Positions 1 to 64,000 of a stretch of DNA of 64,000 nucleotides are shown here, in pieces. How positions within the stretch are numbered: position 1 is the first letter of the stretch; each line of letters opens with the position of its first letter. The stretch is from NCBI RefSeq assembly GCF_008329945.1, contig NZ_CP035807.1:992001-1056000 (forward strand), read 5' to 3'. Position numbers and translations under genes: made by a program. The notes under the pieces were generated by a model. It saw only the letters and a list, made by a program, of their open reading frames with translations, was not told the origin of the DNA and did no database searches. The DNA is from Thiospirochaeta perfilievii. GTDB taxonomy: Bacteria; Spirochaetota; Spirochaetia; DSM-2461.

Positions 1-1223
1 GGGTCATGTAACTGCTCAATAACATTTTTATCTAGCTCAGTTTCAGCACCCTCAGTAACAAGCTCAATTTTTTTACCTAACTCACTAGATAGATCCCTAA
101 CTAATCGTCTAAACCTAGAAAAGGTGGATCCAATAGGTAACATTCTCATACTCATAGAGTTATCCCGTAACTCCTCGGTTAAAAGACCAAATCTCTCAAT
201 TATAGAGATTAATTTACTGTCATTTGTATCATGACTAAGCTGTAACATCTGGGCATAAATAGTAACAATCTCCCCGACTAAATCGATTAAACTATCTAGT
301 TTATTAGAGTTTATTCTAATGCTATCATTTGCTGGAGCTGCAGCCTCAATCTTCTTAGTTTTAGTTTTATTTATATAAGTTTGGGCTTTTAGAGCATTCT
401 TTATCTCATGTTCAGACAACATGCTCTCTTTAACTAAGATTTCACCTAACTTATGTTGTTCCTTTAAAGCCTTATCTAACTCTTCTTTTTTTAAACTACC
501 TCGTTTAACTAGGAGATCTCCAAGTTTTTCAGGTATTGGCTCTTCACTGTTTAGTTCCCACTCTTCTATTGTTACCTCAGAAGGGGCGTCTACAAAAATA
601 AAGATATCGTGTATTTTATTAACACTTTTTTGTGTAGTAATATAAATTTCCCAATAGACATAACACTCTTCTGTATTAAGGTTTGATAATTTTGGTATTT
701 TTTCATAATAAGGAATTACTAATCCATCACCTAATTCCAATACTTCGTGGACCATCATTAAGGGATTTGTGCCAGTAAAAAACATTTTTGGTTCAGGCTT
801 AAAGATAACTCTATAAGTGATACTCTCTTTATTATCATCTGGGGAGATATAGTTTTCATTTAAGGCATTTTTGAAATCAACAAAAAAAGCCTCTTGATCA
901 TCTATTCTATACTCGGGATCATTTATCATTGAGAGTATAATATCCCTAGATCTAAGGGTATAATCGATAAACCCTTTACTAACCTTAATATCTCCCGATC
1001 TTACTGATTCTAAAATAGACTCTACCTCGTGGGTAAATTTAGATATTAGATCTAAACCAACCATACCAGCTGACCCCTTAACTGTATGCATTACTCTAAA
1101 TACAGCAGAAATTAGATCTTCATCATCTGGAGATGATTCTAATTCTAAAAGAGAATCTTCTAAATGGCCTAGTAATTCTAATGCTTCTTCTTTAAATATT
1201 TTTATAAAGTTGTCATCTTCCAT
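1..1223 (-). CDS. cheA: Chemotaxis histidine kinase CheA (3' part beyond window edge)
   Basis: This is the sensor kinase of the chemotaxis signalling complex, truncated at the left edge of the window. The frame stays open from the ATG at 1223, preceded by GAGG, down to base 1 (about 407 codons). An N-terminal Hpt domain carries the phosphorylatable His46 in MHTVKGSAG. Next comes a regulatory domain of the type found in deltaproteobacterial and spirochaetal CheA (about 640-900). Then come two tandem motifs of the form LGxxLVKxxxLxxxEL/IxxALxxQ (about 400-545) resembling MshEN/GspE N-terminal repeats. The P3 dimerisation helices follow, and the sequence ends in KNVIEQLHD, the start of the ATPase N-box. 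It is the last visible gene of a chemoreceptor-cheW-STAS-cheA operon. Confidence 0.95.
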   Translation of the reverse strand, partial: MEDDNFIKIFKEEALELLGHLEDSLLELESSPDDEDLISAVFRVMHTVKGSAGMVGLDLISKFTHEVESILESVRSGDIKVSKGFIDYTLRSRDIILSMINDPEYRIDDQEAFFVDFKNALNENYISPDDNKESITYRVIFKPEPKMFFTGTNPLMMVHEVLELGDGLVIPYYEKIPKLSNLNTEECYVYWEIYITTQKSVNKIHDIFIFVDAPSEVTIEEWELNSEEPIPEKLGDLLVKRGSLKKEELDKALKEQHKLGEILVKESMLSEHEIKNALKAQTYINKTKTKKIEAAAPANDSIRINSNKLDSLIDLVGEIVTIYAQMLQLSHDTNDSKLISIIERFGLLTEELRDNSMSMRMLPIGSTFSRFRRLVRDLSSELGKKIELVTEGAETELDKNVIEQLHD

Positions 1224-1231
1224 ATACGCCT

Positions 1232-1545
1232 CTATATCCCATCCTCAATAAAACTTTGCAGTTCACTCCCATTACTTATTATATTAGGAGAAAAACAAAT
1301 TTTATTTAGATCCTGGGAGAAGTTACTTTTAAACTCCCCAATAAATAAATAATCTTTTTTAATTCCTTTAACTCAGCAACAATACTAATTAGCAGTTGTA
1401 GTCCTGATATATCAATTTTTTCTACACTTGATAGATCTATTGTTATATCACCCTTAACGTCTAATTTTCTAAGTAGCTCATCTTTTATATCCTCAACATT
1501 GTGTATCTTTAAATCCTTATCTAGAATGATATTGCTACTCACCAC
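1232..1545 (-). CDS. STAS-domain protein between cheW and cheA, with apparent frameshift
   Basis: This is a small STAS (anti-sigma factor antagonist-like) protein. As read, it stops after 79 codons at 1306. The STAS fold normally needs about 100 residues, and the missing C-terminal helix (ending SELQSFIEDGI, stop at 1232-1234) lies in the -1 frame. Adding one A to the A6 run (plus-strand T6 at 1355-1360) joins the frames into a 104-residue protein ending 8 bp before cheA. In the zero frame the run forms A AAA AAG, a classical -1 slippery heptamer, with AAAGGA just upstream. The start overlaps the end of cheW by 11 bp. The canonical phospho-Ser region reads KIDISGLQLL. STAS proteins occur in some chemotaxis operons, but their role there is not established. 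Confidence 0.8.
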
Positions 1546-2044
1546 TAGGAACCTCTGTTTTAGTTCTAATTATATGAAGGTCCTTAGTATTAAGGATTTT
1601 ATTAATATTTAAGAGAATAATAAACTCTTCATCAACCTTTCCCATACCGTGTATAAACTCAGTATTTATCGGTATCCCTATTTTTGGAGCTGCTTCAATA
1701 TCCTCAGGCTCTATTGTTAATACTTTTTGCACAGAGTCTGTATAAATTCCTATAGTTAATTTTCCATCACCACCATCTAAATCATCAACCTCTGTAACAA
1801 TAATATTATTTCTAATACTACCAATACCATCATCCATCTTAAATTTTGACTTTAAATCCAGTACAGGGACAACACTACCCCTTAGATTTATTACCCCACA
1901 CATAAACTCAGGCATTCTAGGGACTCTAGTTAGCTCAGTGGCCTCTAAAACTTCCCTAGTATTTACAATATTTATGCCGTACTTCTCTTTACCTAGAGTA
2001 AATGTTAAATATTGATTTAGGACAGCCACACTAATATCACTCAT
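1535..2044 (-). CDS. cheW: Chemotaxis coupling protein CheW
   Basis: CheW is a scaffold that couples chemoreceptor tips to CheA. The 169-residue length and the two-subdomain beta-barrel pattern fit the family. Typical stretches are YGINIVNTREVLE near the N terminus, VPRMPEFMCGVINLRG in the middle (the NLRG loop that contacts the receptor) and FIHGMGKVDEEFIILLN towards the C terminus. It sits 9 bp after the chemoreceptor gene and overlaps the STAS gene, so the four genes are probably co-transcribed and translationally coupled. The last 12 residues are hydrophilic and variable. Confidence 0.96.
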   Translation of the reverse strand: MSDISVAVLNQYLTFTLGKEKYGINIVNTREVLEATELTRVPRMPEFMCGVINLRGSVVPVLDLKSKFKMDDGIGSIRNNIIVTEVDDLDGGDGKLTIGIYTDSVQKVLTIEPEDIEAAPKIGIPINTEFIHGMGKVDEEFIILLNINKILNTKDLHIIRTKTEVPSGE

Positions 2045-2053
2045 ATATTTCTC

Positions 2054-4084
2054 CTAAAATTCCTCATAATCTTTATCTACTAAATCGTTATATACTGTAT
2101 AGTTCTCATCATCATCTAAGGCTATATCTATCCCCTTATTAGGATTTTTCGGAGTGGGATGACTCTTAGGCTTTTCTGACTGACTGCTTTTTACAGGTTG
2201 TACATGTACTGGCTTATGCTCTACATGGGGAAGAACTTTTTTACTCCTATTTGTAGAGTGATTTAAATTATCCATTTTAAAGAAACTAATTGCATCCCTT
2301 AAAACCATAGATTGACTACTTAACTCTTCTGCCATAGATGAAGACTCTTCTGAAACAGCAGCGTTTTGCTGTATAACCTTATCTAGCTGCATAATAGCCT
2401 GATTAATCTGTTCTGCTCCGGCATTCTGTTCATTACTTGATGCACTAATCTCCTGAATTAACTCTGCTGTATGTTTAATATCCGGTATCATCTCCATTAT
2501 TGTAGTTCCTGCATCCTCAGCAACCTTAACACTTCCACTGGCTAACTCATTTATCTCAGATGCGGCTAGTTGACTTCTCTCTGCTAACTTACCTACTTCT
2601 GATGCAACAACTGCAAACCCTTTACCATACTCTCCAGCTCTAGCTGCTTCTATTGAGGCATTTAATGCAAGTAAGTTAGTATTTCTAGCTATCTCTTCAA
2701 TAACTCCAATTTTTTTGGCAATATCTTTCATTGCCTCAACAGTTCTATTTACAGCTTCACCACCATTTTCTGCATCAATGGCAGATTTTCTTGCAATCTT
2801 TTCTGTCTGGTTAGAGTTATCTGCATTTCTTTTTATATTAGAAACCATCTCTTCCATGGATGAGGAGATCTCCTCAATTGATGAAGCTTGTTCAGCAGCT
2901 CCTTGAGACATCTGTTGGGCCGTATCACTTAATTGACCACTACCGGAGGCAACATTATCCGAACTAGACCTTACACTTGTAACAACTTCCTGAAGCTTAT
3001 CTACCATACCGTAAAGAGAGTTATGAACACCAACTAAAGGTTTATCTGTATTAAACTTAATCATAAGATCTCCCCCCTCGATAGAAGTTGCAATATCTGC
3101 GATTTCCGAAGGATCTACACCTAACTGTTTTAAGATACTAGAAGTAATAAATAGAGCTAATAAAATACCAATTAGTACAGCTAAAGCAGATGTACCAATT
3201 ACAATAGTTATATAAACTGTGTTTTGACTCTGAAGGTTAGCTCCTAAAGCCTCTTGTTCATTTTTAACAGATAACTTAATCTCTTCAATATTATCAGCAA
3301 TCAATGGGCCTAATACATTTAATTTATTATCAATAAGTTTATTTCTATCAATTATTATTGAGTAAACTTCCTTAAAACCATCCCAATATATGCTGTGTAA
3401 CGAGTCTACCTCTTTTAATAGATTTATTAAGCTTCTATCCTCTATCATACCTAGTAATGAATCAAAACTCTCATCTAATAACTTCATCTCAGAATCTAGC
3501 ATATCAGAGTATATTTTTTGGTTATCTTCTAAATATTTAGCAACAAAGAGCCGTCCTAATAACAGATGTCTTAATGCTATTCCAGCTTCATAGGAGACTT
3601 CATTGTTATTAGCATCATTAGCATAAACCATTATTTCTGCCAATTTATTCTCCATTGTTGTTCCGTTAATACCTAAGTTGTTATCTACAATCTTATCCCT
3701 CTGGCCCATAAATGTTACAACTTGTTCAAAGGATGTTGAGTATTCTTCTATCTCATTTTTAGATTTTAATACAAGAGCAGCCCTCTCTGGATTTTGTATC
3801 TCATTTTCTGCTTCTACTATAAAGCCATCAACTAGATCCATATACTCTTGATAATTATCAACATAAACATCCGTACCATCCTTTAGATAGTTTAAAACAT
3901 TAATACGAACCATTAACATATTTGCTTGTAACCTACCAGATAGATTTGTATCATTTGCCAAACCTTCATACTTAGTAAAACCATTGGAGGCACCATTTAA
4001 AGCTATAAATGCAACAATACTTACAATTAATAGGAGTAATATAACTGAACCAAACCCCATTAAAACTTTTGCTCTTAATTTCAT
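2054..4084 (-). CDS. Methyl-accepting chemotaxis protein
   Basis: This is a transmembrane chemoreceptor of about 676 residues. It has an N-terminal transmembrane helix (about residues 8-30), a roughly 260-residue all-helical periplasmic sensor region, a second helix (about 290-315), a HAMP-like segment and a long cytoplasmic coiled coil. The conserved signalling tip contains [18 protein letters not shown]. The C terminus after the coiled coil is a disordered Lys/Pro/His-rich tether ending DYEEF, which resembles the aromatic-xx-F pentapeptide used to recruit CheR in some receptors. I prefer the ATG at 4084 to the upstream ATG at 4096 because GGAG lies 6 nt before 4084, while nothing resembling an RBS precedes 4096. 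It heads the cheW-STAS-cheA operon. Confidence 0.95.
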
Positions 4085-4116
4085 TTCTATCTCCATTTAT
4101 TTTTATAATAATTAAA

Positions 4117-4144
4117 GTATTATTTAACAGGTTATTGGATACAA
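4117..4144 (-). promoter_or_regulatory. Possible promoter of the chemotaxis operon
   Basis: On the minus strand TTGTAT and TAATAC are separated by 16 bp, about 35 bp upstream of the chemoreceptor start. No sigma-28-type flagellar motif was recognised. In DNA this AT-rich such matches arise by chance, so this is only a candidate. Confidence 0.25.
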
Positions 4145-4263
4145 GGAAAATTTTTATAAATAATGGATAAATTATAAAAAAGTAGAGATAGCTATATTAC
4201 AATTGTATAAAGTTTAATTTTAGTAGAAAATTAGATAAGGAAATATTTCAAATAGGATATAAA

Positions 4264-4716
4264 ATGGCATTAGTTGATCTATTAAACAAAAAAGTAATAA
4301 AAGTTCCCTTAAAATCAAAGAATAAAAGTGATGTTCTTTTAGAATTAACAACAATCTTAGCAAAAGCTGGGAAATTTAAGGACATAAAAAGCGTAGTTAA
4401 GGCATTAGTTGAACGGGAAAACATTGGTAGTACAGGTCTTGGTTCAGGGATTGCAATACCCCACGCAAAAACAGAACTTGTAGATGAGTTAACAGTTGCA
4501 GTGGGAATTAGCCCTAAGGGTATAGAGTTTAATGCCATAGATGGAGAGTTATCAACTATTTTCTTCCTTATTTTAGCACCACCTGATCAGTCTGTACAAC
4601 ATGTAAAGACTCTTTCGGAGATAGCAAATATTGTGAAAGATTACTCCTTTTGTGAAAGTCTATTAGAAGCTAAAAAACCAAATACTGTATTAGATATTTT
4701 TAAGAATACTATTTAA
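4264..4716 (+). CDS. PTS EIIA component, fructose/nitrogen (PtsN) type
   Basis: This is a cytoplasmic phosphotransferase-system IIA domain of 150 residues standing alone. The phospho-accepting histidine is His67 in the family motif GSGIAIPHAK. No EIIB or EIIC is fused or adjacent. A regulatory PtsN-like role is therefore more likely than sugar transport, although that is inference. It is transcribed divergently from the chemotaxis operon across a 180-bp gap, and its 3' end overlaps the convergent lipase gene by 8 bp. Confidence 0.9.
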   Translation: MALVDLLNKKVIKVPLKSKNKSDVLLELTTILAKAGKFKDIKSVVKALVERENIGSTGLGSGIAIPHAKTELVDELTVAVGISPKGIEFNAIDGELSTIFFLILAPPDQSVQHVKTLSEIANIVKDYSFCESLLEAKKPNTVLDIFKNTI

Positions 4717-5704
4717 CTAATTTATTCCATAAAAGTGTTGCATAATATATTGGCATATGGTCATTTATATTAATAGTTGTATCACTTTTTAACTTAGTTA
4801 GGTAATCCTTCCATTCTAAGATACTTGTTTTTATATGATCCGTTAACTCTATGGTGGAGGAGAGGTTTTCCCTCTCCTTTCTGTGATATTTAATAACTTT
4901 TTTAGCAATTTTAGCCTGTTCTAATGGAGTAAGATTTGGTCTCTCTTTTACAAATTCCATATCATTATTTATATATACAAGATCTCCCATATCTTTAAAT
5001 TCGAATTTTATTTTAGGAAGGTTAGGAGGTAATGAGACTATAGGATCGTATCTATTTTCTACCCTCCATATAAGCCTATCCTTTGTAAGATTAACAAAGT
5101 CTTTATCCCCGACCCTAGGAGCTCCAAACATAACTAGACTATGGGCTTTATTAAAAAGAGTGAAACAGAGTGCAGCTAAAGCCCCTCCTAAACTGTGACC
5201 AGTAATCCATATTGGTCTTTTTTTATTCTCTTTATATATAGCTTTAAGATATTCAAATAGACCATTCTCCCCTTCCCAAATCTCATATAAAGCTTTAAGA
5301 AAACCGTTATGAACTTTTCCTCCAAGTTTAAAATCAGTAGGTTTAGCATTAAGGTCTGTCCATAACTCATGGATTGCTGATAGCGACTTTAACTCAGTTC
5401 CACGAAATGTAACAATAACTAACTTTTTATTTTTAGCTATCATACACTCAGTTCCGGTTCCATTAAAAAATTTAAACTGATTAAGACCAGCATATCTATA
5501 AGAGAGCTTAGCAAAGCCGGGGTGATTATATACAAGGAAGGAACTCTCTGCTAACCACCAGAGATTATTATAGGATAATTTATTACTTTTTGGTTTAAAT
5601 TTGAACTTCTTACAGTTTTGGAAATAGATATAGTTCATATCAGGGGGTATTACAGGATAATCATTAGAATCAGGGAGCTCTTTTTTTAATATTTTATCAA
5701 ACAT
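4709..5704 (-). CDS. Class 3 lipase-family alpha/beta hydrolase
   Basis: This is a predicted triacylglycerol lipase/esterase of the Lipase_3 family, 331 residues. The nucleophile elbow is GHSLGG (residues 169-174, Ser171). It follows an oxyanion-region TFRGTE at about 99-104. A plausible catalytic Asp lies in NRYDPIVSLPP (Asp220), and the His is probably in DHMPIYY (His316). No signal peptide is evident, so it may be cytoplasmic or attached by other means. It is a single gene convergent with the PTS EIIA gene. The natural substrate cannot be told from sequence. Confidence 0.88.
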   Translation of the reverse strand: MFDKILKKELPDSNDYPVIPPDMNYIYFQNCKKFKFKPKSNKLSYNNLWWLAESSFLVYNHPGFAKLSYRYAGLNQFKFFNGTGTECMIAKNKKLVIVTFRGTELKSLSAIHELWTDLNAKPTDFKLGGKVHNGFLKALYEIWEGENGLFEYLKAIYKENKKRPIWITGHSLGGALAALCFTLFNKAHSLVMFGAPRVGDKDFVNLTKDRLIWRVENRYDPIVSLPPNLPKIKFEFKDMGDLVYINNDMEFVKERPNLTPLEQAKIAKKVIKYHRKERENLSSTIELTDHIKTSILEWKDYLTKLKSDTTININDHMPIYYATLLWNKLVK

Positions 5705-5796
5705 AAAAGAAGTTTATTCCTAGTTTAAATAAGAATCAATATTGCAACCAAGGCAAATTAGTGGTAAAAATACTAAACTAAAATTAAGGATTACTG

Positions 5797-7317
5797 GTGG
5801 AAGAGAAAGATATTGATAAATGTATAGATACTCTAGAGTATCTATTGGAAAATGATGAGTTTTATGTAACTTTAGGTGAAAAGAGGCAGATAGCTCTTAT
5901 GAAACTTGCAGGAAGAATTTCTCACCCAGATGTATATACTCTTAAAAATAGACGAAAAATAAAAAAAAGACTAAAAAAACAAGAAATTGTAGCTATAGAG
6001 AGAAAAGCAAGAGCTGCAACAGGTATTAGGGTAGCAAGGGAGGACGATGTCTTTTCAGCACCTCTTTTATTAACTGATGATTCTATTGTTAATAGGGATG
6101 ATCTAATTTTAAACTCACCAAGAAACTGTTACGTATGCAAGGCTGAGTATACCCAGATGCACTTTTTTTACGACTCAATGTGTCCTAAGTGTGCAGAGTT
6201 AAATTATCAAAAACGTTTTCAAACAGCCGACCTTACTGGCCAAGTTGCTGTAATTACCGGTTCTAGGTTAAAAATCGGTTACCACGCCACACTTATGATG
6301 TTAAGGGCTGGAGCTACTGTTATAGCTACTACAAGATTCCCTGTTGATTCAGCAACTAGATTCTCTAAGGAGAGTGACTTTAATGTTTGGGGGCACAGGT
6401 TGCATATTTATGGCTTAGACCTAAGACATACTCCTAGTGTTGAAATATTTTGTAGCCATATAGAGCAGACTTTTGATAGATTGGATATACTAATTAATAA
6501 CGCGGCTCAAACAGTAAGAAGACCTCCAGGTTTTTACTCCCATATGATGGAAAATGAGATGAAACCATTTTCAGAATTTTCCGATGGAGTCCAGATGCTT
6601 CTTCACAACTTTGAGGTTTGTAATGATAAAATAAACTCAATCTCTAACAATAGCCCAGACCCTGAGAGTTCTCTTCCTGTTAACTGGAATACAAAACTTC
6701 CTGGAATTGGCTTAAGGGAGTCTGCTAAGTTATCCCAGATTCCATACTCCTATGATGATGCACTATCCACTGAGGAGATTTTTCCTACTGGTCAATTAGA
6801 TGTAGATCTTCAGCAGGTTGACCTAAGAACAACCAATAGCTGGAGATTAAAACTAGGTGAGGTTAATACTTCAGAGATGCTTGAGGTACAACTAGTCAAT
6901 ACAATTGCACCCTTTGTATTGTGTAACCAATTAACACCACTTATGAAGAGGGATAATACTGGTAAAAAACATATTATTAATGTTTCTGCTATGGAAGGTA
7001 AGTTTAAACGCTTTAAGAAAGAGGCAAGACACCCCCATACAAATATGGCAAAAGCAGCACTGAATATGCTAACCCATACATCTTCAAGGGAGTTAGCTGA
7101 CTATGGAATCTTTATGAATGCTGTTGATACAGGTTGGGTTACAGATGAAGATCCTGCTCAGTTATCAAAGTTGAAGGAAGATTTACATGATTTCCAGCCA
7201 CCATTGGATATTGTAGATGGTGCAGCTAGGGTTATGGATCCGCTTTTTGATGGTATTAATAGAGGTGAACACTGGTGTGGTAAGTTTCTTAAGGACTACT
7301 TTCCAATAGATTGGTAA
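5797..7317 (+). CDS. SDR-family oxidoreductase with N-terminal zinc ribbon
   Basis: The protein has 506 residues. The N-terminal 105 residues are charged and helical. A CxxC...CxxC zinc ribbon (Cys111, 114, 129, 132) precedes a Rossmann domain with the NAD(P) motif TGSRLKIG (154-161) and a canonical NNAA segment. The core is interrupted by a long insertion. Where classical SDRs carry YxxxK, this protein reads [13 protein letters not shown]: the Lys is kept but the position four residues before it is Thr, so the usual catalytic Tyr is absent. The start is GTG, chosen because AAGGA lies about 7 nt upstream. The 3' end overlaps the convergent hemerythrin gene by 22 bp. The substrate is unknown. 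Confidence 0.85.
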
Positions 7318-7691
7318 TTAACATATTTTTGGTCTTCAATGGCAATATGCTGTTGAAGCCATTTTATTAGAAAAAAGAATAACTGTACTGGATTATAGTT
7401 CCCATCACTATCTAATCTATTTTTAAGAGTATCAAACTCTTTAATGAAATTTGAATGAATTGATTTGTGAGAGATAATGTCATCATAACCTATCTTATCC
7501 ATATAAGCTTCCTCTTCTGAAAAGTGTATAATAATGTACTCTTCTAGAAAGTTTAATATTCTATAGACTTCCCTATTTGTCTCCCTAGAATTTTGCTCAA
7601 GCTTTTTTAACTTAGTAATTTCGTCAAAAAGCCTTTTATGTTGTACATCTATAAAATCAATTCCTGTCTTATATATACTTGTCCACTCCAC
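7296..7691 (-). CDS. Bacteriohemerythrin (single-domain)
   Basis: This is a 131-residue four-helix oxygen-binding protein. The complete di-iron ligand set is visible: His18 (VQH), His56 and Glu60 (HFSEEE), His75 and His79 (HKSIH), His115 and Asp120 (HIAIED). Such stand-alone hemerythrins bind O2 and serve in oxygen sensing or storage. In motile bacteria of low-oxygen habitats they are common. It lies 10 bp downstream of the pyridoxal kinase gene on the same strand and probably ends that operon. Confidence 0.95.
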
Positions 7692-7701
7692 TATTAACTC
7701 C

Positions 7702-8532
7702 TTAGAAATTTATTTCAGGTTTCTCTAAATTAATTCCATCATTTGGATCTATACCCATACTATAAGTAAATTTTAGTGATGATTCAATAAAGCCTAGGCT
7801 ATGGGATAGGGACTGTTTTAAATTATACCCCTTTAAAAGAGATCCAATTAAAAGTGTTGTAAAGGCATCTCCAGTTCCTGAATAATCCTGGGGGATATAC
7901 TCACACTGGTCAAAAAAATATTCGCCACTTAACTTATCATAGGCTCCGGTATATCTACCCTTACCATCTTTAAAATGTATACTAGTTAAAACTACAATAT
8001 TAGGTCCTAGAAGAGATAACTCTTTTAACAGATCCTTTGCCTCATCTACACTCAACTCAGGGGAGTAATCTCTTTTTAGCAGAGCTGCAGCTTCTGTAGT
8101 ATTTGGTGTAATAATATCAGCATTTTTTACAAGTTTAACCATTTTGTCTATTATACCTGAATCGATTATAGAGTATATTTTACCACCATCTCCCATTACA
8201 GGATCAACAACAACTAATGGTCTATTTTTACTAAACCTCTTTATAAAATCAATGACTATATCAATTTGTGAAGCAGAACCTAAAAAACCGGAATATATGG
8301 CATCAAACTTTAAGCCTAGTCTGTCCCAATGATCCATTATTGGGATCATTTGATCCGTTAGATCTAGATATGTTCCATTTTCAAAGGCTCCATGGGTTGA
8401 TAAAAGTGCTGTAGGTAGAGGACACACCTGAATATTCATTTTTGAAAAAAGGGGAATAACAACGGTTAAAGATGACCTACCAAAACCTGATAGATCATGT
8501 ATTGCCGCTACACGTTGAGCCTTAAATAGCAT
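7702..8532 (-). CDS. Pyridoxal/pyridoxamine kinase (PdxY/PdxK-like)
   Basis: This is a ribokinase-superfamily enzyme (276 residues) phosphorylating B6 vitamers in the PLP salvage pathway. It begins with the family hallmark VAAIHDLSGFGRSSL, has the metal/phosphate region VVVDPVMGDGG, and ends with the anion hole and catalytic Asp in YSGTGDAFTTLL. It overlaps the upstream shikimate kinase gene by 11 bp, so it is part of the long ileS-to-hemerythrin string. Assignment to PdxY versus PdxK is not possible by eye. Confidence 0.9.
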   Translation of the reverse strand: MLFKAQRVAAIHDLSGFGRSSLTVVIPLFSKMNIQVCPLPTALLSTHGAFENGTYLDLTDQMIPIMDHWDRLGLKFDAIYSGFLGSASQIDIVIDFIKRFSKNRPLVVVDPVMGDGGKIYSIIDSGIIDKMVKLVKNADIITPNTTEAAALLKRDYSPELSVDEAKDLLKELSLLGPNIVVLTSIHFKDGKGRYTGAYDKLSGEYFFDQCEYIPQDYSGTGDAFTTLLIGSLLKGYNLKQSLSHSLGFIESSLKFTYSMGIDPNDGINLEKPEINF

Positions 8533-9043
8533 GTTCCAGCTTTAATCCCCTTGCTCTTAGAGCTTTAATAATTTCCTCAATCATACTATCTTGCTGACCT
8601 TTAATAGAATCAACTATTAGATCGGCATATTTATTATATAAAAGCTCCCTCTCATCAAAGAGTTCTTGGAATGTCTGGTCAGGGCGTCTAGCAATACCCC
8701 TATTCTCATAGTTACTTACACGATTTTTAAGTTCATCTAAGGATGCCCTAATAAAAATGACTATTCCATCTTTTTTTAAATGTTTCATAGCCTTAGCACC
8801 GTAAACAGCACTGCCTCCAGTGGAGATAACACTATTTTTAACATTTAACTCAGACAGGACTTCTTCTTCAACTTCTCTAAGTCTTAGATATCCATCCCTA
8901 TCCATAGTTTCTTGTAGGCTCTCTCCTGTTTTATTCTGAATATTTAAGTCAGAGTCTATAAAATCAAAGGCTACTCTTTTAGCTAAAAGAACCCCAATTG
9001 TACTTTTCCCAGCTCCAGGCATTCCTACTAAAACTATATTCAT
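8522..9043 (-). CDS. aroK: Shikimate kinase
   Basis: This P-loop kinase (173 residues) converts shikimate to shikimate 3-phosphate for aromatic amino acid synthesis. The Walker A motif is GMPGAGKST (residues 7-15). The substrate-binding segment FIDSDLNIQ and the Gly-rich loop STGGSAVY match the family, and the lid region carries RGIARRPDQ. It overlaps its neighbours at both ends (1 bp with the PASTA gene, 11 bp with pyridoxal kinase), indicating translational coupling. No other aro genes are in the window. Confidence 0.9.
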   Translation of the reverse strand: MNIVLVGMPGAGKSTIGVLLAKRVAFDFIDSDLNIQNKTGESLQETMDRDGYLRLREVEEEVLSELNVKNSVISTGGSAVYGAKAMKHLKKDGIVIFIRASLDELKNRVSNYENRGIARRPDQTFQELFDERELLYNKYADLIVDSIKGQQDSMIEEIIKALRARGLKLEHAI

Positions 9044-10104
9044 TATTTTTGTCTCACTGTAAATGAGTTTATCTCTTTACCATCAACTGTAACAATTAGT
9101 TTATTTCCAACTTTCTCAAGGTAAGGTATTGTTAATGGACCACCAAAAGTTCTTGATGTAAATATAGTCTCTATATCACCCTCAGAATTAACTCTCTCTA
9201 ACTTCATTGGTAGACTTACTGGATAATTTGAAACAACTAACTCAATTAAGCCAAAGGAGAAATCTGAAGGATAGTCCTCTGGGGCAGTCATTGTCATCTC
9301 AACAATTGTAGACCAAGGAACAGTAATACCTCTGTCTGGTGTTTGATAAACAATTACACCTGGATTTTCATCATTTCTTCTATTTCTAACTGTAAATCTG
9401 TATCGTATAGGCCACTGTGTAATTTTATTAAGACCATCTAAAAATGGAAGTCCCTTCATTGTTGGAACCACGTAGGATGACTCTAATTTACCTTTACTTA
9501 TATGAAATGTAACCTCTGTAACCTCTGTTATCTCCGTTCCAGCAGGAGGATCTTGGGATAAAATAGTTCCTTCCGGTTCATCACTTACTATCTCAATAGG
9601 TGTACCAATTATAAGAATAGGCTCTGAACTTGTGCTTGAAAAAAGCTTCTGTAGCTCTGCTCTAACAGCATTAATTGTCTGCCCTTCATAGGAACCAACA
9701 ATATCTATAACTCCACCTAAACTTGAAGTGATATTTATAAGTCTTCCAGCTTTTACAACTGACCCAGGAGATATATCTTGACTTATAATAAGTCCCTTCT
9801 CCTTTGGAGAACTATTTTTTACAGTAAGTTTAGGATACAGTGCTCGTTCCTGTAACTCTATAATTGCTTCGGATAATTTAAGCCCAATTAAGTTAGGAAC
9901 TTTAGTATCCTCTTGTCCTTCAAGAGTAGCAAAAAAGATTATAGCAAAAAGTATAACAATAAACACTGCCGAGGCTATAATTCCCCATACAGCCTTAAAA
10001 TAAAACTCTTTTTCAATCTTCTCTCGAATTAATAACTCTTCTTCTGTTAACTCAATCTTTTCTCTATTCTTTGAACCAAATAGTTGTTTAAAAATATTTT
10101 TCAT
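9043..10104 (-). CDS. Membrane-anchored PASTA-domain protein
   Basis: The protein has 353 residues: a short basic cytoplasmic N terminus, one transmembrane helix (about 38-62), then extracytoplasmic PASTA repeats starting VPNLIGLKLSEAI, followed by further PASTA-like units and a C-terminal beta-rich region. There is no kinase or transpeptidase domain. PASTA domains bind muropeptides or peptidoglycan in Ser/Thr kinases and PBPs. Here the domain stands alone, directly downstream of def-fmt (3-bp gap), an arrangement I recall from treponemes. A cell-wall-sensing or scaffold role is inference. Confidence 0.85.
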   Translation of the reverse strand: MKNIFKQLFGSKNREKIELTEEELLIREKIEKEFYFKAVWGIIASAVFIVILFAIIFFATLEGQEDTKVPNLIGLKLSEAIIELQERALYPKLTVKNSSPKEKGLIISQDISPGSVVKAGRLINITSSLGGVIDIVGSYEGQTINAVRAELQKLFSSTSSEPILIIGTPIEIVSDEPEGTILSQDPPAGTEITEVTEVTFHISKGKLESSYVVPTMKGLPFLDGLNKITQWPIRYRFTVRNRRNDENPGVIVYQTPDRGITVPWSTIVEMTMTAPEDYPSDFSFGLIELVVSNYPVSLPMKLERVNSEGDIETIFTSRTFGGPLTIPYLEKVGNKLIVTVDGKEINSFTVRQK

Positions 10105-10107
10105 TAT

Positions 10108-11034
10108 CTATCCCAATAGTGTATTTACAAAATTCTTTACACCGTTATTAAATGATTTATAATCTAAAGCTTTTTTAGACTGTAATTGTAACCTAGTAAT
10201 ATAAATAGTACCATCTCCGGTTTTAACTAAAAAACCATTTGCTTTTGAGTATTCTAAAACTCTTCCTGGTTCACCATCACCTACTATATCCGAGGCCTCT
10301 GCCTCAATAATATTTAAGCCTTTTCCTTCAAATTCTGTCTGGGCCATTGGCCAAGGATTGTATGCTCTAATCATATTTAAAAGTTGATTTGAGTCCATAC
10401 TCCAGTCAATTATACCATCATCCTTCATAATTAGTTTACAAAATGTTGCATCATCATCATTTTGTTCCCACTCTGTTACAGAATCACTTTCAATATCCTT
10501 AACAACTTTAACAATATATGGTGCAGCCATTGTAGCAACCCGCTCAGTTAACGAACCAGTTGTCTCCTTTTCTGATAACTCGAATTTTTCTTGAAGAAGA
10601 ATATTTCCACTATCCATTTTAGCTGCTAATCGTTGAATAGATATTCCAGATACTTTATCTCCATTTAAAATTGCTGCACTAAGAGGTGAAGGGCCCCTAT
10701 ATATTGGCAATAGAGATGGATGAATATTTACTCCTCCTAGGGGGAAAATATCTAGAAACTCCTTTTTAAATATTTTACCATAGGCGATGCAAACTAAAAG
10801 ATCTGGTTTTAACTCTTTTATCTTACTGTATAGTTCACTCTCTAGTCTATCGGGTTGAAATATATTTAGTTCTAACTCTTCTGCCCTTGCTTTTATAGGG
10901 GATGGGAAGAGTGTTTTTTTTCTACCCTGGGGTCTATCAGGATTTGTTAAAACCCCACAAACGTCAAACTCATTTACAAGGGCATTTAATGAAGGCACAC
11001 CAATTTCAGGGGTTCCAGCAAAGAGAATACGCAT
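10108..11034 (-). CDS. fmt: Methionyl-tRNA formyltransferase
   Basis: Fmt formylates initiator Met-tRNA using 10-formyl-tetrahydrofolate. The 308-residue length is standard. The N-terminal formyltransferase domain begins MRILFAGTPEIGVPSL, with the folate-binding and catalytic signature HPSLLPIYRGPSPL and the Asp in MDSGNILLQ. The C-terminal OB-like domain is intact. The start codon overlaps the stop of def by 1 bp, the usual def-fmt pair. The 10-formyl-THF supply is presumably provided by Fhs, encoded elsewhere in the window. Confidence 0.97.
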   Translation of the reverse strand: MRILFAGTPEIGVPSLNALVNEFDVCGVLTNPDRPQGRKKTLFPSPIKARAEELELNIFQPDRLESELYSKIKELKPDLLVCIAYGKIFKKEFLDIFPLGGVNIHPSLLPIYRGPSPLSAAILNGDKVSGISIQRLAAKMDSGNILLQEKFELSEKETTGSLTERVATMAAPYIVKVVKDIESDSVTEWEQNDDDATFCKLIMKDDGIIDWSMDSNQLLNMIRAYNPWPMAQTEFEGKGLNIIEAEASDIVGDGEPGRVLEYSKANGFLVKTGDGTIYITRLQLQSKKALDYKSFNNGVKNFVNTLLG

Positions 11035-11531
11035 TATATACCCATAGCCTTTTTATATTTCTTTACAATCTTTTCTTTAGGTTTATCCTGTAGATGATCA
11101 ATAAATAGAACGCCATTTAGATGATCTATTTCGTGCTGTATAACAGTTGCCAACATTCCATCAGCATCAATGGTGAAAGGTCTTCCCCGCTCATTCCAAG
11201 CTTGTACTTTTATCCTTTCTGGTCTGGTAACTTTGGCATACATGCCTGGGATACTTAAACATCCCTCTTCATATACATTCTCTTCTAAGGAAGTTTCAAT
11301 TATTTCTGGGTTAATAAGAACAAATGGTTCTACATCCTCAAATCCTACAACTACAAATCTTTTTGATACACCAACTTGGGGAGCAGCAAGACCAACACCG
11401 TTGGATTCTATCATAAAATCTATCATCTCTTTAATAAATGATTTTAATTCTGGAGTAAATTCTGTTACAGGTTCTGCAACTTTTCTTAAAACGACTTCTT
11501 CTTCTTGGAAGCCTAATTTATACATATCCAT
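11034..11531 (-). CDS. def: Peptide deformylase
   Basis: This Fe/Zn hydrolase removes the N-formyl group from nascent proteins. It has 165 residues. All three family motifs are present: GVGLAAPQVG (motif 1), EGCLSIPG (motif 2, Cys metal ligand) and QHEIDHLNG (motif 3, two His ligands and catalytic Glu). It is the first of a coupled def-fmt-PASTA-aroK set and follows the adenosine deaminase gene by 13 bp. Confidence 0.98.
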   Translation of the reverse strand: MDMYKLGFQEEEVVLRKVAEPVTEFTPELKSFIKEMIDFMIESNGVGLAAPQVGVSKRFVVVGFEDVEPFVLINPEIIETSLEENVYEEGCLSIPGMYAKVTRPERIKVQAWNERGRPFTIDADGMLATVIQHEIDHLNGVLFIDHLQDKPKEKIVKKYKKAMGI

Positions 11532-11544
11532 AATAGGAATAATA

Positions 11545-12588
11545 CTAAAGATAACCCTTATTGTTCAAGGTTTCCCGTATTTTAATTTCTAAACTATCCT
11601 TCTTATCTTTATCCATAAATGTAGCAAATAAGTTATTTAGGATAAGTTGTCCAATCTCTTTTTTATTAAATATTTCATTTTCTAGAAGAAGAACATACTC
11701 TTCTAACAAGGTAGAGCCAAAAATTGTAGGATCATCAGAGTTAACTGTTATAAATATTCCCTTATCAAAAAAACTCTTAATTGGATGGCTACCTATATTT
11801 TGAACATAAGCTTTAGTAAAAAGATTACTAGTGGGACATACTTCTAAGGGAATTTTAAGCTCTTTCAAATGGTTCATACACTCTTCATTTTCCATAGCTG
11901 ATATACCATGGCCAATTCTTTCGACTTTTAGAATATCTACTGCAGCATTTATAGATTTATAGTCAGCATCCTCACCAGCGTGGGCAACAAGATGCAGTCC
12001 GTGCTCTCTTGCTTTATCAAAAACTGTTACAAAATCCTCTGCATTTCCAACTTTTTCTGCCCCGCCTAGACCTATCCCTATTATCCTTGGATGATTAAAC
12101 TCCAGGGTTAAATCTAAATTTTTCATGGCATTTTCTAAGCCAAATCCCCTAGATACGTCTATTATAAACTTTATATCAATACTCTTTTCTTTAAATATCC
12201 TATCGGCACCAGAAACAAGAACATTCATAATGTCTTGAAAAATAAAACCATTTTTTAAAAATGATGTAGGAGCCACAAATACTTCGGCATAAACAATATT
12301 ATTACTGGTTAAATAATCTTCTAAATCATCCATAAGCAGTTTAAAATCTTCTGGATCTCTATATGATGCTTGGATAACATTAATAAATAGATCAATAAAG
12401 TCGGAAAGACTATTAACTTTAAATTTATTCTCTAGGTCCTCAATATTATGAACACCTTCAATATCTAATTTATGTTTATTAATAAGTTTCCATACTGTTT
12501 TAGCTGTAGTAACAGCTTCTATATGAAGATGAATCTCTGTTTTAGGTATCCCTTGTAATTCAGTAATAGTACTTTTTTTAATATCCAT
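11545..12588 (-). CDS. add: Adenosine deaminase-family purine deaminase
   Basis: This metal-dependent aminohydrolase (347 residues) acts in purine salvage. Zinc ligands are visible in TEIHLHIEA (near residue 19), VAHAGED and the HGI segment, and the late Asp pair is in VNSDDP. The family usually has HxHLxG at the first site. Here it reads HLHIEA, so the substrate pocket may differ and adenine or another purine is possible. It lies 12 bp downstream of hisH in the same direction. Confidence 0.85.
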   Translation of the reverse strand: MDIKKSTITELQGIPKTEIHLHIEAVTTAKTVWKLINKHKLDIEGVHNIEDLENKFKVNSLSDFIDLFINVIQASYRDPEDFKLLMDDLEDYLTSNNIVYAEVFVAPTSFLKNGFIFQDIMNVLVSGADRIFKEKSIDIKFIIDVSRGFGLENAMKNLDLTLEFNHPRIIGIGLGGAEKVGNAEDFVTVFDKAREHGLHLVAHAGEDADYKSINAAVDILKVERIGHGISAMENEECMNHLKELKIPLEVCPTSNLFTKAYVQNIGSHPIKSFFDKGIFITVNSDDPTIFGSTLLEEYVLLLENEIFNKKEIGQLILNNLFATFMDKDKKDSLEIKIRETLNNKGYL

Positions 12589-12600
12589 AAATTATCCTTA

Positions 12601-13203
12601 TTAAGCCTCTACAAAGTTACGAAGAAGTTGTAAACCTACTTCCCCAGATTTCTCTGGATGAAACTGAAAAGCAGTAATATTCTCATATTCTACACTTGAA
12701 CAAAACTCAATGCCATAAGTTGTTTTTCCTATAACATTTTTTTTATCCTTTGGTTCTACATAGTAAGAGTGCACAAAATAGAAAGATGCTTCCTTTGGAA
12801 TACCTCTAAAAATACCCTTACCATTATGCTCAACGGTATTCCAACCTATGTGGGGAATCTTTAACCCCATATCCTTTGGAAAGTGTTTTGCCTCTCCTGG
12901 AACCAATCCAAGACAGTTAGTATCGCTCTCCTGGGAGTGATCAAGAATAATCTGAGATCCAAGACAGATACCTAAAATAGGTTTCCCACTCTTTTTAAAT
13001 TCCCTTAAACTCCTCTCTAAATCCCTAACTCTTAGTTGCTCCATAGCCCAGTTTGCTTCACCTACTCCAGGGAATATCAATTTGTCACACCCCATTAAAA
13101 CAGAGTGTTCAGAAGAAACCACATAGTCAGAACCTATAAAACTTAAAGCAGAGACTACACTTGTAAGATTTCCTGCATTATAATCTACAATCCCTATTTT
13201 CAT
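12601..13203 (-). CDS. hisH: Imidazole glycerol phosphate synthase, glutaminase subunit HisH
   Basis: This class-I glutamine amidotransferase delivers ammonia to HisF in histidine synthesis. It has 200 residues. The nucleophile is Cys80 in GICLGSQ, and the His/Glu pair sits in FQFHPEKSGEVG near residue 180. The partner hisF is not adjacent: hisH is embedded between a lipoprotein gene (4-bp overlap at its start) and a purine deaminase. Other histidine-related genes in the window (hisC at 30.9 kb, a PHP protein at 38.3 kb) are also scattered. Confidence 0.94.
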   Translation of the reverse strand: MKIGIVDYNAGNLTSVVSALSFIGSDYVVSSEHSVLMGCDKLIFPGVGEANWAMEQLRVRDLERSLREFKKSGKPILGICLGSQIILDHSQESDTNCLGLVPGEAKHFPKDMGLKIPHIGWNTVEHNGKGIFRGIPKEASFYFVHSYYVEPKDKKNVIGKTTYGIEFCSSVEYENITAFQFHPEKSGEVGLQLLRNFVEA

Positions 13204-14075
13204 TTGTCGGCCTCTCCTTCTAAAAATATAATATTATTAATAAAATCTACAATTATTTTCTCATTTATAGCTATATTTTCCAATACTACAAAATTATTTT
13301 CTGTCCTAACCTCTATATTTTGACTTATATCATTAAGAATAACACTGTTAGAAGTCAGGGATGAGAACTTAAAAAATAGGTTTAGCAAACGATTAAAGGC
13401 TTTTGCTTTATTAATTGTTTCAAATCCTAGCTCTCCTATAATAGTATACTCAAGATTTCTGGGATTTAAAGATAATTTTAAACTTTTAACTCCACCTTGT
13501 ATAAATCCATTACTAAGTCTTTTAGTTAACTCATCTTCAACCCTAGGTTTAATAAATAGAATAGCATCTACTGGAGTTTCTAAACTGAACTCTCTATGTT
13601 TTTTAATTATTGGAACAATATCCAAAGAGGAAAAGATAATAGTATTATTATCAGAAAAGTAAATTTTTACACCATCTTTATTTACCCAATACTTAATACC
13701 TCTATCCTTAACTTTTTTCCAGGAGAAAGATAAAAATAGTCCAAACTCACTCTTACCCCTAGAAAAGTCCCCTCGAAGAACACCATCAAAACCAGATTTA
13801 ATATCACTGTTAAGTCCAAGAAAAACATCAAAACTTTGAGTTATAAAACCTTTAGTAAACTTATCTAGATTGTATGTAGCGAGAACTCCATTAATAATAG
13901 ACTGATTCTCTTTAAAATCCACATAGATAATTGAATCTCTCTGATCAGAAAAGAGGTTATCAATAGAGACGCTCTCTTGTATCCTTAAAGATGGAGGATT
14001 TGTCTGGCAGCTATATAAAAATAGCAGGCCTAAGCCTGCTATAATAATTATGCTTTTTCTAAAAAGATTGTGCAT
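13200..14075 (-). CDS. Lipoprotein of unknown function
   Basis: The 291-residue protein has a signal peptide and lipobox ending LYSC (Cys23), so it is probably exported and lipid-anchored. The mature part is rich in beta strands, with segments such as GDFSRGKSEFGLFLSFSWKK and KIYFSDNNTIIFSS. No family was recognised. Its start overlaps the 3' end of ileS by 28 bp and its end overlaps hisH, so it is translated from the same messenger. Confidence 0.8.
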   Translation of the reverse strand: MHNLFRKSIIIIAGLGLLFLYSCQTNPPSLRIQESVSIDNLFSDQRDSIIYVDFKENQSIINGVLATYNLDKFTKGFITQSFDVFLGLNSDIKSGFDGVLRGDFSRGKSEFGLFLSFSWKKVKDRGIKYWVNKDGVKIYFSDNNTIIFSSLDIVPIIKKHREFSLETPVDAILFIKPRVEDELTKRLSNGFIQGGVKSLKLSLNPRNLEYTIIGELGFETINKAKAFNRLLNLFFKFSSLTSNSVILNDISQNIEVRTENNFVVLENIAINEKIIVDFINNIIFLEGEADK

Positions 14076-17000
14076 GTTTCATCTCCACATGATACTTCAT
14101 TGGAGAACTCCTTTGATGTAAAATCTAAAGTTGTAGCTAAAGTTTCATTTAATAAATACTCTTTAAAACTCTCTGCTGCCTCTTTAACTTTATCTGAACC
14201 CTCTATTCCTAGACTAATTCTATCTACAACTTCAAGGTTACTATCTTTTCTTAAATTATTAACACCACGAATTATGTCTCGAACTATACCTTCCTGAATT
14301 AACTCATCAGTTAAAACTGCGTCTAAGGCTATTGTTAACATTCCCTCGTTTAATACCTTAAGCCCCTCTTTCTCGGCCCTTGAAATTACAACATGCTCTT
14401 CAGTTATTTCCACATCCTGTTCTGTTTTATTGGAACCAACATAGGATACAGTTAAAGTTTTACCCTCTAATAATCCCTTTATTGCAGAACCATCTAGCTT
14501 ACTAATTTCAGCTGCTGCATTTTTCATGTTTTTACCTAACAGTTTACCAAGTACTTTAAAGTTTGCCTTACAGCTATACTCTACTAACTCCTCTTCATTC
14601 TCTCTTAAAAGAACCTCTTTAACATTTAGCTCTTCTTTAATTATATCAGACATTTCAAGTAGTACACTCTTCTCGTTTTCATCCCGAGTTACCATAAACA
14701 TAGATTTTAAAGGCTGCCTGGTTTTTAGTGTATGTAGAGATCTTAACGCACGTCCCATAGATACAGCCTGTCTAGTTAAGGACATTTTTAACTCTAGTCT
14801 CTCATCCCTATTCTCCACTTTTGCTACAGGGAAATCACATAGATGAACAGATTCTGGCATATCCTCTGTCCTTAGGTTTTGATAGATCTCCTCTGAAATA
14901 TATGGAACAAATGGACAAGCAACTTTTACAAGGTTCATTAAAGCGTACCAAATTGCTTGGTAAGCTTCTGTTTTATCATTATCACTCTCTGACTTCCAGA
15001 ATCTCTTTCGACTTCTTCTTATATACCAATTATTTAATGAGTCAATAAACTTAACAAACTCATCTATGGCTTCTCTTACATCATAGGCATCTAATTTTTC
15101 TGTTACATTGGCGATTAATGTCTCTGTTTCAGATATTATCCACTTATCTAATGGGTTTTCAGGGTTTTTAGGTCCCTGCTTAATTGTAACATTATCAATA
15201 TTAGCATATGTAATAAAGAAGGAGTATGCGTTCCAAAGTGGTAGAATTATTGATTTTAATACATCTTTTACCCCATCGTCAGAGTATTTTAATCCCTCAC
15301 CCTTAACCACAGAACTATGCATTAAAAATAGCCTTAGGGCATCTGCACCAAAATTGTTTATAACTTCCATTGGGTCTGTATAGTTTCTAAGACTCTTGGA
15401 CATTTTTTTACCATCTGCTGCTAAAACTAAACCATTAACAACAACATTTTTAAATGCAGGTTTATCAAAAAGTGCTGCTGCTAAAACAGTTAAAGTGTAA
15501 AACCAACCCCTAGTCTGGTCTAAACCTTCAGATATAAAATCTGCAGGATAGTTGGCTTCGAACATCTCTTTATTTTCAAATGGGTAGTGGTTTTGAGCAT
15601 AGGGCATAGCTCCAGATTCAAACCAACAGTCTAATACCTCTTCAACCCTTTTCATTGTTCCACCACAACTACATGGAATAGTAATATCATCAACAAAGTG
15701 TTTATGTAGGTCATCTATATCAGTTTTCCCTGATAGATTTTCTAACTCTTGTCTTGAACCAATACAGATATCCTTTTTACAATCAGGACACTGCCATATA
15801 GGAATAGGATTACCCCAATATCTATTTCTAGATACAGACCACTCCCTAGCTCCTTCTAACCACTTACCAAAACGCCCTTTTTGTAAATGGGAAGGAACCC
15901 AGTTAATCTGCTCATTTGCACTTAACATTTTATCTTTAATCTGGTCTACATCTATAAACCATGAACTTATAGCTCTATAAATTAGAGGGCTTTTACACCT
16001 CCAGCAGTGGGGGTAACTATGAAGATACTGCTCTCTTTTTATTAACTTACCCTCTTCCTTGAGTCTATTAGTTATATCTTTATCACAATCTTTTACATAC
16101 CTATCTTTATAATCAGGAATTTCTCCAGTAAATTTACACTCACCATCTATCGGACAAACTGTTTTAATTCCTGTTCCCTTTAATACAAGGTGGTCGTCCT
16201 CACCAAATCCTGGAGCAATATGAACAATACCTGTACCACTATCAGTAGTTACATAGTCTGCTGTAAAAACTTTAAAAGCTCCCTGCTCTACTGCATCTTC
16301 AAAGTATGGCATTAAAGGTTCATAGGATAAACCTAAAAGGTCACTACCCTTCTTCTCCCAAACTATATCAAGGCTCTCCCCTTCTTCTAGCTTGTAGTAG
16401 GCAGAAACCCTCTCCTTAGCCATTATATAATAACAATCTTCATCCTTATCCTTAACTTTAACATACTCTATTTCAGGCCCTACAGCTAAAGCTAAGTTAC
16501 TAGGTAGTGTCCATGGTGTTGTAGTCCATGCCATAAAAAATGTATTGTCTTCATCTTTTAACTTAAACTTTACTGTTATAGCGTTATCGTGAACATCTTC
16601 GTACCCACCCATATTTAACTCATGGGTTGATAGAACTGTGGAACACCTAGGACAATAGGGCATAATTCTATGACCTTCATATACTAACTCTTTATCCCAA
16701 AGCTGTTTAAATACCCACCATATAGACTCCATATAGTCAGGATCCATTGTTTTATAATCATTATCAAAGTCTACCCATCTACCTAAACGGTTTATTACAG
16801 ACTCCCACTCTTTTGTGAATCTTAATACAATAGATCGACATTTTTCATTAAACTCAGGTATACCGTACTTCTCAATCTCTGTTTTACCAGAGATTCCAAG
16901 CTCTTTCTCCATTTCGAACTCTACAGGCAGACCATGACAGTCCCACCCAAATCGTCTCTCTACTTTTTTACCCTTCATTGTTTGATATCTTGGGAATATA

Positions 17001-17197
17001 TCCTTTATAGTTCCTGGAACAAAGTGCCCAAAATGGGGAAGTCCGGTTGCGAATGGAGGTCCATCAAACATAATATACTCTTGGCAGCCTTCTCTTTGTT
17101 CAATAGATCTTTTAAAAATATCCTTTTCCTTCCAGAACTTTAATATTTCTTCTTCCATTAAAGGAAAACTTACCCTTGGGTCTACTTGCTTATACAA
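14048..17197 (-). CDS. ileS: Isoleucyl-tRNA synthetase, type 2 (eukaryote-like)
   Basis: This class I synthetase charges tRNA-Ile. The HIGH motif appears as LPHFGH and the KMSKS motif as DGKKMSKSLRNY. The large CP1 editing domain and the long C-terminal extension (about 1,049 residues in all) identify the second, eukaryote-like bacterial type, which is often insensitive to mupirocin. I place the start at the TTG at 17197 (MYKQVDPRVSF), because AAGGAG lies exactly 7 nt upstream. The alternative TTG at 17218 lies upstream of that site and has none. It is the first gene of the run down to hemerythrin. Confidence 0.95.
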   Translation of the reverse strand: MYKQVDPRVSFPLMEEEILKFWKEKDIFKRSIEQREGCQEYIMFDGPPFATGLPHFGHFVPGTIKDIFPRYQTMKGKKVERRFGWDCHGLPVEFEMEKELGISGKTEIEKYGIPEFNEKCRSIVLRFTKEWESVINRLGRWVDFDNDYKTMDPDYMESIWWVFKQLWDKELVYEGHRIMPYCPRCSTVLSTHELNMGGYEDVHDNAITVKFKLKDEDNTFFMAWTTTPWTLPSNLALAVGPEIEYVKVKDKDEDCYYIMAKERVSAYYKLEEGESLDIVWEKKGSDLLGLSYEPLMPYFEDAVEQGAFKVFTADYVTTDSGTGIVHIAPGFGEDDHLVLKGTGIKTVCPIDGECKFTGEIPDYKDRYVKDCDKDITNRLKEEGKLIKREQYLHSYPHCWRCKSPLIYRAISSWFIDVDQIKDKMLSANEQINWVPSHLQKGRFGKWLEGAREWSVSRNRYWGNPIPIWQCPDCKKDICIGSRQELENLSGKTDIDDLHKHFVDDITIPCSCGGTMKRVEEVLDCWFESGAMPYAQNHYPFENKEMFEANYPADFISEGLDQTRGWFYTLTVLAAALFDKPAFKNVVVNGLVLAADGKKMSKSLRNYTDPMEVINNFGADALRLFLMHSSVVKGEGLKYSDDGVKDVLKSIILPLWNAYSFFITYANIDNVTIKQGPKNPENPLDKWIISETETLIANVTEKLDAYDVREAIDEFVKFIDSLNNWYIRRSRKRFWKSESDNDKTEAYQAIWYALMNLVKVACPFVPYISEEIYQNLRTEDMPESVHLCDFPVAKVENRDERLELKMSLTRQAVSMGRALRSLHTLKTRQPLKSMFMVTRDENEKSVLLEMSDIIKEELNVKEVLLRENEEELVEYSCKANFKVLGKLLGKNMKNAAAEISKLDGSAIKGLLEGKTLTVSYVGSNKTEQDVEITEEHVVISRAEKEGLKVLNEGMLTIALDAVLTDELIQEGIVRDIIRGVNNLRKDSNLEVVDRISLGIEGSDKVKEAAESFKEYLLNETLATTLDFTSKEFSNEVSCGDETCTIFLEKA

Positions 17198-17395
17198 AAC
17201 GACACTCCTTAAATTCAATAAAAAATTAGAACAATTTTATTATTTTTATTAATAATTGGCAATAGAGGTCAAATAACTACTATTTATTGGATACATATTT
17301 GAATCTTAACAAATTACTTGAAAATGGTAATAAACATTAACATAAGTTAAGATTTAATGTTTACATAAAGAAAATTTGCATTATACTTATTAATT

Positions 17396-17875
17396 ATGAT
17401 TATATTTAAATATAAAGATGAATTAGACGAAGATTCGGTAAGAGCTGCTGCACTACTGTGCGTTATTCTAGGTGTATCAACCTTTATAAGTCATAGCTTA
17501 GTACCACTTTTAGTTTTATTATGCGATAACATAGTTTCATTTTTTTTAACACCTAAGCACTCTTTCCTTACAAGGTTTTCAAAGATTACAATTCTACCAA
17601 TAGCAAATTTTAGAACAAAAAAGATAAGTGCTAATGCTAAACATTTTGCTCTACTACTTGCTATAATTACCGAATCTATAATTATACTGTTTCTATTTAA
17701 CGGTTATATTTTATTTGCAAATACTCTACTCTTCTTTTTAATTTTTTTTGCATTAACGGAGACTTTTCTAAAATTTTGTATAGGTTATTATATATTTAAT
17801 ATTTTATCACTTAAGGGGTTTATAAACGAAGAGTTGAGTGATGATTGTCTATTAAGTTTTAACCACAACCATTAA
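17396..17875 (+). CDS. DUF4395-like integral membrane protein
   Basis: The 159-residue protein has a short hydrophilic N terminus (DEDSVRAAALL) followed by paired hydrophobic helices around residues 17-52 and 83-135. The N-terminal DxxxVR segment, the central FSK/KHFALLLAI segment and the late FxKFCIGYYIF match the layout of DUF4395 proteins, a family often found near thioredoxin-like genes. Here it lies directly upstream of thiol peroxidase. The function is unknown. It has its own upstream gap of about 180 bp next to ileS. Confidence 0.65.
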   Translation: MIIFKYKDELDEDSVRAAALLCVILGVSTFISHSLVPLLVLLCDNIVSFFLTPKHSFLTRFSKITILPIANFRTKKISANAKHFALLLAIITESIIILFLFNGYILFANTLLFFLIFFALTETFLKFCIGYYIFNILSLKGFINEELSDDCLLSFNHNH

Positions 17876-17886
17876 AATATCATAAA

Positions 17887-17901
17887 TAGTAATAATTACT
17901 A
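17887..17901. promoter_or_regulatory. Fur/PerR-type 7-1-7 operator upstream of tpx
   Basis: TAGTAAT-A-ATTACTA is a perfect 7-1-7 inverted repeat; symmetry in fact extends to 21 bp (17884-17904). It has the spacing and AT pattern of PerR/Fur-family boxes (consensus half-site TnATAAT). It abuts the -35 element of the tpx promoter. Control of a peroxidase gene by a peroxide-sensing Fur-family repressor is expected biology, but no such regulator is encoded in this window. Confidence 0.6.
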
Positions 17902-17930
17902 TTTACAATAATAGTTTTATATCTTATATT
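17902..17930 (+). promoter_or_regulatory. Predicted sigma-70-type promoter of tpx
   Basis: TTTACA (17902-17907) and TATATT (17925-17930) are separated by 17 bp, placing transcription start near 17937, about 32 nt before the tpx ATG. The arms TTTACAATA and TATTGTAAA also make an inverted repeat spanning the promoter. Confidence 0.5.
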
Positions 17931-17968
17931 GTAAACATAATTAAATAAATAAAAATAAGGATATATAA

Positions 17969-18469
17969 ATGGCAACAGTAACATTAGAAGGCAATAAAAT
18001 TGAGACAGTAGGAGTACTTCCATCTGTAGGTAGTAAGGCACCAGACTTTAAACTAGTAAAGCAGGATTTATCAGATATTAGTTTATCTGATTACTTAGGG
18101 AAAAAGGTTGTTTTAAATATTTTTCCTTCTCTTGACACAGGAACATGCGCAGCATCTGTAAGGGCATTTAATAAGAGTGCAGCAGATTTAAAGGATACAG
18201 TAGTTTTATGTATTTCAGCAGATCTGCCATTTGCAGCGGGAAGGTTCTGTGTAGCAGAAGGTATTGAAAATGTTGAAACAGCTTCTAACTTTAGAGATAA
18301 AGATTTTGGGAATTTATACGGGGTAGACTTTAAAACTGGCCCCCTAGTTGGTCTATTAGCGAGATCAGTAGTAGTAGTTAATGAAAAGGGTGAAGTTATT
18401 TACACTGAATTAGTATCAGAAACAGTAAATGAACCTAATTATGATGCTGCACTAGCTGTATTAAAGTAA
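17969..18469 (+). CDS. tpx: Thiol peroxidase Tpx
   Basis: This atypical 2-Cys peroxiredoxin (166 residues) reduces H2O2 and alkyl hydroperoxides with thioredoxin. The peroxidatic Cys60 is in [12 protein letters not shown] and the resolving Cys94 in GRFCVAEG, the Tpx spacing. It is preceded by AAGGAT and by a promoter with a Fur/PerR-like box, so oxidative-stress induction is likely. It is monocistronic: a terminator-like hairpin follows within 110 bp. Confidence 0.97.
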
Positions 18470-18473
18470 TGGA

Positions 18474-18580
18474 TACTTAGTCATATAAGGCTAAGTATAT
18501 ATCTTTTAAGGTGACCCTGAGACTTCCTCCTGACTATATAATTTGATTTTTATTCATTTTTAACCAGGGTCACTTTTTCT
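18474..18580 (+). terminator. tpx 3' hairpins and terminator (possible 3'-derived small RNA)
   Basis: Two inverted repeats follow tpx. TACTTAG/CTAAGTA (18474-18480/18491-18497) has a 10-nt loop. GTGACCCTG/CAGGGTCAC (18511-18519/18565-18573) is followed by T5. The second has an unusually long loop (45 nt) containing TTCCTCCTG, which is complementary to a Shine-Dalgarno sequence. It is a terminator, and possibly the end of a 3'-UTR small RNA. Confidence 0.55.
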
Positions 18581-18657
18581 TCTTTCAAAAATTAAAAATC
18601 TTGTTAAATAAATATAATAATATATAATTTAATTATATCAATATTCAGGATTATTTT

Positions 18658-20535
18658 TTGAAAATTAAGTTCATTATAGTTTTTATAATATTAACAGCCA
18701 CCTCTTGCACTTATAAACAGATTAATTCTGTTTTAATTGATAACGGTATTACTAATTTTTCAAATATTCTTTTTGATAAAGGAGAGATTGTTAAGCTAGA
18801 TGGGGATTGGATTTTTTGGCCTGATAAATTACTAAGTTATAATGAAGTAATAAACAGTTTAGATGATGGTTATAGGGTATATAAAGATTTCCCTGGTTTA
18901 TGGCAAAAGCTAACCCTTCTTGAAAGTAAAAATAACCTAATAAACCGTGGTACTTTTGTTTTAAGATTAAAGTTACCTAAAAGTATTGATTCATGGTCAA
19001 TTAGAGTTCCAAATGCTATATCCTCAACAACACTATACTTAAATGAAACTAAGTTAGTAGAAATAGGTAAAACATCAAACTCCATTAAGGATTATATTCC
19101 AAATAGTAATTTAAAAGTTGTTCCTTTTACTTTAAACAGAGAAGATAACATTTTAATTATGCATGTTTCAAACTACTTAGTTCCCTATACAGGTACATGG
19201 GACAGTTTAACTATTGGTAGAACTAAGGATATAAACCATAAAAGATTTATTGATATTGTTATATCCTCTTTAATTTCAGGTGCATTATTAATTATGGGGG
19301 TTTATCATTTAGCACTTTATCTACTTAGAAGAAAGGATAAAAGTACCCTTTGGTTCTCCCTTATCTGTATATTAATGAGCATAAGAAACTTAATAACAGG
19401 GGAGAGGATACTAATTGAACTACTACCTGTATCTGAGTTAATGTGGAGGATATGTTTTAGTATAGAACACCTCTCTGCTCACCTTACCCTTCCACTATTT
19501 TTCCTATTTTTTAGTGTGATTTTCCCCAAATATATAAATAAGATAGTAATTAATACGGTTTTATATGTTGCAGGACTCTGGCTATTTATACATATTTTTA
19601 CCCCTCCAATGTTTCACCACAGGTTTTTATCTTTCTACGAATACTTTCTTATGATTACTTCTATTTACCTTTTATCAAGTATAATTAGAGCATTTGTAAA
19701 TAGAGAGGATGGAGCTCTAATATCCCTATCAGGAATGTTATTTCTTTTTTCAGCAAGTATAAATGATGTTCTTTTATCAAATGAAATTATTGATAGTATC
19801 TACCTAGCCCCAATAGGTTTATTAATATACACCCTTACTCATAGTTTTTTTATATCTAAAAGATTTTCAACAATATTCCATGAAGTTGAAATATATTCTA
19901 ATAATTTAAAGACTCAAAATCGATCTTTAGAGAGGTTTATACCTAATCAAATTCTTCTCTATCTTAAAAAAAATGAAATTGTAGATGTGAAATCAGGAGA
20001 TTCAATTAAGCAGGAGATGGCTGTCCTTATTTTAGATAGGGAGTATTCTAATGATTCTTTTAGTTCTTTATCCGATGAGGAAAAACTAAAAGAAATAAAC
20101 TTATTTACTACTAGATTTGGTACATTAATAACTAGATGTAATGGTTTTATAGAGAAGTATACAGAAAATGGGTTTATAGCCCTGTTTCCATCAGGTAGTG
20201 GTGATGCTTTAAAATCCTCCCTATATATAAGAACAACATTAATACATTACAATAACGAGAGAATGTTTAATAATTTAGCCCCACTTAAAATTAATATTGG
20301 TATAGACAAAGGCGAAGTTTTAATAGGCACTGTTGGTGATGTAAAAAGGTTAGACTCAATTATAATATCGGATACTATAAGTAATGTTATACAGTTAAAA
20401 GAGTTAGGATATAAATTAAAAAAGGATATAGTGGTATCTAATAATTCTGTAAAAGAACTCCAAAATCCTGAAAAATATAGATTAAGGCTTCTTCCAAAAC
20501 AGGATCAAAATTACTACGTAGTTGATTGGGCTTAA
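18658..20535 (+). CDS. 7TMR-DISM receptor with degenerate class III cyclase domain
   Basis: The 625-residue protein has a signal/lipobox-like start (TATSC, Cys17) and an extracytoplasmic jelly-roll-like region (LDGDWIFWPDKLL to about residue 190). About seven transmembrane helices follow (about 195-395), then a cytoplasmic adenylate/guanylate-cyclase-like domain (about 450-625). The cyclase core is recognisable (INIGIDKGEVLIGTVGD, IISDTISNV). The second metal-binding segment that should read KxxGDxxMA is instead KYTENGFIALF, so the catalytic Asp is lost. It is probably a signalling pseudoenzyme. The start is TTG with AGGA 7 nt upstream. It is followed closely by the YhhN gene. Confidence 0.8.
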   Translation: MKIKFIIVFIILTATSCTYKQINSVLIDNGITNFSNILFDKGEIVKLDGDWIFWPDKLLSYNEVINSLDDGYRVYKDFPGLWQKLTLLESKNNLINRGTFVLRLKLPKSIDSWSIRVPNAISSTTLYLNETKLVEIGKTSNSIKDYIPNSNLKVVPFTLNREDNILIMHVSNYLVPYTGTWDSLTIGRTKDINHKRFIDIVISSLISGALLIMGVYHLALYLLRRKDKSTLWFSLICILMSIRNLITGERILIELLPVSELMWRICFSIEHLSAHLTLPLFFLFFSVIFPKYINKIVINTVLYVAGLWLFIHIFTPPMFHHRFLSFYEYFLMITSIYLLSSIIRAFVNREDGALISLSGMLFLFSASINDVLLSNEIIDSIYLAPIGLLIYTLTHSFFISKRFSTIFHEVEIYSNNLKTQNRSLERFIPNQILLYLKKNEIVDVKSGDSIKQEMAVLILDREYSNDSFSSLSDEEKLKEINLFTTRFGTLITRCNGFIEKYTENGFIALFPSGSGDALKSSLYIRTTLIHYNNERMFNNLAPLKINIGIDKGEVLIGTVGDVKRLDSIIISDTISNVIQLKELGYKLKKDIVVSNNSVKELQNPEKYRLRLLPKQDQNYYVVDWA

Positions 20536-20549
20536 AAAGGATTTATAAA

Positions 20550-21197
20550 ATGAGAAAATATAGACATTATATAATATTCACACTATTAGTTATCCTATAT
20601 ATTATTAGATTACTCTTTTTTTCTAATTATACTTACTCCTTTATATTAAAACTTCTCCCTACTATTTATACACTTTGTTTACTTCTAAAAAATTGTTTCA
20701 AAAACTCTTACCTACTGGTAATATCACTTTTAGCCTCTATGTTAGGGGATCTTTTTTTAGATTTAAACCCAGAACTTTTTTTTGTTTATGGACTATGTTC
20801 TTTTGCCCTAGCCCACATAGTTTTTATTATCTACTTTACAATAAATTACAAATTTAGCTTTGATAGAATTCTAATTAAAACATTACCACTAACCATATTT
20901 GCATTTTATGTTGCTTGGACATTTAGAGTAGCTCCAGAGGATTTACTAATTCCTGTTTGGTTATATATAGGAGTAATATTTTTATTAGCTATTGTAGTTT
21001 TTATAAAGGAAGACACAGATAAATTAATTAAAATAGGAGTAATCTCCTTTATTATATCTGACATAGTTATAGCTTATGATAAGTTTATTTATTCTTTTAA
21101 TTTAGTATTAGTAGTTAACTCAGTACTATACTTTCCAGCCCTCTTTCTAATAATTTATGGTTCTATTCTTGATAAAAAAGTTAAACCCTCTTATTAG
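20550..21197 (+). CDS. YhhN/TMEM86-family membrane protein
   Basis: This polytopic protein of about 215 residues has eight hydrophobic segments. The family signature is seen in SMLGDLFLDL followed by YGLCSFALAHIVFI. Characterised members include lysoplasmalogenases, but bacterial YhhN proteins are mostly unassigned. I choose ATG 20550 (MRKYRHY) because AAAAAGGA lies about 8 nt upstream; an in-frame start at 20526 would sit inside the preceding gene without an RBS. The 3' end overlaps the convergent EamA gene by 17 bp. Confidence 0.8.
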   Translation: MRKYRHYIIFTLLVILYIIRLLFFSNYTYSFILKLLPTIYTLCLLLKNCFKNSYLLVISLLASMLGDLFLDLNPELFFVYGLCSFALAHIVFIIYFTINYKFSFDRILIKTLPLTIFAFYVAWTFRVAPEDLLIPVWLYIGVIFLLAIVVFIKEDTDKLIKIGVISFIISDIVIAYDKFIYSFNLVLVVNSVLYFPALFLIIYGSILDKKVKPSY

Positions 21198-22057
21198 GCC
21201 TGTAATAATAGACAATAAAGGATAGAGCGACTATTAACATTCCTACAATTGATTTAAAGGTAGGAGAGTCATTAGGCATAATAATCCAGCTTAGAACACC
21301 TCCGCTTACAGGCATTATAAACTTCCATATATTCATAGAGATAAGGCTCTCCTTCCTCTTTGCAAGAAGATAATACCATATAGAAAAACCAGCTGCTGAA
21401 ACGAAAATTAACCATCCAAGGGAGAGATAAAATTTCATAGGTAATAAAAATGTAAGATCATCATATATAAATAGTGAAAGAGTAAAAAGCATAACACCCC
21501 CAAGTAGAAGTTGGGCTGAAGTTAAAATACCAGGTCTAACTTCCTTATTGTACTTTAATACAACTATGTTACTTATACCTCCAGCTAGGGAGTTTAGAAT
21601 AAACATTATTATTGGGTAGTGAACCATTTTTACCTCCACTTAAGGAAACAAGGGTCACTCCAGAGATACCTAAAATAAAACTAATTATCTTTTTTCTATT
21701 AAATTTATCAGTTTTAATAAAGACGTGGCCTAAAACAGCTCCAATAAGTGGCCCCAAACCAACTAGTGCAGCTCCAGTTGAAGCTTTAATTCTTGATAAG
21801 GACAAAAAGAATAATAAGTAGACTGAAAATGTTTGTAGAAAACCAACAATAACAATTAGTTTAAAGTGTCCTTGTATCTCTTTAAAATAGCCCTCCCCGG
21901 CAAAGGGGATTAAAATTAAACCAGCTAAAAAAAATCTAATTCCTGCAACAAAAAGTGGTGGGGCAAAAGTTATTGAATATTTTACCCCAACAAAGGCTGT
22001 AGACCACAAAAGACAAGCAAATAGGGCCAATAACCAGGATGGAAACCTATATTTCAC
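21181..22057 (-). CDS. EamA/DMT-family transporter, apparent frameshift
   Basis: This is a drug/metabolite-type exporter with two EamA repeats (ten helices), seen as two overlapping frames. The first repeat is read from 22057 and ends near 21569; the second (PIIMFILNSLAGG onward) is in another frame from about 21639. Removing one A from the A5 run (plus-strand T5 at 21627-21631) gives a continuous 291-residue protein, VSLSGGK joining MVHYPIIM, the normal family length. The break may be a sequencing/assembly insertion or a real recent mutation. The start overlaps the aminopeptidase end by 11 bp. The substrate is unknown. Confidence 0.8.
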
Positions 22058-23825
22058 GAGTTTTATCTTCTAACCAAGTATTTTCATCTGCTGTGAGGTA
22101 CTTAGAAAGCCGAGTTTTAACCTCTTTATGATAGTTATTTATCCACTCAATCTCTTTAATAGATAGAAGCTCACTATCGATTAATTCTAAATCGTAGGGA
22201 TAAAGGGTTAATGTTTCAAAACCTAAGAACTTCTGATATAAACCATCACTATCAAATTTTGTAAGTACTAGATTCTCTATTCGAATACCGTGTTTACCCT
22301 CTATATATAACCCAGGCTCATTAGAAGTAATCATTCCCTCTTTTATAGGAGCTTTAAAACCCTTTGGAGAGATGTTTTGAGGTCCCTCATGGACACCTAG
22401 AAAATAACCAACACCATGCCCTGTACCGTGACCAAAGTTTAAACCATGCTCCCATAAGGGCTCCCGAGCTAATATATCCAACTGTGCCCCTGTTGTTCCC
22501 TCAGGGAACTTAGCCATACTAAGTTTTATATGTCCCTTTAGAACCAGGGTATAGTGCAAAATCTCCTCAACTGTTGCGTTACCTAGGCTAATAGTTCTAG
22601 TTATATCCGTAGTACCTTCATAGTACTGTCCTCCAGAATCTATAAGGAGCAAACCATCCCTTTTTATTAACTTTGCACTCTTCTCATCTGCACTATAGTG
22701 GCAAAGGGCTCCATTACTGTGATAACCTATAATTGGACTAAAACTCTCATCAACACAGCCTTCCATTCCTAATCGTTTCTCTCTTAATAGAGGAGCAAGT
22801 GTATACTCAGTAAACTCTTCATCCTTTATTCTATGTTCAAACTCTTTAAAGAACTTAACAAGGGCTGCACCATCTTTTTCCATGGCACTTCTAATGTTAT
22901 CTATCTCTGTCTTATTTTTTATAGCTTTTAAATCTGTAACAAGATCGACACCTCGAATAACTTTTATATCCTGGTTTATAAGTGTTGATAAAAAACAGTT
23001 TAAAGACTCGGGCATATAATAGATAACAGAGTCCTTTTTAAGCTTAATTATATAGTCCCCAATAACATCATAATTATTTATGGTAATTCCTGCTTTTTCT
23101 AATTCCACTTTTAATTTTTTAGGAAGTTTTTCGTTCTTAATAAATAGGTTAACATTGTTTAAGTCTACAATAAGATAGGATACAATTAACGGTGTAAAAC
23201 GGACATCTTCTCCCCTAATGTTTAGAAGCCAAGCTATATCTGCTAAAGAGGAGACAATATAGGTATTAGCCCCTACACCCTTCATCTTATTACGTACCCT
23301 TAATATTTTATCTTCCCTTGACTCACCACTAAACCTTACAGGTAGGTCAAATGCCTTTGACATAGGAGCTTCAGGTCTATCTTCCCAAAGACCTTCCACA
23401 GGATCAAAGCTATTATCTATGGATATATCAAACTTTTTTAATTCTAAGTTGTACTTTTCAAAGTCTGATGTGGAGAATAGTGTACCATCAAAACCTAGGG
23501 TATCCCCTTTTTTGAGATTACTTTTAAGGAAATCCAATATTGAAGGTGTTTCTTCTAAACCATCCCTATATAGTTCTATCTCACACTCTTTTAATACATT
23601 ACTTGCTTCAATATAGTATCTAAAATCAGTCCATAAACCTGACATATTTTCTGTAACCACTAGAGTTCCTGCACTACCATTAAAACCAGAGAACCAAGCT
23701 CTACTCTTCCAATGCTCATGAACATACTCACTTGAGTGAGGGTCTGTACTAGGAATTATAACAGCATTTAGACCCGCTAAAGCCATTTTATCCCTTAGTT
23801 TTCTCAATTTATCTTCTCTTAACAT
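22047..23825 (-). CDS. M24-family Xaa-Pro aminopeptidase (AmpP-like)
   Basis: This cytoplasmic metallopeptidase (592 residues) has the three-domain layout of the long aminopeptidase P type: two creatinase-like N-terminal domains and a C-terminal pita-bread catalytic domain. Metal ligands are seen in LLIDSGGQYYEGTTDITRT (two Asp), FGHGTGHGVGYFLGVHEGP (His), SNEPGLYIEG (Glu) and GIRIENLV (Glu). It removes N-terminal residues preceding proline. It overlaps the downstream EamA gene by 11 bp. Confidence 0.93.
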   Translation of the reverse strand: MLREDKLRKLRDKMALAGLNAVIIPSTDPHSSEYVHEHWKSRAWFSGFNGSAGTLVVTENMSGLWTDFRYYIEASNVLKECEIELYRDGLEETPSILDFLKSNLKKGDTLGFDGTLFSTSDFEKYNLELKKFDISIDNSFDPVEGLWEDRPEAPMSKAFDLPVRFSGESREDKILRVRNKMKGVGANTYIVSSLADIAWLLNIRGEDVRFTPLIVSYLIVDLNNVNLFIKNEKLPKKLKVELEKAGITINNYDVIGDYIIKLKKDSVIYYMPESLNCFLSTLINQDIKVIRGVDLVTDLKAIKNKTEIDNIRSAMEKDGAALVKFFKEFEHRIKDEEFTEYTLAPLLREKRLGMEGCVDESFSPIIGYHSNGALCHYSADEKSAKLIKRDGLLLIDSGGQYYEGTTDITRTISLGNATVEEILHYTLVLKGHIKLSMAKFPEGTTGAQLDILAREPLWEHGLNFGHGTGHGVGYFLGVHEGPQNISPKGFKAPIKEGMITSNEPGLYIEGKHGIRIENLVLTKFDSDGLYQKFLGFETLTLYPYDLELIDSELLSIKEIEWINNYHKEVKTRLSKYLTADENTWLEDKTREI

Positions 23826-23889
23826 ATATAAAGAATATCACATATTATAATCAATAAAAATATTTTTTCATTTTTTTTAAATTTTAACT

Positions 23890-24090
23890 TAAGTTCTTAG
23901 ACTCTTCACCGATACTAATATTGTAATACAAAATATCCCCTCCAAAGTGATATATGTGTTGCCTAGGTCATTGTCTTATTTGCCTGATGATAATGATTAA
24001 ACTTTTTATGAGCATCCCTCCCAAAGAGGCTCATAGTTAGTTGGATTATATAAACCCCAGTTTTGCCTGAACTGGGGTTTACTCTTTTAT
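23890..24090 (+). ncRNA. Candidate structured RNA with four hairpins
   Basis: The gap 23826-24185 holds no ORF but several strong inverted repeats. These are TTGTA-A-TACAA near 23930; TCATTGTC/GATAATGA (23968-23975/23989-23996); ATGAGC/GCTCAT (24008-24013/24029-24034) enclosing CCCTCCC; and AAACCCCAGTT/AACTGGGGTTT (24052-24062/24070-24080) followed by ACTCTTTTAT. The nonamer TTTGCCTGA recurs in the loops of the second and fourth hairpins (23979-23987 and 24062-24070). The last stem looks like a plus-strand terminator. I could not match it to 6S, SRP, tmRNA, RNase P or a common riboswitch. The 5' end and strand are inferred. Confidence 0.4.
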
Positions 24091-24118
24091 AAGGTCTATT
24101 TTTTGCATAAAATTATAA

Positions 24119-24154
24119 ATAAAAAAGAGGAAGTTTTAATTCAAACTCCCTCTT
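24119..24154 (-). terminator. Terminator of the decarboxylase/betaine-transporter operon
   Basis: On the minus strand a 12-bp stem with one mismatch (AAGAGGGAGTTT against AAACTTCCTCTT) is followed by T6, about 30 bp after the stop of the permease gene at 24186. This is a canonical rho-independent terminator. Confidence 0.75.
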
Positions 24155-24185
24155 ATATTTAATAACTTATATATCTTTTAAACTG

Positions 24186-25028
24186 TTATTTCTTTTTTGA
24201 AAATGAAAATGTAATTCTATCAATAATAATTGCAAGAACAACAATTGATATACCAGCTTCAAAACCTCGACCAACTTCAATTCTATTAATTGCTAGTAGA
24301 ACTTCCATTCCTAGACCCTTTGCTCCAATCATTGAGCCAATAACAACCATTGCTAGTGCCATCATGGTAGTCTGGTTAATACCAACCATAATACTTGGTT
24401 TTGCTAGGGGTAGTTGAACATCAAAAAGGACCTGTTTCTTAGACGCTCCATAGGCTAAGGCAGCTTCTACAGCCTCTTTATCGACATTTCTAATACCCAC
24501 ATTTGTTAATCTTATTACTGGGGGTACTGCATAAATTATTGTTGCAAACATTGCTGGAACCTTACCCATACCAAAAAACATTAGAGCTGGAATTAAGTAT
24601 ACAAAACTTGGCATTGTCTGCATTCCATCTAGAAGGGGTTTCATAAAGCCTTCAACCTTGTCACTTCTTGCCATGATAATTCCCTGGGGAATACCAAGTA
24701 GTAATGAAAAGAATACTGATGTAATTACAAGGCTTAAAGTTCTCATTGATAGTTCCCAATAACCAAAAGTACCAATTAAAAACAGAAGAGCCATAAAAAC
24801 AATACCTGTAACTTTACTCCCTACTAGCTTCCATCCAAGGAAACCAACTATTGGTATAAAAATAAACCAAGGAAGATAAAGAAATATATTTTCAAATGTT
24901 ACTATCACTTGAAGAATTACTGCACCTATAAAATCAAAGAAAAACTCTAGGTGTAGTAATAACCAATCCATTACATTGTCTATCCATACATCTAATGGAA
25001 TATTTATTATATCTGGAAAACTACTCAT
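24186..25028 (-). CDS. Glycine betaine/proline-type ABC transporter permease (ProW/OpuAB-like)
   Basis: This is a 280-residue integral membrane permease. About six transmembrane segments surround a binding-protein-dependent transport EAA loop (EAALAYGASKKQVLFDVQLPLAKP), and the N-terminal stretch IPLDVWIDNVMDWL is typical of ProW/OpuAB. It is the last gene of the decarboxylase-ProX-ProV-ProW operon and overlaps the ATPase gene by 8 bp. The ligand is inferred from family membership: quaternary amines such as betaine. Confidence 0.92.
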   Translation of the reverse strand: MSSFPDIINIPLDVWIDNVMDWLLLHLEFFFDFIGAVILQVIVTFENIFLYLPWFIFIPIVGFLGWKLVGSKVTGIVFMALLFLIGTFGYWELSMRTLSLVITSVFFSLLLGIPQGIIMARSDKVEGFMKPLLDGMQTMPSFVYLIPALMFFGMGKVPAMFATIIYAVPPVIRLTNVGIRNVDKEAVEAALAYGASKKQVLFDVQLPLAKPSIMVGINQTTMMALAMVVIGSMIGAKGLGMEVLLAINRIEVGRGFEAGISIVVLAIIIDRITFSFSKKK

Positions 25029-26229
25029 TTAAATCTCCTTCATAAGGGATAATGTTTTCAAATATTATATCGGATGTTATTTTACCTTTAAATTTCCCTT
25101 TCTCATCTACAACAGCAATAGGGTGTTGATTTTGAGCAAATAGAGTAAACATGTCCTCTAATATAGTATCCATTGTTACAGACTCTCTCTTTTTTATTAT
25201 TGATTCAGGAATAACTTTTACATCACTATCTGTCTCTACAATTTTAAGAAGATCTTTTTCATTAACAACCCCTAAAAATTCTCTTTTTTTATTAACAATA
25301 AAGGCACTCTTTCTATTTGCCTTACTCATAAGTGTTAAAGCTGTTCTTGGACCTTCCCATGCATAAATAAGTGTTGATGGTTGCTCTAATACTGACCCTG
25401 CTGTTAAAACCTTAGCAGGTGATGCGTCCTTAACGAACTCCTCTACATAGGAGTCCTCTGGCTTACTAATTATCTCTTCAGGGGTTCCCTCTTGGATAAC
25501 TTCACCATCTTTTAATATTGCTATTCTGTCCCCAAGTTTTAATGCTTCGTGAAGATCATGGGTAACAAATATAATTGTCTTTTGTAATCTATCTTGTAAC
25601 TCGACTAACTCATCCTGCATCTCTCGTTTTATTAATGGGTCTAAACCACTAAAAGGCTCATCCATTAGAAGAATCTCTGGATCGTTTGCTAGAGCTCGAG
25701 CTATTCCTACTCTTTGCTGCATACCACCACTTAAATTTTTAGGATAGTAGTACTCCCACCCCTTTAAACCTACAGTTTCTAAAACTTCTAATGCTTTAGC
25801 ACTTCTCTCTTCCTTAGAAATACCCTTTACTTTTAAACCATAAGCTGCATTTTCTAAAACTGTAAGATGGGGAAATAGACCGTAGTGCTGGAATACCATT
25901 CCAAAGGTCTCTTTTCTAAAATCGAGTAACTCATCATTATTCATTTTTGTTACATCTTTTCCATTAATGACAATAGACCCAGATGTAGGGTTTACAAGTC
26001 TAATAATATTTCTAAGTAGGGTTGATTTACCACTACCAGAGAGTCCCATTAACATATAGAACTCTCCTCTTTTTATCTCAAGATTTATGTTTTTAAGACC
26101 AACAATACATCCTGTTTTTTTTTGTATCTCATTTTTAGAAAGGGACTTAAAGTCCTTTTTAAGGACCCTTTTAGGGTCCCTACCGTAAACTTTCCAAACA
26201 TCTTTTATCTCTATTTGGTTTTCACTCAT
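25021..26229 (-). CDS. Glycine betaine/proline-type ABC transporter ATPase (ProV/OpuAA-like) with CBS domains
   Basis: This 402-residue ABC ATPase has Walker A GLSGSGKST, signature LSGGMQQRVGIARAL and Walker B EILLMDEP. The ATPase domain (to about residue 270) is followed by a C-terminal CBS pair (about 285-395), as in osmoregulated OpuA/ProV, where CBS domains sense ionic strength. The N terminus with EIKDVWKVYGRDP is characteristic. It lies 12 bp after the binding-protein gene. Osmotic control at protein level is therefore plausible. Confidence 0.94.
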   Translation of the reverse strand: MSENQIEIKDVWKVYGRDPKRVLKKDFKSLSKNEIQKKTGCIVGLKNINLEIKRGEFYMLMGLSGSGKSTLLRNIIRLVNPTSGSIVINGKDVTKMNNDELLDFRKETFGMVFQHYGLFPHLTVLENAAYGLKVKGISKEERSAKALEVLETVGLKGWEYYYPKNLSGGMQQRVGIARALANDPEILLMDEPFSGLDPLIKREMQDELVELQDRLQKTIIFVTHDLHEALKLGDRIAILKDGEVIQEGTPEEIISKPEDSYVEEFVKDASPAKVLTAGSVLEQPSTLIYAWEGPRTALTLMSKANRKSAFIVNKKREFLGVVNEKDLLKIVETDSDVKVIPESIIKKRESVTMDTILEDMFTLFAQNQHPIAVVDEKGKFKGKITSDIIFENIIPYEGDLNE

Positions 26230-26241
26230 GTTATCTCCAGT

Positions 26242-27177
26242 TTACAGTGCGCTTTCAACTTTTGTTGCAACATCTGCTGGAACCCAACTTTTCCAAAGAT
26301 CTTTATACGTAGTTAAAAACCACTTTGCAGTCTCTTCATAACTCCACTCATTATCTTCCATAAGAGCTAAGAACTTGTTATTTTGTGCAACAGTAGTTGA
26401 GTATTTTTTAAGAACTTCAACAATCTCTGGAGCCTTCTCTTCCATCTCTTCACTGATTAGAATATTTACATCTGCAGGTTCATATCTACTACCCTCTAAC
26501 ATAACCATGTCGAGTTTTCCTAAAATAGCAGTTGGTGCCCAATAATAACCAACCCATCCCTGCTCTTTTTTGTATTGACCAACCATAGTTCCAGCTAGAG
26601 CTGTACCTGATCCTGCAATACCAAAGTTAAACTTATCTTCTAAACCAGCATCATCAAATATTTTTTGAGAAATAGGTAACTGACCCCAACCTGCGCAACC
26701 ACCATAAATTAGACCCTTTGTTTTATCTTCAGGATCTGTAAATAGTTCAGGATACTTTGCTAAATCTTTTACTGATTTTAAGTCCGGTGCTAGTGCATCA
26801 TCCCCTTCTACTAAGTATCTTGGTACAAACCATCCCTGGGGTGCATCTGGTAAGTTTTTACCTAGGTCAATTAATTTACCCTGTTTAATAGCTTTGTCAT
26901 ATAACTCTCTAAAGTTTGAGTGCCATGACTCCATATCTACATCGATATCACCCTGCATAACACCATTAACTACAGGTATTGTATCACCTGCAATATAGTC
27001 AATTTCATAACCTTCATAACCATTTTCAATGATAAATGCCATTATTCTATTGTGAACTTTAATACTGTCCCATGATTTATCACCAAAAACTATTTTTTTC
27101 GAACCATCGTCCTGTTTTGCACAACCTGTTAATAGCAGTGATACCGCTAAAAGCATTGCAACTACAATTTTCTTCAT
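26242..27177 (-). CDS. Glycine betaine-type ABC transporter substrate-binding lipoprotein
   Basis: This 311-residue lipoprotein (lipobox LLTGC, Cys19) has an OpuAC/ProX ligand-binding fold. Typical segments are KSWDSIKVHNRIM, GVMQGDIDVDMESWHSN and GWVGYYWAPTAI; several Trp residues could form the aromatic cage used for quaternary ammonium ligands. It stands between the PLP decarboxylase (14 bp upstream) and the ATPase. The exact ligand cannot be deduced, and the decarboxylase neighbour raises the possibility of an amino-acid-derived amine. Confidence 0.9.
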   Translation of the reverse strand: MKKIVVAMLLAVSLLLTGCAKQDDGSKKIVFGDKSWDSIKVHNRIMAFIIENGYEGYEIDYIAGDTIPVVNGVMQGDIDVDMESWHSNFRELYDKAIKQGKLIDLGKNLPDAPQGWFVPRYLVEGDDALAPDLKSVKDLAKYPELFTDPEDKTKGLIYGGCAGWGQLPISQKIFDDAGLEDKFNFGIAGSGTALAGTMVGQYKKEQGWVGYYWAPTAILGKLDMVMLEGSRYEPADVNILISEEMEEKAPEIVEVLKKYSTTVAQNNKFLALMEDNEWSYEETAKWFLTTYKDLWKSWVPADVATKVESAL

Positions 27178-27190
27178 CTATTTGTCTCCT

Positions 27191-28381
27191 CTAATATGTC
27201 GATAATCTTGCTCGAGCAACACTATATGTATTCTCTCGAATTTCTGTTATATTTGTAACTCTATACGAGTCTAAGATCTTATTTAAATCCTTCATGAATT
27301 TTTTAAGATAGCTCTTTTTTACATGGGGCATTACTGTAATTCGAATGTAATCCTTCCATTCTGATACGGCCCAGCCTCTCTCTCTTAACTCTGCTAAAAT
27401 CTCTTTTATATCAATCTTACCAGATGTTGTTATACCTACAACGTTACACTCAGGTTCTACAATTGTAGTCATAAGTGGCATCTTTTTAATCTCATTTGTA
27501 AACCATTTAGTTAGTGCCATAACTTTATCAGCACCCTTCTGGTACCCCTCTATTCCTAGGTAGTTATATACCATCCAAGCAGCAGCAATTGAAGCACCAC
27601 TTCTTGTTCCTAAAATAGAGTTATTTTTTGTATGTCCACCACTTAGATATGTTACAGGGATTTGAACAGCATCTAAAACCTTCTTATTTCTGTAAATTAT
27701 ACAACCGGCCTGAATTACAGATCTTCCCATTTTATGGGGATCCATAGTAATTGATTTGACACCTTCTAACCTAAAATCAAAGGGTGCGCTATCCTTAATA
27801 AATGGGAATATAAATCCTCCAAAGGCTGCATCAACATGAAGATAAATATCTTTTTCTACAGCAATTTTAGACAACTCTTCTATAGGGTCCATAACACCAG
27901 AACCTGTAGTTCCTGCAATACCAACTAATGCCATTGTATTATCAGAAATAGCCTTTTTAACTAGGTCCAATCTTATTTTATGGTTACTATCAGCGGGTAT
28001 TTTAATTAAGTTCAATCCAAGTAGGTTAGCAGCTTTATCAAAAGAAAAATGACATGTCTCTGAAACAATGACATCTCGTTGATACTCTTTAGCAAGAGTA
28101 CGAGCAGTCCATAATGCTAGAATATTAGCCTCTGAACCTCCAGAAACAACCATACCCTTAGCGTCATCGTTAGATAGAAGACTTCCTAATTCGGAAATAT
28201 ACTCTTTCTCTAACTCTATTAAATTAGGGAAAAGCCCTGGATCTCCTACATTGGTTGATAAAAAGTGCTTATAAGTTCTCTTGGCAACTCTATGTGGTTC
28301 GGTACACATCGAACCTAAAATAGTGTGTCCAGTGAATTTGTGATCACCAGATAATCGTTTTTTTAGTCTTTGTATTTTCAT
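27191..28381 (-). CDS. PLP-dependent amino acid decarboxylase (group II, MfnA-like)
   Basis: This fold-type I PLP enzyme has about 396 residues from the ATG at 28381. The PLP lysine is in SITMDPHKMGR. The upstream Asp-Ala pair DAAFGGF and the STETCHFSF-like SETCHFSFDKA stacking region are visible. Closest recognisable relatives are the MfnA tyrosine/aspartate decarboxylases and glutamate decarboxylases. I favour ATG 28381 over GTG 28417 because GAAGAG lies at proper distance and the N terminus MKIQRLKKRLSG fits. It is the first gene of the betaine-transporter operon and is controlled by a promoter with palindromic operators. The substrate is unknown. Confidence 0.85.
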   Translation of the reverse strand: MKIQRLKKRLSGDHKFTGHTILGSMCTEPHRVAKRTYKHFLSTNVGDPGLFPNLIELEKEYISELGSLLSNDDAKGMVVSGGSEANILALWTARTLAKEYQRDVIVSETCHFSFDKAANLLGLNLIKIPADSNHKIRLDLVKKAISDNTMALVGIAGTTGSGVMDPIEELSKIAVEKDIYLHVDAAFGGFIFPFIKDSAPFDFRLEGVKSITMDPHKMGRSVIQAGCIIYRNKKVLDAVQIPVTYLSGGHTKNNSILGTRSGASIAAAWMVYNYLGIEGYQKGADKVMALTKWFTNEIKKMPLMTTIVEPECNVVGITTSGKIDIKEILAELRERGWAVSEWKDYIRITVMPHVKKSYLKKFMKDLNKILDSYRVTNITEIRENTYSVARARLSTY

Positions 28382-28452
28382 TTTTTTCTCTTCTTGTGGG
28401 TTTTGTGAATCTAACACTAAATGAATGATAAATTTTTATTTCGAAATAAATA

Positions 28453-28466
28453 CTTAGTGTCCTAAA
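28453..28466. promoter_or_regulatory. Second operator-like repeat, decarboxylase operon
   Basis: CTTAGTGTCCTAAA is an imperfect copy of the perfect palindrome 25 bp upstream (centre to centre), with matching half-sites CTTAG/CTAA. It lies just downstream of the predicted -10 element, where a repressor would block initiation. Confidence 0.45.
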
Positions 28467-28477
28467 CATTAAATATA

Positions 28478-28491
28478 CTTAGTATACTAAG
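28478..28491. promoter_or_regulatory. Palindromic operator overlapping the -10 element
   Basis: CTTAGTATACTAAG is a perfect 14-bp palindrome covering the predicted -10 box of the decarboxylase-betaine transporter operon. Position and symmetry point to a dimeric repressor, for example of the MarR/GbsR type used for betaine genes in other bacteria, but the regulator is not in this window. Confidence 0.6.
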
Positions 28492-28512
28492 GAATTAAGG
28501 CATTTATGTCAA
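28484..28512 (-). promoter_or_regulatory. Promoter of the decarboxylase-betaine transporter operon
   Basis: On the minus strand there is a perfect -35 TTGACA (28507-28512), a 17-bp spacer and -10 TAGTAT (28484-28489). The predicted start is near 28477, about 95 nt before the decarboxylase ATG, leaving a leader that contains the second operator-like repeat. This is the strongest promoter match I found in the window. Confidence 0.7.
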
Positions 28513-28575
28513 GGGTTAAGGTTTTTTAGGCTATATTTTGATTTTTTTGTTAATTAGAGTACAAATATATTTTAT

Positions 28576-28608
28576 AAAAAAAAGACTCCCTAGTAGTTAT
28601 AGGGAGCC
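28576..28608 (-). terminator. Minus-strand terminator of a short intergenic transcript (module B)
   Basis: A 7-bp stem CTCCCTA/TAGGGAG with a 7-nt loop is followed on the minus strand by T8. It lies downstream of the fhs terminator at 28710 and upstream of the decarboxylase promoter at 28512. It therefore cannot simply end fhs unless read-through occurs, and suggests a separate transcript starting between about 28610 and 28700. Confidence 0.6.
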
Positions 28609-28652
28609 TAAATTAAAAATAAAAAAGGAGTAATGAATTAAAAACATTTTTA
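28576..28652 (-). ncRNA. Candidate small RNA, module B
   Basis: This would be a short minus-strand transcript ending at the terminator above. The unstructured part contains TTACTCCTTTTTT, complementary to a Shine-Dalgarno sequence, immediately 5' of the terminator hairpin. A weak promoter (TTGTAG, 17 bp, TATATG) is possible upstream. The same layout appears in modules A and C around fhs. There is no coding potential beyond a trivial ORF on the other strand. Confidence 0.3.
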
Positions 28653-28709
28653 TAATACACATATAAGGTTAATAGTTTATTGCTACAACATTACAACTTT
28701 GCCATAAAC

Positions 28710-28737
28710 AAAAAAAAGCTCCTGACTATAAGGAGCT
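28710..28737 (-). terminator. fhs terminator (module C)
   Basis: AGCTCCT/AGGAGCT (28717-28723/28731-28737) with a 7-nt loop is followed on the minus strand by a T-run. It is about 200 nt after the fhs stop. The sequence just before it on the minus strand, ATCTCCTCTATTTTTTT, again carries a CUCCU element. A further dyad, GTAATGG/CCATTAC (28793-28799/28832-28838), lies in the fhs 3' untranslated region. Confidence 0.65.
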
Positions 28738-28939
28738 AAAAAAATAGAGGAGATTTATCTTAAAAAAACTAACTATGTATTAAAACCTTCTTGTAATGGT
28801 GTACCTTATCCCTGTGGAGTTTGCACATGTTCCATTACCTAAGGCTTAACAATATATATAAACCTTGAATCTCTCCAAAGTGTTACCTAAATATAAAAAG
28901 TTTATTTTAGGTTTTTGTTAGCTCTACATTAGTATTCTG

Positions 28940-30697
28940 TTAAAACAGACCAGTAATTTTACCTGTGTCTGTATCTATATCAATATTCATATATGCTGGT
29001 TTGCTAGATAGACCAGGCATAGTTCTTACATCCCCTGCTAGAGGATATAAAAATCCAGCTCCAACACTTGCTCTAATATCCGTAATAGGAAATATATAAC
29101 CCTTTGGAACATTTTTTAATTTTGGGTCATGACTTAAGGATAAGTGACTTTTAGCCATACAGATAGGGAACTTATCATAACCTAATTTTTCATACAACGA
29201 GATCTTACTTAAAGCTTCAGGGGAGAACTCTACACCATCTGCACCATAAACCTCTTTAGCAAGAACCTCAATTTTATCCTTTATAGATATATCTAAGTCA
29301 TATAAGAACTTAAAGTCATGCTCCTCCTCACAGGCCTTTATTACAACTTCTGCTAAATCCTTAGCTCCATCTCCACCCTCGGCCCAGTGGTTTGTAACAA
29401 CAGCTCCATATGCTCCACTCTCTAATGCAATTTTTTTTACTAATTCTAACTCATTCTCAGTATCTGTATGAAATTGATTTATTCCAACAACAACAGGTAT
29501 ACCAAACTTTTTTGCTATTTTTATGTGGGCGGACATGTTTTTACACCCCTCTTCTAATAGTTCGAGGTTTTCCTCTTTATAAACAGAATCTAAATCCCTT
29601 CCAGGAGTAACTTTAGGTCCTCCACCGTGCATCTTTAAAGCTCTAACGGTTGCAACTAATACCACAGCATCAGGAACTAAACCACTCTGCCGGCACTTTA
29701 TATCAAAGAACTTCTCCATTCCTATATCAGCTGCAAAACCGGACTCTGTAACTAAGTAGTCACAGTAGTTACTTGCAATTTTATCAGCAATAATCGATGA
29801 GTTTCCATGGGCGATATTTGCAAAAGGTCCTGCATGAACAAAGGCTAAGTTCTCCTCCATTGTCTGCATTATATTAGGTTGTATCCCATCCTTCATTAAA
29901 ACTGTCATTGCTCCTGCGACACCTAAATCCTCGGTAGTAATTGGATTTTTACTCTTATCCATTGCAACAACTATTTTACCAATTCTCTCCCTCATATCCT
30001 TTAAATCTGTGGTAAGGGCTAAAATAGCCATTAATTCACTAGCTACTGTTATATCAAAATGAGCTTCCCGTATAGGACCATCTCCTAATCCACCCTTTCC
30101 AATAGTAATATTTCTTAAACATCTATCATTTATATCTACAACCCTATTCCAAGTTACAGATGTTGGTTCTATATTTAACTTTTTCATGCCCCTTTTTTCA
30201 AAAAAAGAGTCACTCCATCTAGCTTCATGGTGTAATCTTGCATCTATTGCAGCAGAACATAGATTGTGGGCTGCTGTTATTGCATGAAGATCCCCTGTAA
30301 GATGCAGATTAAAATCCTCCATAGGAACTATCTGGGAGTACCCTCCCCCGGCAGCTCCACCCTTTATTCCAAAGGTAGGACCCATTGATGGTTGCCTTAT
30401 AGCACATGCGGACTTTTTCCCTAATTTAGCTATACCATCGGTTAGTCCCACAGTAGTTGTGGTTTTCCCTTCCCCTAGAGGTGTTGGAGTTATAGCTGTT
30501 ACATCTATATATTTTGCAGGTTTTTTATTACTCTTATTAAGTGCACTTAATTTTACCTTTGCTTTTTCTGTACCGTAAAGTATAAGATCATCTATATCTA
30601 TACCAAATTTATTAGCTATTTCTAAAATAGGTTTAACTACTGCAGATTGGGCAATATCTAAATCACTAGGAACTGGATTAACTCTTTCAACTGACAT
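28940..30697 (-). CDS. fhs: Formate--tetrahydrofolate ligase
   Basis: This ATP-dependent enzyme makes 10-formyl-THF from formate and THF in C1 metabolism. The 585-residue length is typical, slightly longer than the usual 555-560. The P-loop is TPLGEGKTTTT, and the family signatures GIKGGAAGGGYSQ and FANIAHGNSS are present. It is monocistronic, with about 240 nt of 3' untranslated sequence before a terminator and an odd short terminator upstream of its start. It can feed formyl-THF to Fmt, or function in acetogenic or formate-using metabolism. Confidence 0.97.
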   Translation of the reverse strand: MSVERVNPVPSDLDIAQSAVVKPILEIANKFGIDIDDLILYGTEKAKVKLSALNKSNKKPAKYIDVTAITPTPLGEGKTTTTVGLTDGIAKLGKKSACAIRQPSMGPTFGIKGGAAGGGYSQIVPMEDFNLHLTGDLHAITAAHNLCSAAIDARLHHEARWSDSFFEKRGMKKLNIEPTSVTWNRVVDINDRCLRNITIGKGGLGDGPIREAHFDITVASELMAILALTTDLKDMRERIGKIVVAMDKSKNPITTEDLGVAGAMTVLMKDGIQPNIMQTMEENLAFVHAGPFANIAHGNSSIIADKIASNYCDYLVTESGFAADIGMEKFFDIKCRQSGLVPDAVVLVATVRALKMHGGGPKVTPGRDLDSVYKEENLELLEEGCKNMSAHIKIAKKFGIPVVVGINQFHTDTENELELVKKIALESGAYGAVVTNHWAEGGDGAKDLAEVVIKACEEEHDFKFLYDLDISIKDKIEVLAKEVYGADGVEFSPEALSKISLYEKLGYDKFPICMAKSHLSLSHDPKLKNVPKGYIFPITDIRASVGAGFLYPLAGDVRTMPGLSSKPAYMNIDIDTDTGKITGLF

Positions 30698-30763
30698 AAA
30701 GACCTCTTGTATATTAATTTATCTTTATCATACATTCTAGGGATAATTATTTCTATATGTTTA

Positions 30764-30828
30764 TAAAAAAAGACCCTGCTAACAGCAGGATCCCAAAAAA
30801 GGAGTAAATTTAAACAAAATTGCCATGT
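30764..30828 (-). ncRNA. Candidate small RNA or fhs leader attenuator (module A)
   Basis: A minus-strand terminator (CCTGCT/AGCAGG, loop AAC, T7; 30765-30792) lies between the divergent fhs and hisC starts, where no gene needs terminating. Upstream are TATAAT (30835-30840 on the minus strand), an AAACAA/TTGTTT dyad and TTTACTCCTTTTTT directly before the hairpin. It is either an independent RNA of about 65 nt or a premature-termination leader for fhs, whose start is 67 nt further on. No known riboswitch aptamer is recognisable. Confidence 0.4.
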
Positions 30829-30902
30829 TGTTTAATTATAAAGACAACTGAACTATTAAAAAGTTACATTTTTTTTTAAAATATAATCAGATGGAGTAAA
30901 TT

Positions 30903-31952
30903 ATGATAATAAAAGAGAATATTAAGGGAATCCCTCCCTACGTACCAGGTATTAAAATTGAAGGGAAAGAGAAGCTATCTTCCAACGAAAACCCCCTAGG
31001 TTCCAGCCCCAAAGCTATTGAGGCGATAAAAAAAATAGATAGCTATAGTATCTATCCAGATGGTAGTTCCTTAGAGCTAAGAAAAGCTATAGCCAATAAA
31101 CATAATTTGACTCCAGAGAACATTATTGTAGGGAATGGATCAGATGAAATTTTAATGTGGCCTTCCCTATGTTTAATAAAAGATGGAGACAATGCTGTAA
31201 CAGGTTTAAATACCTTCTCGGAGTATACTTTTAGCACACTAGTAACAAATGGTGAGATTCGAAAGGCCCCTCTAATAGATGGAACATTTAATAAATATGA
31301 GAGTTTAAAACTTGTTGATGATAAGACAAAGATAGTCTATATATGTAACCCTAATAATCCAACAGGGACTTTTTTACCTAAGGATGAGATTCTAGATTTT
31401 ATCCACTCAATACCCAGTGATAAATTAGTAATTGTAGATGAGGCATATGGTGAGTATGGTGATGATAGTTTTTACTCCTGTATACCTGAGATAAACAATT
31501 ATCCAAACCTTTTAATTCTTAAAACTTTCTCTAAAATATATGGGTTAGCCTCCCTTAGACTTGGTTATGCTATTGGAAACATAGAGTTAATATCAAACCT
31601 ATGGAGAACAAAACAGCCTTTTAATGTTAATCAAGCAGCTCAAGTTGCCGGTTTAGCTGCATTAAGTGATACTGAATTTGTAGAGCGGTCCTTAAAGATG
31701 AACCAAGAGGGTAAGTTATACCTATATAAAGAGTTAGACAGATTAGGATTGGACTATTACAAAACCCAGGCTAACTTTATCTGTATTAATGTTAATAGGG
31801 ATAGTAAAGAAGTTTACAACTCTATATTAGAGCAGGGTATGACAATAAGACCGTGTGGTTCCTTTGGACTACCTAATTTTATAAGAATAACTATTGGAAC
31901 AAAAAAACAGATGGAGAATTTTATTAAATATCTGGAGCATGGGATAAGGTGA
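30903..31952 (+). CDS. hisC: Histidinol-phosphate aminotransferase
   Basis: This fold-type I PLP aminotransferase (349 residues) transaminates imidazole-acetol phosphate in histidine synthesis. The N-terminal KLSSNENPLGSSPKAIEA and the PLP-lysine region LKTFSKIYGLASLRLGY are characteristic of HisC; the Asp that contacts PLP is in IVDEAYGEY. It has a good RBS (GGAG, 6 nt). It overlaps the next gene by 4 bp (GTGA) and is not next to other his genes. HisC-like enzymes can also serve phenylalanine or tyrosine synthesis. Confidence 0.92.
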   Translation: MIIKENIKGIPPYVPGIKIEGKEKLSSNENPLGSSPKAIEAIKKIDSYSIYPDGSSLELRKAIANKHNLTPENIIVGNGSDEILMWPSLCLIKDGDNAVTGLNTFSEYTFSTLVTNGEIRKAPLIDGTFNKYESLKLVDDKTKIVYICNPNNPTGTFLPKDEILDFIHSIPSDKLVIVDEAYGEYGDDSFYSCIPEINNYPNLLILKTFSKIYGLASLRLGYAIGNIELISNLWRTKQPFNVNQAAQVAGLAALSDTEFVERSLKMNQEGKLYLYKELDRLGLDYYKTQANFICINVNRDSKEVYNSILEQGMTIRPCGSFGLPNFIRITIGTKKQMENFIKYLEHGIR

Positions 31953-32464
31953 TATTAGAGATTGTAAAAACCCTACTCCCATCAATATTAGTTCTAATCC
32001 TACTATATTCAGTAATACAGATAACTATAGGTGTGGATAGGGTTTTAGTTTACAAAGCTCTTATACTTGGAATATTAGCTGTTTTACCGGCGCTAATCTT
32101 TATGAAAATCTTAGGTTTAATAATTATTATAACTATACCTATTAACCTACCCTTTTTATTTTTCAAACTACTGTCAGCAATAAATGAAGAGGGTTTTAAA
32201 TACATCGCAATTAAGCAGTTTAAAGATATTCCTAATAGACCAGTAATATCACTCTTTGTAGGGGGAGGCTTCTCCCTATGCGAAACTTTATACCTTACAA
32301 TTGAAAATTATAATTATTCCCTTATAAGATCATTTACAGCCCTCCCCCTACATATAATAACAGCCCTTCTATTATCAAAGAGTCTAAGCAGAAAGAGATA
32401 CTTTGTTTTATCCCTATTTATTCATCTATTTTACAACTTAACCCTCTTTAAAATATATAATTAA
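31949..32464 (+). CDS. PrsW-like (glutamic-type) intramembrane protease family protein
   Basis: This 171-residue protein has about six hydrophobic helices. The PrsW-superfamily motifs are in order: the EE pair with a following Lys in AINEEGFKYIAI, GGGFSLCETLYLTIEN, then His residues in LPLHIITAL and FIHLFYNL. PrsW proteins cleave membrane anti-sigma factors in Gram-positive bacteria; the role here is unknown. The GTG start overlaps the hisC stop (GTGA), so translation is coupled. Confidence 0.7.
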   Translation: MILEIVKTLLPSILVLILLYSVIQITIGVDRVLVYKALILGILAVLPALIFMKILGLIIIITIPINLPFLFFKLLSAINEEGFKYIAIKQFKDIPNRPVISLFVGGGFSLCETLYLTIENYNYSLIRSFTALPLHIITALLLSKSLSRKRYFVLSLFIHLFYNLTLFKIYN

Positions 32465-32860
32465 ATAGAGTCTAAAATTGTTACACTCTTATTTGTTGCA
32501 TCAAGCTCAACAAAACAACCTATAGGTAGAGTTATCATTGGGTGGGTATGACAGGAATCAAATTCAGCTAAAAATGGAATCTTCTGACCATCTAATACTT
32601 CTAGAAGTATCTCATAGGGTTTACGTCCAGTTCCCATATCATTAAAAAGCTCGTGTTTACCTAAAAGAATACCAGAGATCCTATCAAAAACACCATTTAA
32701 TTTAAGTAGAGAAAAACTTCTCTCTACTGTAGCCGGCTCCTTTAAACCCCTTGGACTCCAAGAAGGCTTTTGCTCTATTAAATCGTTTTGGAGCACTAGC
32801 TGTAATTGCAGAAGAGGGAGAGAAGATCCCAATAGTGTCACCTTTTTTTAGTTTATACAT
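32461..32860 (-). pseudogene. LD-carboxypeptidase (S66 family) remnant with internal deletion
   Basis: The true start is the ATG at 32860: MYKLKKGDTIGIFSPSSAI is the typical N terminus of S66 LD-carboxypeptidase/MccF proteins, but the frame runs only to about residue 50. A second frame then carries the normal C terminus (RSFSLLKLNGVFDRISG, GILLGKHEL, FLAEFDSCHTHPMITLPIG) to the stop at 32461. About 170 residues in between, including the nucleophile Ser and Glu region, are missing, and the junction near 32735 shifts the frame. The 126-codon ORF spanning the C terminus begins with out-of-frame nonsense. It is a decayed gene next to prsW. Confidence 0.85.
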
Positions 32861-32869
32861 ATTTACCTC

Positions 32870-32898
32870 AAAAAAAACCCGACTTTATAGCCGGGTTT
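32870..32898 (-). terminator. Terminator after ychF
   Basis: On the minus strand AAACCCGG...CGGGTTT forms a stem followed by a run of T (plus-strand A7). It lies about 20 bp after the ychF stop and ends the cmoA-cmoB-ychF transcript before the LD-carboxypeptidase remnant. Confidence 0.7.
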
Positions 32899-32918
32899 AT
32901 ACTTAATATTAACTTTTA

Positions 32919-34016
32919 TTATACATTAAATCGGAAATGCATTACATCACCATCTTTAACTACATACTCTTTTCCCTCAATCCTAAGTTTACCCTTAGAC
33001 TTTATGTTAGCCTCTGTATGAAGTTCAAATAGATCTTCACAATGGTATACTTCAGCCTTAATAAAACCCTTTTCAAAGTCAGTATGAATTACACCTGCTG
33101 CCTGGGGAGCCTTATCCCCATCTTTATATGTCCACGCTCTAACCTCAATATCACCTGCTGTAAAATATGTTCTAAGACCTAACATATTGTATCCCTCATG
33201 AATTAAGTGGGAAAGACCAGACTCCTCAAGTCCGGCATCTGAGAGAAACTCTTCCTTCTCTTCATCTGTTTCAAGTTCAGCAATCTCAGCCTCTAATTGA
33301 CCACAAATTTTAATGGCTCTAGCACTCTCTTTTTCTGCAATCTCCCTAACTACCTTTACATAGTCATTATCCTCATGGAGGGCTGACTCATCAATATTAC
33401 AAACATATAATACCTTTTTCATTGTAATTAGATGAAGAGACCTAACCAACTCCCTCTCTGAATCAGTAAATTCTAGAGTTCTAGCTGGCTTTCCATTCTC
33501 TAGAGCTTCTTTTAATCTCTCTAGAATAGGCATAAGTTTTTTTGCGTCAGCATCGTTTGCTCTAACAAGCTTAATAGTCTTCTGCATTCGCTTCTCAACT
33601 GTATCAAGGTCTGAAAATGCTAACTCTAGGTTAATTGTCTCAATATCAGATGCTGGATCAATCTTGTTGTCTACGTGAATAACATCCGCATCATCAAAAC
33701 ATCTAACAACATGGATAATAACCCCAACTTCCCTAATATTTGCAAGAAATTTGTTTCCTAATCCCTCACCCTTACTTGCACCCTTAACTAGACCAGCAAT
33801 ATCTACAAACTCAACAGATGCTGGGATAAGTTTTTGTGGAGGTATAAATTCAGAGATCTTTTTCAATCTTTTATCTGGAATATCAACAACCCCTACATTT
33901 GGATCTATTGTACAAAACGGGTAGTTAGCAGCCTCAGCTGGAGCTGATGTTAATGCCGAAAATATTGTAGACTTACCAACATTAGGTAGTCCAACTATTC
34001 CACAGTTTAATCCCAT
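32919..34016 (-). CDS. ychF: Ribosome-associated ATPase YchF (Obg-like)
   Basis: This TRAFAC-class P-loop protein (365 residues) preferentially hydrolyses ATP and binds ribosomes. Walker A is GLPNVGKST, the G3 region is VDIAGLVKGASKGEG, and the altered specificity motif N(I)DE appears as CNIDES. The C-terminal TGS-like domain is present (FTAGDIEVRAWTYKDG). It follows cmoB by 19 bp and ends the operon. Confidence 0.97.
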   Translation of the reverse strand: MGLNCGIVGLPNVGKSTIFSALTSAPAEAANYPFCTIDPNVGVVDIPDKRLKKISEFIPPQKLIPASVEFVDIAGLVKGASKGEGLGNKFLANIREVGVIIHVVRCFDDADVIHVDNKIDPASDIETINLELAFSDLDTVEKRMQKTIKLVRANDADAKKLMPILERLKEALENGKPARTLEFTDSERELVRSLHLITMKKVLYVCNIDESALHEDNDYVKVVREIAEKESARAIKICGQLEAEIAELETDEEKEEFLSDAGLEESGLSHLIHEGYNMLGLRTYFTAGDIEVRAWTYKDGDKAPQAAGVIHTDFEKGFIKAEVYHCEDLFELHTEANIKSKGKLRIEGKEYVVKDGDVMHFRFNV

Positions 34017-34035
34017 ATATAATTCCTTCTATACG

Positions 34036-35049
34036 CTAATCGTATATCTTTTTATTTCTTTTAAGTGGCTTTACAGCCGTTGTATATATTCTTACTGGAG
34101 CAGGATAACCTTCTACAGTTTTAGTTAAATCATTAGGGTCTAAAAAATCCTCTAGGGAGTTTGTATCAATCCATGGAGTCTTTCTCTGTTCTTCCATTGT
34201 TAATGGTTCTTTATAAAAGGTTTTAATTTGGGTAAAACCAGTTCTATGTAACATATTCTCAATAGTCTTCCAGGTTGGTAAAAACCAATATCCAGGAGCT
34301 TTACAATATCTCCCCTCAGGCAGTAGTGCTACAGGCTCATCCCCAGCTATCCCGGAACACTCCATAACAATTGTCCCGCCTTTTTTTAATGAGTCATATA
34401 CACTTTTTAATGAGCCTAAAGGGTCTCTTCTATGGTATAAAATACCCATAAAAAATGTATAGTCAAAAAAGTCCTTAAACATTCCAGCTTGATCAACACC
34501 AAATAGTTCAAACTCAACCCTTGGGTCCTGAACAAATCTTCTATTTAATAGATGATTAAAGTAGTACCTAGGTATGGGATCAAAACCTAAAATAAGTTCT
34601 GGATCACCCTGTAACATTTTGTACATATAATAGAGATTATTACACCCAATGTCTAGAATACGTTTACCTTTAAAGTTCGGTTTTACAGCCTCTAAAACCC
34701 TATCCCACTTCATATTACTTCGCCACTCAGTATCAATATCCACACCAAAGTAGTTCCATGGTCCCTTTCTCCAGGGTTTTAGGTCAATTAGGGTCTTATC
34801 TAAGGCTTTTTTACCTTCATCATCTAACTCACTCTCTAATCCTATAGAGACAGACTCCCCAGTAAGGTCTAGAAAGTCAGTTTTTAAATCTGGTAGATTA
34901 TTAATATTATCCCAGTGGTGTCTATTTGCCTCTATATCTAGGAGTCTAGACTGAACTGCCCTCTCTTTTAATATCTCATCAATTAAAGGTAGTTTTTTAC
35001 CCCTATATTTCTCTAAATAGTTGTTATTAATATAATCTTTTGACGTCAT
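34036..35049 (-). CDS. cmoB: tRNA U34 carboxymethyltransferase CmoB
   Basis: CmoB transfers a carboxymethyl group from carboxy-SAM to 5-hydroxyuridine at the wobble position, giving cmo5U. The 337-residue length, the Rossmann motif ILDIGCNNLYYMYKML and the family motif GILYHRRDPLGSLKSV are diagnostic. It is 3 bp from cmoA, its substrate supplier. The pathway is best known from Gammaproteobacteria, so its presence in a spirochaete-like genome is notable. Confidence 0.95.
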   Translation of the reverse strand: MTSKDYINNNYLEKYRGKKLPLIDEILKERAVQSRLLDIEANRHHWDNINNLPDLKTDFLDLTGESVSIGLESELDDEGKKALDKTLIDLKPWRKGPWNYFGVDIDTEWRSNMKWDRVLEAVKPNFKGKRILDIGCNNLYYMYKMLQGDPELILGFDPIPRYYFNHLLNRRFVQDPRVEFELFGVDQAGMFKDFFDYTFFMGILYHRRDPLGSLKSVYDSLKKGGTIVMECSGIAGDEPVALLPEGRYCKAPGYWFLPTWKTIENMLHRTGFTQIKTFYKEPLTMEEQRKTPWIDTNSLEDFLDPNDLTKTVEGYPAPVRIYTTAVKPLKRNKKIYD

Positions 35050-35052
35050 TTC

Positions 35053-35796
35053 CTACTTCTTTATACAGATAAATGATGTAAAATTATACCAAGAGAAAAA
35101 GGCATCAACACCCTTAAAACCACACTGGGTAAAAAGAGCAGTCTCTTCCTCTAGGGTATAAGGAATTAAAACATTCTCCAAAGCTTCTCTTTTTTGGGAA
35201 ATCTCTAACTCACTATAACCATTTAATCTTTTCATGTTGTAATATTTATCAATAAAAGTTCTACTAATATCTGTGTTTGTCTGTAAAAGTTTATCACTTA
35301 CAAGCAAGATCCCATTGTGACGTAGACCATTATAAATCTTTTTAATTATAGCTTCCCTCTTTAGAGGATCGGTAAACTGTAGGGTATAATTCATAATTAC
35401 AACAGAAGCATCATGTATCTCTTCCTGTAAAAAATCCCCTAAAGATATAGAGACATGATCCTTAGAAGCACCTAAGCTATCTAGTTTAATTCTAGCTTCT
35501 TCACACATTGCCTCTGAGTTATCAATACCCTTTATTGTAAAATCAGTTACACCTCTATCTATAAGCCCTTGATAAACTAGGGCTGAAGTTGTTGCAGTAC
35601 TACAACCTAGATCGTAAATTTTAGAGCCCTCCTGAAAAAAAGTAAGGGATAAGTCAGTTATCATCTTTTGTACTTCCCTATAGAAGGGAATAGATCTCTC
35701 TGCCATATCATCAAAAACATGGGCTACTTTTTCATTAAATGTAAATGGAGGGATTTCTCCTAGGGGGTTACTAAAAACCTTATCAATTTTTGCCAT
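35053..35796 (-). CDS. cmoA: Carboxy-S-adenosylmethionine synthase CmoA
   Basis: This class I methyltransferase-like enzyme (247 residues) makes carboxy-SAM from SAM and prephenate. The SAM-binding signature is IYDLGCSTATTSALV. The N-terminal FNEKVAHVFDDMAERSIPFY and the motif NYTLQFTDPLKREAII are typical of CmoA. It forms a unit with cmoB and ychF. No clear Shine-Dalgarno sequence precedes the ATG at 35796, so start efficiency is uncertain. Confidence 0.95.
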   Translation of the reverse strand: MAKIDKVFSNPLGEIPPFTFNEKVAHVFDDMAERSIPFYREVQKMITDLSLTFFQEGSKIYDLGCSTATTSALVYQGLIDRGVTDFTIKGIDNSEAMCEEARIKLDSLGASKDHVSISLGDFLQEEIHDASVVIMNYTLQFTDPLKREAIIKKIYNGLRHNGILLVSDKLLQTNTDISRTFIDKYYNMKRLNGYSELEISQKREALENVLIPYTLEEETALFTQCGFKGVDAFFSWYNFTSFICIKK

Positions 35797-35844
35797 CGGA
35801 AGAGTATATCATGTTTAATCTAGTAAAAAAAGCCCTTATTGTAT

Positions 35845-36336
35845 CTAATCCTTAATGAAATCATTCCAATCTTCAAAGGTCCTATTTTGCACACTAAAAG
35901 CCGTCTCGTAAATTTTTATCTGAATAGTAGAAACGTAAGGACTTATAGCTTGGGTAGTATGCCCCATAAAAACCCACCCTGTTTCATAAACAACTCTAAC
36001 TGTAAAAGTTTTTTCTATGTTAGTCCTGATTGAAAAGTCAATTGAATTTGAATTAGAATAAATATTCCTAACAACTCCACCTTCTAAATCTATAAGTTCA
36101 TCCTCTACTGTTGTAAAAAATTGAGTATGATCGTAATCCTCTTCCTGTACAAACTTGTAATCAACACCGGGATCTGATATCCAAAGTTCTAATTTTGTCA
36201 CAGAGGAGTCTACAGCCCTTGTATTGGGAAGTCCAGTGGGGGTTATTACTAAACCTACACTAACTTCATCATTAAAAAGATTACTACAACCTGTAAAAAA
36301 CGCTAAAATAGATATTAAAAGAAATAATTTTTTCAT
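35845..36336 (-). CDS. Small lipoprotein of unknown function
   Basis: This 163-residue secreted protein has the lipobox FFTGC (Cys17). The mature part is beta-rich (VGLVITPTGLPNTRAVDSS, FTVRVVYETGW, YVSTIQIKIYE) and could be an immunoglobulin-like or carbohydrate-binding sandwich, but no family was recognised. It lies 48 bp upstream of cmoA on the same strand, with no evident functional link. Confidence 0.75.
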   Translation of the reverse strand: MKKLFLLISILAFFTGCSNLFNDEVSVGLVITPTGLPNTRAVDSSVTKLELWISDPGVDYKFVQEEDYDHTQFFTTVEDELIDLEGGVVRNIYSNSNSIDFSIRTNIEKTFTVRVVYETGWVFMGHTTQAISPYVSTIQIKIYETAFSVQNRTFEDWNDFIKD

Positions 36337-36404
36337 TAGAGACTCCTTAACACTTATAATTATAAACTATGATCTAATATAATTCTAGTTAAAAGGAGTA
36401 TCAA

Positions 36405-36914
36405 ATGTATACAAAAACACCAACACGGGAGTTTAAAGATTTTATCTCTAAGGGGAATATATACTCTAGAAATAACCCAATAGGCCATATAACAGGCTCC
36501 TGCTGGATAGTAAGCAGGGATAAAAAAAGAGTCCTATTAACTCATCATAAAAAACTTAATATATGGATTCCTACTGGAGGCCACTCTGATGGGGAGACAG
36601 ACCCTTTAAGTATTGCTATTAGGGAGGGTTTTGAAGAGACAGGTCTAAAATTAACCCCCTATAACATAGAACCCTTTTATCTTGATATACATCTAATCCC
36701 AAAGTATAAGGAGGTAAAAGAGCATAAACATTTTGATTACACATATATTTTTTATCCTACTTACCATGAAAATTTTACTGTTAGCAGTGAGTCTTTTAAC
36801 TTAAAATGGATACCAATAGATAGGATTGAAGAGTATACTAAAGAGGAAAACGTCTTAAAAATGGCAAAAAAAACAATGGAGATGGAATGGAATATAGAAA
36901 TAACCACGTATTAA
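36405..36914 (+). CDS. Nudix hydrolase
   Basis: This 169-residue pyrophosphohydrolase contains a full Nudix box, running from GGHSDGETDPL through REGFEETGL, with the metal-binding REGFEE core. The substrate cannot be assigned. It has a strong RBS (AAAGGAG). The 3' end overlaps the DUF1456 gene by 28 bp in another frame, so the two are coupled. Confidence 0.92.
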   Translation: MYTKTPTREFKDFISKGNIYSRNNPIGHITGSCWIVSRDKKRVLLTHHKKLNIWIPTGGHSDGETDPLSIAIREGFEETGLKLTPYNIEPFYLDIHLIPKYKEVKEHKHFDYTYIFYPTYHENFTVSSESFNLKWIPIDRIEEYTKEENVLKMAKKTMEMEWNIEITTY

Positions 36915-37174
36915 GAAAATTAAGATATGCTCTAAACCTTAGGGAAAATGATATAAAAAAAATATTTTTATTAGATGATTATAAAGTAGAGGAAGAGACT
37001 ATTACCCAGTATTTATCAAAGGAGGACAACCCCCTGTTTAGGGAGTTATCTGACGACATTTTAGAGAGATTTCTAAATGGTTTAATTACATTTAAGAGGG
37101 GTAAACAGGAAAATCCTAAATACAAAAACCCTAAAAAACCTAAACGTGTATTAATGCCAAAGGATTTTAACTAA
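36887..37174 (+). CDS. DUF1456 (YehS-like) protein
   Basis: This 95-residue protein matches one repeat of the DUF1456/YehS family: NNHVLRKLRYALNLRENDI followed by YLSKEDNPLFRELSD and FLNGLITFKRGK. E. coli YehS has two such repeats; here there is one plus a basic Lys/Pro-rich tail. GGAG lies 6 nt before the ATG. The function of the family is unknown. The end overlaps the convergent TPR gene by 8 bp. Confidence 0.8.
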   Translation: MEYRNNHVLRKLRYALNLRENDIKKIFLLDDYKVEEETITQYLSKEDNPLFRELSDDILERFLNGLITFKRGKQENPKYKNPKKPKRVLMPKDFN

Positions 37175-38195
37175 CAATACACTCATCTACATATAAAAAG
37201 GATGACATATCCCTTAAAGCCCGTGTGATCTCAAAACTATTTGTTGACTTAATTATGTTACGAACTAAATTATAATTCTCATGGGCCTTTTTAAAATCCC
37301 CCTGCTTTGTTGATAGAACTTCCATCAATCTAAAGATTCTAAGATCTAAGGATTTTAAATCCTTCTTATCCTGGGTTGCTCTATTTAAAAGATCAAAACC
37401 CTCTTCTAAGCAGTCTAAGTTAATAAAAACCTCTGCAATATTTAATATCCCATCAATATAGTGGTACGAACTTGTTTTACACTTCAATAAGTTCACAATC
37501 TCTGGAATCAACTCTATATTTATATCATTGTGCAGTTTAGAGTTAATTAAAAGCTCTAAACTTTGAGCATAAGCCTCTAAAAAGATATTATTTAGATCTT
37601 CACCTCTACTTATAGTAGAGAATAGAGATATTGCTAAATCCACTTTATTAAGCTCTAACAACCTACTAACCCTATTCAATTGGTCCAGCTGGGGAAGTTC
37701 TGTGGTTTTAGATAGAAGGAGGGATGATAACTGGTCCTCACCCCTATTTATTAGGATAAGGGATAGGATATAGTTTAAAGACTGGCTCTCATTACCCTTT
37801 GATAACTCCCTTACAATATTTAAGGAAGATAAAGTATCACCTATATAAAAAAGGTTTAATGCTATAGAGCTATTAATCAATTCATACATGTTCGATCCAT
37901 ACTCTACCAAGCCTAAGGCTCTATAAAAACTCTTAAGGGCACTATTATACTGGCCACCCATGGAGAGGATATTACCCTTTAACCACCTTGTTTCAGCTTC
38001 GCCTCTTTTATAACCAATAGACAAAGACAACTTAATACACAACTCTACAGAACCTAAAAGGAAGGATGATAATCCATTTGTAGAGTATTCTTCAATTTTA
38101 CTATTAAAATTATTTATAAAAGGTTCTAGTTCGTTTAAGTTAACTAAATCTGATTTTTTTAAATAATTATTCGCATCTCTACAGCACCTATTCAT
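37167..38195 (-). CDS. TPR-like helical repeat protein, unknown function
   Basis: The 342-residue protein is almost entirely alpha-helical. Repeats of the A-x-x-x-Y/F type such as GQYNSALKSFYRALGLVEYG indicate a TPR solenoid. It has no signal peptide and no enzymatic or DNA-binding domain. It resembles the TPR parts of regulators found beside cyclases or LuxR-type activators, but nothing more specific can be said. It is transcribed divergently from the PHP-ACT gene across 133 bp. Confidence 0.7.
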   Translation of the reverse strand: MNRCCRDANNYLKKSDLVNLNELEPFINNFNSKIEEYSTNGLSSFLLGSVELCIKLSLSIGYKRGEAETRWLKGNILSMGGQYNSALKSFYRALGLVEYGSNMYELINSSIALNLFYIGDTLSSLNIVRELSKGNESQSLNYILSLILINRGEDQLSSLLLSKTTELPQLDQLNRVSRLLELNKVDLAISLFSTISRGEDLNNIFLEAYAQSLELLINSKLHNDINIELIPEIVNLLKCKTSSYHYIDGILNIAEVFINLDCLEEGFDLLNRATQDKKDLKSLDLRIFRLMEVLSTKQGDFKKAHENYNLVRNIIKSTNSFEITRALRDMSSFLYVDECIVS

Positions 38196-38328
38196 GTTTG
38201 CTATAATACTTTAACTTATGGAATTTTTCTATATTAAACCTGGCCCTAAACGTTAAATAATAAAAAAAATTAAAATGATACTTCATAAGATTTAATCATT
38301 AACATAATATAGTTAAAGGAGTAATTAT

Positions 38329-40002
38329 ATGGAAAATTTTGTTTGGGAAACCCACGGTATACATACAGGAACAGGTAGCGACCATGTAAAACATGGTATA
38401 GACGATATAGAAAATGTAGTAAGGATAGCTATAGAGAAGGGTTATCCAAGTGTTACATTTATTATACACACCCCTCGACTTACCGGTTTTAGATACCAGG
38501 GAGAGAGAAATACAGATATAAAGTTTATTAGAGGGGATAATGCATATTTTAACTATGGAAAAAACATAAATGCATTAAAGAAAAAATATAAAAACAAGAT
38601 AACAATAAAACATGGGATAGAGTTAGAGTGGCAGGGGAGTGATATTGGCCTTGCATGGAATAGAAGCAAGACATTTCAAGCAGATGGAATCGACTTTGTT
38701 ATTGGATCAATACACTTTTCCAAGGAAAAAATAGCCTATGATGGATCTAAGGAAGAGACAGAAAAACTTATAGAAAAACGTGGTGGCTTAGAAAATTACT
38801 GGTTAGGCTATTTAGATGAGATGGTAGAGATGTTAGATGCAACATGGGACAATATTCAGGTTGTGGGACATCTTGACCTTTTAAAACTCTATACTCCCCT
38901 ACCTGAATGTTTTATGGATTTAGATAACTCTGATGAACCGGTTGCTAGGAAGATGAGGTTAGTATTAGAAAAAATTAGCGAGTACAACCTTGCTTTAGAT
39001 GTAAATTTAGCAGGTATTAAAAGAGAGTGTGGTATCTACCCCCATATTAGCATATTAAAACGAGCAAACACCCTTGGTATACCTGTAACTCTTGGTACAG
39101 ATACCCACTATATTGAGAATTTAGGGAAACTATATAAAGAGGGTATAGAGTACTTAAAAGAGGCGGGTTATACCCACTACCTAAGCTTCTGTCACTGTAT
39201 ACCAGAAAAAAGACCTCTAGATTCAACACCGGAGAAAATTAAGATGTACTCCCTAGTTAATAGTGCCATAGAGCTACTAAACAAGAGGAGTGTTACCCAT
39301 AGAAATAGGATTCCAAACTACTCCTTTGGTGGAGCCTATACAAAACTTTCAACGGACTTTCCAAACTCTGTAAAAGGTGGAACATTTGACTGTGTAACAG
39401 TAAGAAAAGATGATAGATCTCTAACAATCTCACCTAACCACCCTGAACCAAATGCGGTAAAAAAGTTAGGTATCTACTCATCCCATAGGGATCAGCCTGG
39501 GGTATTAACAATACTGATAAACGCCCTAGCCTCAGAGGGAATTAATATTGAGACTGCAGAACTTAACTCTGACGGAAATGGAACTGCAGAGGCCTTTTTA
39601 ACATTCTCCGGGAATTCCGATGATGTAAAGGAGGCTTTAGAGTTTACAAAGGGTACAGGGCAGGGACTATTCCACACACTAGAACTTAAGGAGATGACAG
39701 GTATCTCTGAAAAGAATATTGAAGACCTATACCTACTAGAAATTGACGGTGTGGAGATACATACACCAGTAACTAAACATATGATAATTACTAGCCATAA
39801 AAATAGATCGGGAGTTTTATTAATTCTTCTATCAGCCCTATCATCCTTAGATGTAAATATTGAAACACTGCAACTTGGAGAGAGGGGGAATAGGGGGTAT
39901 GCAGTATTAGGAATAGAGGGAGACTTTGACTCTATAGCCCATATCCTACCTAGGTTAGGGCCACACTTTAAAGAGGTAAGTCATATAAAACTAAATGATT
40001 AG
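38329..40002 (+). CDS. PHP-domain phosphatase fused to two ACT domains
   Basis: The 557-residue protein has an N-terminal PHP metallo-phosphoesterase domain (about 1-290). Metal-site segments ETHGIHTGTGSDH, KHGIELEW, GSIHFS, GHLDLL and GTDTHY resemble HisK-type histidinol-phosphatase. A linker and two ACT domains follow (about 385-430 and 485-530), each with the Gly-rich ligand turn (HRDQPGVLTIL and HKNRSGVLLILL). ACT domains usually bind amino acids for feedback control. An allosterically regulated histidinol or phosphoserine phosphatase is my inference. The gene is monocistronic. Confidence 0.75.
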   Translation: MENFVWETHGIHTGTGSDHVKHGIDDIENVVRIAIEKGYPSVTFIIHTPRLTGFRYQGERNTDIKFIRGDNAYFNYGKNINALKKKYKNKITIKHGIELEWQGSDIGLAWNRSKTFQADGIDFVIGSIHFSKEKIAYDGSKEETEKLIEKRGGLENYWLGYLDEMVEMLDATWDNIQVVGHLDLLKLYTPLPECFMDLDNSDEPVARKMRLVLEKISEYNLALDVNLAGIKRECGIYPHISILKRANTLGIPVTLGTDTHYIENLGKLYKEGIEYLKEAGYTHYLSFCHCIPEKRPLDSTPEKIKMYSLVNSAIELLNKRSVTHRNRIPNYSFGGAYTKLSTDFPNSVKGGTFDCVTVRKDDRSLTISPNHPEPNAVKKLGIYSSHRDQPGVLTILINALASEGINIETAELNSDGNGTAEAFLTFSGNSDDVKEALEFTKGTGQGLFHTLELKEMTGISEKNIEDLYLLEIDGVEIHTPVTKHMIITSHKNRSGVLLILLSALSSLDVNIETLQLGERGNRGYAVLGIEGDFDSIAHILPRLGPHFKEVSHIKLND

Positions 40003-42571
40003 AGAACCTCTTTAATCTTATCCTTATATTTATACTCTGGATTTAACTCTAGGACCTGTTTAAGATAGGTCCTAGCCTCCTCCTGTCTATCTAGGGTAAA
40101 TAGTAGCTGACCTAGATAGTAGTATGCATCGTAAAAATTACTATCCATTTCTAAAACCTTTTTAAACCCTTTCTCTGCAGCCTCACTATTCCCTACCTCG
40201 GTATATGCAAGGGACAAGTTATAAAGTTTTAGAGTTGAGTTTTTATCATTATTGTAAGACTCTTCTAAAAGCTTTAAAGAGTCATTATACATCTTATTAT
40301 GAAGATATGAAGTTCCTAAACTAAACCTTACATCTGGGTCATCAGGTTTAATTTTATATGCTAATTGTAAAATCTTAAGCCCATCCTCATATCTACCAAA
40401 CCTATCGTAAATATTTCCTAGGTTTAACATAGGTTTATAATAATTATTATCCAGCTTAACTGCAGCTAAGTAGTAGGAGATTGCATTATCATCCCTACCT
40501 AGAGCCTCGGATATTTGACCAATAGTATATATATAAGTAGGTGAGTTTGGTTTTAATTTAATAGCCAGGGAGATATCAGTTAGTGCTTGATCGTACTGTC
40601 CAATCTCCATCCTAGCCATACTTAAGTTGTAATAAACCTCACTCTTTGTTTTATCTATACTTAAAATACTCTCATATATCTTAATAGATTTATCAAACTC
40701 TTTTAAGTTAAAATATGCTAAAGCAACTCCCATCTGATATTTTACGCTATCCTTAGAAATTCCATAGGCCTTTAAAAATAAGTTAAGAGCCTCACTATAG
40801 TTCTCTTTATCAGTATAATACCGACCTAGTTCATATAGTGTTGCAGCGTGGTTTGGTCTTAGGGAAGAACCTTTTTTAAGCATGGCTTCCCTGTTATCAT
40901 TATCCCCTAACTTCTCGAAGGTTAGAGCATAGGGGTAGTAAATTTCAGGATAACTACTATCTAAACCTATAGCTGAATCTAAATACTGGGCAGCATTTTC
41001 ATACTGGGTTAGCTTGTAGGATGCAATACCAGCCTTTACATAAAAATCAGCTGTTGGGTCTATTTTTAATACTCTATCAAGGGTAGATAACTCTTTTTTA
41101 AAATCCTCATTTCTATTATATAGATCAACAAGGGATTTTAAATAATCTAGATTATTTGGCTCCCTATCTAATACATTTAAAACCTTTCTTATGGATCTAG
41201 GGATCTCTGACTTATCACTTTTAGAGTTTATTATAGAGATGTCAGCTAACCCTTTAAGAGCTTCGAGATTATTATTATCTAGTAATAGAACCTTATTAAA
41301 CTGGTCCTCTGACTCTAATAGAGCCTTATTTTCAAAACTCTTTTTAGCTTGTGTAATAAGCTTATTAATCTCCTTTAGTCTCTCCTGCTCTTTTTTATCA
41401 GCTAACTCTCTCTCTTTCTGTTTAATCTTATTTATTAACTCTTTAACCCTAGGATTAGTAGGATCTAGCTTAGCAACTTCCTGTCTTAAATCTTCTGCAT
41501 AATCAAGTTGTCCTTTATCTATAGCATTTGTAGCTCTACTTATTAACTCTTCAACCTGCTTATTAAACTCTTCCTTCTCTTTTTTAGTATGATCTCTTTT
41601 AATTTTGCTACATCCTTATTTTTAGGATCTAGTTGTATTATCTCCTGCCTATACTTTTCTGCACTATCAAACAGTTTACTATTTATAGCTGCTTCAGCCA
41701 TGGATATAAGATTTGAAACCTTATCATTTAGTTTTTTCTCTTCTTCTCTCTCTTTAATCTTCTCTTCTAAATCCTGGGCTAGCCTATTACTTGGATCTAG
41801 GTCGAGGATACTCTTTCTAAGAGTCTCTGCCTCTTGAAATTTACTGTCTTCTATTAATTTCTGAGTATCATTTAAAAGACGGTCGATCTTCTTTTTAAAA
41901 GCTGCCTTCTCTTCTTTTGTTTGAAGCTCTTTTTTAAGCACTGCTAATCTATTATCTAACTTATTTGCTAAATTGTTCTTAGGATCTTGTTCTAATATCT
42001 CATTTTTAATAATCTCTGCATTATTTACCTGGGATCTAATAAAATCACTTTTTGACTCATCTAAAAGATCATAAATCATCTTTTTTAAAGCATCTGCCTC
42101 TTCTTCACTTTTAGCATTAAACATAGAGTTCATTAATATCTGAACTTTTTGTAATAGATCTCTCTCTTGGTTATCTATACCTTCAATTATTGCTTTTATT
42201 TTTGAATTACTTGGATCAATTAGTAAAAGCTCATCTTTTAACTGGGAGAATTCATCTAATATGTTATCTAAATAGATAGACTCTATATCATTAGTTATAC
42301 TCTCTTTAAATTTTGCCTTTAATTCTTCATTCCTTAAATAATCTTCTTCTTTACTCTTAATCTGGGAGGCTAATTGAATAAGTTCATCATCACTACTATT
42401 TAGTAATAAACTACTTAAAACTTCCTCTGCACTTGTATAATCATTGTTAGTTAGGTACTCGTTTATTAGTTCTAACTTACTATTTCTATTGTATAAGTAT
42501 GCACCAGCACCACCTAAAAGGGTTAAAATTATTATAGCCGAAGCGATTATTACACCATTTTTTTTACTCAT
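39999..42571 (-). CDS. Large membrane-anchored TPR/coiled-coil protein, apparent frameshift
   Basis: As read, the first frame ends at 41543 after 342 codons. Adding one A to the A6 run (plus-strand T6 at 41580-41585) continues it in the frame that runs to 39999, giving about 857 residues. An N-terminal transmembrane helix (7-27) precedes tandem helical repeats of roughly 70 residues, each ending in a LDPxN-type motif. These are followed by more than ten TPRs (for example EVYYNLSMARMEIGQYDQAL). The run reads A AAA AAG in the zero frame, a -1 slippery heptamer. The start overlaps the preceding TPR gene by 8 bp. A scaffold role in the envelope is inference. Confidence 0.8.
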
Positions 42572-43712
42572 CTATTCCTGACCCCTCTAACTCTCCAAAT
42601 GCCCCTTCGCTACTAGCATTTATTCCCTTAGCGTTTTCACCAATCTTCTCAAGGGATTGAAGTATATCATTCATTAATTCTTGCTGACGTTTCTCTTCTT
42701 CAATTTTTTTTCTATTAAACTCTGCAAGCTCTTTAGCACTCTCTTCTGCCTTAATCTCTTCCTCTGTCTTAGCTCTAGGGGCTTGAATCTCAGACTCCAT
42801 AGCCTCTTGCCGACTCTTCTCTAGGGCGAGTTCAGTCTCTTTTAGAGCTTCTTCAGCCTCTAAAACCCTCTGTTCCCGCTCGTTTAACTCTTTTTCCCTT
42901 AATTGTAGAACCCTTCTCTGCTCCTCAATATCAGGGTCAGGAGGATTAAGGACCTTCTCTTCAGCTATTTCAAAATCCCTTTTATCCTGTTCCAAGTCCC
43001 TTGTCTGACTATCATAAAGAAGTCTCTCCTCTTCTAGCTGCCTAGCTTTAGCCTCTCTTTGGGCTTCTAAGTCCTCATTTAGCGCTGTTTTTGATAATCT
43101 CTCTTCTTCTAATAACCTAGCAGCCTCTTCCTTAGCTATCCTATTAGCTTCATCAATCTTTTTCTCTTCTTCTAATTGATCTAGCTGCTCTTTTAATAGT
43201 TTCTTTAATACAAAAACCATTTTTATTATCTTTCTCTTTTGAGTTGTATTAGGCTCAAGCTCTAAATATTTTGAATAGTTATCAATTGCATTAGAGTATA
43301 GTTTAAGCTGGACGGAGACATTCCCTATATTTAAAAAGGATTCATTTACATATTTTTTATTAATAGTAATTACTTGTAAATAGCTCTCTAATGCATTTTT
43401 ATAATCACCTAATAGGTGATATGCATTACCAAGTTTGAAATAGAAATAGGATGCATCCCCTATTCCTGTTGTGACACCTTCTTCTAAAATGAGGATCTCA
43501 TCCTCATGATTCCCAAGAATATTGTAGGATTCAGCAAGATATTTATATACATCTTCTGTGGGATCAGTTATTAAAGCCTCTTCAAAAAAATAGACAGCTT
43601 CTTCTACTTCATTGTTTTCAAAAAGCTCAATCCCCTCTTTAAAACTACTAGCAGAGTATAAATTTAGAGGAAATATCACAATTATTAGTATAAAAAATTT
43701 AAACTTATCCAA
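42564..43712 (-). CDS. Secreted TPR protein with long coiled coil
   Basis: The 382-residue protein has a cleavable signal peptide (probably cut after LNLYSA, about residue 21). Four or five TPRs follow (about 22-165; GDYKNALESYLQVITINKKY is typical), then a roughly 190-residue Glu/Arg/Lys-rich coiled coil (EEERLSKTALNEDLEAQREA and similar). It is the first gene of a two-gene unit with the large TPR protein. It is probably a periplasmic scaffold, for example of a TolA/YbgF or motility/envelope complex, but this is speculative. Confidence 0.75.
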   Translation of the reverse strand: MDKFKFFILIIVIFPLNLYSASSFKEGIELFENNEVEEAVYFFEEALITDPTEDVYKYLAESYNILGNHEDEILILEEGVTTGIGDASYFYFKLGNAYHLLGDYKNALESYLQVITINKKYVNESFLNIGNVSVQLKLYSNAIDNYSKYLELEPNTTQKRKIIKMVFVLKKLLKEQLDQLEEEKKIDEANRIAKEEAARLLEEERLSKTALNEDLEAQREAKARQLEEERLLYDSQTRDLEQDKRDFEIAEEKVLNPPDPDIEEQRRVLQLREKELNEREQRVLEAEEALKETELALEKSRQEAMESEIQAPRAKTEEEIKAEESAKELAEFNRKKIEEEKRQQELMNDILQSLEKIGENAKGINASSEGAFGELEGSGIDE

Positions 43713-43802
43713 AATAAAATACCTTATGTTTGACAGTTATTAATAAAACCATTAATCTTTATAATAAATTATATACATTATCTTACACATTTTAGAGGGC
43801 CC

Positions 43803-45170
43803 ATGACTACTATAATAATTCTTTCTATAGCAATTACCATGGTTTTTGCAATAATTGTATTTCTAATCGTTAGAAGAGCGGGTAACCACAATATAGGTTC
43901 CATTCAAACTCTTATAAAACAGGGAAAGTCTTCCCACGCGATAGATGTCTTAAAAAAGATGATAGCTAAAGATCCACAAAACGTAGATGCCCACTTTCTT
44001 CTAGCAAAAGCTTTTATGATGGAGAATAAGCAGGAACTAGCCTTTATGGAGGTTAAATCCATCAATAAGATTGGAGAGTTTTCCCCAGCCTGTCCAGAGA
44101 AGGAGTTTAGAAAACTATCTTCAAAACTCTTTTTACAGTTTAATCAACCTGATGAAGCGTTAAAGGACTACCTACTTCTAATTAAGTTATCTCCATATGA
44201 GAGCGAAAACTACTACAATGTTGGTCTTTTATTTGAAGATAGGCAGAAATCTAGTAAGGCTGTTAATTATTATAAGAAAACCATTGAGTTAGACCCAAGA
44301 CATGCAGGGGCCTACCTTCACCTTGGGATGATTATGTATAACTCTAAGCGATACAAGGATGCAAAGCTGTTCTTAGACTCTTCGTTAAAATACGATGAGA
44401 CTAATTTTATAACATACTTTTATATAGGTAAAATTGCCAAGGAGGGTAAGGACTACATGGGGGCTATTGAGGCCTTTGAAAAAGCCCTTCGAGATAAAAG
44501 TATTAAGCTAAAAGCTTTAATGGAGAGGGGTATATGTTATATTGCCCTTAAAAAGTTTGATTTAGCAATTACAGAACTTGATAAGTCCTTAAATCTTATA
44601 CAGCGTGATTCAGAAATTAAGTATTCAGAGCAACAACTACTCTATATCCACTATTTTATGGCAATGGCCTTCGAGCAAGTAAGGGATCTTGATAAGGCTA
44701 TAGAACACTGGGTAATAATAAATAAGAGTAAAAAGAACTTTAAAGACGTATCAGAAAAACTCTCCCAATATAAAGAGTTACAAGAGAATGATCGAATGAA
44801 GGATTATCTAACATCAACAAGGGATGAGTACGTAGAGATATGTAAGGCTATATGTGGCCAGATTAATCTAACAGCCCAAGACATTAAGGATGTAAAGTCT
44901 GGGATACAGTTAATTGGTCTTGAGAGTGGTAAAAAAGATTGGAAAGCCTCTAAAAAAATGTCATATTTAGTAAGACTTTTAAGGGATAGTAACCCTGTAT
45001 CAGAAACTACTGTTAGAAATGTTCTAGATGAGATGAAGAATATGAATATAATGAAAAGTATACTAATTTCAAGCACAGAGATTACTAGTGATGCTAAGAA
45101 ATTTGCTGAATCTAGACCTATAGAGTTAATTGGTAAGAGGAAACTTGTAAAAATATTAAATCAAATGTAA
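43803..45170 (+). CDS. Membrane-anchored TPR protein with Mrr-like C-terminal segment
   Basis: The 455-residue protein has an N-terminal transmembrane helix (3-24) and then six to eight TPRs (about 33-300; SSKAVNYYKKTIELDPRHAG, YLHLGMIMYNSKRYKDAKLF). The C-terminal 90 residues end in TSDAKKFAESRPIELIGKRKLVKIL, which resembles the last strands and helix of restriction-endonuclease-like (Mrr) folds. I cannot see an intact D-(E/Q)xK active site, so any such domain is probably non-catalytic. TPR proteins of this kind are known from treponemes. It heads an operon with the phosphoesterase and the ParB-like protein. Confidence 0.7.
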   Translation: MTTIIILSIAITMVFAIIVFLIVRRAGNHNIGSIQTLIKQGKSSHAIDVLKKMIAKDPQNVDAHFLLAKAFMMENKQELAFMEVKSINKIGEFSPACPEKEFRKLSSKLFLQFNQPDEALKDYLLLIKLSPYESENYYNVGLLFEDRQKSSKAVNYYKKTIELDPRHAGAYLHLGMIMYNSKRYKDAKLFLDSSLKYDETNFITYFYIGKIAKEGKDYMGAIEAFEKALRDKSIKLKALMERGICYIALKKFDLAITELDKSLNLIQRDSEIKYSEQQLLYIHYFMAMAFEQVRDLDKAIEHWVIINKSKKNFKDVSEKLSQYKELQENDRMKDYLTSTRDEYVEICKAICGQINLTAQDIKDVKSGIQLIGLESGKKDWKASKKMSYLVRLLRDSNPVSETTVRNVLDEMKNMNIMKSILISSTEITSDAKKFAESRPIELIGKRKLVKILNQM

Positions 45171-45178
45171 GGTTAATT

Positions 45179-45859
45179 ATGAAGATATTGTGTATAGCAG
45201 ATCATGTTGACCCAATTGTTTATTCAAATGCAATAAAAGAGCGCTTTAAATGTGTCTCTTTAGTATTAAGTGCTGGTGACCTTCCAATGGACTACCTAGG
45301 CTTTGTTGTAAGCTCCCTTAATAAACCTCTATATTTTGTATTTGGTAATCATAATTTAAAGTATTTAGGTGTTTTTAATAAAAGGTTTGATAAGGGGCTT
45401 TTAACAAACTCCCTTAGAAATACAACCTTCGGTTCCATATATGTGGGATTTAATATGAAATATGATAAAAAAAATGATTTAATTATAATGGGTTTAGGTG
45501 GATGTAAAAAATATAATAAAGCAGAAAACCAGCATACAGAGTTACAGATGTATCTAAGTATGATAAGAATGATCCCAAGGTTGGTTTTTAATAAAATATT
45601 TAGGGGTAGATACTTAGATATTCTATTAACCCACGCTGCTCCTAGGGGAATCCACGACAAAGAGGACCCATGTCATGTAGGTTTTAAGTCATTTTTATGG
45701 TTTATGCGTAAATTCAAACCTAAATATCTACTCCATGGTCATATTCATCTATATAATAAAAATGAAAAAAAAATTACAGACTACCATAATACAAGGGTTA
45801 TAAATGTTTATGATCACTATGTATTAGACTTTAATAGGGAGGATAGTTTTGGACAATAA
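45179..45859 (+). CDS. Calcineurin-like metallophosphoesterase
   Basis: The 226-residue protein contains the family blocks in order: the DxH variant in CIADHVDP, AGDLP, FGNHN in place of the usual GNHD/E, LLTHAAP and LHGHIH. The dimetal centre appears complete apart from the Asn-His variation. The substrate is unknown. It lies 8 bp after the TPR gene and overlaps the ParB-like gene by 11 bp. Confidence 0.85.
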   Translation: MKILCIADHVDPIVYSNAIKERFKCVSLVLSAGDLPMDYLGFVVSSLNKPLYFVFGNHNLKYLGVFNKRFDKGLLTNSLRNTTFGSIYVGFNMKYDKKNDLIIMGLGGCKKYNKAENQHTELQMYLSMIRMIPRLVFNKIFRGRYLDILLTHAAPRGIHDKEDPCHVGFKSFLWFMRKFKPKYLLHGHIHLYNKNEKKITDYHNTRVINVYDHYVLDFNREDSFGQ

Positions 45860-46766
45860 CATGCTTAATGAAAGAGCTATTGATGACTTTGGAAAAGCTA
45901 GATTTAAAGAGAAGATATTATCTATTCTAAATTTATTATCCCCTGAGAAACAGCAGTTACTCTCTTTATACGATATAAAATCTTTAGTAAAACCAAATAA
46001 CGAGTCTTATAAGGGGATGAAAGTTGTTGCAGTTAAAGATATTGTTGGGTCAGAGGGAAGATACAGAGACTTTAACAAAGCCTTTTTACCTAAAAAAGAA
46101 CATCTTAGAAATAGATGGGTAAGTATAGATAAAGCCCATATAACAGATGTAATACTTCCCCCTATAAAGCTTTATAAAATAGGGGATTTATACTTTGTAC
46201 GAGATGGAAATCATAGGGTTTCTGTGGCTAAAATGCAGAAAGTTTACGCCATTGATGCAGAAGTAATTGAGTTAAATGCTGAAATACCCCTAGAAAAGGG
46301 AATGACCAGATCTGAATTGGAAGATAAGGTTATAGCCTATGAGAGAGAGAACTTTTTAGAGGATACCAAGATAGGCGAGTATATCGATATGTCTGAGATA
46401 TATTTTACAGCTCCAGGTAGATATATGGAGTTGTTAAATCACATTTTAGGACATAAATATTTTATAAACCAAGGAATAGAAGATGAGATCTCTTTAAAAG
46501 AAGCTACTATCTCCTGGTATGAAAATCTATACAGTCCTATAATTAAGACAGTAAGAGAAGATAGCCTTGTTGCAAGATTTAATAATAGAACAGAGGCTGA
46601 CCTATATATATGGATTGTAAAACATTGGGATGATCTAAAAAGTAAATACGGTCAAGATTTTCCTTTAGATCAGGCCACTAAAGAGTATTCGGATATTTAT
46701 GGAAAAAATCTGTTTCAGAACTTTTTAGCCTACTTAAAAAAGATTTTTAATAGTATTAGACATTAA
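45849..46766 (+). CDS. ParB/sulfiredoxin-fold protein of unknown function
   Basis: The 305-residue protein contains the segment FVRDGNHRVSVAKMQKV preceded by GSEGRYRDFNKAFLP and VILPPIKLYKIGDLY, the ParB-N/Srx-like nucleotide-binding fold seen in a family of uncharacterised bacterial proteins. There is no HTH, so a chromosome-partition role is unlikely. The TTG start at 45849 is chosen because GGGAGG lies 6 nt upstream. It is coupled to the phosphoesterase gene and convergent with the lipoprotein gene downstream (4-bp overlap). Confidence 0.7.
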   Translation: MDNNMLNERAIDDFGKARFKEKILSILNLLSPEKQQLLSLYDIKSLVKPNNESYKGMKVVAVKDIVGSEGRYRDFNKAFLPKKEHLRNRWVSIDKAHITDVILPPIKLYKIGDLYFVRDGNHRVSVAKMQKVYAIDAEVIELNAEIPLEKGMTRSELEDKVIAYERENFLEDTKIGEYIDMSEIYFTAPGRYMELLNHILGHKYFINQGIEDEISLKEATISWYENLYSPIIKTVREDSLVARFNNRTEADLYIWIVKHWDDLKSKYGQDFPLDQATKEYSDIYGKNLFQNFLAYLKKIFNSIRH

Positions 46767-47428
46767 AAGTTCCAGGGACCTGATTTAATTTTTAGGTCCC
46801 CTTTTTTAACTGTTACATAGAGGGATATATTGGGATTTAGTTCTGTTAAGTCCCTTTTAAATACCTCCTTAAATAAGGATTCACCCTTTAGAATCTTACC
46901 ACTTGTTAGTAATAAATCATCTAAGTATATATCTACTACCCCACTATCATAATTTAGTAAAACGATCTTATTATCATTAAGTTCTAATTCCGGGTAGATG
47001 ATATCCCTAGGCTCAACACGACTCTTTGATATATAAATTTTATCATCTACACTCTCCCCTGCTAAGTCCCGTACAAAAACCCTTATAGGGCCTCTAGGAA
47101 TAGGGGATCTATTAGGCATAACAAGGGAGGTTGACCCAATCCATCTAGTCTCATTTTCTACTTTAATATCCCAGTTATTACTATTTAATTCCCAATAAAA
47201 TTGAGACTCATCAGATATCAAAAATACAGTCTCTATGTCTCCCTCACCATCCTCATCATATATATTAAGAAATACATTTAAGATCTCATACTCTAAAGAT
47301 CGCTCTTCATCTTTAAAAAAAGTCACATCCCAATCTATCTCATTTATTATAGGAGGATTAACTGTACAAGAGTATAAGGATATAAAGATTACTATATTAA
47401 GGGATAACTTTAATAACTCTTTTATCAT
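46763..47428 (-). CDS. Lipoprotein of unknown function
   Basis: The protein has about 221 residues with a signal peptide and lipobox SLYSC. The mature part looks like a beta-sandwich (IYDEDGEGDIETVFLISDE, RVFVRDLAGES), possibly Ig-like. I prefer ATG 47428 to ATG 47434 because AGAGGG sits 6 nt before the former and directly abuts the latter. The beginning overlaps the 3' end of the SelB-like gene by about 30 bp. Confidence 0.7.
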   Translation of the reverse strand: MIKELLKLSLNIVIFISLYSCTVNPPIINEIDWDVTFFKDEERSLEYEILNVFLNIYDEDGEGDIETVFLISDESQFYWELNSNNWDIKVENETRWIGSTSLVMPNRSPIPRGPIRVFVRDLAGESVDDKIYISKSRVEPRDIIYPELELNDNKIVLLNYDSGVVDIYLDDLLLTSGKILKGESLFKEVFKRDLTELNPNISLYVTVKKGDLKIKSGPWNF

Positions 47429-48650
47429 CTTCATCCCTCTCTATAACTCCATCGTCTTCTAAAATATTAAGTAATGCAATTATATATCTTCTAGATAGTC
47501 CACTAGACTCCCTAATTTCCTGGATAGAAAGATCATCCCCTACAACTTTACTCTTAAAAATCTTACCTAGAAGTTCATTAAAAGCATCTAAACTGTAGTA
47601 GAGATCATCATCTAAAACCTTAGCTAATTTCATTCTCTTTATTTCATAAAAACAGTTTATCATACCAAAGTCTTTTATAGATCTTCTGCTTAAACCATTA
47701 ATACCAGCCTCTTTAATTAGTAAAAAGGAGTTTTTAGTTAGAGGTGATAAAAAGTCCTCCCTATTTTCACAGGTTGAAATAACATAATCCCCATCAACTT
47801 CAACTAGTTTTTCCTCTACTAGTTGGTCTAAAACCGCATGAAAAAATGAGGGGGTAACATTACAACTCTTTTTAACTGAGTTAAATAAAACACCACCAGA
47901 AGCCTTACTCTGTTTAATTATTCTGTTTTTTACAGAGAGATACTCCCTCTCCATTACCCTTTTATATCCCATTGAGATAGAGCCATCAAAACTTTCATCT
48001 TCTAAGAAAAATGGTAATTCTACATAGTTATCTGTTCTTAGAATAATTGAGTATATCCCTTTAACTGTTGGCCTTGTTCTAAATTTTTCAATCCTGGATG
48101 TTACTATATTCTCACTTTTTTTGCTCATATCACCAGGATAGATAAGAACCATCTCACCACTAAAACCCTTATTATTCTCAAAGGTGTAACTACCTCCTGG
48201 TACTAAGGGGGATTTAAATGGGAAACTAACACTGTACAAACTACCTACTTTTTTAACCTTAGCGCTATACTTTTCCTTATTAAACATTCTATAGCCGGTA
48301 AAAATACCGCCAGTTATGTAGTAGTCCCCTGGATAAAAATCCTTACTGTGATAGTCTGAGGGAATAAAATAAGCTTTTTTATTGTACCGAACCTTAAGAT
48401 TAACAGGGGTAATTACTGCAAAAGGTATACAGTTTTTAAAAGGAATACCCTTTACTTTTACTAAATAGTTATTATCTTCTACTGGAGTTATATCTCTTAC
48501 TTGGAATTTTCTCTCCCCAGGGAAAATAATAGCTTCTGTAAATGGTTTAAACTCCCCTGTCATCCTACATGTTAATGTTGTTAATTTCTCACCCTTCTCT
48601 TGGCTAGCCTTAATAATGCTAAGTACTGATGTAGGTATTCTATCTTCCAT
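47397..48650 (-). CDS. SelB C-terminal-like winged-helix protein without GTPase domain
   Basis: In this 417-residue protein the C-terminal 200 residues have winged-helix repeats resembling the SECIS-binding half of elongation factor SelB, ending SGLSRRYIIALLNILEDDGV-IERDEDDKRVIK, very like the SelB terminus. The N-terminal half is beta-rich and could correspond to SelB barrel domains (ITGGIFTGYRMF). There is no P-loop or other GTPase motif. It is either a specialised RNA/DNA-binding relative or a SelB derivative lacking its motor domain. It is divergent from pth. Confidence 0.55.
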   Translation of the reverse strand: MEDRIPTSVLSIIKASQEKGEKLTTLTCRMTGEFKPFTEAIIFPGERKFQVRDITPVEDNNYLVKVKGIPFKNCIPFAVITPVNLKVRYNKKAYFIPSDYHSKDFYPGDYYITGGIFTGYRMFNKEKYSAKVKKVGSLYSVSFPFKSPLVPGGSYTFENNKGFSGEMVLIYPGDMSKKSENIVTSRIEKFRTRPTVKGIYSIILRTDNYVELPFFLEDESFDGSISMGYKRVMEREYLSVKNRIIKQSKASGGVLFNSVKKSCNVTPSFFHAVLDQLVEEKLVEVDGDYVISTCENREDFLSPLTKNSFLLIKEAGINGLSRRSIKDFGMINCFYEIKRMKLAKVLDDDLYYSLDAFNELLGKIFKSKVVGDDLSIQEIRESSGLSRRYIIALLNILEDDGVIERDEDDKRVIKVIP

Positions 48651-48728
48651 TTAAACCTCTTTAAAAATCTTATATCCTATTATATTCATTTTATATAAAT
48701 TACACTATAGTATTTTTAGGAGCCTTTA

Positions 48729-49291
48729 ATGATTAAAATGGTAGTGTTTTTAGGTAATTATGGTAACCAATATCGTAATACAAGACACAATGTTGGTTGG
48801 TTATTTGAAGAATACCTAAACAGATCCACACAAAAAATGACAAAATTTAAAGCTGAATATTATAAAGAGAGTAACATTGTCTATCTACTACCCCAAACAC
48901 TAATGAATAGATCAGGGGAGTCTGTTGTAAAGGCGATCTCTTTTTTAAGATAAATATAGATGAAGTTTTAGTAGTACACGATGATCTAGAGACTGAGTTT
49001 GGGTCCATAAAAATAAAGCACGGTGGTGGTTTAGCTGGTCATAATGGGCTAAGGTCAATAAAAGATTTAACGGGGAGTAGTAATTTTAAACGGCTGGCCA
49101 TTGGAATATCAAGACCAAGCCGGGGTTCTGTGGCAAATTATGTTCTAGAGCGATTTACCCCCCAGGAAGAGTCTGAATTAGACATTATTTTTAAAGAAAC
49201 AGAAAATTATTTCACTAAATTCCTAGGTGATGATGATGAAACAAAGGGTAAAAAAGTAGTAATATTACAGCAAGGAAGGGAAAAGAGATGA
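48729..49291 (+). CDS. pth: Peptidyl-tRNA hydrolase, apparent frameshift
   Basis: Pth releases tRNA from stalled peptidyl-tRNA and is generally essential. The first frame (NYGNQYRNTRHNVGWLFEE, catalytic His; LPQTLMNRSGESV) stops at 48953. The rest (VLVVHDDLETEFGSIKIKHG, GGLAGHNGLRSI) follows in the -1 frame to 49291. One extra T in the T6 run at 48941-48946 gives a standard 187-residue enzyme. The zero frame reads T TTT TTA there, a classical -1 slippery heptamer. AGGAG precedes the ATG. The end overlaps mtn by 4 bp. Confidence 0.88.
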
Positions 49292-49989
49292 GAATTGGCT
49301 TAATTGGAGCAATGGAAGAAGAAGTAAATGGATTCCTTCATAAGATGAAGGATGTTAAAACTATAGAGAAATGTGGAACAAAACTTTACCATGGAACTCT
49401 TTTTAATACCGATGTAGTTTTATTACAGTGTGGAATTGGAAAAGTTGCTGCAGCTGTTGGAACAACAATATTAATAGACCAATTTTCCCCTGATTTAGTA
49501 ATAAATACAGGTAGTGCTGGAGGACTCTCTACAGATTTAAATGTAGGTGATGTTATTATTTCCCAGGAAGTAAGATACCACGATGTAGATGTTACACTTT
49601 TTGGTTACGAGTATGGTCAAATCCCTAAAATGCCTCCTGGATTTACACCGGACAAAAAATTAATAGAAGTTGCAAAAAAAGCAGCAAAAAAAATTGACAA
49701 GATCCATGTTACTGATGGTCTAATAATTACTGGCGATTCTTTTATCCACGATGAGGATGATGTTGATAGAATTAAATCCAAACTACCTCCTATGAAGGCT
49801 ACTGAGATGGAGGCTGCAGCAATAGCCCAGGTGTGCCACATGTCTAAAGTCCCATTTTTAATTATTAGATCCATCTCCGATGTTCCAGGGAAGGAGTCAA
49901 AACAATCCTTTGAAGAGTTTCTTGTGGTAGCAGCAAAAAATTCAGGAATGTTAATAGAAGAGATTATATTAGAACTTAAGGAGAAATAA
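49288..49989 (+). CDS. mtn: 5'-methylthioadenosine/S-adenosylhomocysteine nucleosidase
   Basis: This 233-residue enzyme hydrolyses MTA and SAH to adenine and the thioribose or S-ribosylhomocysteine. The N-terminal MRIGLIGAMEEEV carries the catalytic Glu region. The purine site ATEMEAAAIAQVC and SISDVPG (catalytic Asp) are intact. It overlaps pth by ATGA and abuts luxS, whose substrate it makes. Confidence 0.96.
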   Translation: MRIGLIGAMEEEVNGFLHKMKDVKTIEKCGTKLYHGTLFNTDVVLLQCGIGKVAAAVGTTILIDQFSPDLVINTGSAGGLSTDLNVGDVIISQEVRYHDVDVTLFGYEYGQIPKMPPGFTPDKKLIEVAKKAAKKIDKIHVTDGLIITGDSFIHDEDDVDRIKSKLPPMKATEMEAAAIAQVCHMSKVPFLIIRSISDVPGKESKQSFEEFLVVAAKNSGMLIEEIILELKEK

Positions 49990-50463
49990 ATGGAAAAAAT
50001 ACCAAGTTTTACTGTAGACCATACAAAACTACTGTGTGGGGTATATGTTTCTAGACAGGATAGAGTTGGAAGTGAAGTTGTTACTACCTTTGATATAAGA
50101 ATGAAGAGACCAAATATGGAACCAGTAATTGATGTTCCAGCCCTTCATACAATTGAACACTTAGGTGCTACTTTTTTAAGAAATAATACAGAATGGAAGG
50201 ATAGAGTTATATATTTTGGACCAATGGGGTGTAGAACTGGAAACTATCTTATTTTAAAAGGGGACTTAAAACCTATGGATATTAAACCCCTATTAATTGA
50301 ACTATATAGTTTTATGGCAGATTACCAAGGGGATATTCCTGGAGCAACTGCTAAGGATTGTGGGAATTACCAATCTATGGACCTTAATATGGGTAAATAT
50401 GAGTCAAAACTCTTTCTAGAGGTACTAAATTCTTTAAATAGTCAAAATACTATTTACCCCTAA
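49990..50463 (+). CDS. luxS: S-ribosylhomocysteine lyase LuxS
   Basis: This metalloenzyme cleaves S-ribosylhomocysteine to homocysteine and DPD, the precursor of autoinducer-2. It has 157 residues. Metal ligands His53 and His57 (HTIEH) and Cys124 (AKDCGNY) and the catalytic Cys81 (GPMGCRTG) are all present. It follows mtn with no gap, forming a complete SAH-detoxification (activated methyl cycle) unit with AI-2 as by-product. Confidence 0.98.
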   Translation: MEKIPSFTVDHTKLLCGVYVSRQDRVGSEVVTTFDIRMKRPNMEPVIDVPALHTIEHLGATFLRNNTEWKDRVIYFGPMGCRTGNYLILKGDLKPMDIKPLLIELYSFMADYQGDIPGATAKDCGNYQSMDLNMGKYESKLFLEVLNSLNSQNTIYP

Positions 50464-50487
50464 TAGTTTAAGTATGATAATTGGATT

Positions 50488-52110
50488 ATGGATATAAAAA
50501 AAAGTTTTCCAATTATCATTAATCTTATTATACTACTATTAACAAGCAGCTGTTTTTTAGGTAATAACAGTGATGTATTAGTTGTTAAAACAATAACCGT
50601 TAATAGTAGTTTATTACCAAAATCTGACAGTTCAAATGCCTACCTTCTATTAACAAACCCTACAAGTAGGAATATTTTAATACCAGAAGTAACTATAAAT
50701 AGTCAGAGTCGAAGCCTTATAACAACCAGAAATAGTTATCCTTATCCAATTACTCCCACTACAACTCTACCTAGAAGGTTGGATAAACCTCCACGGACAA
50801 GGGAAAACAGTATAGATATCTCTAATAGAACAAGGGATATTAATCCCCAAGATAGTTATAGCCAGGGGGATTTAGAGTCCTTTTTTGTTCTTGTAGGTTC
50901 AGAGGTTGATGAAAACAACAATAGTGTAATGACCTATTCTAATACTACATTTAAGTTAGTTTCCCTTACTAATAAAATAAATAATACAACTATCAACCTA
51001 CATATCTGGGTTGATGTAAAGGATCTGGACATATTAAGTATAGATGCTGTAGAGTTTCTTAAAAGTAATTTCTCTGGGATTTATAATGATATGACAAACT
51101 TATATGGGGATTATTGGGGAGAACATAACTATGAAAATCTTATAGAGAAGGATAATAGTGACTTCCATATTTTATTAATGGATATTGGCTATGATAAAAA
51201 TATTGATAAGGATAACAGAGGGGTTATTTATGGTTATTTTGATAGTTATGATACTTATATAGATAAAGAGGGTTCTAATAAGGCTCTAAATGTGGTCCTT
51301 GACTCCTACCTACTTTTTAATCGGGCAGATAGTAGTAAAGGGTGGAGTGAAGAGAGTATAGAAACCATATATGGTTTATCCACATTTATTCATGAGTTTC
51401 AACACCTAATACATTTCTATCAAAAGAGGATTAAAAATAAAATTACTCTTACTTCAACAAATGACGAGACCTATGTTAATGAGATGTTCTCTATGATAGC
51501 TGAGGATATATTAGCATATAACTATTTAATTGCTTCAGATGAAAGTGATACCTATTTTTTCCCGCCAGACTTACAAAGAATACCAATATATAATCAGGAT
51601 TGGATAGAACACAGTACACTTAATTGGAACTACGATATTTCAAGTTATAGTAGAGCCTATGTTGTAGGAGCATATCTTATTAGAAATTTTGATAGTTTTA
51701 TAAAAGAGTATTTTACAACAGGAACTCTTGGAATTAATGGCTTATTAGAAGCTATTAATAAAAATAGTACCTTCAATATTGATAGAACAACTCTATTACA
51801 AAATCTAGGACTAGCTATTTTATATTCAAGAGAGACAAATACATCTAGACCCCAGCAACTTAACTCAAATAGTTTCTTAGAATACTCAAACTTCAATCTA
51901 ATTCAGTTAGACTTTTTTTCTAACTATATACCATCATTTAAACCCTTAGATGTAGCCCAGATAAAAGATATAGCTAACTCCAATGGGATAAACTTCTACA
52001 AAGAGTCAAATATATATATTAATCTAGGAGAAATTAGTAGTAGTGATACTATTAAAATAGAGTTTGCAAATGATGGAAGTGGAATTGAATATAGATTAGT
52101 ATATTATTAA
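50488..52110 (+). CDS. Secreted zinc-metalloprotease lipoprotein (M30 hyicolysin-like)
   Basis: The 540-residue protein has a signal peptide and lipobox LTSSC (Cys22). The zinc-binding motif HEFQH (His302, Glu303, His306) lies in STFIHEFQHLIHFY, followed by NEMFSMIAED, whose Glu could be the third ligand. This arrangement matches peptidase family M30-like proteins. The N-terminal 150 residues are Ser/Thr/Asn-rich and probably a surface spacer. It is 24 bp downstream of luxS but probably an independent function. Confidence 0.75.
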   Translation: MDIKKSFPIIINLIILLLTSSCFLGNNSDVLVVKTITVNSSLLPKSDSSNAYLLLTNPTSRNILIPEVTINSQSRSLITTRNSYPYPITPTTTLPRRLDKPPRTRENSIDISNRTRDINPQDSYSQGDLESFFVLVGSEVDENNNSVMTYSNTTFKLVSLTNKINNTTINLHIWVDVKDLDILSIDAVEFLKSNFSGIYNDMTNLYGDYWGEHNYENLIEKDNSDFHILLMDIGYDKNIDKDNRGVIYGYFDSYDTYIDKEGSNKALNVVLDSYLLFNRADSSKGWSEESIETIYGLSTFIHEFQHLIHFYQKRIKNKITLTSTNDETYVNEMFSMIAEDILAYNYLIASDESDTYFFPPDLQRIPIYNQDWIEHSTLNWNYDISSYSRAYVVGAYLIRNFDSFIKEYFTTGTLGINGLLEAINKNSTFNIDRTTLLQNLGLAILYSRETNTSRPQQLNSNSFLEYSNFNLIQLDFFSNYIPSFKPLDVAQIKDIANSNGINFYKESNIYINLGEISSSDTIKIEFANDGSGIEYRLVYY

Positions 52111-52160
52111 TGAAAAATAAGTTTATTTGTAATATAGTTAATATATAGAGGAGATGGCTC

Positions 52161-52340
52161 TTGAGTGAAGATATAAATAAAATAAAACATGACTTAAATA
52201 ATTTATTAAATGCAATTATTGGTTCTGCAGAGATTATAAAATTCAGTATAGATGATGACAACGAAAAACTTAAAAAATACACTGGGTTAATATTAGAATC
52301 AGCAACAAAGGCCACAGATATTACAAAGTCTTTAAAATAG
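52161..52340 (+). CDS. Free-standing 59-residue histidine-kinase DHp-like domain
   Basis: This short ORF begins at TTG 52161, with GAGGAG 7 nt upstream. The product contains HDLNNLLNAIIGSAEII, the H-box of HisKA-type kinases (His10), and a second helix ending ILESATKATDITKSL, that is, both helices of a dimerisation/histidine phosphotransfer domain and nothing else. There is no ATPase domain before the TAG at 52338-52340; the convergent response regulator gene ends 3 bp further on. It could be a functional small phosphotransfer/adaptor protein or a kinase remnant. The good RBS and clean boundaries favour real expression. Confidence 0.6.
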   Translation: MSEDINKIKHDLNNLLNAIIGSAEIIKFSIDDDNEKLKKYTGLILESATKATDITKSLK

Positions 52341-52343
52341 ACT

Positions 52344-53144
52344 CTACCTAGTGCTATACTTATTACGAAAATCCTGGGGAGTGCATTTAAAATATCTTTT
52401 AAAAAGTCTGGAGAAGTAGTTTGCATCTATAAAGCCAACTATTGAGGCTATATCCGTAATAGTTAGTTCCATATTATTTATTAAAAGTTTTTTTGATGCA
52501 TCAAATCTTTTTGTAATCAGATACTTATTAAAACCTATGCCGACTTCCTTTTTAAAGGTCTCAGAAAGATAGGACCTGTTCATTAAAACAACATCACTAA
52601 CGTTTTCTAGGGATATCTGATTCTGAAAATTTTCCTCTATAAACATCAAAACTTTCTTAATTTTATCATTTTTAATATAAGAAAAATCCGTTGTTGTTTT
52701 TATAACAAAATCGTACTCCAATCTTTTAACCTGTTTTTCTAAACTCTCTGACCGATTAATCCTTTTATCCCTATTTAATTGTTTAATAGCCTTAGAGATA
52801 GAGTTTTCTAACTCCCCCTCCTCCACAGGTTTTAAAACAAAATCCACAACCCCTAATTTAATAGCCTTTTGGGCGTATTCAAAAATATCATACCCTGAAA
52901 TTATTATAATACGAGTACTGTTAGTAATCTTATTAATTTCACTTATAAGATCTAAACCAGAGATTCCAGGCATTCTAATATCTGTTAAAACAATATTGGG
53001 TTTTTTATCTCTAATTAGCTTTAAACCCTCTTCACCATTTTCTGCTTCACCAACAACTTTTAAGCTAAATTTATCATAGGGTAGAAGTTTTATAATTAGT
53101 TTCCTTATCCATTTCTCATCATCTATTACTACAATTTTAACCAT
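52344..53144 (-). CDS. YesN-type response regulator (receiver + AraC HTH)
   Basis: This 266-residue regulator has a receiver domain (Asp8, Asp9, phospho-acceptor Asp55 in VLTDIRMPG, Lys in VLKPVEEGEL) and a C-terminal AraC/XylS double HTH (ISLENVSDVVLMNRSYLSE; LTITDIASIVGFIDANYFSR). It presumably receives phosphate from the adjacent YesM-type kinase (8-bp overlap) and activates the divergent sugar ABC operon. Confidence 0.95.
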   Translation of the reverse strand: MVKIVVIDDEKWIRKLIIKLLPYDKFSLKVVGEAENGEEGLKLIRDKKPNIVLTDIRMPGISGLDLISEINKITNSTRIIIISGYDIFEYAQKAIKLGVVDFVLKPVEEGELENSISKAIKQLNRDKRINRSESLEKQVKRLEYDFVIKTTTDFSYIKNDKIKKVLMFIEENFQNQISLENVSDVVLMNRSYLSETFKKEVGIGFNKYLITKRFDASKKLLINNMELTITDIASIVGFIDANYFSRLFKRYFKCTPQDFRNKYSTR

Positions 53145-54864
53145 CTAAGTCCCCTGTATATGGAATTTTTATATAGACAGTAGTACCATCCTTGTTACTA
53201 TCGATATCTAGTCCAAAGGGATTTCCATATAGTAGTTTAAGTCTTAAATTAACATTATCTAATCCATGGGCTGATGTAACACTTGAAATATTTGGCTCTT
53301 CCTTTAAGGATTTTTTAAGTTTTAATAGTTTATCAGGTTCTATAAAAGGGCCATTATTATAAACTTCTATTACTAGTATATCTTCTTCTGTTTTTGCTGA
53401 GACCTTTAGTTCTCCTCCATCTGTTGCTAACTCTAGACCGTATTTATATGCATTCTCTATTATTGGTTGGATTATAAACCTAGCAATTTCTATACTTTTT
53501 AGGCCATCGCCTATATTAAATGTAGTTGTAATTCTATCTCCAAATCGAAACTCTTGAATTTTAAGATAGTCTTTTAAATACTCTATCTCTACTCCTAGTT
53601 TGTTTGTCTCTTTAAGATTTCCCACATTGTATCGAAATAGTCTAGATAGGGATAAGGTCATTGAAGAGATATCCTCATTATCATTTTCTAGAGCAATACT
53701 TCTAATAACATCTAAAGTATTATATAAAAAGTGTGGGTTAATTTTTGCCTGAAGAGCTTGAAATTTTGCCTCTGTTGCCTCCCCTTCTTTTTTAACAACA
53801 ACATCAATTAAAGAGTCTACTTCATCAACCATTTTTTTGAATCTTTCAATTAAATAGTCAAGCTCATAATAGTTAGTTGATGGGTAACTAGGGGAAAAAT
53901 TCCCCTGCCCTACCTTTTTCATTGATATATAGAGCTCATGTAGGGGAGAAGTTATAGCTCTAGAAAATAGAATAGCTATAATAAGACTAACAACAGCGAT
54001 AAGAAAAATAGTGATAATTGTAACCAATATTGCAGAGTTAACTCTAATAAAAAACTGATCCTGTCTAATAAACCCAATAAGTTCTAACTGACTATCCACA
54101 ATACTCTTTTTTACAATTATATCCTTTGGCCTATTAGATATATATTTAGAATAGATTTCATTTTGTAGAAGTTTTTCATTATTCTTTCTATATAATAGGT
54201 ACATTGGAATCTGTTCAGCATTTTCTGATGAATCAATAAAATTTTGAAAGGCTGACATATCTATATCTATCTGTATTATTACCTTATCTCCATTTTTTTC
54301 AGGGAGAGTAAACTGCTGAATGTAGGAAATAACACGATCATAATCATCCCTCTCTAGAGCTACATTGTAATTGGCGCTATGCACCTTTGTAAAATACTCA
54401 TTTTTTGCTAAATCACTACTGTTTTTAAGCCAAGGTCTATCTAATAGCAGGTTATCCCTAATACCTAACCTAGAACTAATAACATACTGTTTATCAAAAA
54501 TAACATAGATCCCATTTATATTTGAACTGGCATTATCTGTTATATATAGATACTCTATAAGATCCTTAAGTTTAGATATTTCGTTTTTATTAAAGTTATC
54601 ACTATTATCAAAAATAATGTAATCGGATATAACTTTACCTATTGTAGCCCTCTGTATCATTTTTATATTTGAAAAGATATTTATAAGGTTATTACTTGAT
54701 TGGGTTACTATCGCTTCTTGATAATCCTTAACATCCTTATCAATAATATTTTTAACATTATATATAAAAACAAATGAAATTAGAGTAAATGGTATAAGAA
54801 TAGATAGAATAATTAGTGCTAATAAGTCCTTTCGAATTGTTCTATATGAATTAATTTTTCTCAA
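53137..54864 (-). CDS. YesM-type sensor histidine kinase
   Basis: This 575-residue membrane kinase has TM1 (about 15-37), a roughly 230-residue extracytoplasmic Cache-like sensor, TM2 (about 280-302), HAMP, and the His_kinase family region with phospho-His in LQAKINPHFLYNTLDVIRS. The ATPase domain contains FIIQPIIENAYKYGLE and SAHGLDNVNLRL. It lies between its cognate regulator and a binding-protein gene, both overlapping, so the three form one operon. Confidence 0.95.
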   Translation of the reverse strand: MRKINSYRTIRKDLLALIILSILIPFTLISFVFIYNVKNIIDKDVKDYQEAIVTQSSNNLINIFSNIKMIQRATIGKVISDYIIFDNSDNFNKNEISKLKDLIEYLYITDNASSNINGIYVIFDKQYVISSRLGIRDNLLLDRPWLKNSSDLAKNEYFTKVHSANYNVALERDDYDRVISYIQQFTLPEKNGDKVIIQIDIDMSAFQNFIDSSENAEQIPMYLLYRKNNEKLLQNEIYSKYISNRPKDIIVKKSIVDSQLELIGFIRQDQFFIRVNSAILVTIITIFLIAVVSLIIAILFSRAITSPLHELYISMKKVGQGNFSPSYPSTNYYELDYLIERFKKMVDEVDSLIDVVVKKEGEATEAKFQALQAKINPHFLYNTLDVIRSIALENDNEDISSMTLSLSRLFRYNVGNLKETNKLGVEIEYLKDYLKIQEFRFGDRITTTFNIGDGLKSIEIARFIIQPIIENAYKYGLELATDGGELKVSAKTEEDILVIEVYNNGPFIEPDKLLKLKKSLKEEPNISSVTSAHGLDNVNLRLKLLYGNPFGLDIDSNKDGTTVYIKIPYTGDLDG

Positions 54865-56145
54865 CTACCCTACCCATAACATTTTGAACCATATCCATAA
54901 ATTCATCCCTACTAAGAGCACCACTCCATAAAAGATCATTTGCCTCTTTAAACTGGTTAAATGCCCCTAATGAGTTAAAATAAAATTCGTGAAGATCATA
55001 AATTTCACTATTTTTTATATAATTTGCAGATTTTATATATATTGGTTTATCAATTATACTAATATCCATCTTTTTAGCTGGAAATGACCCAGACTCTCTA
55101 TACCGTGCAATAAAAACTTCATCAGAAAATATCCAATCAATAAGCTTTATTATTGCCTCTCTTTTACTTAAATCAGCCCAGGCTTTTTTGCTAATACAGA
55201 TGCTTTGGGAGACTCCTCCAATAGTAAAATTTCTAGTATCAATAGACTCATCACTTATTCTAGGTATTGGAATTATTACTGTATCTTTAGCTACATCATC
55301 ATTAAACCTTGCTAGACTCCAGGTAAAAGCAAAAATTATAGCTGCCTTTCTATTATTATATAGATCAACCTGCCTATCAAAGGAGCCTTCGTAGATTGTA
55401 TTATTTGGAATTACCCTATTTTTTCTTAACTCTAAAATAGCATCTACAGCCTTAAGTGTTCCAGGATTTTCAAACTTATTGTTAAGTTTCATATCCTTTG
55501 CATCTCTATATCCATTAGGATCTTGGTAGGAGAGTGCACTAAAAAAAAGATGTCCTGGATCCCCCTAAAGCTTCCCATGGAAAAGGGTGTTATACCATTT
55601 TTATTTAATATAGGTGATATCTCTTTTAAGTCATTAAAAGTTTTTGGTATATCTAAATTATACTCATCGAAAATTGACTGATTCAGTGCCATAAATCCAT
55701 AAAAGGACTCATGGGGTAAGGCGTAATTTATACCATCAACCTTAGTTGCATCTAAAAACCTGGGAATAAAGTCCTCCCTACTATATTTAGTAGAGGCTTC
55801 TAAGTACTCATCCATATTTAAAAGAAATCCATTATCTGCTAGATATCTAAGATTAGTTTCATAACTCCAGAAGCAAAAAACATCTGGTACAGAGTTTGAA
55901 GATGCATCTATTAGAATTTTCTCCTTATGGTTTAACCCTAGGTTCTCCTCTGTTTTAATTATAAATTCATTTTTAACTGAGTCTGAGAACTCTTTTAGAT
56001 TATTTTTAAATCCATACTCCCATGAATAGGCCATGGTTATTACTGGAAGCTCTCTATTAGACTCGATAATCTCCCTATTACTTCCACAGAAGATAGTATT
56101 TGAGAAGATAATAAAAACTAAAATAAATTCTAACTGTTTTTTCAT
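54851..56145 (-). CDS. ABC-type solute-binding lipoprotein, apparent frameshift
   Basis: This sugar-type extracellular binding protein (lipobox NTIFC, Cys20) occurs in two frames: 56145 to about 55489, and then 55492 to 54851. Adding one T (minus strand) to the T8 run (plus-strand A8 at 55541-55548) gives a continuous protein of 431 residues, the usual family length. The zero frame reads TTT TTT TTA, containing T TTT TTA. It overlaps the kinase gene. Being co-transcribed with YesMN and not with permeases, it may act as a ligand-sensing accessory to the kinase; this is inference. Confidence 0.82.
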
Positions 56146-56221
56146 TATGTAAGAATAATAACACTAGTTTATAAAAAATATAGTTTAATCCAAAAAAAAT
56201 CCTATAATTCCAAAAAATCAC

Positions 56222-56268
56222 TTCTACCCAAGTAGAATTTACCATACTACCATTAGTTAATAATTAAC
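56222..56268. promoter_or_regulatory. Dyads in the divergent YesMN/sugar-ABC control region
   Basis: The 140-bp divergent region holds TTCTAC-CCAA-GTAGAA (56222-56237) and GTTAAT-A-ATTAAC (56256-56268). Either could be an operator, for example for the YesN-type regulator next door, although AraC-type regulators normally prefer direct repeats. The second dyad lies directly upstream of the AAAGGAG RBS. Confidence 0.35.
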
Positions 56269-56285
56269 AAAAAGGAGAAAATTTT

Positions 56286-57572
56286 ATGCAAATTGTAAAA
56301 AAAGTATGGGCTTTGTTATTAATAAGCTTATTAGGTGTATCATCAACTTTTTCTAACAGTCAAAAAGAAGCTGGAACTGAAAATGGTGTTAAAACAGTAT
56401 CTGTTTGGACTTTATGGACAGATGGGACAGAGGATGTAAATGCAGTAGCTTTTAGAAAGGCTTTAGAAAGTGCAAAAACGGACCTTCCAGGTATTGTAAT
56501 AGAACACGATGGAACAGCAAATGAAGCATATAAAACTAAAATTAAGACAGCTATAGCTGCTGATGAGCAACCTGATGTATTTTTTGCATGGGGAGCAGGT
56601 TTTGTAAAGCCATTTATTGATGCAGGGAAAGTTCTTCCACTAGATGAGTATTTAGCAGATGGAACATCTGATAGAATTAAAGGTGGTGCCAATACTAACT
56701 TTACTTTTGATAATAAAACTTATGGTTTAACTTTTACTCAATGGGTTGCTTCTCTTTATTGTAACCAAGAGTTATTTGATAAATACGGTGTTAAAATCCC
56801 TGAAACATATGATGAATTATTAACAGCTGTAGATGTATTTAACCAAAACGGAATAATCCCAATTACAGTTGGAGAGAAAGATTTATGGCCTGGAATGTTT
56901 TGGCAGAACGCTTTTGCAATTAGAACTGCTGGTGCTGATGCTTCCAATGCAGCCCTTGCAGGAAGAGGTTCCTTTGATACACCAGATTTTGTAAGATCTG
57001 CCCAGTTATTAAAAGACCTAGTTGATAGAAACGCATTTGTAGAAGGTGCCTTAGGTATAGATTACAATGAAAGTGGAGCTCTTTTATTAGAAGGTCAAGC
57101 AGCAATGTACTATATGGGTAACTGGTTTGCAGGGGATATCGCTGGACATGATAGCGATATCATAAACAAAATAGTTCCAACAAGGTTCCCTACAATAGAG
57201 GGAGGTAAGGGTGATAATACTCAATACTTAGGTGGTTCTATTGATGGTCTTTGTGTATCTAAAACAGCTACTGATTTAGATGCTGCTACTACTGTTGCAA
57301 AATACCTAATGGAACAAGTTTCTAGAAACCTTGCAGAAGCAGGAGAAGGAATCCCTACATGGAAAACAGATGATGTTGTAACTACAAAAGAGAACCCAGT
57401 TGTAAAACAAGTTAAAGAACTAATTACAAACAGTACTGGTTATGTTTTAGCATGGGATACATTTTTAGAGGGTGCTGACGCTGATGACCATAAAAACTAT
57501 GTAGCAGAACTGTTTGGAGATACAATATCCGCTGAAGATTTTGCAAAAAAGATGCAAGAAATTAATAAGTAA
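56286..57572 (+). CDS. Sugar ABC transporter substrate-binding protein
   Basis: This 428-residue family-1 extracellular binding protein has a signal peptide (residues 1 to about 24) ending STFSNSQKEAG. The SNSQKE stretch right after the hydrophobic core is typical of spirochaetal sugar-binding proteins. No lipobox Cys is present, unlike the paralogue at 54851. Family landmarks include DVFFAWGAGFVKPFIDAGKV and AAMYYMGNWFAG. It is the first gene of the ABC operon, with a hairpin between it and the permeases that probably raises its relative expression. Confidence 0.93.
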   Translation: MQIVKKVWALLLISLLGVSSTFSNSQKEAGTENGVKTVSVWTLWTDGTEDVNAVAFRKALESAKTDLPGIVIEHDGTANEAYKTKIKTAIAADEQPDVFFAWGAGFVKPFIDAGKVLPLDEYLADGTSDRIKGGANTNFTFDNKTYGLTFTQWVASLYCNQELFDKYGVKIPETYDELLTAVDVFNQNGIIPITVGEKDLWPGMFWQNAFAIRTAGADASNAALAGRGSFDTPDFVRSAQLLKDLVDRNAFVEGALGIDYNESGALLLEGQAAMYYMGNWFAGDIAGHDSDIINKIVPTRFPTIEGGKGDNTQYLGGSIDGLCVSKTATDLDAATTVAKYLMEQVSRNLAEAGEGIPTWKTDDVVTTKENPVVKQVKELITNSTGYVLAWDTFLEGADADDHKNYVAELFGDTISAEDFAKKMQEINK

Positions 57573-57586
57573 TCGTTTTTATATTA

Positions 57587-57622
57587 TGGACCGGTTTTAG
57601 ATAGACCGGTCCATATTTTTTT
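57587..57622 (+). terminator. Intra-operon attenuating terminator
   Basis: TGGACCGGT/ACCGGTCCA (57587-57595/57605-57613) with a 9-nt loop is followed by TATTTTTTT. It lies between the binding-protein stop and the first permease RBS (AGGAG). Partial termination or 3'-end stabilisation here is a common way to keep binding protein in excess over permease. Confidence 0.75.
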
Positions 57623-57632
57623 AGGAGTATAT

Positions 57633-58532
57633 ATGAACAATATTTTATCAAATAAAAAAGTAATTCTACTGTTTATGTTACCAGCTACACTTATTTTTTT
57701 ATTTGTAGTTATTGCCCCAATTTTTACATCTGGATACTACAGTAGCCTAGAATGGAACGGAATTGGTAAAGGAACATTCATAGGATTCTCTAACTTTAAA
57801 GAACTACTCTTTTCAGGAAATAAAGACTTTTATAAACCAATAATAAACTCCCTTTGGCTCGCTCTCTTATCCGTAGGAATACAGCTCCCTATTGCCTTCT
57901 TTTTTGCTAGATTATTAACCACTGGAGTTAGGGGTGAGGGCTTTTTTAGAACAGTTTATTTTATTCCTGTTATTGTTTCTACTGTTGTAATTGGTAATAT
58001 GTGGATGAAGATCTATAATCCCCAGTACGGTGTTTTAAATGAAATACTTAGAAATATAGGTCTTGAACACCTAACAAACCAGTGGCTTGGAAACAAGGAT
58101 ATTGCACTAGTTGCTGTATTTGTACCACTTTTATGGCAGTTTGTAGGTTATCATATTCTCTTATTTTATGCAGGAATAAAAACACTACCCCAGGAACTAA
58201 TAGAGGCTGCTCAGATTGATGGTGCATCACCTTTAAAAATAACTTTTAGTATAATAATTCCATACGTACTTCCTATAATTGAAATTTGTGTAATATTAGC
58301 AGTTATTGGATCTTTAAAAACATTTGATCTTATCTACATCTTAACCGGAGGGGGACCTCTCCACTCAACGGAAGTACCTACAACTATTATGTTTAATACA
58401 ATATTTCACAGAATGAGCTATGGTTATGGTAGTTCAATGGCAATTTTTATTATTGCAGAGTGTCTTATTTTGACAGTATTGGTTCAGGGTATTTTTGGGA
58501 AACTAACAAAAAAATATTACGGGGAGAAGTAG
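57633..58532 (+). CDS. Sugar ABC transporter permease (MalF/UgpA type)
   Basis: This 299-residue permease has six transmembrane helices. The EAA loop is EAAQIDGASPLKITFSIIIP, and the family landmark FRTVYFIPVIVSTVVIG is present. It pairs with the next gene (no gap: TAG then ATG). No ATPase gene is in the operon, so a shared MsmK/UgpC-type ATPase encoded elsewhere is expected. Confidence 0.95.
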   Translation: MNNILSNKKVILLFMLPATLIFLFVVIAPIFTSGYYSSLEWNGIGKGTFIGFSNFKELLFSGNKDFYKPIINSLWLALLSVGIQLPIAFFFARLLTTGVRGEGFFRTVYFIPVIVSTVVIGNMWMKIYNPQYGVLNEILRNIGLEHLTNQWLGNKDIALVAVFVPLLWQFVGYHILLFYAGIKTLPQELIEAAQIDGASPLKITFSIIIPYVLPIIEICVILAVIGSLKTFDLIYILTGGGPLHSTEVPTTIMFNTIFHRMSYGYGSSMAIFIIAECLILTVLVQGIFGKLTKKYYGEK

Positions 58533-59381
58533 ATGAAATCTATAAATATAAGAAAAAGAGATATATCTAAGTTTGCTATAACCATTTTACTTTCATTATA
58601 CGCTATAGTTCAGTTATATCCATTTATTTGGCTTCTGTTCTCATCCTTAAAAACAAACTCTGAGCTTTTTGGAGGTAATGTTGTAGGATTTCCAGAGACA
58701 TTTTTATGGGAGAACTATAAGGATGCTTTTTTTGGTGGTAAGGTTGGATTATATCTTTTTAACAGTACATTAGTTACAACTTTAACAATTGTGATAACTA
58801 TCTTAGTATCATGTATGGCAGCATACGCCATTGCTAGACTAAGATGGAAATTTAGTAAAGTCGCTATGACTTTCTTTTTATTAGGGATGATGATTCCAAT
58901 TCATGCAACACTTCTACCCCTATTTATTGCATTTAAAAATGCTAAAATATTAAATAGCTATCTATGTTTAATTTTACCCTATGTAGGTTTTGGTATCCCT
59001 ATTGCAATGTATATTTTAGTAGGATTTATGCAAAAAATACCAAAAGAGATGGAAGAGTCGGCCTTTATTGATGGGGCAGGAGTTGTGACATCCTTTTATA
59101 GAATAATTATGCCTATGGTAAAACCAGCTATGGCAACTGTTGCAATATTTACTTTTTTAAGTGCATGGAATGAACTTATGTTTGCAATTACTTTTATAAG
59201 TAAATCAAGCTTTAGAACTTTAACAGTTGGTTTGCAATCAATGGTTGGTCAATATGGCTCTAAGTGGGGACCTATAAATGCTGGCCTTGTAATAGGAACC
59301 GTTCCAACTATAATAATTTACTCTTTTATGAGTAGTGAGATACAACACAGTTTAGCTGCAGCAGGTGCGGTTAAAGGTTAA
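58533..59381 (+). CDS. Sugar ABC transporter permease (MalG/UgpE type)
   Basis: This 282-residue permease has six helices. The EAA loop is ESAFIDGAGVVTSFYRIIMP, and the start has the typical YPFIWLLFSSLKTNSELF. It is the last gene of the operon, followed by a strong terminator 2-30 bp downstream. Confidence 0.95.
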   Translation: MKSINIRKRDISKFAITILLSLYAIVQLYPFIWLLFSSLKTNSELFGGNVVGFPETFLWENYKDAFFGGKVGLYLFNSTLVTTLTIVITILVSCMAAYAIARLRWKFSKVAMTFFLLGMMIPIHATLLPLFIAFKNAKILNSYLCLILPYVGFGIPIAMYILVGFMQKIPKEMEESAFIDGAGVVTSFYRIIMPMVKPAMATVAIFTFLSAWNELMFAITFISKSSFRTLTVGLQSMVGQYGSKWGPINAGLVIGTVPTIIIYSFMSSEIQHSLAAAGAVKG

Positions 59382-59382
59382 T

Positions 59383-59413
59383 AAAAAGGGGGCTGTTGCA
59401 ACAGCCCCTTTTT
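59383..59413. terminator. Bidirectional terminator between convergent operons
   Basis: GGGGCTGTTGCAACAGCCCC (59389-59408) is a perfect palindrome flanked by A5 and T5, so it can terminate both the plus-strand sugar ABC operon and the minus-strand histidine kinase gene that ends at 59416. Confidence 0.9.
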
Positions 59414-59415
59414 AT

Positions 59416-60998
59416 CTATGATGACTGTATTGGTAGTTTAATTGTAAACTTGGCACCATGCCCCTTCTCACTATCAACAATTAGTTCCCCTTTATGATTA
59501 TCATGTATAATATAGTATGAGATACTAAGACCAAGACCAGTTCCAAAACCACTTCCTTTAGTTGTAAAAAATGGCTCAAAAATTCTTTTTTTAGTCTCTT
59601 CATCCATACCTGGACCATTGTCCTGAATCTCAAGCTCAATAGATCCATTATTCTCTCTAAAACTAATTATAAAATGGGGATCTTCAGTCCCACTCTTCTG
59701 CATCTCTTGGGCACCATTTCTAAGTATATTTAATATAACCTGTTGAATCTTTGTTTTATCACAGGATAGAGGAGGAACATCATCCCTATATTGTTTTATT
59801 ATTTTAATCTTTTTAAAATCAAACTGGCTTTTTATATCATAGTCTGTTTGTGCAAGGGTAATTGTCTCATCTACAATCTTATCGATATAATGTGTGGAAA
59901 TTTTAGCATCACCCTTTCTTGCAAAAGAGAGCATATTACTAACTATATATGAAATTTGTTCCCCTGATTCATGTATACTATTAAACATCTTAGGAATTCC
60001 ACGCTCCTCCATAAACTTTTTCATACTTAAAAGGTCAAGGTTGTACTTTAGAGCGATCTCTTTATTAACAGGGATTTCTAATTTTTTATATAGCCTATTA
60101 TATAAAACCTCAGACATCTGAATAACTCCTGCTAAAGGATTATTTATCTCATGGGCCATACCTGCAGCTAACCCTCCAATAGAGAGCATTTTCTCATTTT
60201 GTATAGCACTCTCTTCTATCTTAACCCTATCAGTAATATCATCAATTCTTAAAACAGCACCTTCTAGTTTTGAGGAGATTAAAGGATAGACTGTAATATC
60301 TTCACAAACCTTTATACTTCCATTTCCGGATACGGATTTATGAAAAACCTGAGTTCTATTAGTTTTTATAGCTTCTTCAACTAGCCTAACTATTGAATCA
60401 GTTTTTGGTATCACCTGATATAAGTTCTTTCCTAGGGCAGATTCAGAATCAACCTCTAATCTCTTTTGAGCCTCTTTATTTATTTGAGTAATATTAAAGT
60501 TCTTATCAAAACCAATTAAAATAGAGGGCATAGAATCGATAATACTAGAGATATACAATCTAGCAGTTTTAAGTTTTTTTTCAGATAGCTCTCTTTTTTA
60601 ACCTCCTCTTCTAGCTCTTTAGTTCTTAACAGAACTCTCTCCTCTAGGTTATGAAGGAGAGACTCTTTTAATAACCTCTGTTTCTTCTCTTCTAGTATTA
60701 CTCCAATAACTGTACAGAAATTCTCAATATATGGTATGTAGGGTTCCGCTTCTTTATAATCATCAAACTCAACATTCAATATATAGTGCTTGCTACTTTT
60801 ATGGGCTATATCAATAGTATAATAATCCTTAGAGTTGGAAAAATCAGTTTTGTAAGGAACATATAAAACCCTCCTAATCCCTGGAATATCAGAGAACCCC
60901 CTACAGATAAAGCTCATAATAGAGATTTCATCATCTAGCTTAGAAGCAACACTCTGCATCATTATAATCTGGGCTAGAACTTTTGAAGAGAGATCCAT
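59416..60998 (-). CDS. Sensor histidine kinase (sensor-PAS-HisKA-HATPase), apparent frameshift
   Basis: Frame one (60998 to 60516) encodes an N-terminal sensor region and a coiled coil. Frame two (from about 60558 to 59416) encodes PAS ([20 protein letters not shown]), the H-box [15 protein letters not shown] and the ATPase domain ([21 protein letters not shown]). One extra A in the A6 run (plus-strand T6 at 60594-60599) gives a continuous 527-residue kinase with a smooth coiled coil ([16 protein letters not shown]). It has no transmembrane helix, so it is cytosolic. The start overlaps the MEDS gene stop by 1 bp, so the two probably work together. Confidence 0.85.
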
Positions 60999-61627
60999 TA
61001 CATATTACCCTTATAGCTCTTAAAAAATTCCTCAGGTTCTATATAAAAAGGGTTATGAACAACTGAACCATTTACTACCATTTTTGGATGGACTTTTAAA
61101 ACATCCATAATGGTTGATCCACTAAATCTATTTGCATCATATTGACATATACAGGTTATTGGATACTCTCTAACAAGTAGTGTAACTTTAGACTCATACT
61201 CTAGTAGTCTATCTCCACCAGGAATTGACTCTACAAGAGGCTCCATTTCACCAATAACTCTACAGGAAGAGAATCCTAAATCCATAGACTCTATAAAAAA
61301 ACCTTTTAGGAGGCCTAACATTTTTTCAGGTTCAAAAGCACCATTGGGGAAATAAACCTTATTTGTGGGTGATAAGCTTATCTTATTTTGATCTCTCTCC
61401 TCTTTATATAAAATATTATTATCTTTAAAAAATTTATAAAGTTCATCTTCTGTTATATTTTCACTAAAGCAGCTAGATCTTTCCCTGCCAAGAAGTCCAC
61501 TTAATAGAAATTTAAGTAGTGATTCAACTCTCTCATTCTCATCTGTAAATACAAGACACATGTGAGTTCCCTCCTCTACTAATTTCTTAGTAAAACCAAG
61601 GGATACCATTTTTCTCTCTTTAACCAT
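60998..61627 (-). CDS. MEDS (DcmR-like sensory) domain protein
   Basis: The 209-residue protein contains a MEDS domain: MCLVFTDENERVESLLKFL at the N terminus, CICQYDANRFSG, and the signature HPKMVVNGSVVHNPFYIEPEEF at the C terminus. MEDS domains occur in putative sensory proteins of hydrocarbon/C1 regulation and often beside histidine kinases, as here. AGGAGG precedes the ATG. It is co-transcribed with cheD (51-bp gap) and the kinase. The ligand is unknown. Confidence 0.85.
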   Translation of the reverse strand: MVKERKMVSLGFTKKLVEEGTHMCLVFTDENERVESLLKFLLSGLLGRERSSCFSENITEDELYKFFKDNNILYKEERDQNKISLSPTNKVYFPNGAFEPEKMLGLLKGFFIESMDLGFSSCRVIGEMEPLVESIPGGDRLLEYESKVTLLVREYPITCICQYDANRFSGSTIMDVLKVHPKMVVNGSVVHNPFYIEPEEFFKSYKGNM

Positions 61628-61678
61628 AATAACCTCCTATTCAGTTATATATATAAAGTTAAACTCTTAAAATATTTC

Positions 61679-62269
61679 TTAATCAAACAGAACAACCTCT
61701 CCTGCATGGGGTATATTGGTTTTAGGAAGATCCTCTTTGACTTTAGTTATAGGTATTGGTTTTACGTAGACAGAGTTGTGCTTAGTAAAAAATATAATTT
61801 TTCGTCCTACCTTTTTACCAATATCTTGATTAGTTATCTCTATTCCCTCTGCCTTTAAGAAGGTTAATATAAAATGTATATTTTGTTCCCCAACAGTTAC
61901 ACCTGTTCCAGCGACAGGGAGAATATTAGCTCCCCCAAATATTTTTGCTGTAAAGTTTCGTTTTCGTCCCCCTAGAGAGATCATCTTATTTATTAGTATT
62001 TCCATGGATGTAACTCCATATCGAAGGGAGTTACTATGGGCTACATGTTCTAAGAACTCAGCCTTATTTTCGTTCATATCAACCCGGGTATTTTTAGGTA
62101 ACATAAAATGATTCATGCCACTAACTCCATTTATTCCATCATATAAACAGACGGAAATACAGGACCCTAATACTGTTGTAATCGCTTCACTTCGGTTAGT
62201 AACATGGTACTCTCCAGGATAGATAGTTACCATTTTATGATGTGCCTTTAACAGTGTTTTACTTTTCAT
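61679..62269 (-). CDS. cheD: Chemoreceptor glutamine deamidase CheD
   Basis: CheD deamidates receptor glutamines and, in many bacteria, cooperates with CheC in adaptation. It has 196 residues. The catalytic Cys and His are in TVLGSCISVCLYD and GVSGMNHFMLP, followed by the conserved YGVTSMEILINKM and FGGANILP. It is separated from the other che genes but is the first gene of a cheD-MEDS-kinase unit, suggesting a link between that sensor and receptor modification. Confidence 0.96.
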   Translation of the reverse strand: MKSKTLLKAHHKMVTIYPGEYHVTNRSEAITTVLGSCISVCLYDGINGVSGMNHFMLPKNTRVDMNENKAEFLEHVAHSNSLRYGVTSMEILINKMISLGGRKRNFTAKIFGGANILPVAGTGVTVGEQNIHFILTFLKAEGIEITNQDIGKKVGRKIIFFTKHNSVYVKPIPITKVKEDLPKTNIPHAGEVVLFD

Positions 62270-62360
62270 TTTAACTCTTTATCATCCATAATAAAAACCT
62301 CATATAGTTGTTTAATAACAAGTATAGTTTAGGTGCTCTATCATTTCCAATAAAAATTTA

Positions 62361-62434
62361 TGGAGCTAAAGGGACTCGAACCCTTGACCCCATCGCTGCC
62401 AGCGATATGCTCTAGCCAACTGAGCTATAACCCC
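62361..62434 (-). tRNA. tRNA-Ala (GGC)
   Basis: A 74-nt cloverleaf on the minus strand. Acceptor stem GGGGTTA/TAGCTCC contains the G3:U70 pair diagnostic of tRNA-Ala. The D arm is GCTC...GAGC, the anticodon loop CTGGCAG gives anticodon GGC, and the T arm is AAGGG-TTCGAGT-CCCTT. The discriminator is A and CCA is not encoded. Confidence 0.97.
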
Positions 62435-62499
62435 ATAATATGTAATAATTTATACAAAATAGTATTTATTTGTCAATATAATAACGTTATAATGATTAT

Positions 62500-63300
62500 A
62501 TGAAAAAACGTATAATATTTTTAAATGTAATAATAATCCTACTATTTAATAGTTGTGTAACTTCATCTAACCATAACAGAGGTAGCCTAAGTGATGCTCT
62601 AAATAAGGCTAAGGATGACTCTAATGATAGATATGTAGAGGATGAACCTGATAATGATTGGTATTATGAGGAACCTAATAACTCAAATGATGGTTGGTTT
62701 TTTAATGATCGAAATAACCAAGATGTGGGAGTAAGGATAGATTCACAAAACCCTGTTGATCCAGAACCATTTTTTATTATATTTAGAGAGGGTTCTTCTG
62801 TTTTAAATGGTCCATATTTTGATCAATCAATTGGTGGGGAACTCCTATTTGGAGGATCAGAAGAGGAGTATAATCTCTTTTTTTATGTTGGTTTAGATAT
62901 GTTAGATCCAGATATGACTAATGACATATTAGAAGGAGTGAATAAGGATAGCCTATTTATGTTTACTGGGGGAATTGAATTAAGATACTACCCAATGAAT
63001 AACTTAAAATTCTTATCCCCTTATATATTAGGTCGATTAGGTGGAGCTCTATTATCATTTGAGTTTAAAAACAGTCTATTTGATGGAACAGAGTCTATTC
63101 ATTCAGACTCATTAGGAGGATTTACCCTGGATGCTGGATTAGGAGTTGATATAATTCACCTATAGAGGTTTAGGCTAGGTGCTCTTTTAAAAGCCCAAAG
63201 CTACCTATACAGCCAAGAGACACTACAGGGTTTTCAAAATGATGTTTTTATAGCTACGGGTTTAATCAAACTAACTTTTGAGGCTGGGTATAAATTCTAA
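62500..63300 (+). CDS. Outer-membrane-like lipoprotein interrupted by an in-frame TAG
   Basis: Signal peptide with lipobox LFNSC (Cys19), then an acidic Asn/Asp-rich linker (DEPDNDWYYEEPNN), then beta-barrel-like strands (GGELLFGG, GGIELRYYPM). The frame stops at TAG 63163-63165 after 221 codons, but the same frame continues without a stop for 44 more codons to TAA 63300. It ends ...IKLTFEAGYKF, the terminal-Phe strand typical of outer membrane proteins. A nonsense mutation is the simplest reading; TAG is used as a normal stop elsewhere in the window. The 3' end overlaps folK by 35 bp. Confidence 0.65.
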
Positions 63301-63739
63301 CATCTTGGGAAGATACTTTATCTATATACTTATTAAAAGTTGAGTCTAACTCCCCTAGAGGAACTAGAACAAAGGCTCTCTCATACATTCTTGGATGGGG
63401 TATTGTTAGATCAGGAGTATTAATAATTTTATCTCCGTATAGTAAAATATCTACATCAATGATTCTAGGTCCCCATCTAAAAAGCCTAACCCGTTTTAAC
63501 TTTTTCTCCACATCCTGACAAACTAATAATAACTCACTTGCTTCTAAGTTTGTCTCTAAACCTAAAACACAGTTAATAAAATCATCCTGCTTCAAGTACC
63601 CCTGGGGAGCTGTAATATAGAGGGAGGATTGTTCTACACAGTTTATCCCTGGGTTTGCCTTTATTAATGAGATTGCTTTATTAATATTTTTTACCCTATC
63701 CCCAATATTACTACCAAGACTTAGATAAACTTTAACCAT
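63266..63739 (-). CDS. folK: 2-amino-4-hydroxy-6-hydroxymethyldihydropteridine pyrophosphokinase
   Basis: FolK pyrophosphorylates hydroxymethyl-dihydropterin in folate synthesis. It has 157 residues from ATG 63739 (MVKVYLSLGSNIGDR), which has GGAG about 6 nt upstream; the TTG at 63754 is a less likely start. The pterin/ATP signature GPRIIDVDILLYGD is intact. The start overlaps the folB stop, the usual folB-folK coupling. Confidence 0.95.
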   Translation of the reverse strand: MVKVYLSLGSNIGDRVKNINKAISLIKANPGINCVEQSSLYITAPQGYLKQDDFINCVLGLETNLEASELLLVCQDVEKKLKRVRLFRWGPRIIDVDILLYGDKIINTPDLTIPHPRMYERAFVLVPLGELDSTFNKYIDKVSSQDVRIYTQPQKLV

Positions 63740-64000
63740 TTTGTCTCCTAACAATCTCTACACCAAAATAGTCGTAGGAGCCAGGTACTGGAGCTTCTGG
63801 CTTCTTAACCCTAACTAGGACTGAATCTATAGAATTATAAGTAGATAAAACTCTTTTGGCGATCCCATGGGCTAGGGCTTCTATTAATTGGTAAGGCTCA
63901 CCTTGGGTTACTTCCTTTACTATTTCAAAAACTTCAGCATAACTGATGCTTTTAGCAATATCGTCTGTTCTACCTGCAGCCTCTAAATCTAAAAATATCT
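63732..64000 (-). CDS. folB: Dihydroneopterin aldolase (5' part beyond window edge)
   Basis: The C-terminal 88 codons of FolB are present, running off the right edge. Recognisable are SISYAEVFEIVKEVTQG (pterin-binding Tyr and following helix), QLIEALAHGIAKRVL with the catalytic-region residues, and VRVKKPEAPVPGSYDYFGVEI at the end. It lies directly upstream of folK and overlaps it. Confidence 0.93.
   Translation of the reverse strand, partial: IFLDLEAAGRTDDIAKSISYAEVFEIVKEVTQGEPYQLIEALAHGIAKRVLSTYNSIDSVLVRVKKPEAPVPGSYDYFGVEIVRRQNG

Follow-up and report, generated by a model that had tools for sequence, protein, structure and literature searches.

A 59-residue open reading frame (the small ORF) at positions 52161–52340 (+) of the 64-kb window, which is the whole stretch of DNA analysed here, encodes a HisKA/DHp hairpin and appears to be a histidine kinase gene that was cut short by a rearrangement and is likely still translatable, a reading to which we give a probability of roughly 55%. 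A truncated kinase gene was favoured because the small ORF has no short homologue, lies at a junction in gene order and abruptly loses the conserved block before its histidine. A second reading, a selected free-standing DHp mini-protein, was kept because the translation signals and codon use are intact.

Sequence, coding signals and predicted fold

The small ORF, identified from the sequence, Pfam, codon use and AF2, runs from a TTG start to a TAG stop. A Shine–Dalgarno-like GAGGAG (52148–52153, +) is located 7 nt 5' of the TTG, and an in-frame TAG at 52146–52148 lies immediately 5' of the start region. The encoded 59-residue product is MSEDINKIKHDLNNLLNAIIGSAEIIKFSIDDDNEKLKKYTGLILESATKATDITKSLK. 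Its H-box, HDLNN, is formed by residues 10–14 (codons 52188–52202, +) and contains the putative phospho-acceptor His10 followed by Asp11, Asn13 and Asn14, that is, the acidic residue at H+1 and the T/N at H+4 of HisKA domains.

Residues 7–58 were matched to positions 8–57 of the 66 in the Pfam HisKA profile (PF00512) with 30.1 bits and E = 5e-7, above the gathering cut-off of 26.9 bits. The AF2 model of the monomer, built from 28 aligned DHp domains, predicted helices at residues 2–29 and 35–56 with a mean pLDDT of 95, consistent with the two-helix hairpin of HisKA, and the product may form a dimeric four-helix bundle. The top PDB fold matches of this model in Foldseek were mostly kinase DHp regions with TMq of about 0.7–0.8 and E-values above 0.3, which are too weak alone, as expected for a hairpin. 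The DHp group profile matched histidine kinase 5idj, which we take to be CckA, at 1.1e-10; its match to LvrB (8vc9), a kinase of Leptospira, was at 8e-5. The small ORF lacks the HATPase_c/CA domain of a histidine kinase, and it also lacks a degenerate CA domain of the Spo0B/ChpT kind, since it stops after helix 2. These results agree with the first-pass annotation, which had described a well-formed TTG-start ORF with GAGGAG that encodes only a DHp domain, in coordinates, Shine–Dalgarno match and HisKA assignment. Its claim that both helices are encoded stands for the modelled hairpin with HDLNN, but not for the full length of helix 1, which has only 9 residues N-terminal to the His and is missing the usual N-terminal part of a DHp domain.

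A codon-usage score trained on the 44 long genes of the window was 0.32 for the small ORF, compared with a median of 0.25 for the long genes (n = 44) and a maximum of 0.24 for shadow ORFs (n = 65). Shine–Dalgarno matches of at least 5 nt were observed in 15 of the 44 long genes vs 1 of the 65 shadow ORFs, and among AT-rich sequences simulated for comparison, 1.4% had a start with such a match no more than 10 codons from a random junction. The small ORF is thus very unlikely to be a chance frame, as its HisKA match, gene-like codon use and Shine–Dalgarno sequence are all intact, and it is likely still translatable. It is probably translated, with a folded DHp hairpin as its product. An RNA element was rejected as an alternative to a protein because an Rfam search at the small ORF gave no match. 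No convincing terminator was found 3' of the small ORF.

Several of these observations speak against a mere truncation, namely the H-box and core positions that are intact without a stop or frameshift, the gene-like codon use, and the low chance of acquiring a start with such a Shine–Dalgarno sequence. The second reading is a mini-protein maintained by selection and expressed from the luxS-M30 transcript, a four-helix-bundle homodimer with a Spo0B-like function that would serve as a phosphatase or phosphate sink for a response regulator. Its H, D (H+1) and N (H+4) are intact, its Shine–Dalgarno sequence is good, its codons are gene-like and its model has a pLDDT of 95. We consider such a mini-protein possible but less probable than a truncated gene, since no short homologue was found in any of the searches, the ORF is located at a junction, no cognate regulator was identified, and the shortening of helix 1 before the His may weaken the bundle.

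An apparently lineage-specific junction

The small ORF is located downstream of mtnN-like, luxS (49990–50463, Pfam PF02664) and M30 peptidase genes, all on the + strand. Directly 5' of it is the M30-like peptidase gene (50488–52110, PF10460 at 1.3e-7), whose product has a lipoprotein-like N terminus. On the other side, a convergent gene for a YesN/AraC-type response regulator (52344–53144, −; ORF list and Pfam) ends 3 nt beyond the stop of the small ORF, followed by a gene for a sensor kinase of the His_kinase class (PF06580; 53137–54864, −), which is likely the partner of the YesN-type regulator and belongs to another kinase class. The first-pass annotation had placed the small ORF beside a YesN-type regulator; the two genes do adjoin, but they are convergent and so do not belong to the same operon. 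Since this regulator has its own PF06580-type kinase of a different class, the adjacency is weak evidence for a functional link.

Between 52110 and 52161, several stops close each of the three upstream frames. With these stops on one side and the regulator coding region 3 nt downstream on the other, a frameshift into a hidden or deleted ATPase domain, a concern raised in the first-pass annotation, was ruled out, as there is no room for such a domain before the regulator gene. The same arrangement bears on whether the small ORF is a chance ORF or an assembly artefact. Single-base homopolymer frameshifts do occur nearby: pth (peptidyl-tRNA hydrolase, 48729–49291, +) is split at a T6 run, and in the solute-binding protein gene (54851–56145, −) a frameshift near a GGGG run leaves two ORFs. 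Because pth is an essential gene in the bacteria known so far, its split probably reflects an error in sequencing or assembly, and other homopolymer indels are therefore to be expected in this genome. The solute-binding protein gene is intact in the same block of three other genomes (G002, G014 and G016). An indel correction at the small ORF, however, cannot yield a full kinase, and a HisKA match of 5e-7, paralogue matches down to 1.7e-7 and a coding score above those of all shadow ORFs make chance or artefact very improbable.

We found that gene order is broken on both flanks. In a same-genus genome (G001), luxS-M30 is kept and is then followed by a convergent GGDEF gene overlapping the M30 end; in G002, luxS is followed by the start of a similar lipoprotein gene and then the contig end. 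Orthologues of the regulator/kinase/solute-binding block were found in G002, G014 and G016, with a mnh-type antiporter operon, a glycoside hydrolase gene and a different gene, respectively, as the 3' neighbour of the YesN-type regulator. As judged from the compared genomes, which include two same-genus genomes that are 71% and 81% complete, the small ORF appears to occupy a lineage-specific junction, and a position where order is broken on both flanks is one where gene fragments are expected. A full-length kinase at the same place in relatives, the observation that the first-pass annotation had named as pointing to a truncation remnant, was not found, the relatives examined carrying other genes there.

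The small ORF most likely derives from the gene of a histidine kinase of the hybrid type (HDxNN, CckA-like) that was cut when the luxS-M30 block and the YesN/kinase/solute-binding block became joined through a rearrangement. In the simplest history, this gene would have encoded a DHp-CA kinase lacking a sensor and would already have carried its own start and ribosome site; a single deletion reaching as far as the 3' end of the regulator gene would have taken away the ATPase part, and the stop codon would have arisen at the deletion joint.

Comparisons with kinases and the search for short homologues

Comparisons with kinases showed that the similarity of the small ORF starts at His10 and stops at Leu58, one residue before the stop codon, where the full kinases that were followed further read on through LLxFSR towards the ATPase domain. 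Of the 19 conserved columns from His10 onward the small ORF retains 12, which is low for the family and a point against a selected mini-protein. Before His10 it retains none of 7, and the LAGGIA block that is near-invariant in relatives is missing. In favour of a mini-protein, the retained residues of helix 1 are those C-terminal to the His, on the helix with the main regulator contact, and the part lost is LAGGIA before the His. A more specific proposal, in which a DHp-only 59-residue protein from the luxS-M30 transcript evolved by the loss of all of a kinase but its regulator-facing half and serves as a free response-regulator phosphatase or sink, is tentative and in our judgement rather unlikely.

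The nearest relative is about 50% identical, which excludes a very recent fragment of any kinase known here. DHp domains of full kinases of the same genome matched with E-values of 1.7e-7 to 1.4e-5 and 37–43% identity, and since the best paralogues reach only about 37–45% identity, a recent copy of one of its own kinases was rejected. The small ORF is the only complete HisKA match over the cut-off in a frame of fewer than 229 residues in this genome. Weighing against truncation, no close source kinase was found, and inspection of HATPase loci in the genome that are unpaired or lie in short frames gave no remnant of the ATPase half. Candidates for a detached ATPase half at C1:1431620, 1171307, 1173522 and 777640 were other proteins, apparently a YesM-type kinase in two pieces and free-standing ATPases that are RsbW-like or CBS-associated. 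Elsewhere in the genome, locus L062 (G000:C1:1430500-1433000, 870–2499, −) carries an apparently broken YesM/YesN-type pair, with the kinase split into two ORFs, a regulator of only 80 residues and an adjoining transposase-like gene.

Short homologues in relatives, which the first-pass annotation had suggested looking for, were not found among the matches listed in 26 family, 395 class and 393 phylum genomes (together about 570 different genomes). All listed matches fall in long kinase frames, the shortest of which, at 216 residues, is one part of a membrane kinase that is broken into two frames. At 106 loci in public genome and viral contigs, all kinase frames had at least 220 residues; the peptide-pattern searches need an exact motif, and the pattern used demands GxAHD, which is absent from the small ORF itself. 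One kinase locus, L127, has just 28 residues before the start of the match, a point in favour of the truncation reading. With no orthologous short ORF in the genomes or public loci searched, the small ORF does not belong to a conserved small-protein family. A mobile or phage origin was rejected: a phage search gave no match, viral contigs show only long frames, and the plasmid matches fall in kinase-like genes from other phyla. Our literature search for DHp-only proteins returned nothing specific.

These searches also bear on the roles suggested in the first-pass annotation, a phosphotransfer adaptor or a dominant-negative partner of full kinases. Neither gained support, as no short homologue was found in relatives and the junction differs in every relative examined. 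Four full HDFNN kinases (L002–L005) are encoded in the same genome, and the product of the small ORF could in principle heterodimerize with such HDxNN kinases or serve their ATPase domains as a substrate for phosphorylation in trans. Split EnvZ domains offer a precedent, for in work by Park et al. in 1998 the separated domains reportedly could reconstitute a kinase. With 37–45% identity to these paralogues, however, a matching interface is doubtful; helix 1 lacks its portion N-terminal to the His, and no partner of the same class is co-localised, so we regard a heterodimer partner as improbable.

Possible activity and relation to known systems

Without an ATP-binding domain, the protein of the small ORF cannot autophosphorylate. 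One study reports that the DHp domain of EnvZ and NtrB suffices by itself for phosphatase activity, that its expression in vivo results in a constitutive phosphatase phenotype, and that a conserved T/N residue is required for the phosphatase activity of HisKA domains (PMC3510030). This residue corresponds to Asn14 in the small ORF. By analogy, the activity left over would be dephosphorylation of a receiver domain, or phosphate exchange with it, via His10 and Asn14. Should the small ORF yield a protein, its likeliest effect would be to act on a receiver domain as a phosphatase or phosphate sink.

The small ORF is most similar to the HisKA DHp of HDFNN hybrid kinases (5idj, LvrB 8vc9), with which it shares two antiparallel helices, the HDxNN H-box and core positions; it differs in having no sensor, CA domain, receiver or LAGGIA block and only 59 residues in total. 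Spo0B and ChpT are dimeric DHp-like hairpins that pass phosphate and are not kinases. Both are longer and conserved and retain a degenerate CA-like domain, whereas the small ORF shares the hairpin but is shorter, not conserved and without a CA-like domain. Sda also has a helical-hairpin shape but is to our knowledge not a DHp homologue, and it has no H-box, unlike the small ORF. Sda is a small protein acting on a histidine kinase (PMC12189002), and the passages on ChpT present it as a histidine phosphotransferase (PMC3433190). With the isolated EnvZ and NtrB domains, which in passages of the study cited above act as phosphatases without CA, the small ORF shares a DHp domain alone with His and the T/N at H+4. 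Those constructs, however, were engineered from known kinases whose regulator is known, whereas the small ORF is natural.

Kinase genes that are incomplete are commonly regarded as debris, and the evidence here favours an ordinary gene fragment. If the small ORF were instead a natural DHp-only phosphatase, kinase decay could leave working regulators behind, and what was seen in the laboratory with DHp fragments of EnvZ and NtrB would become relevant to natural genomes.
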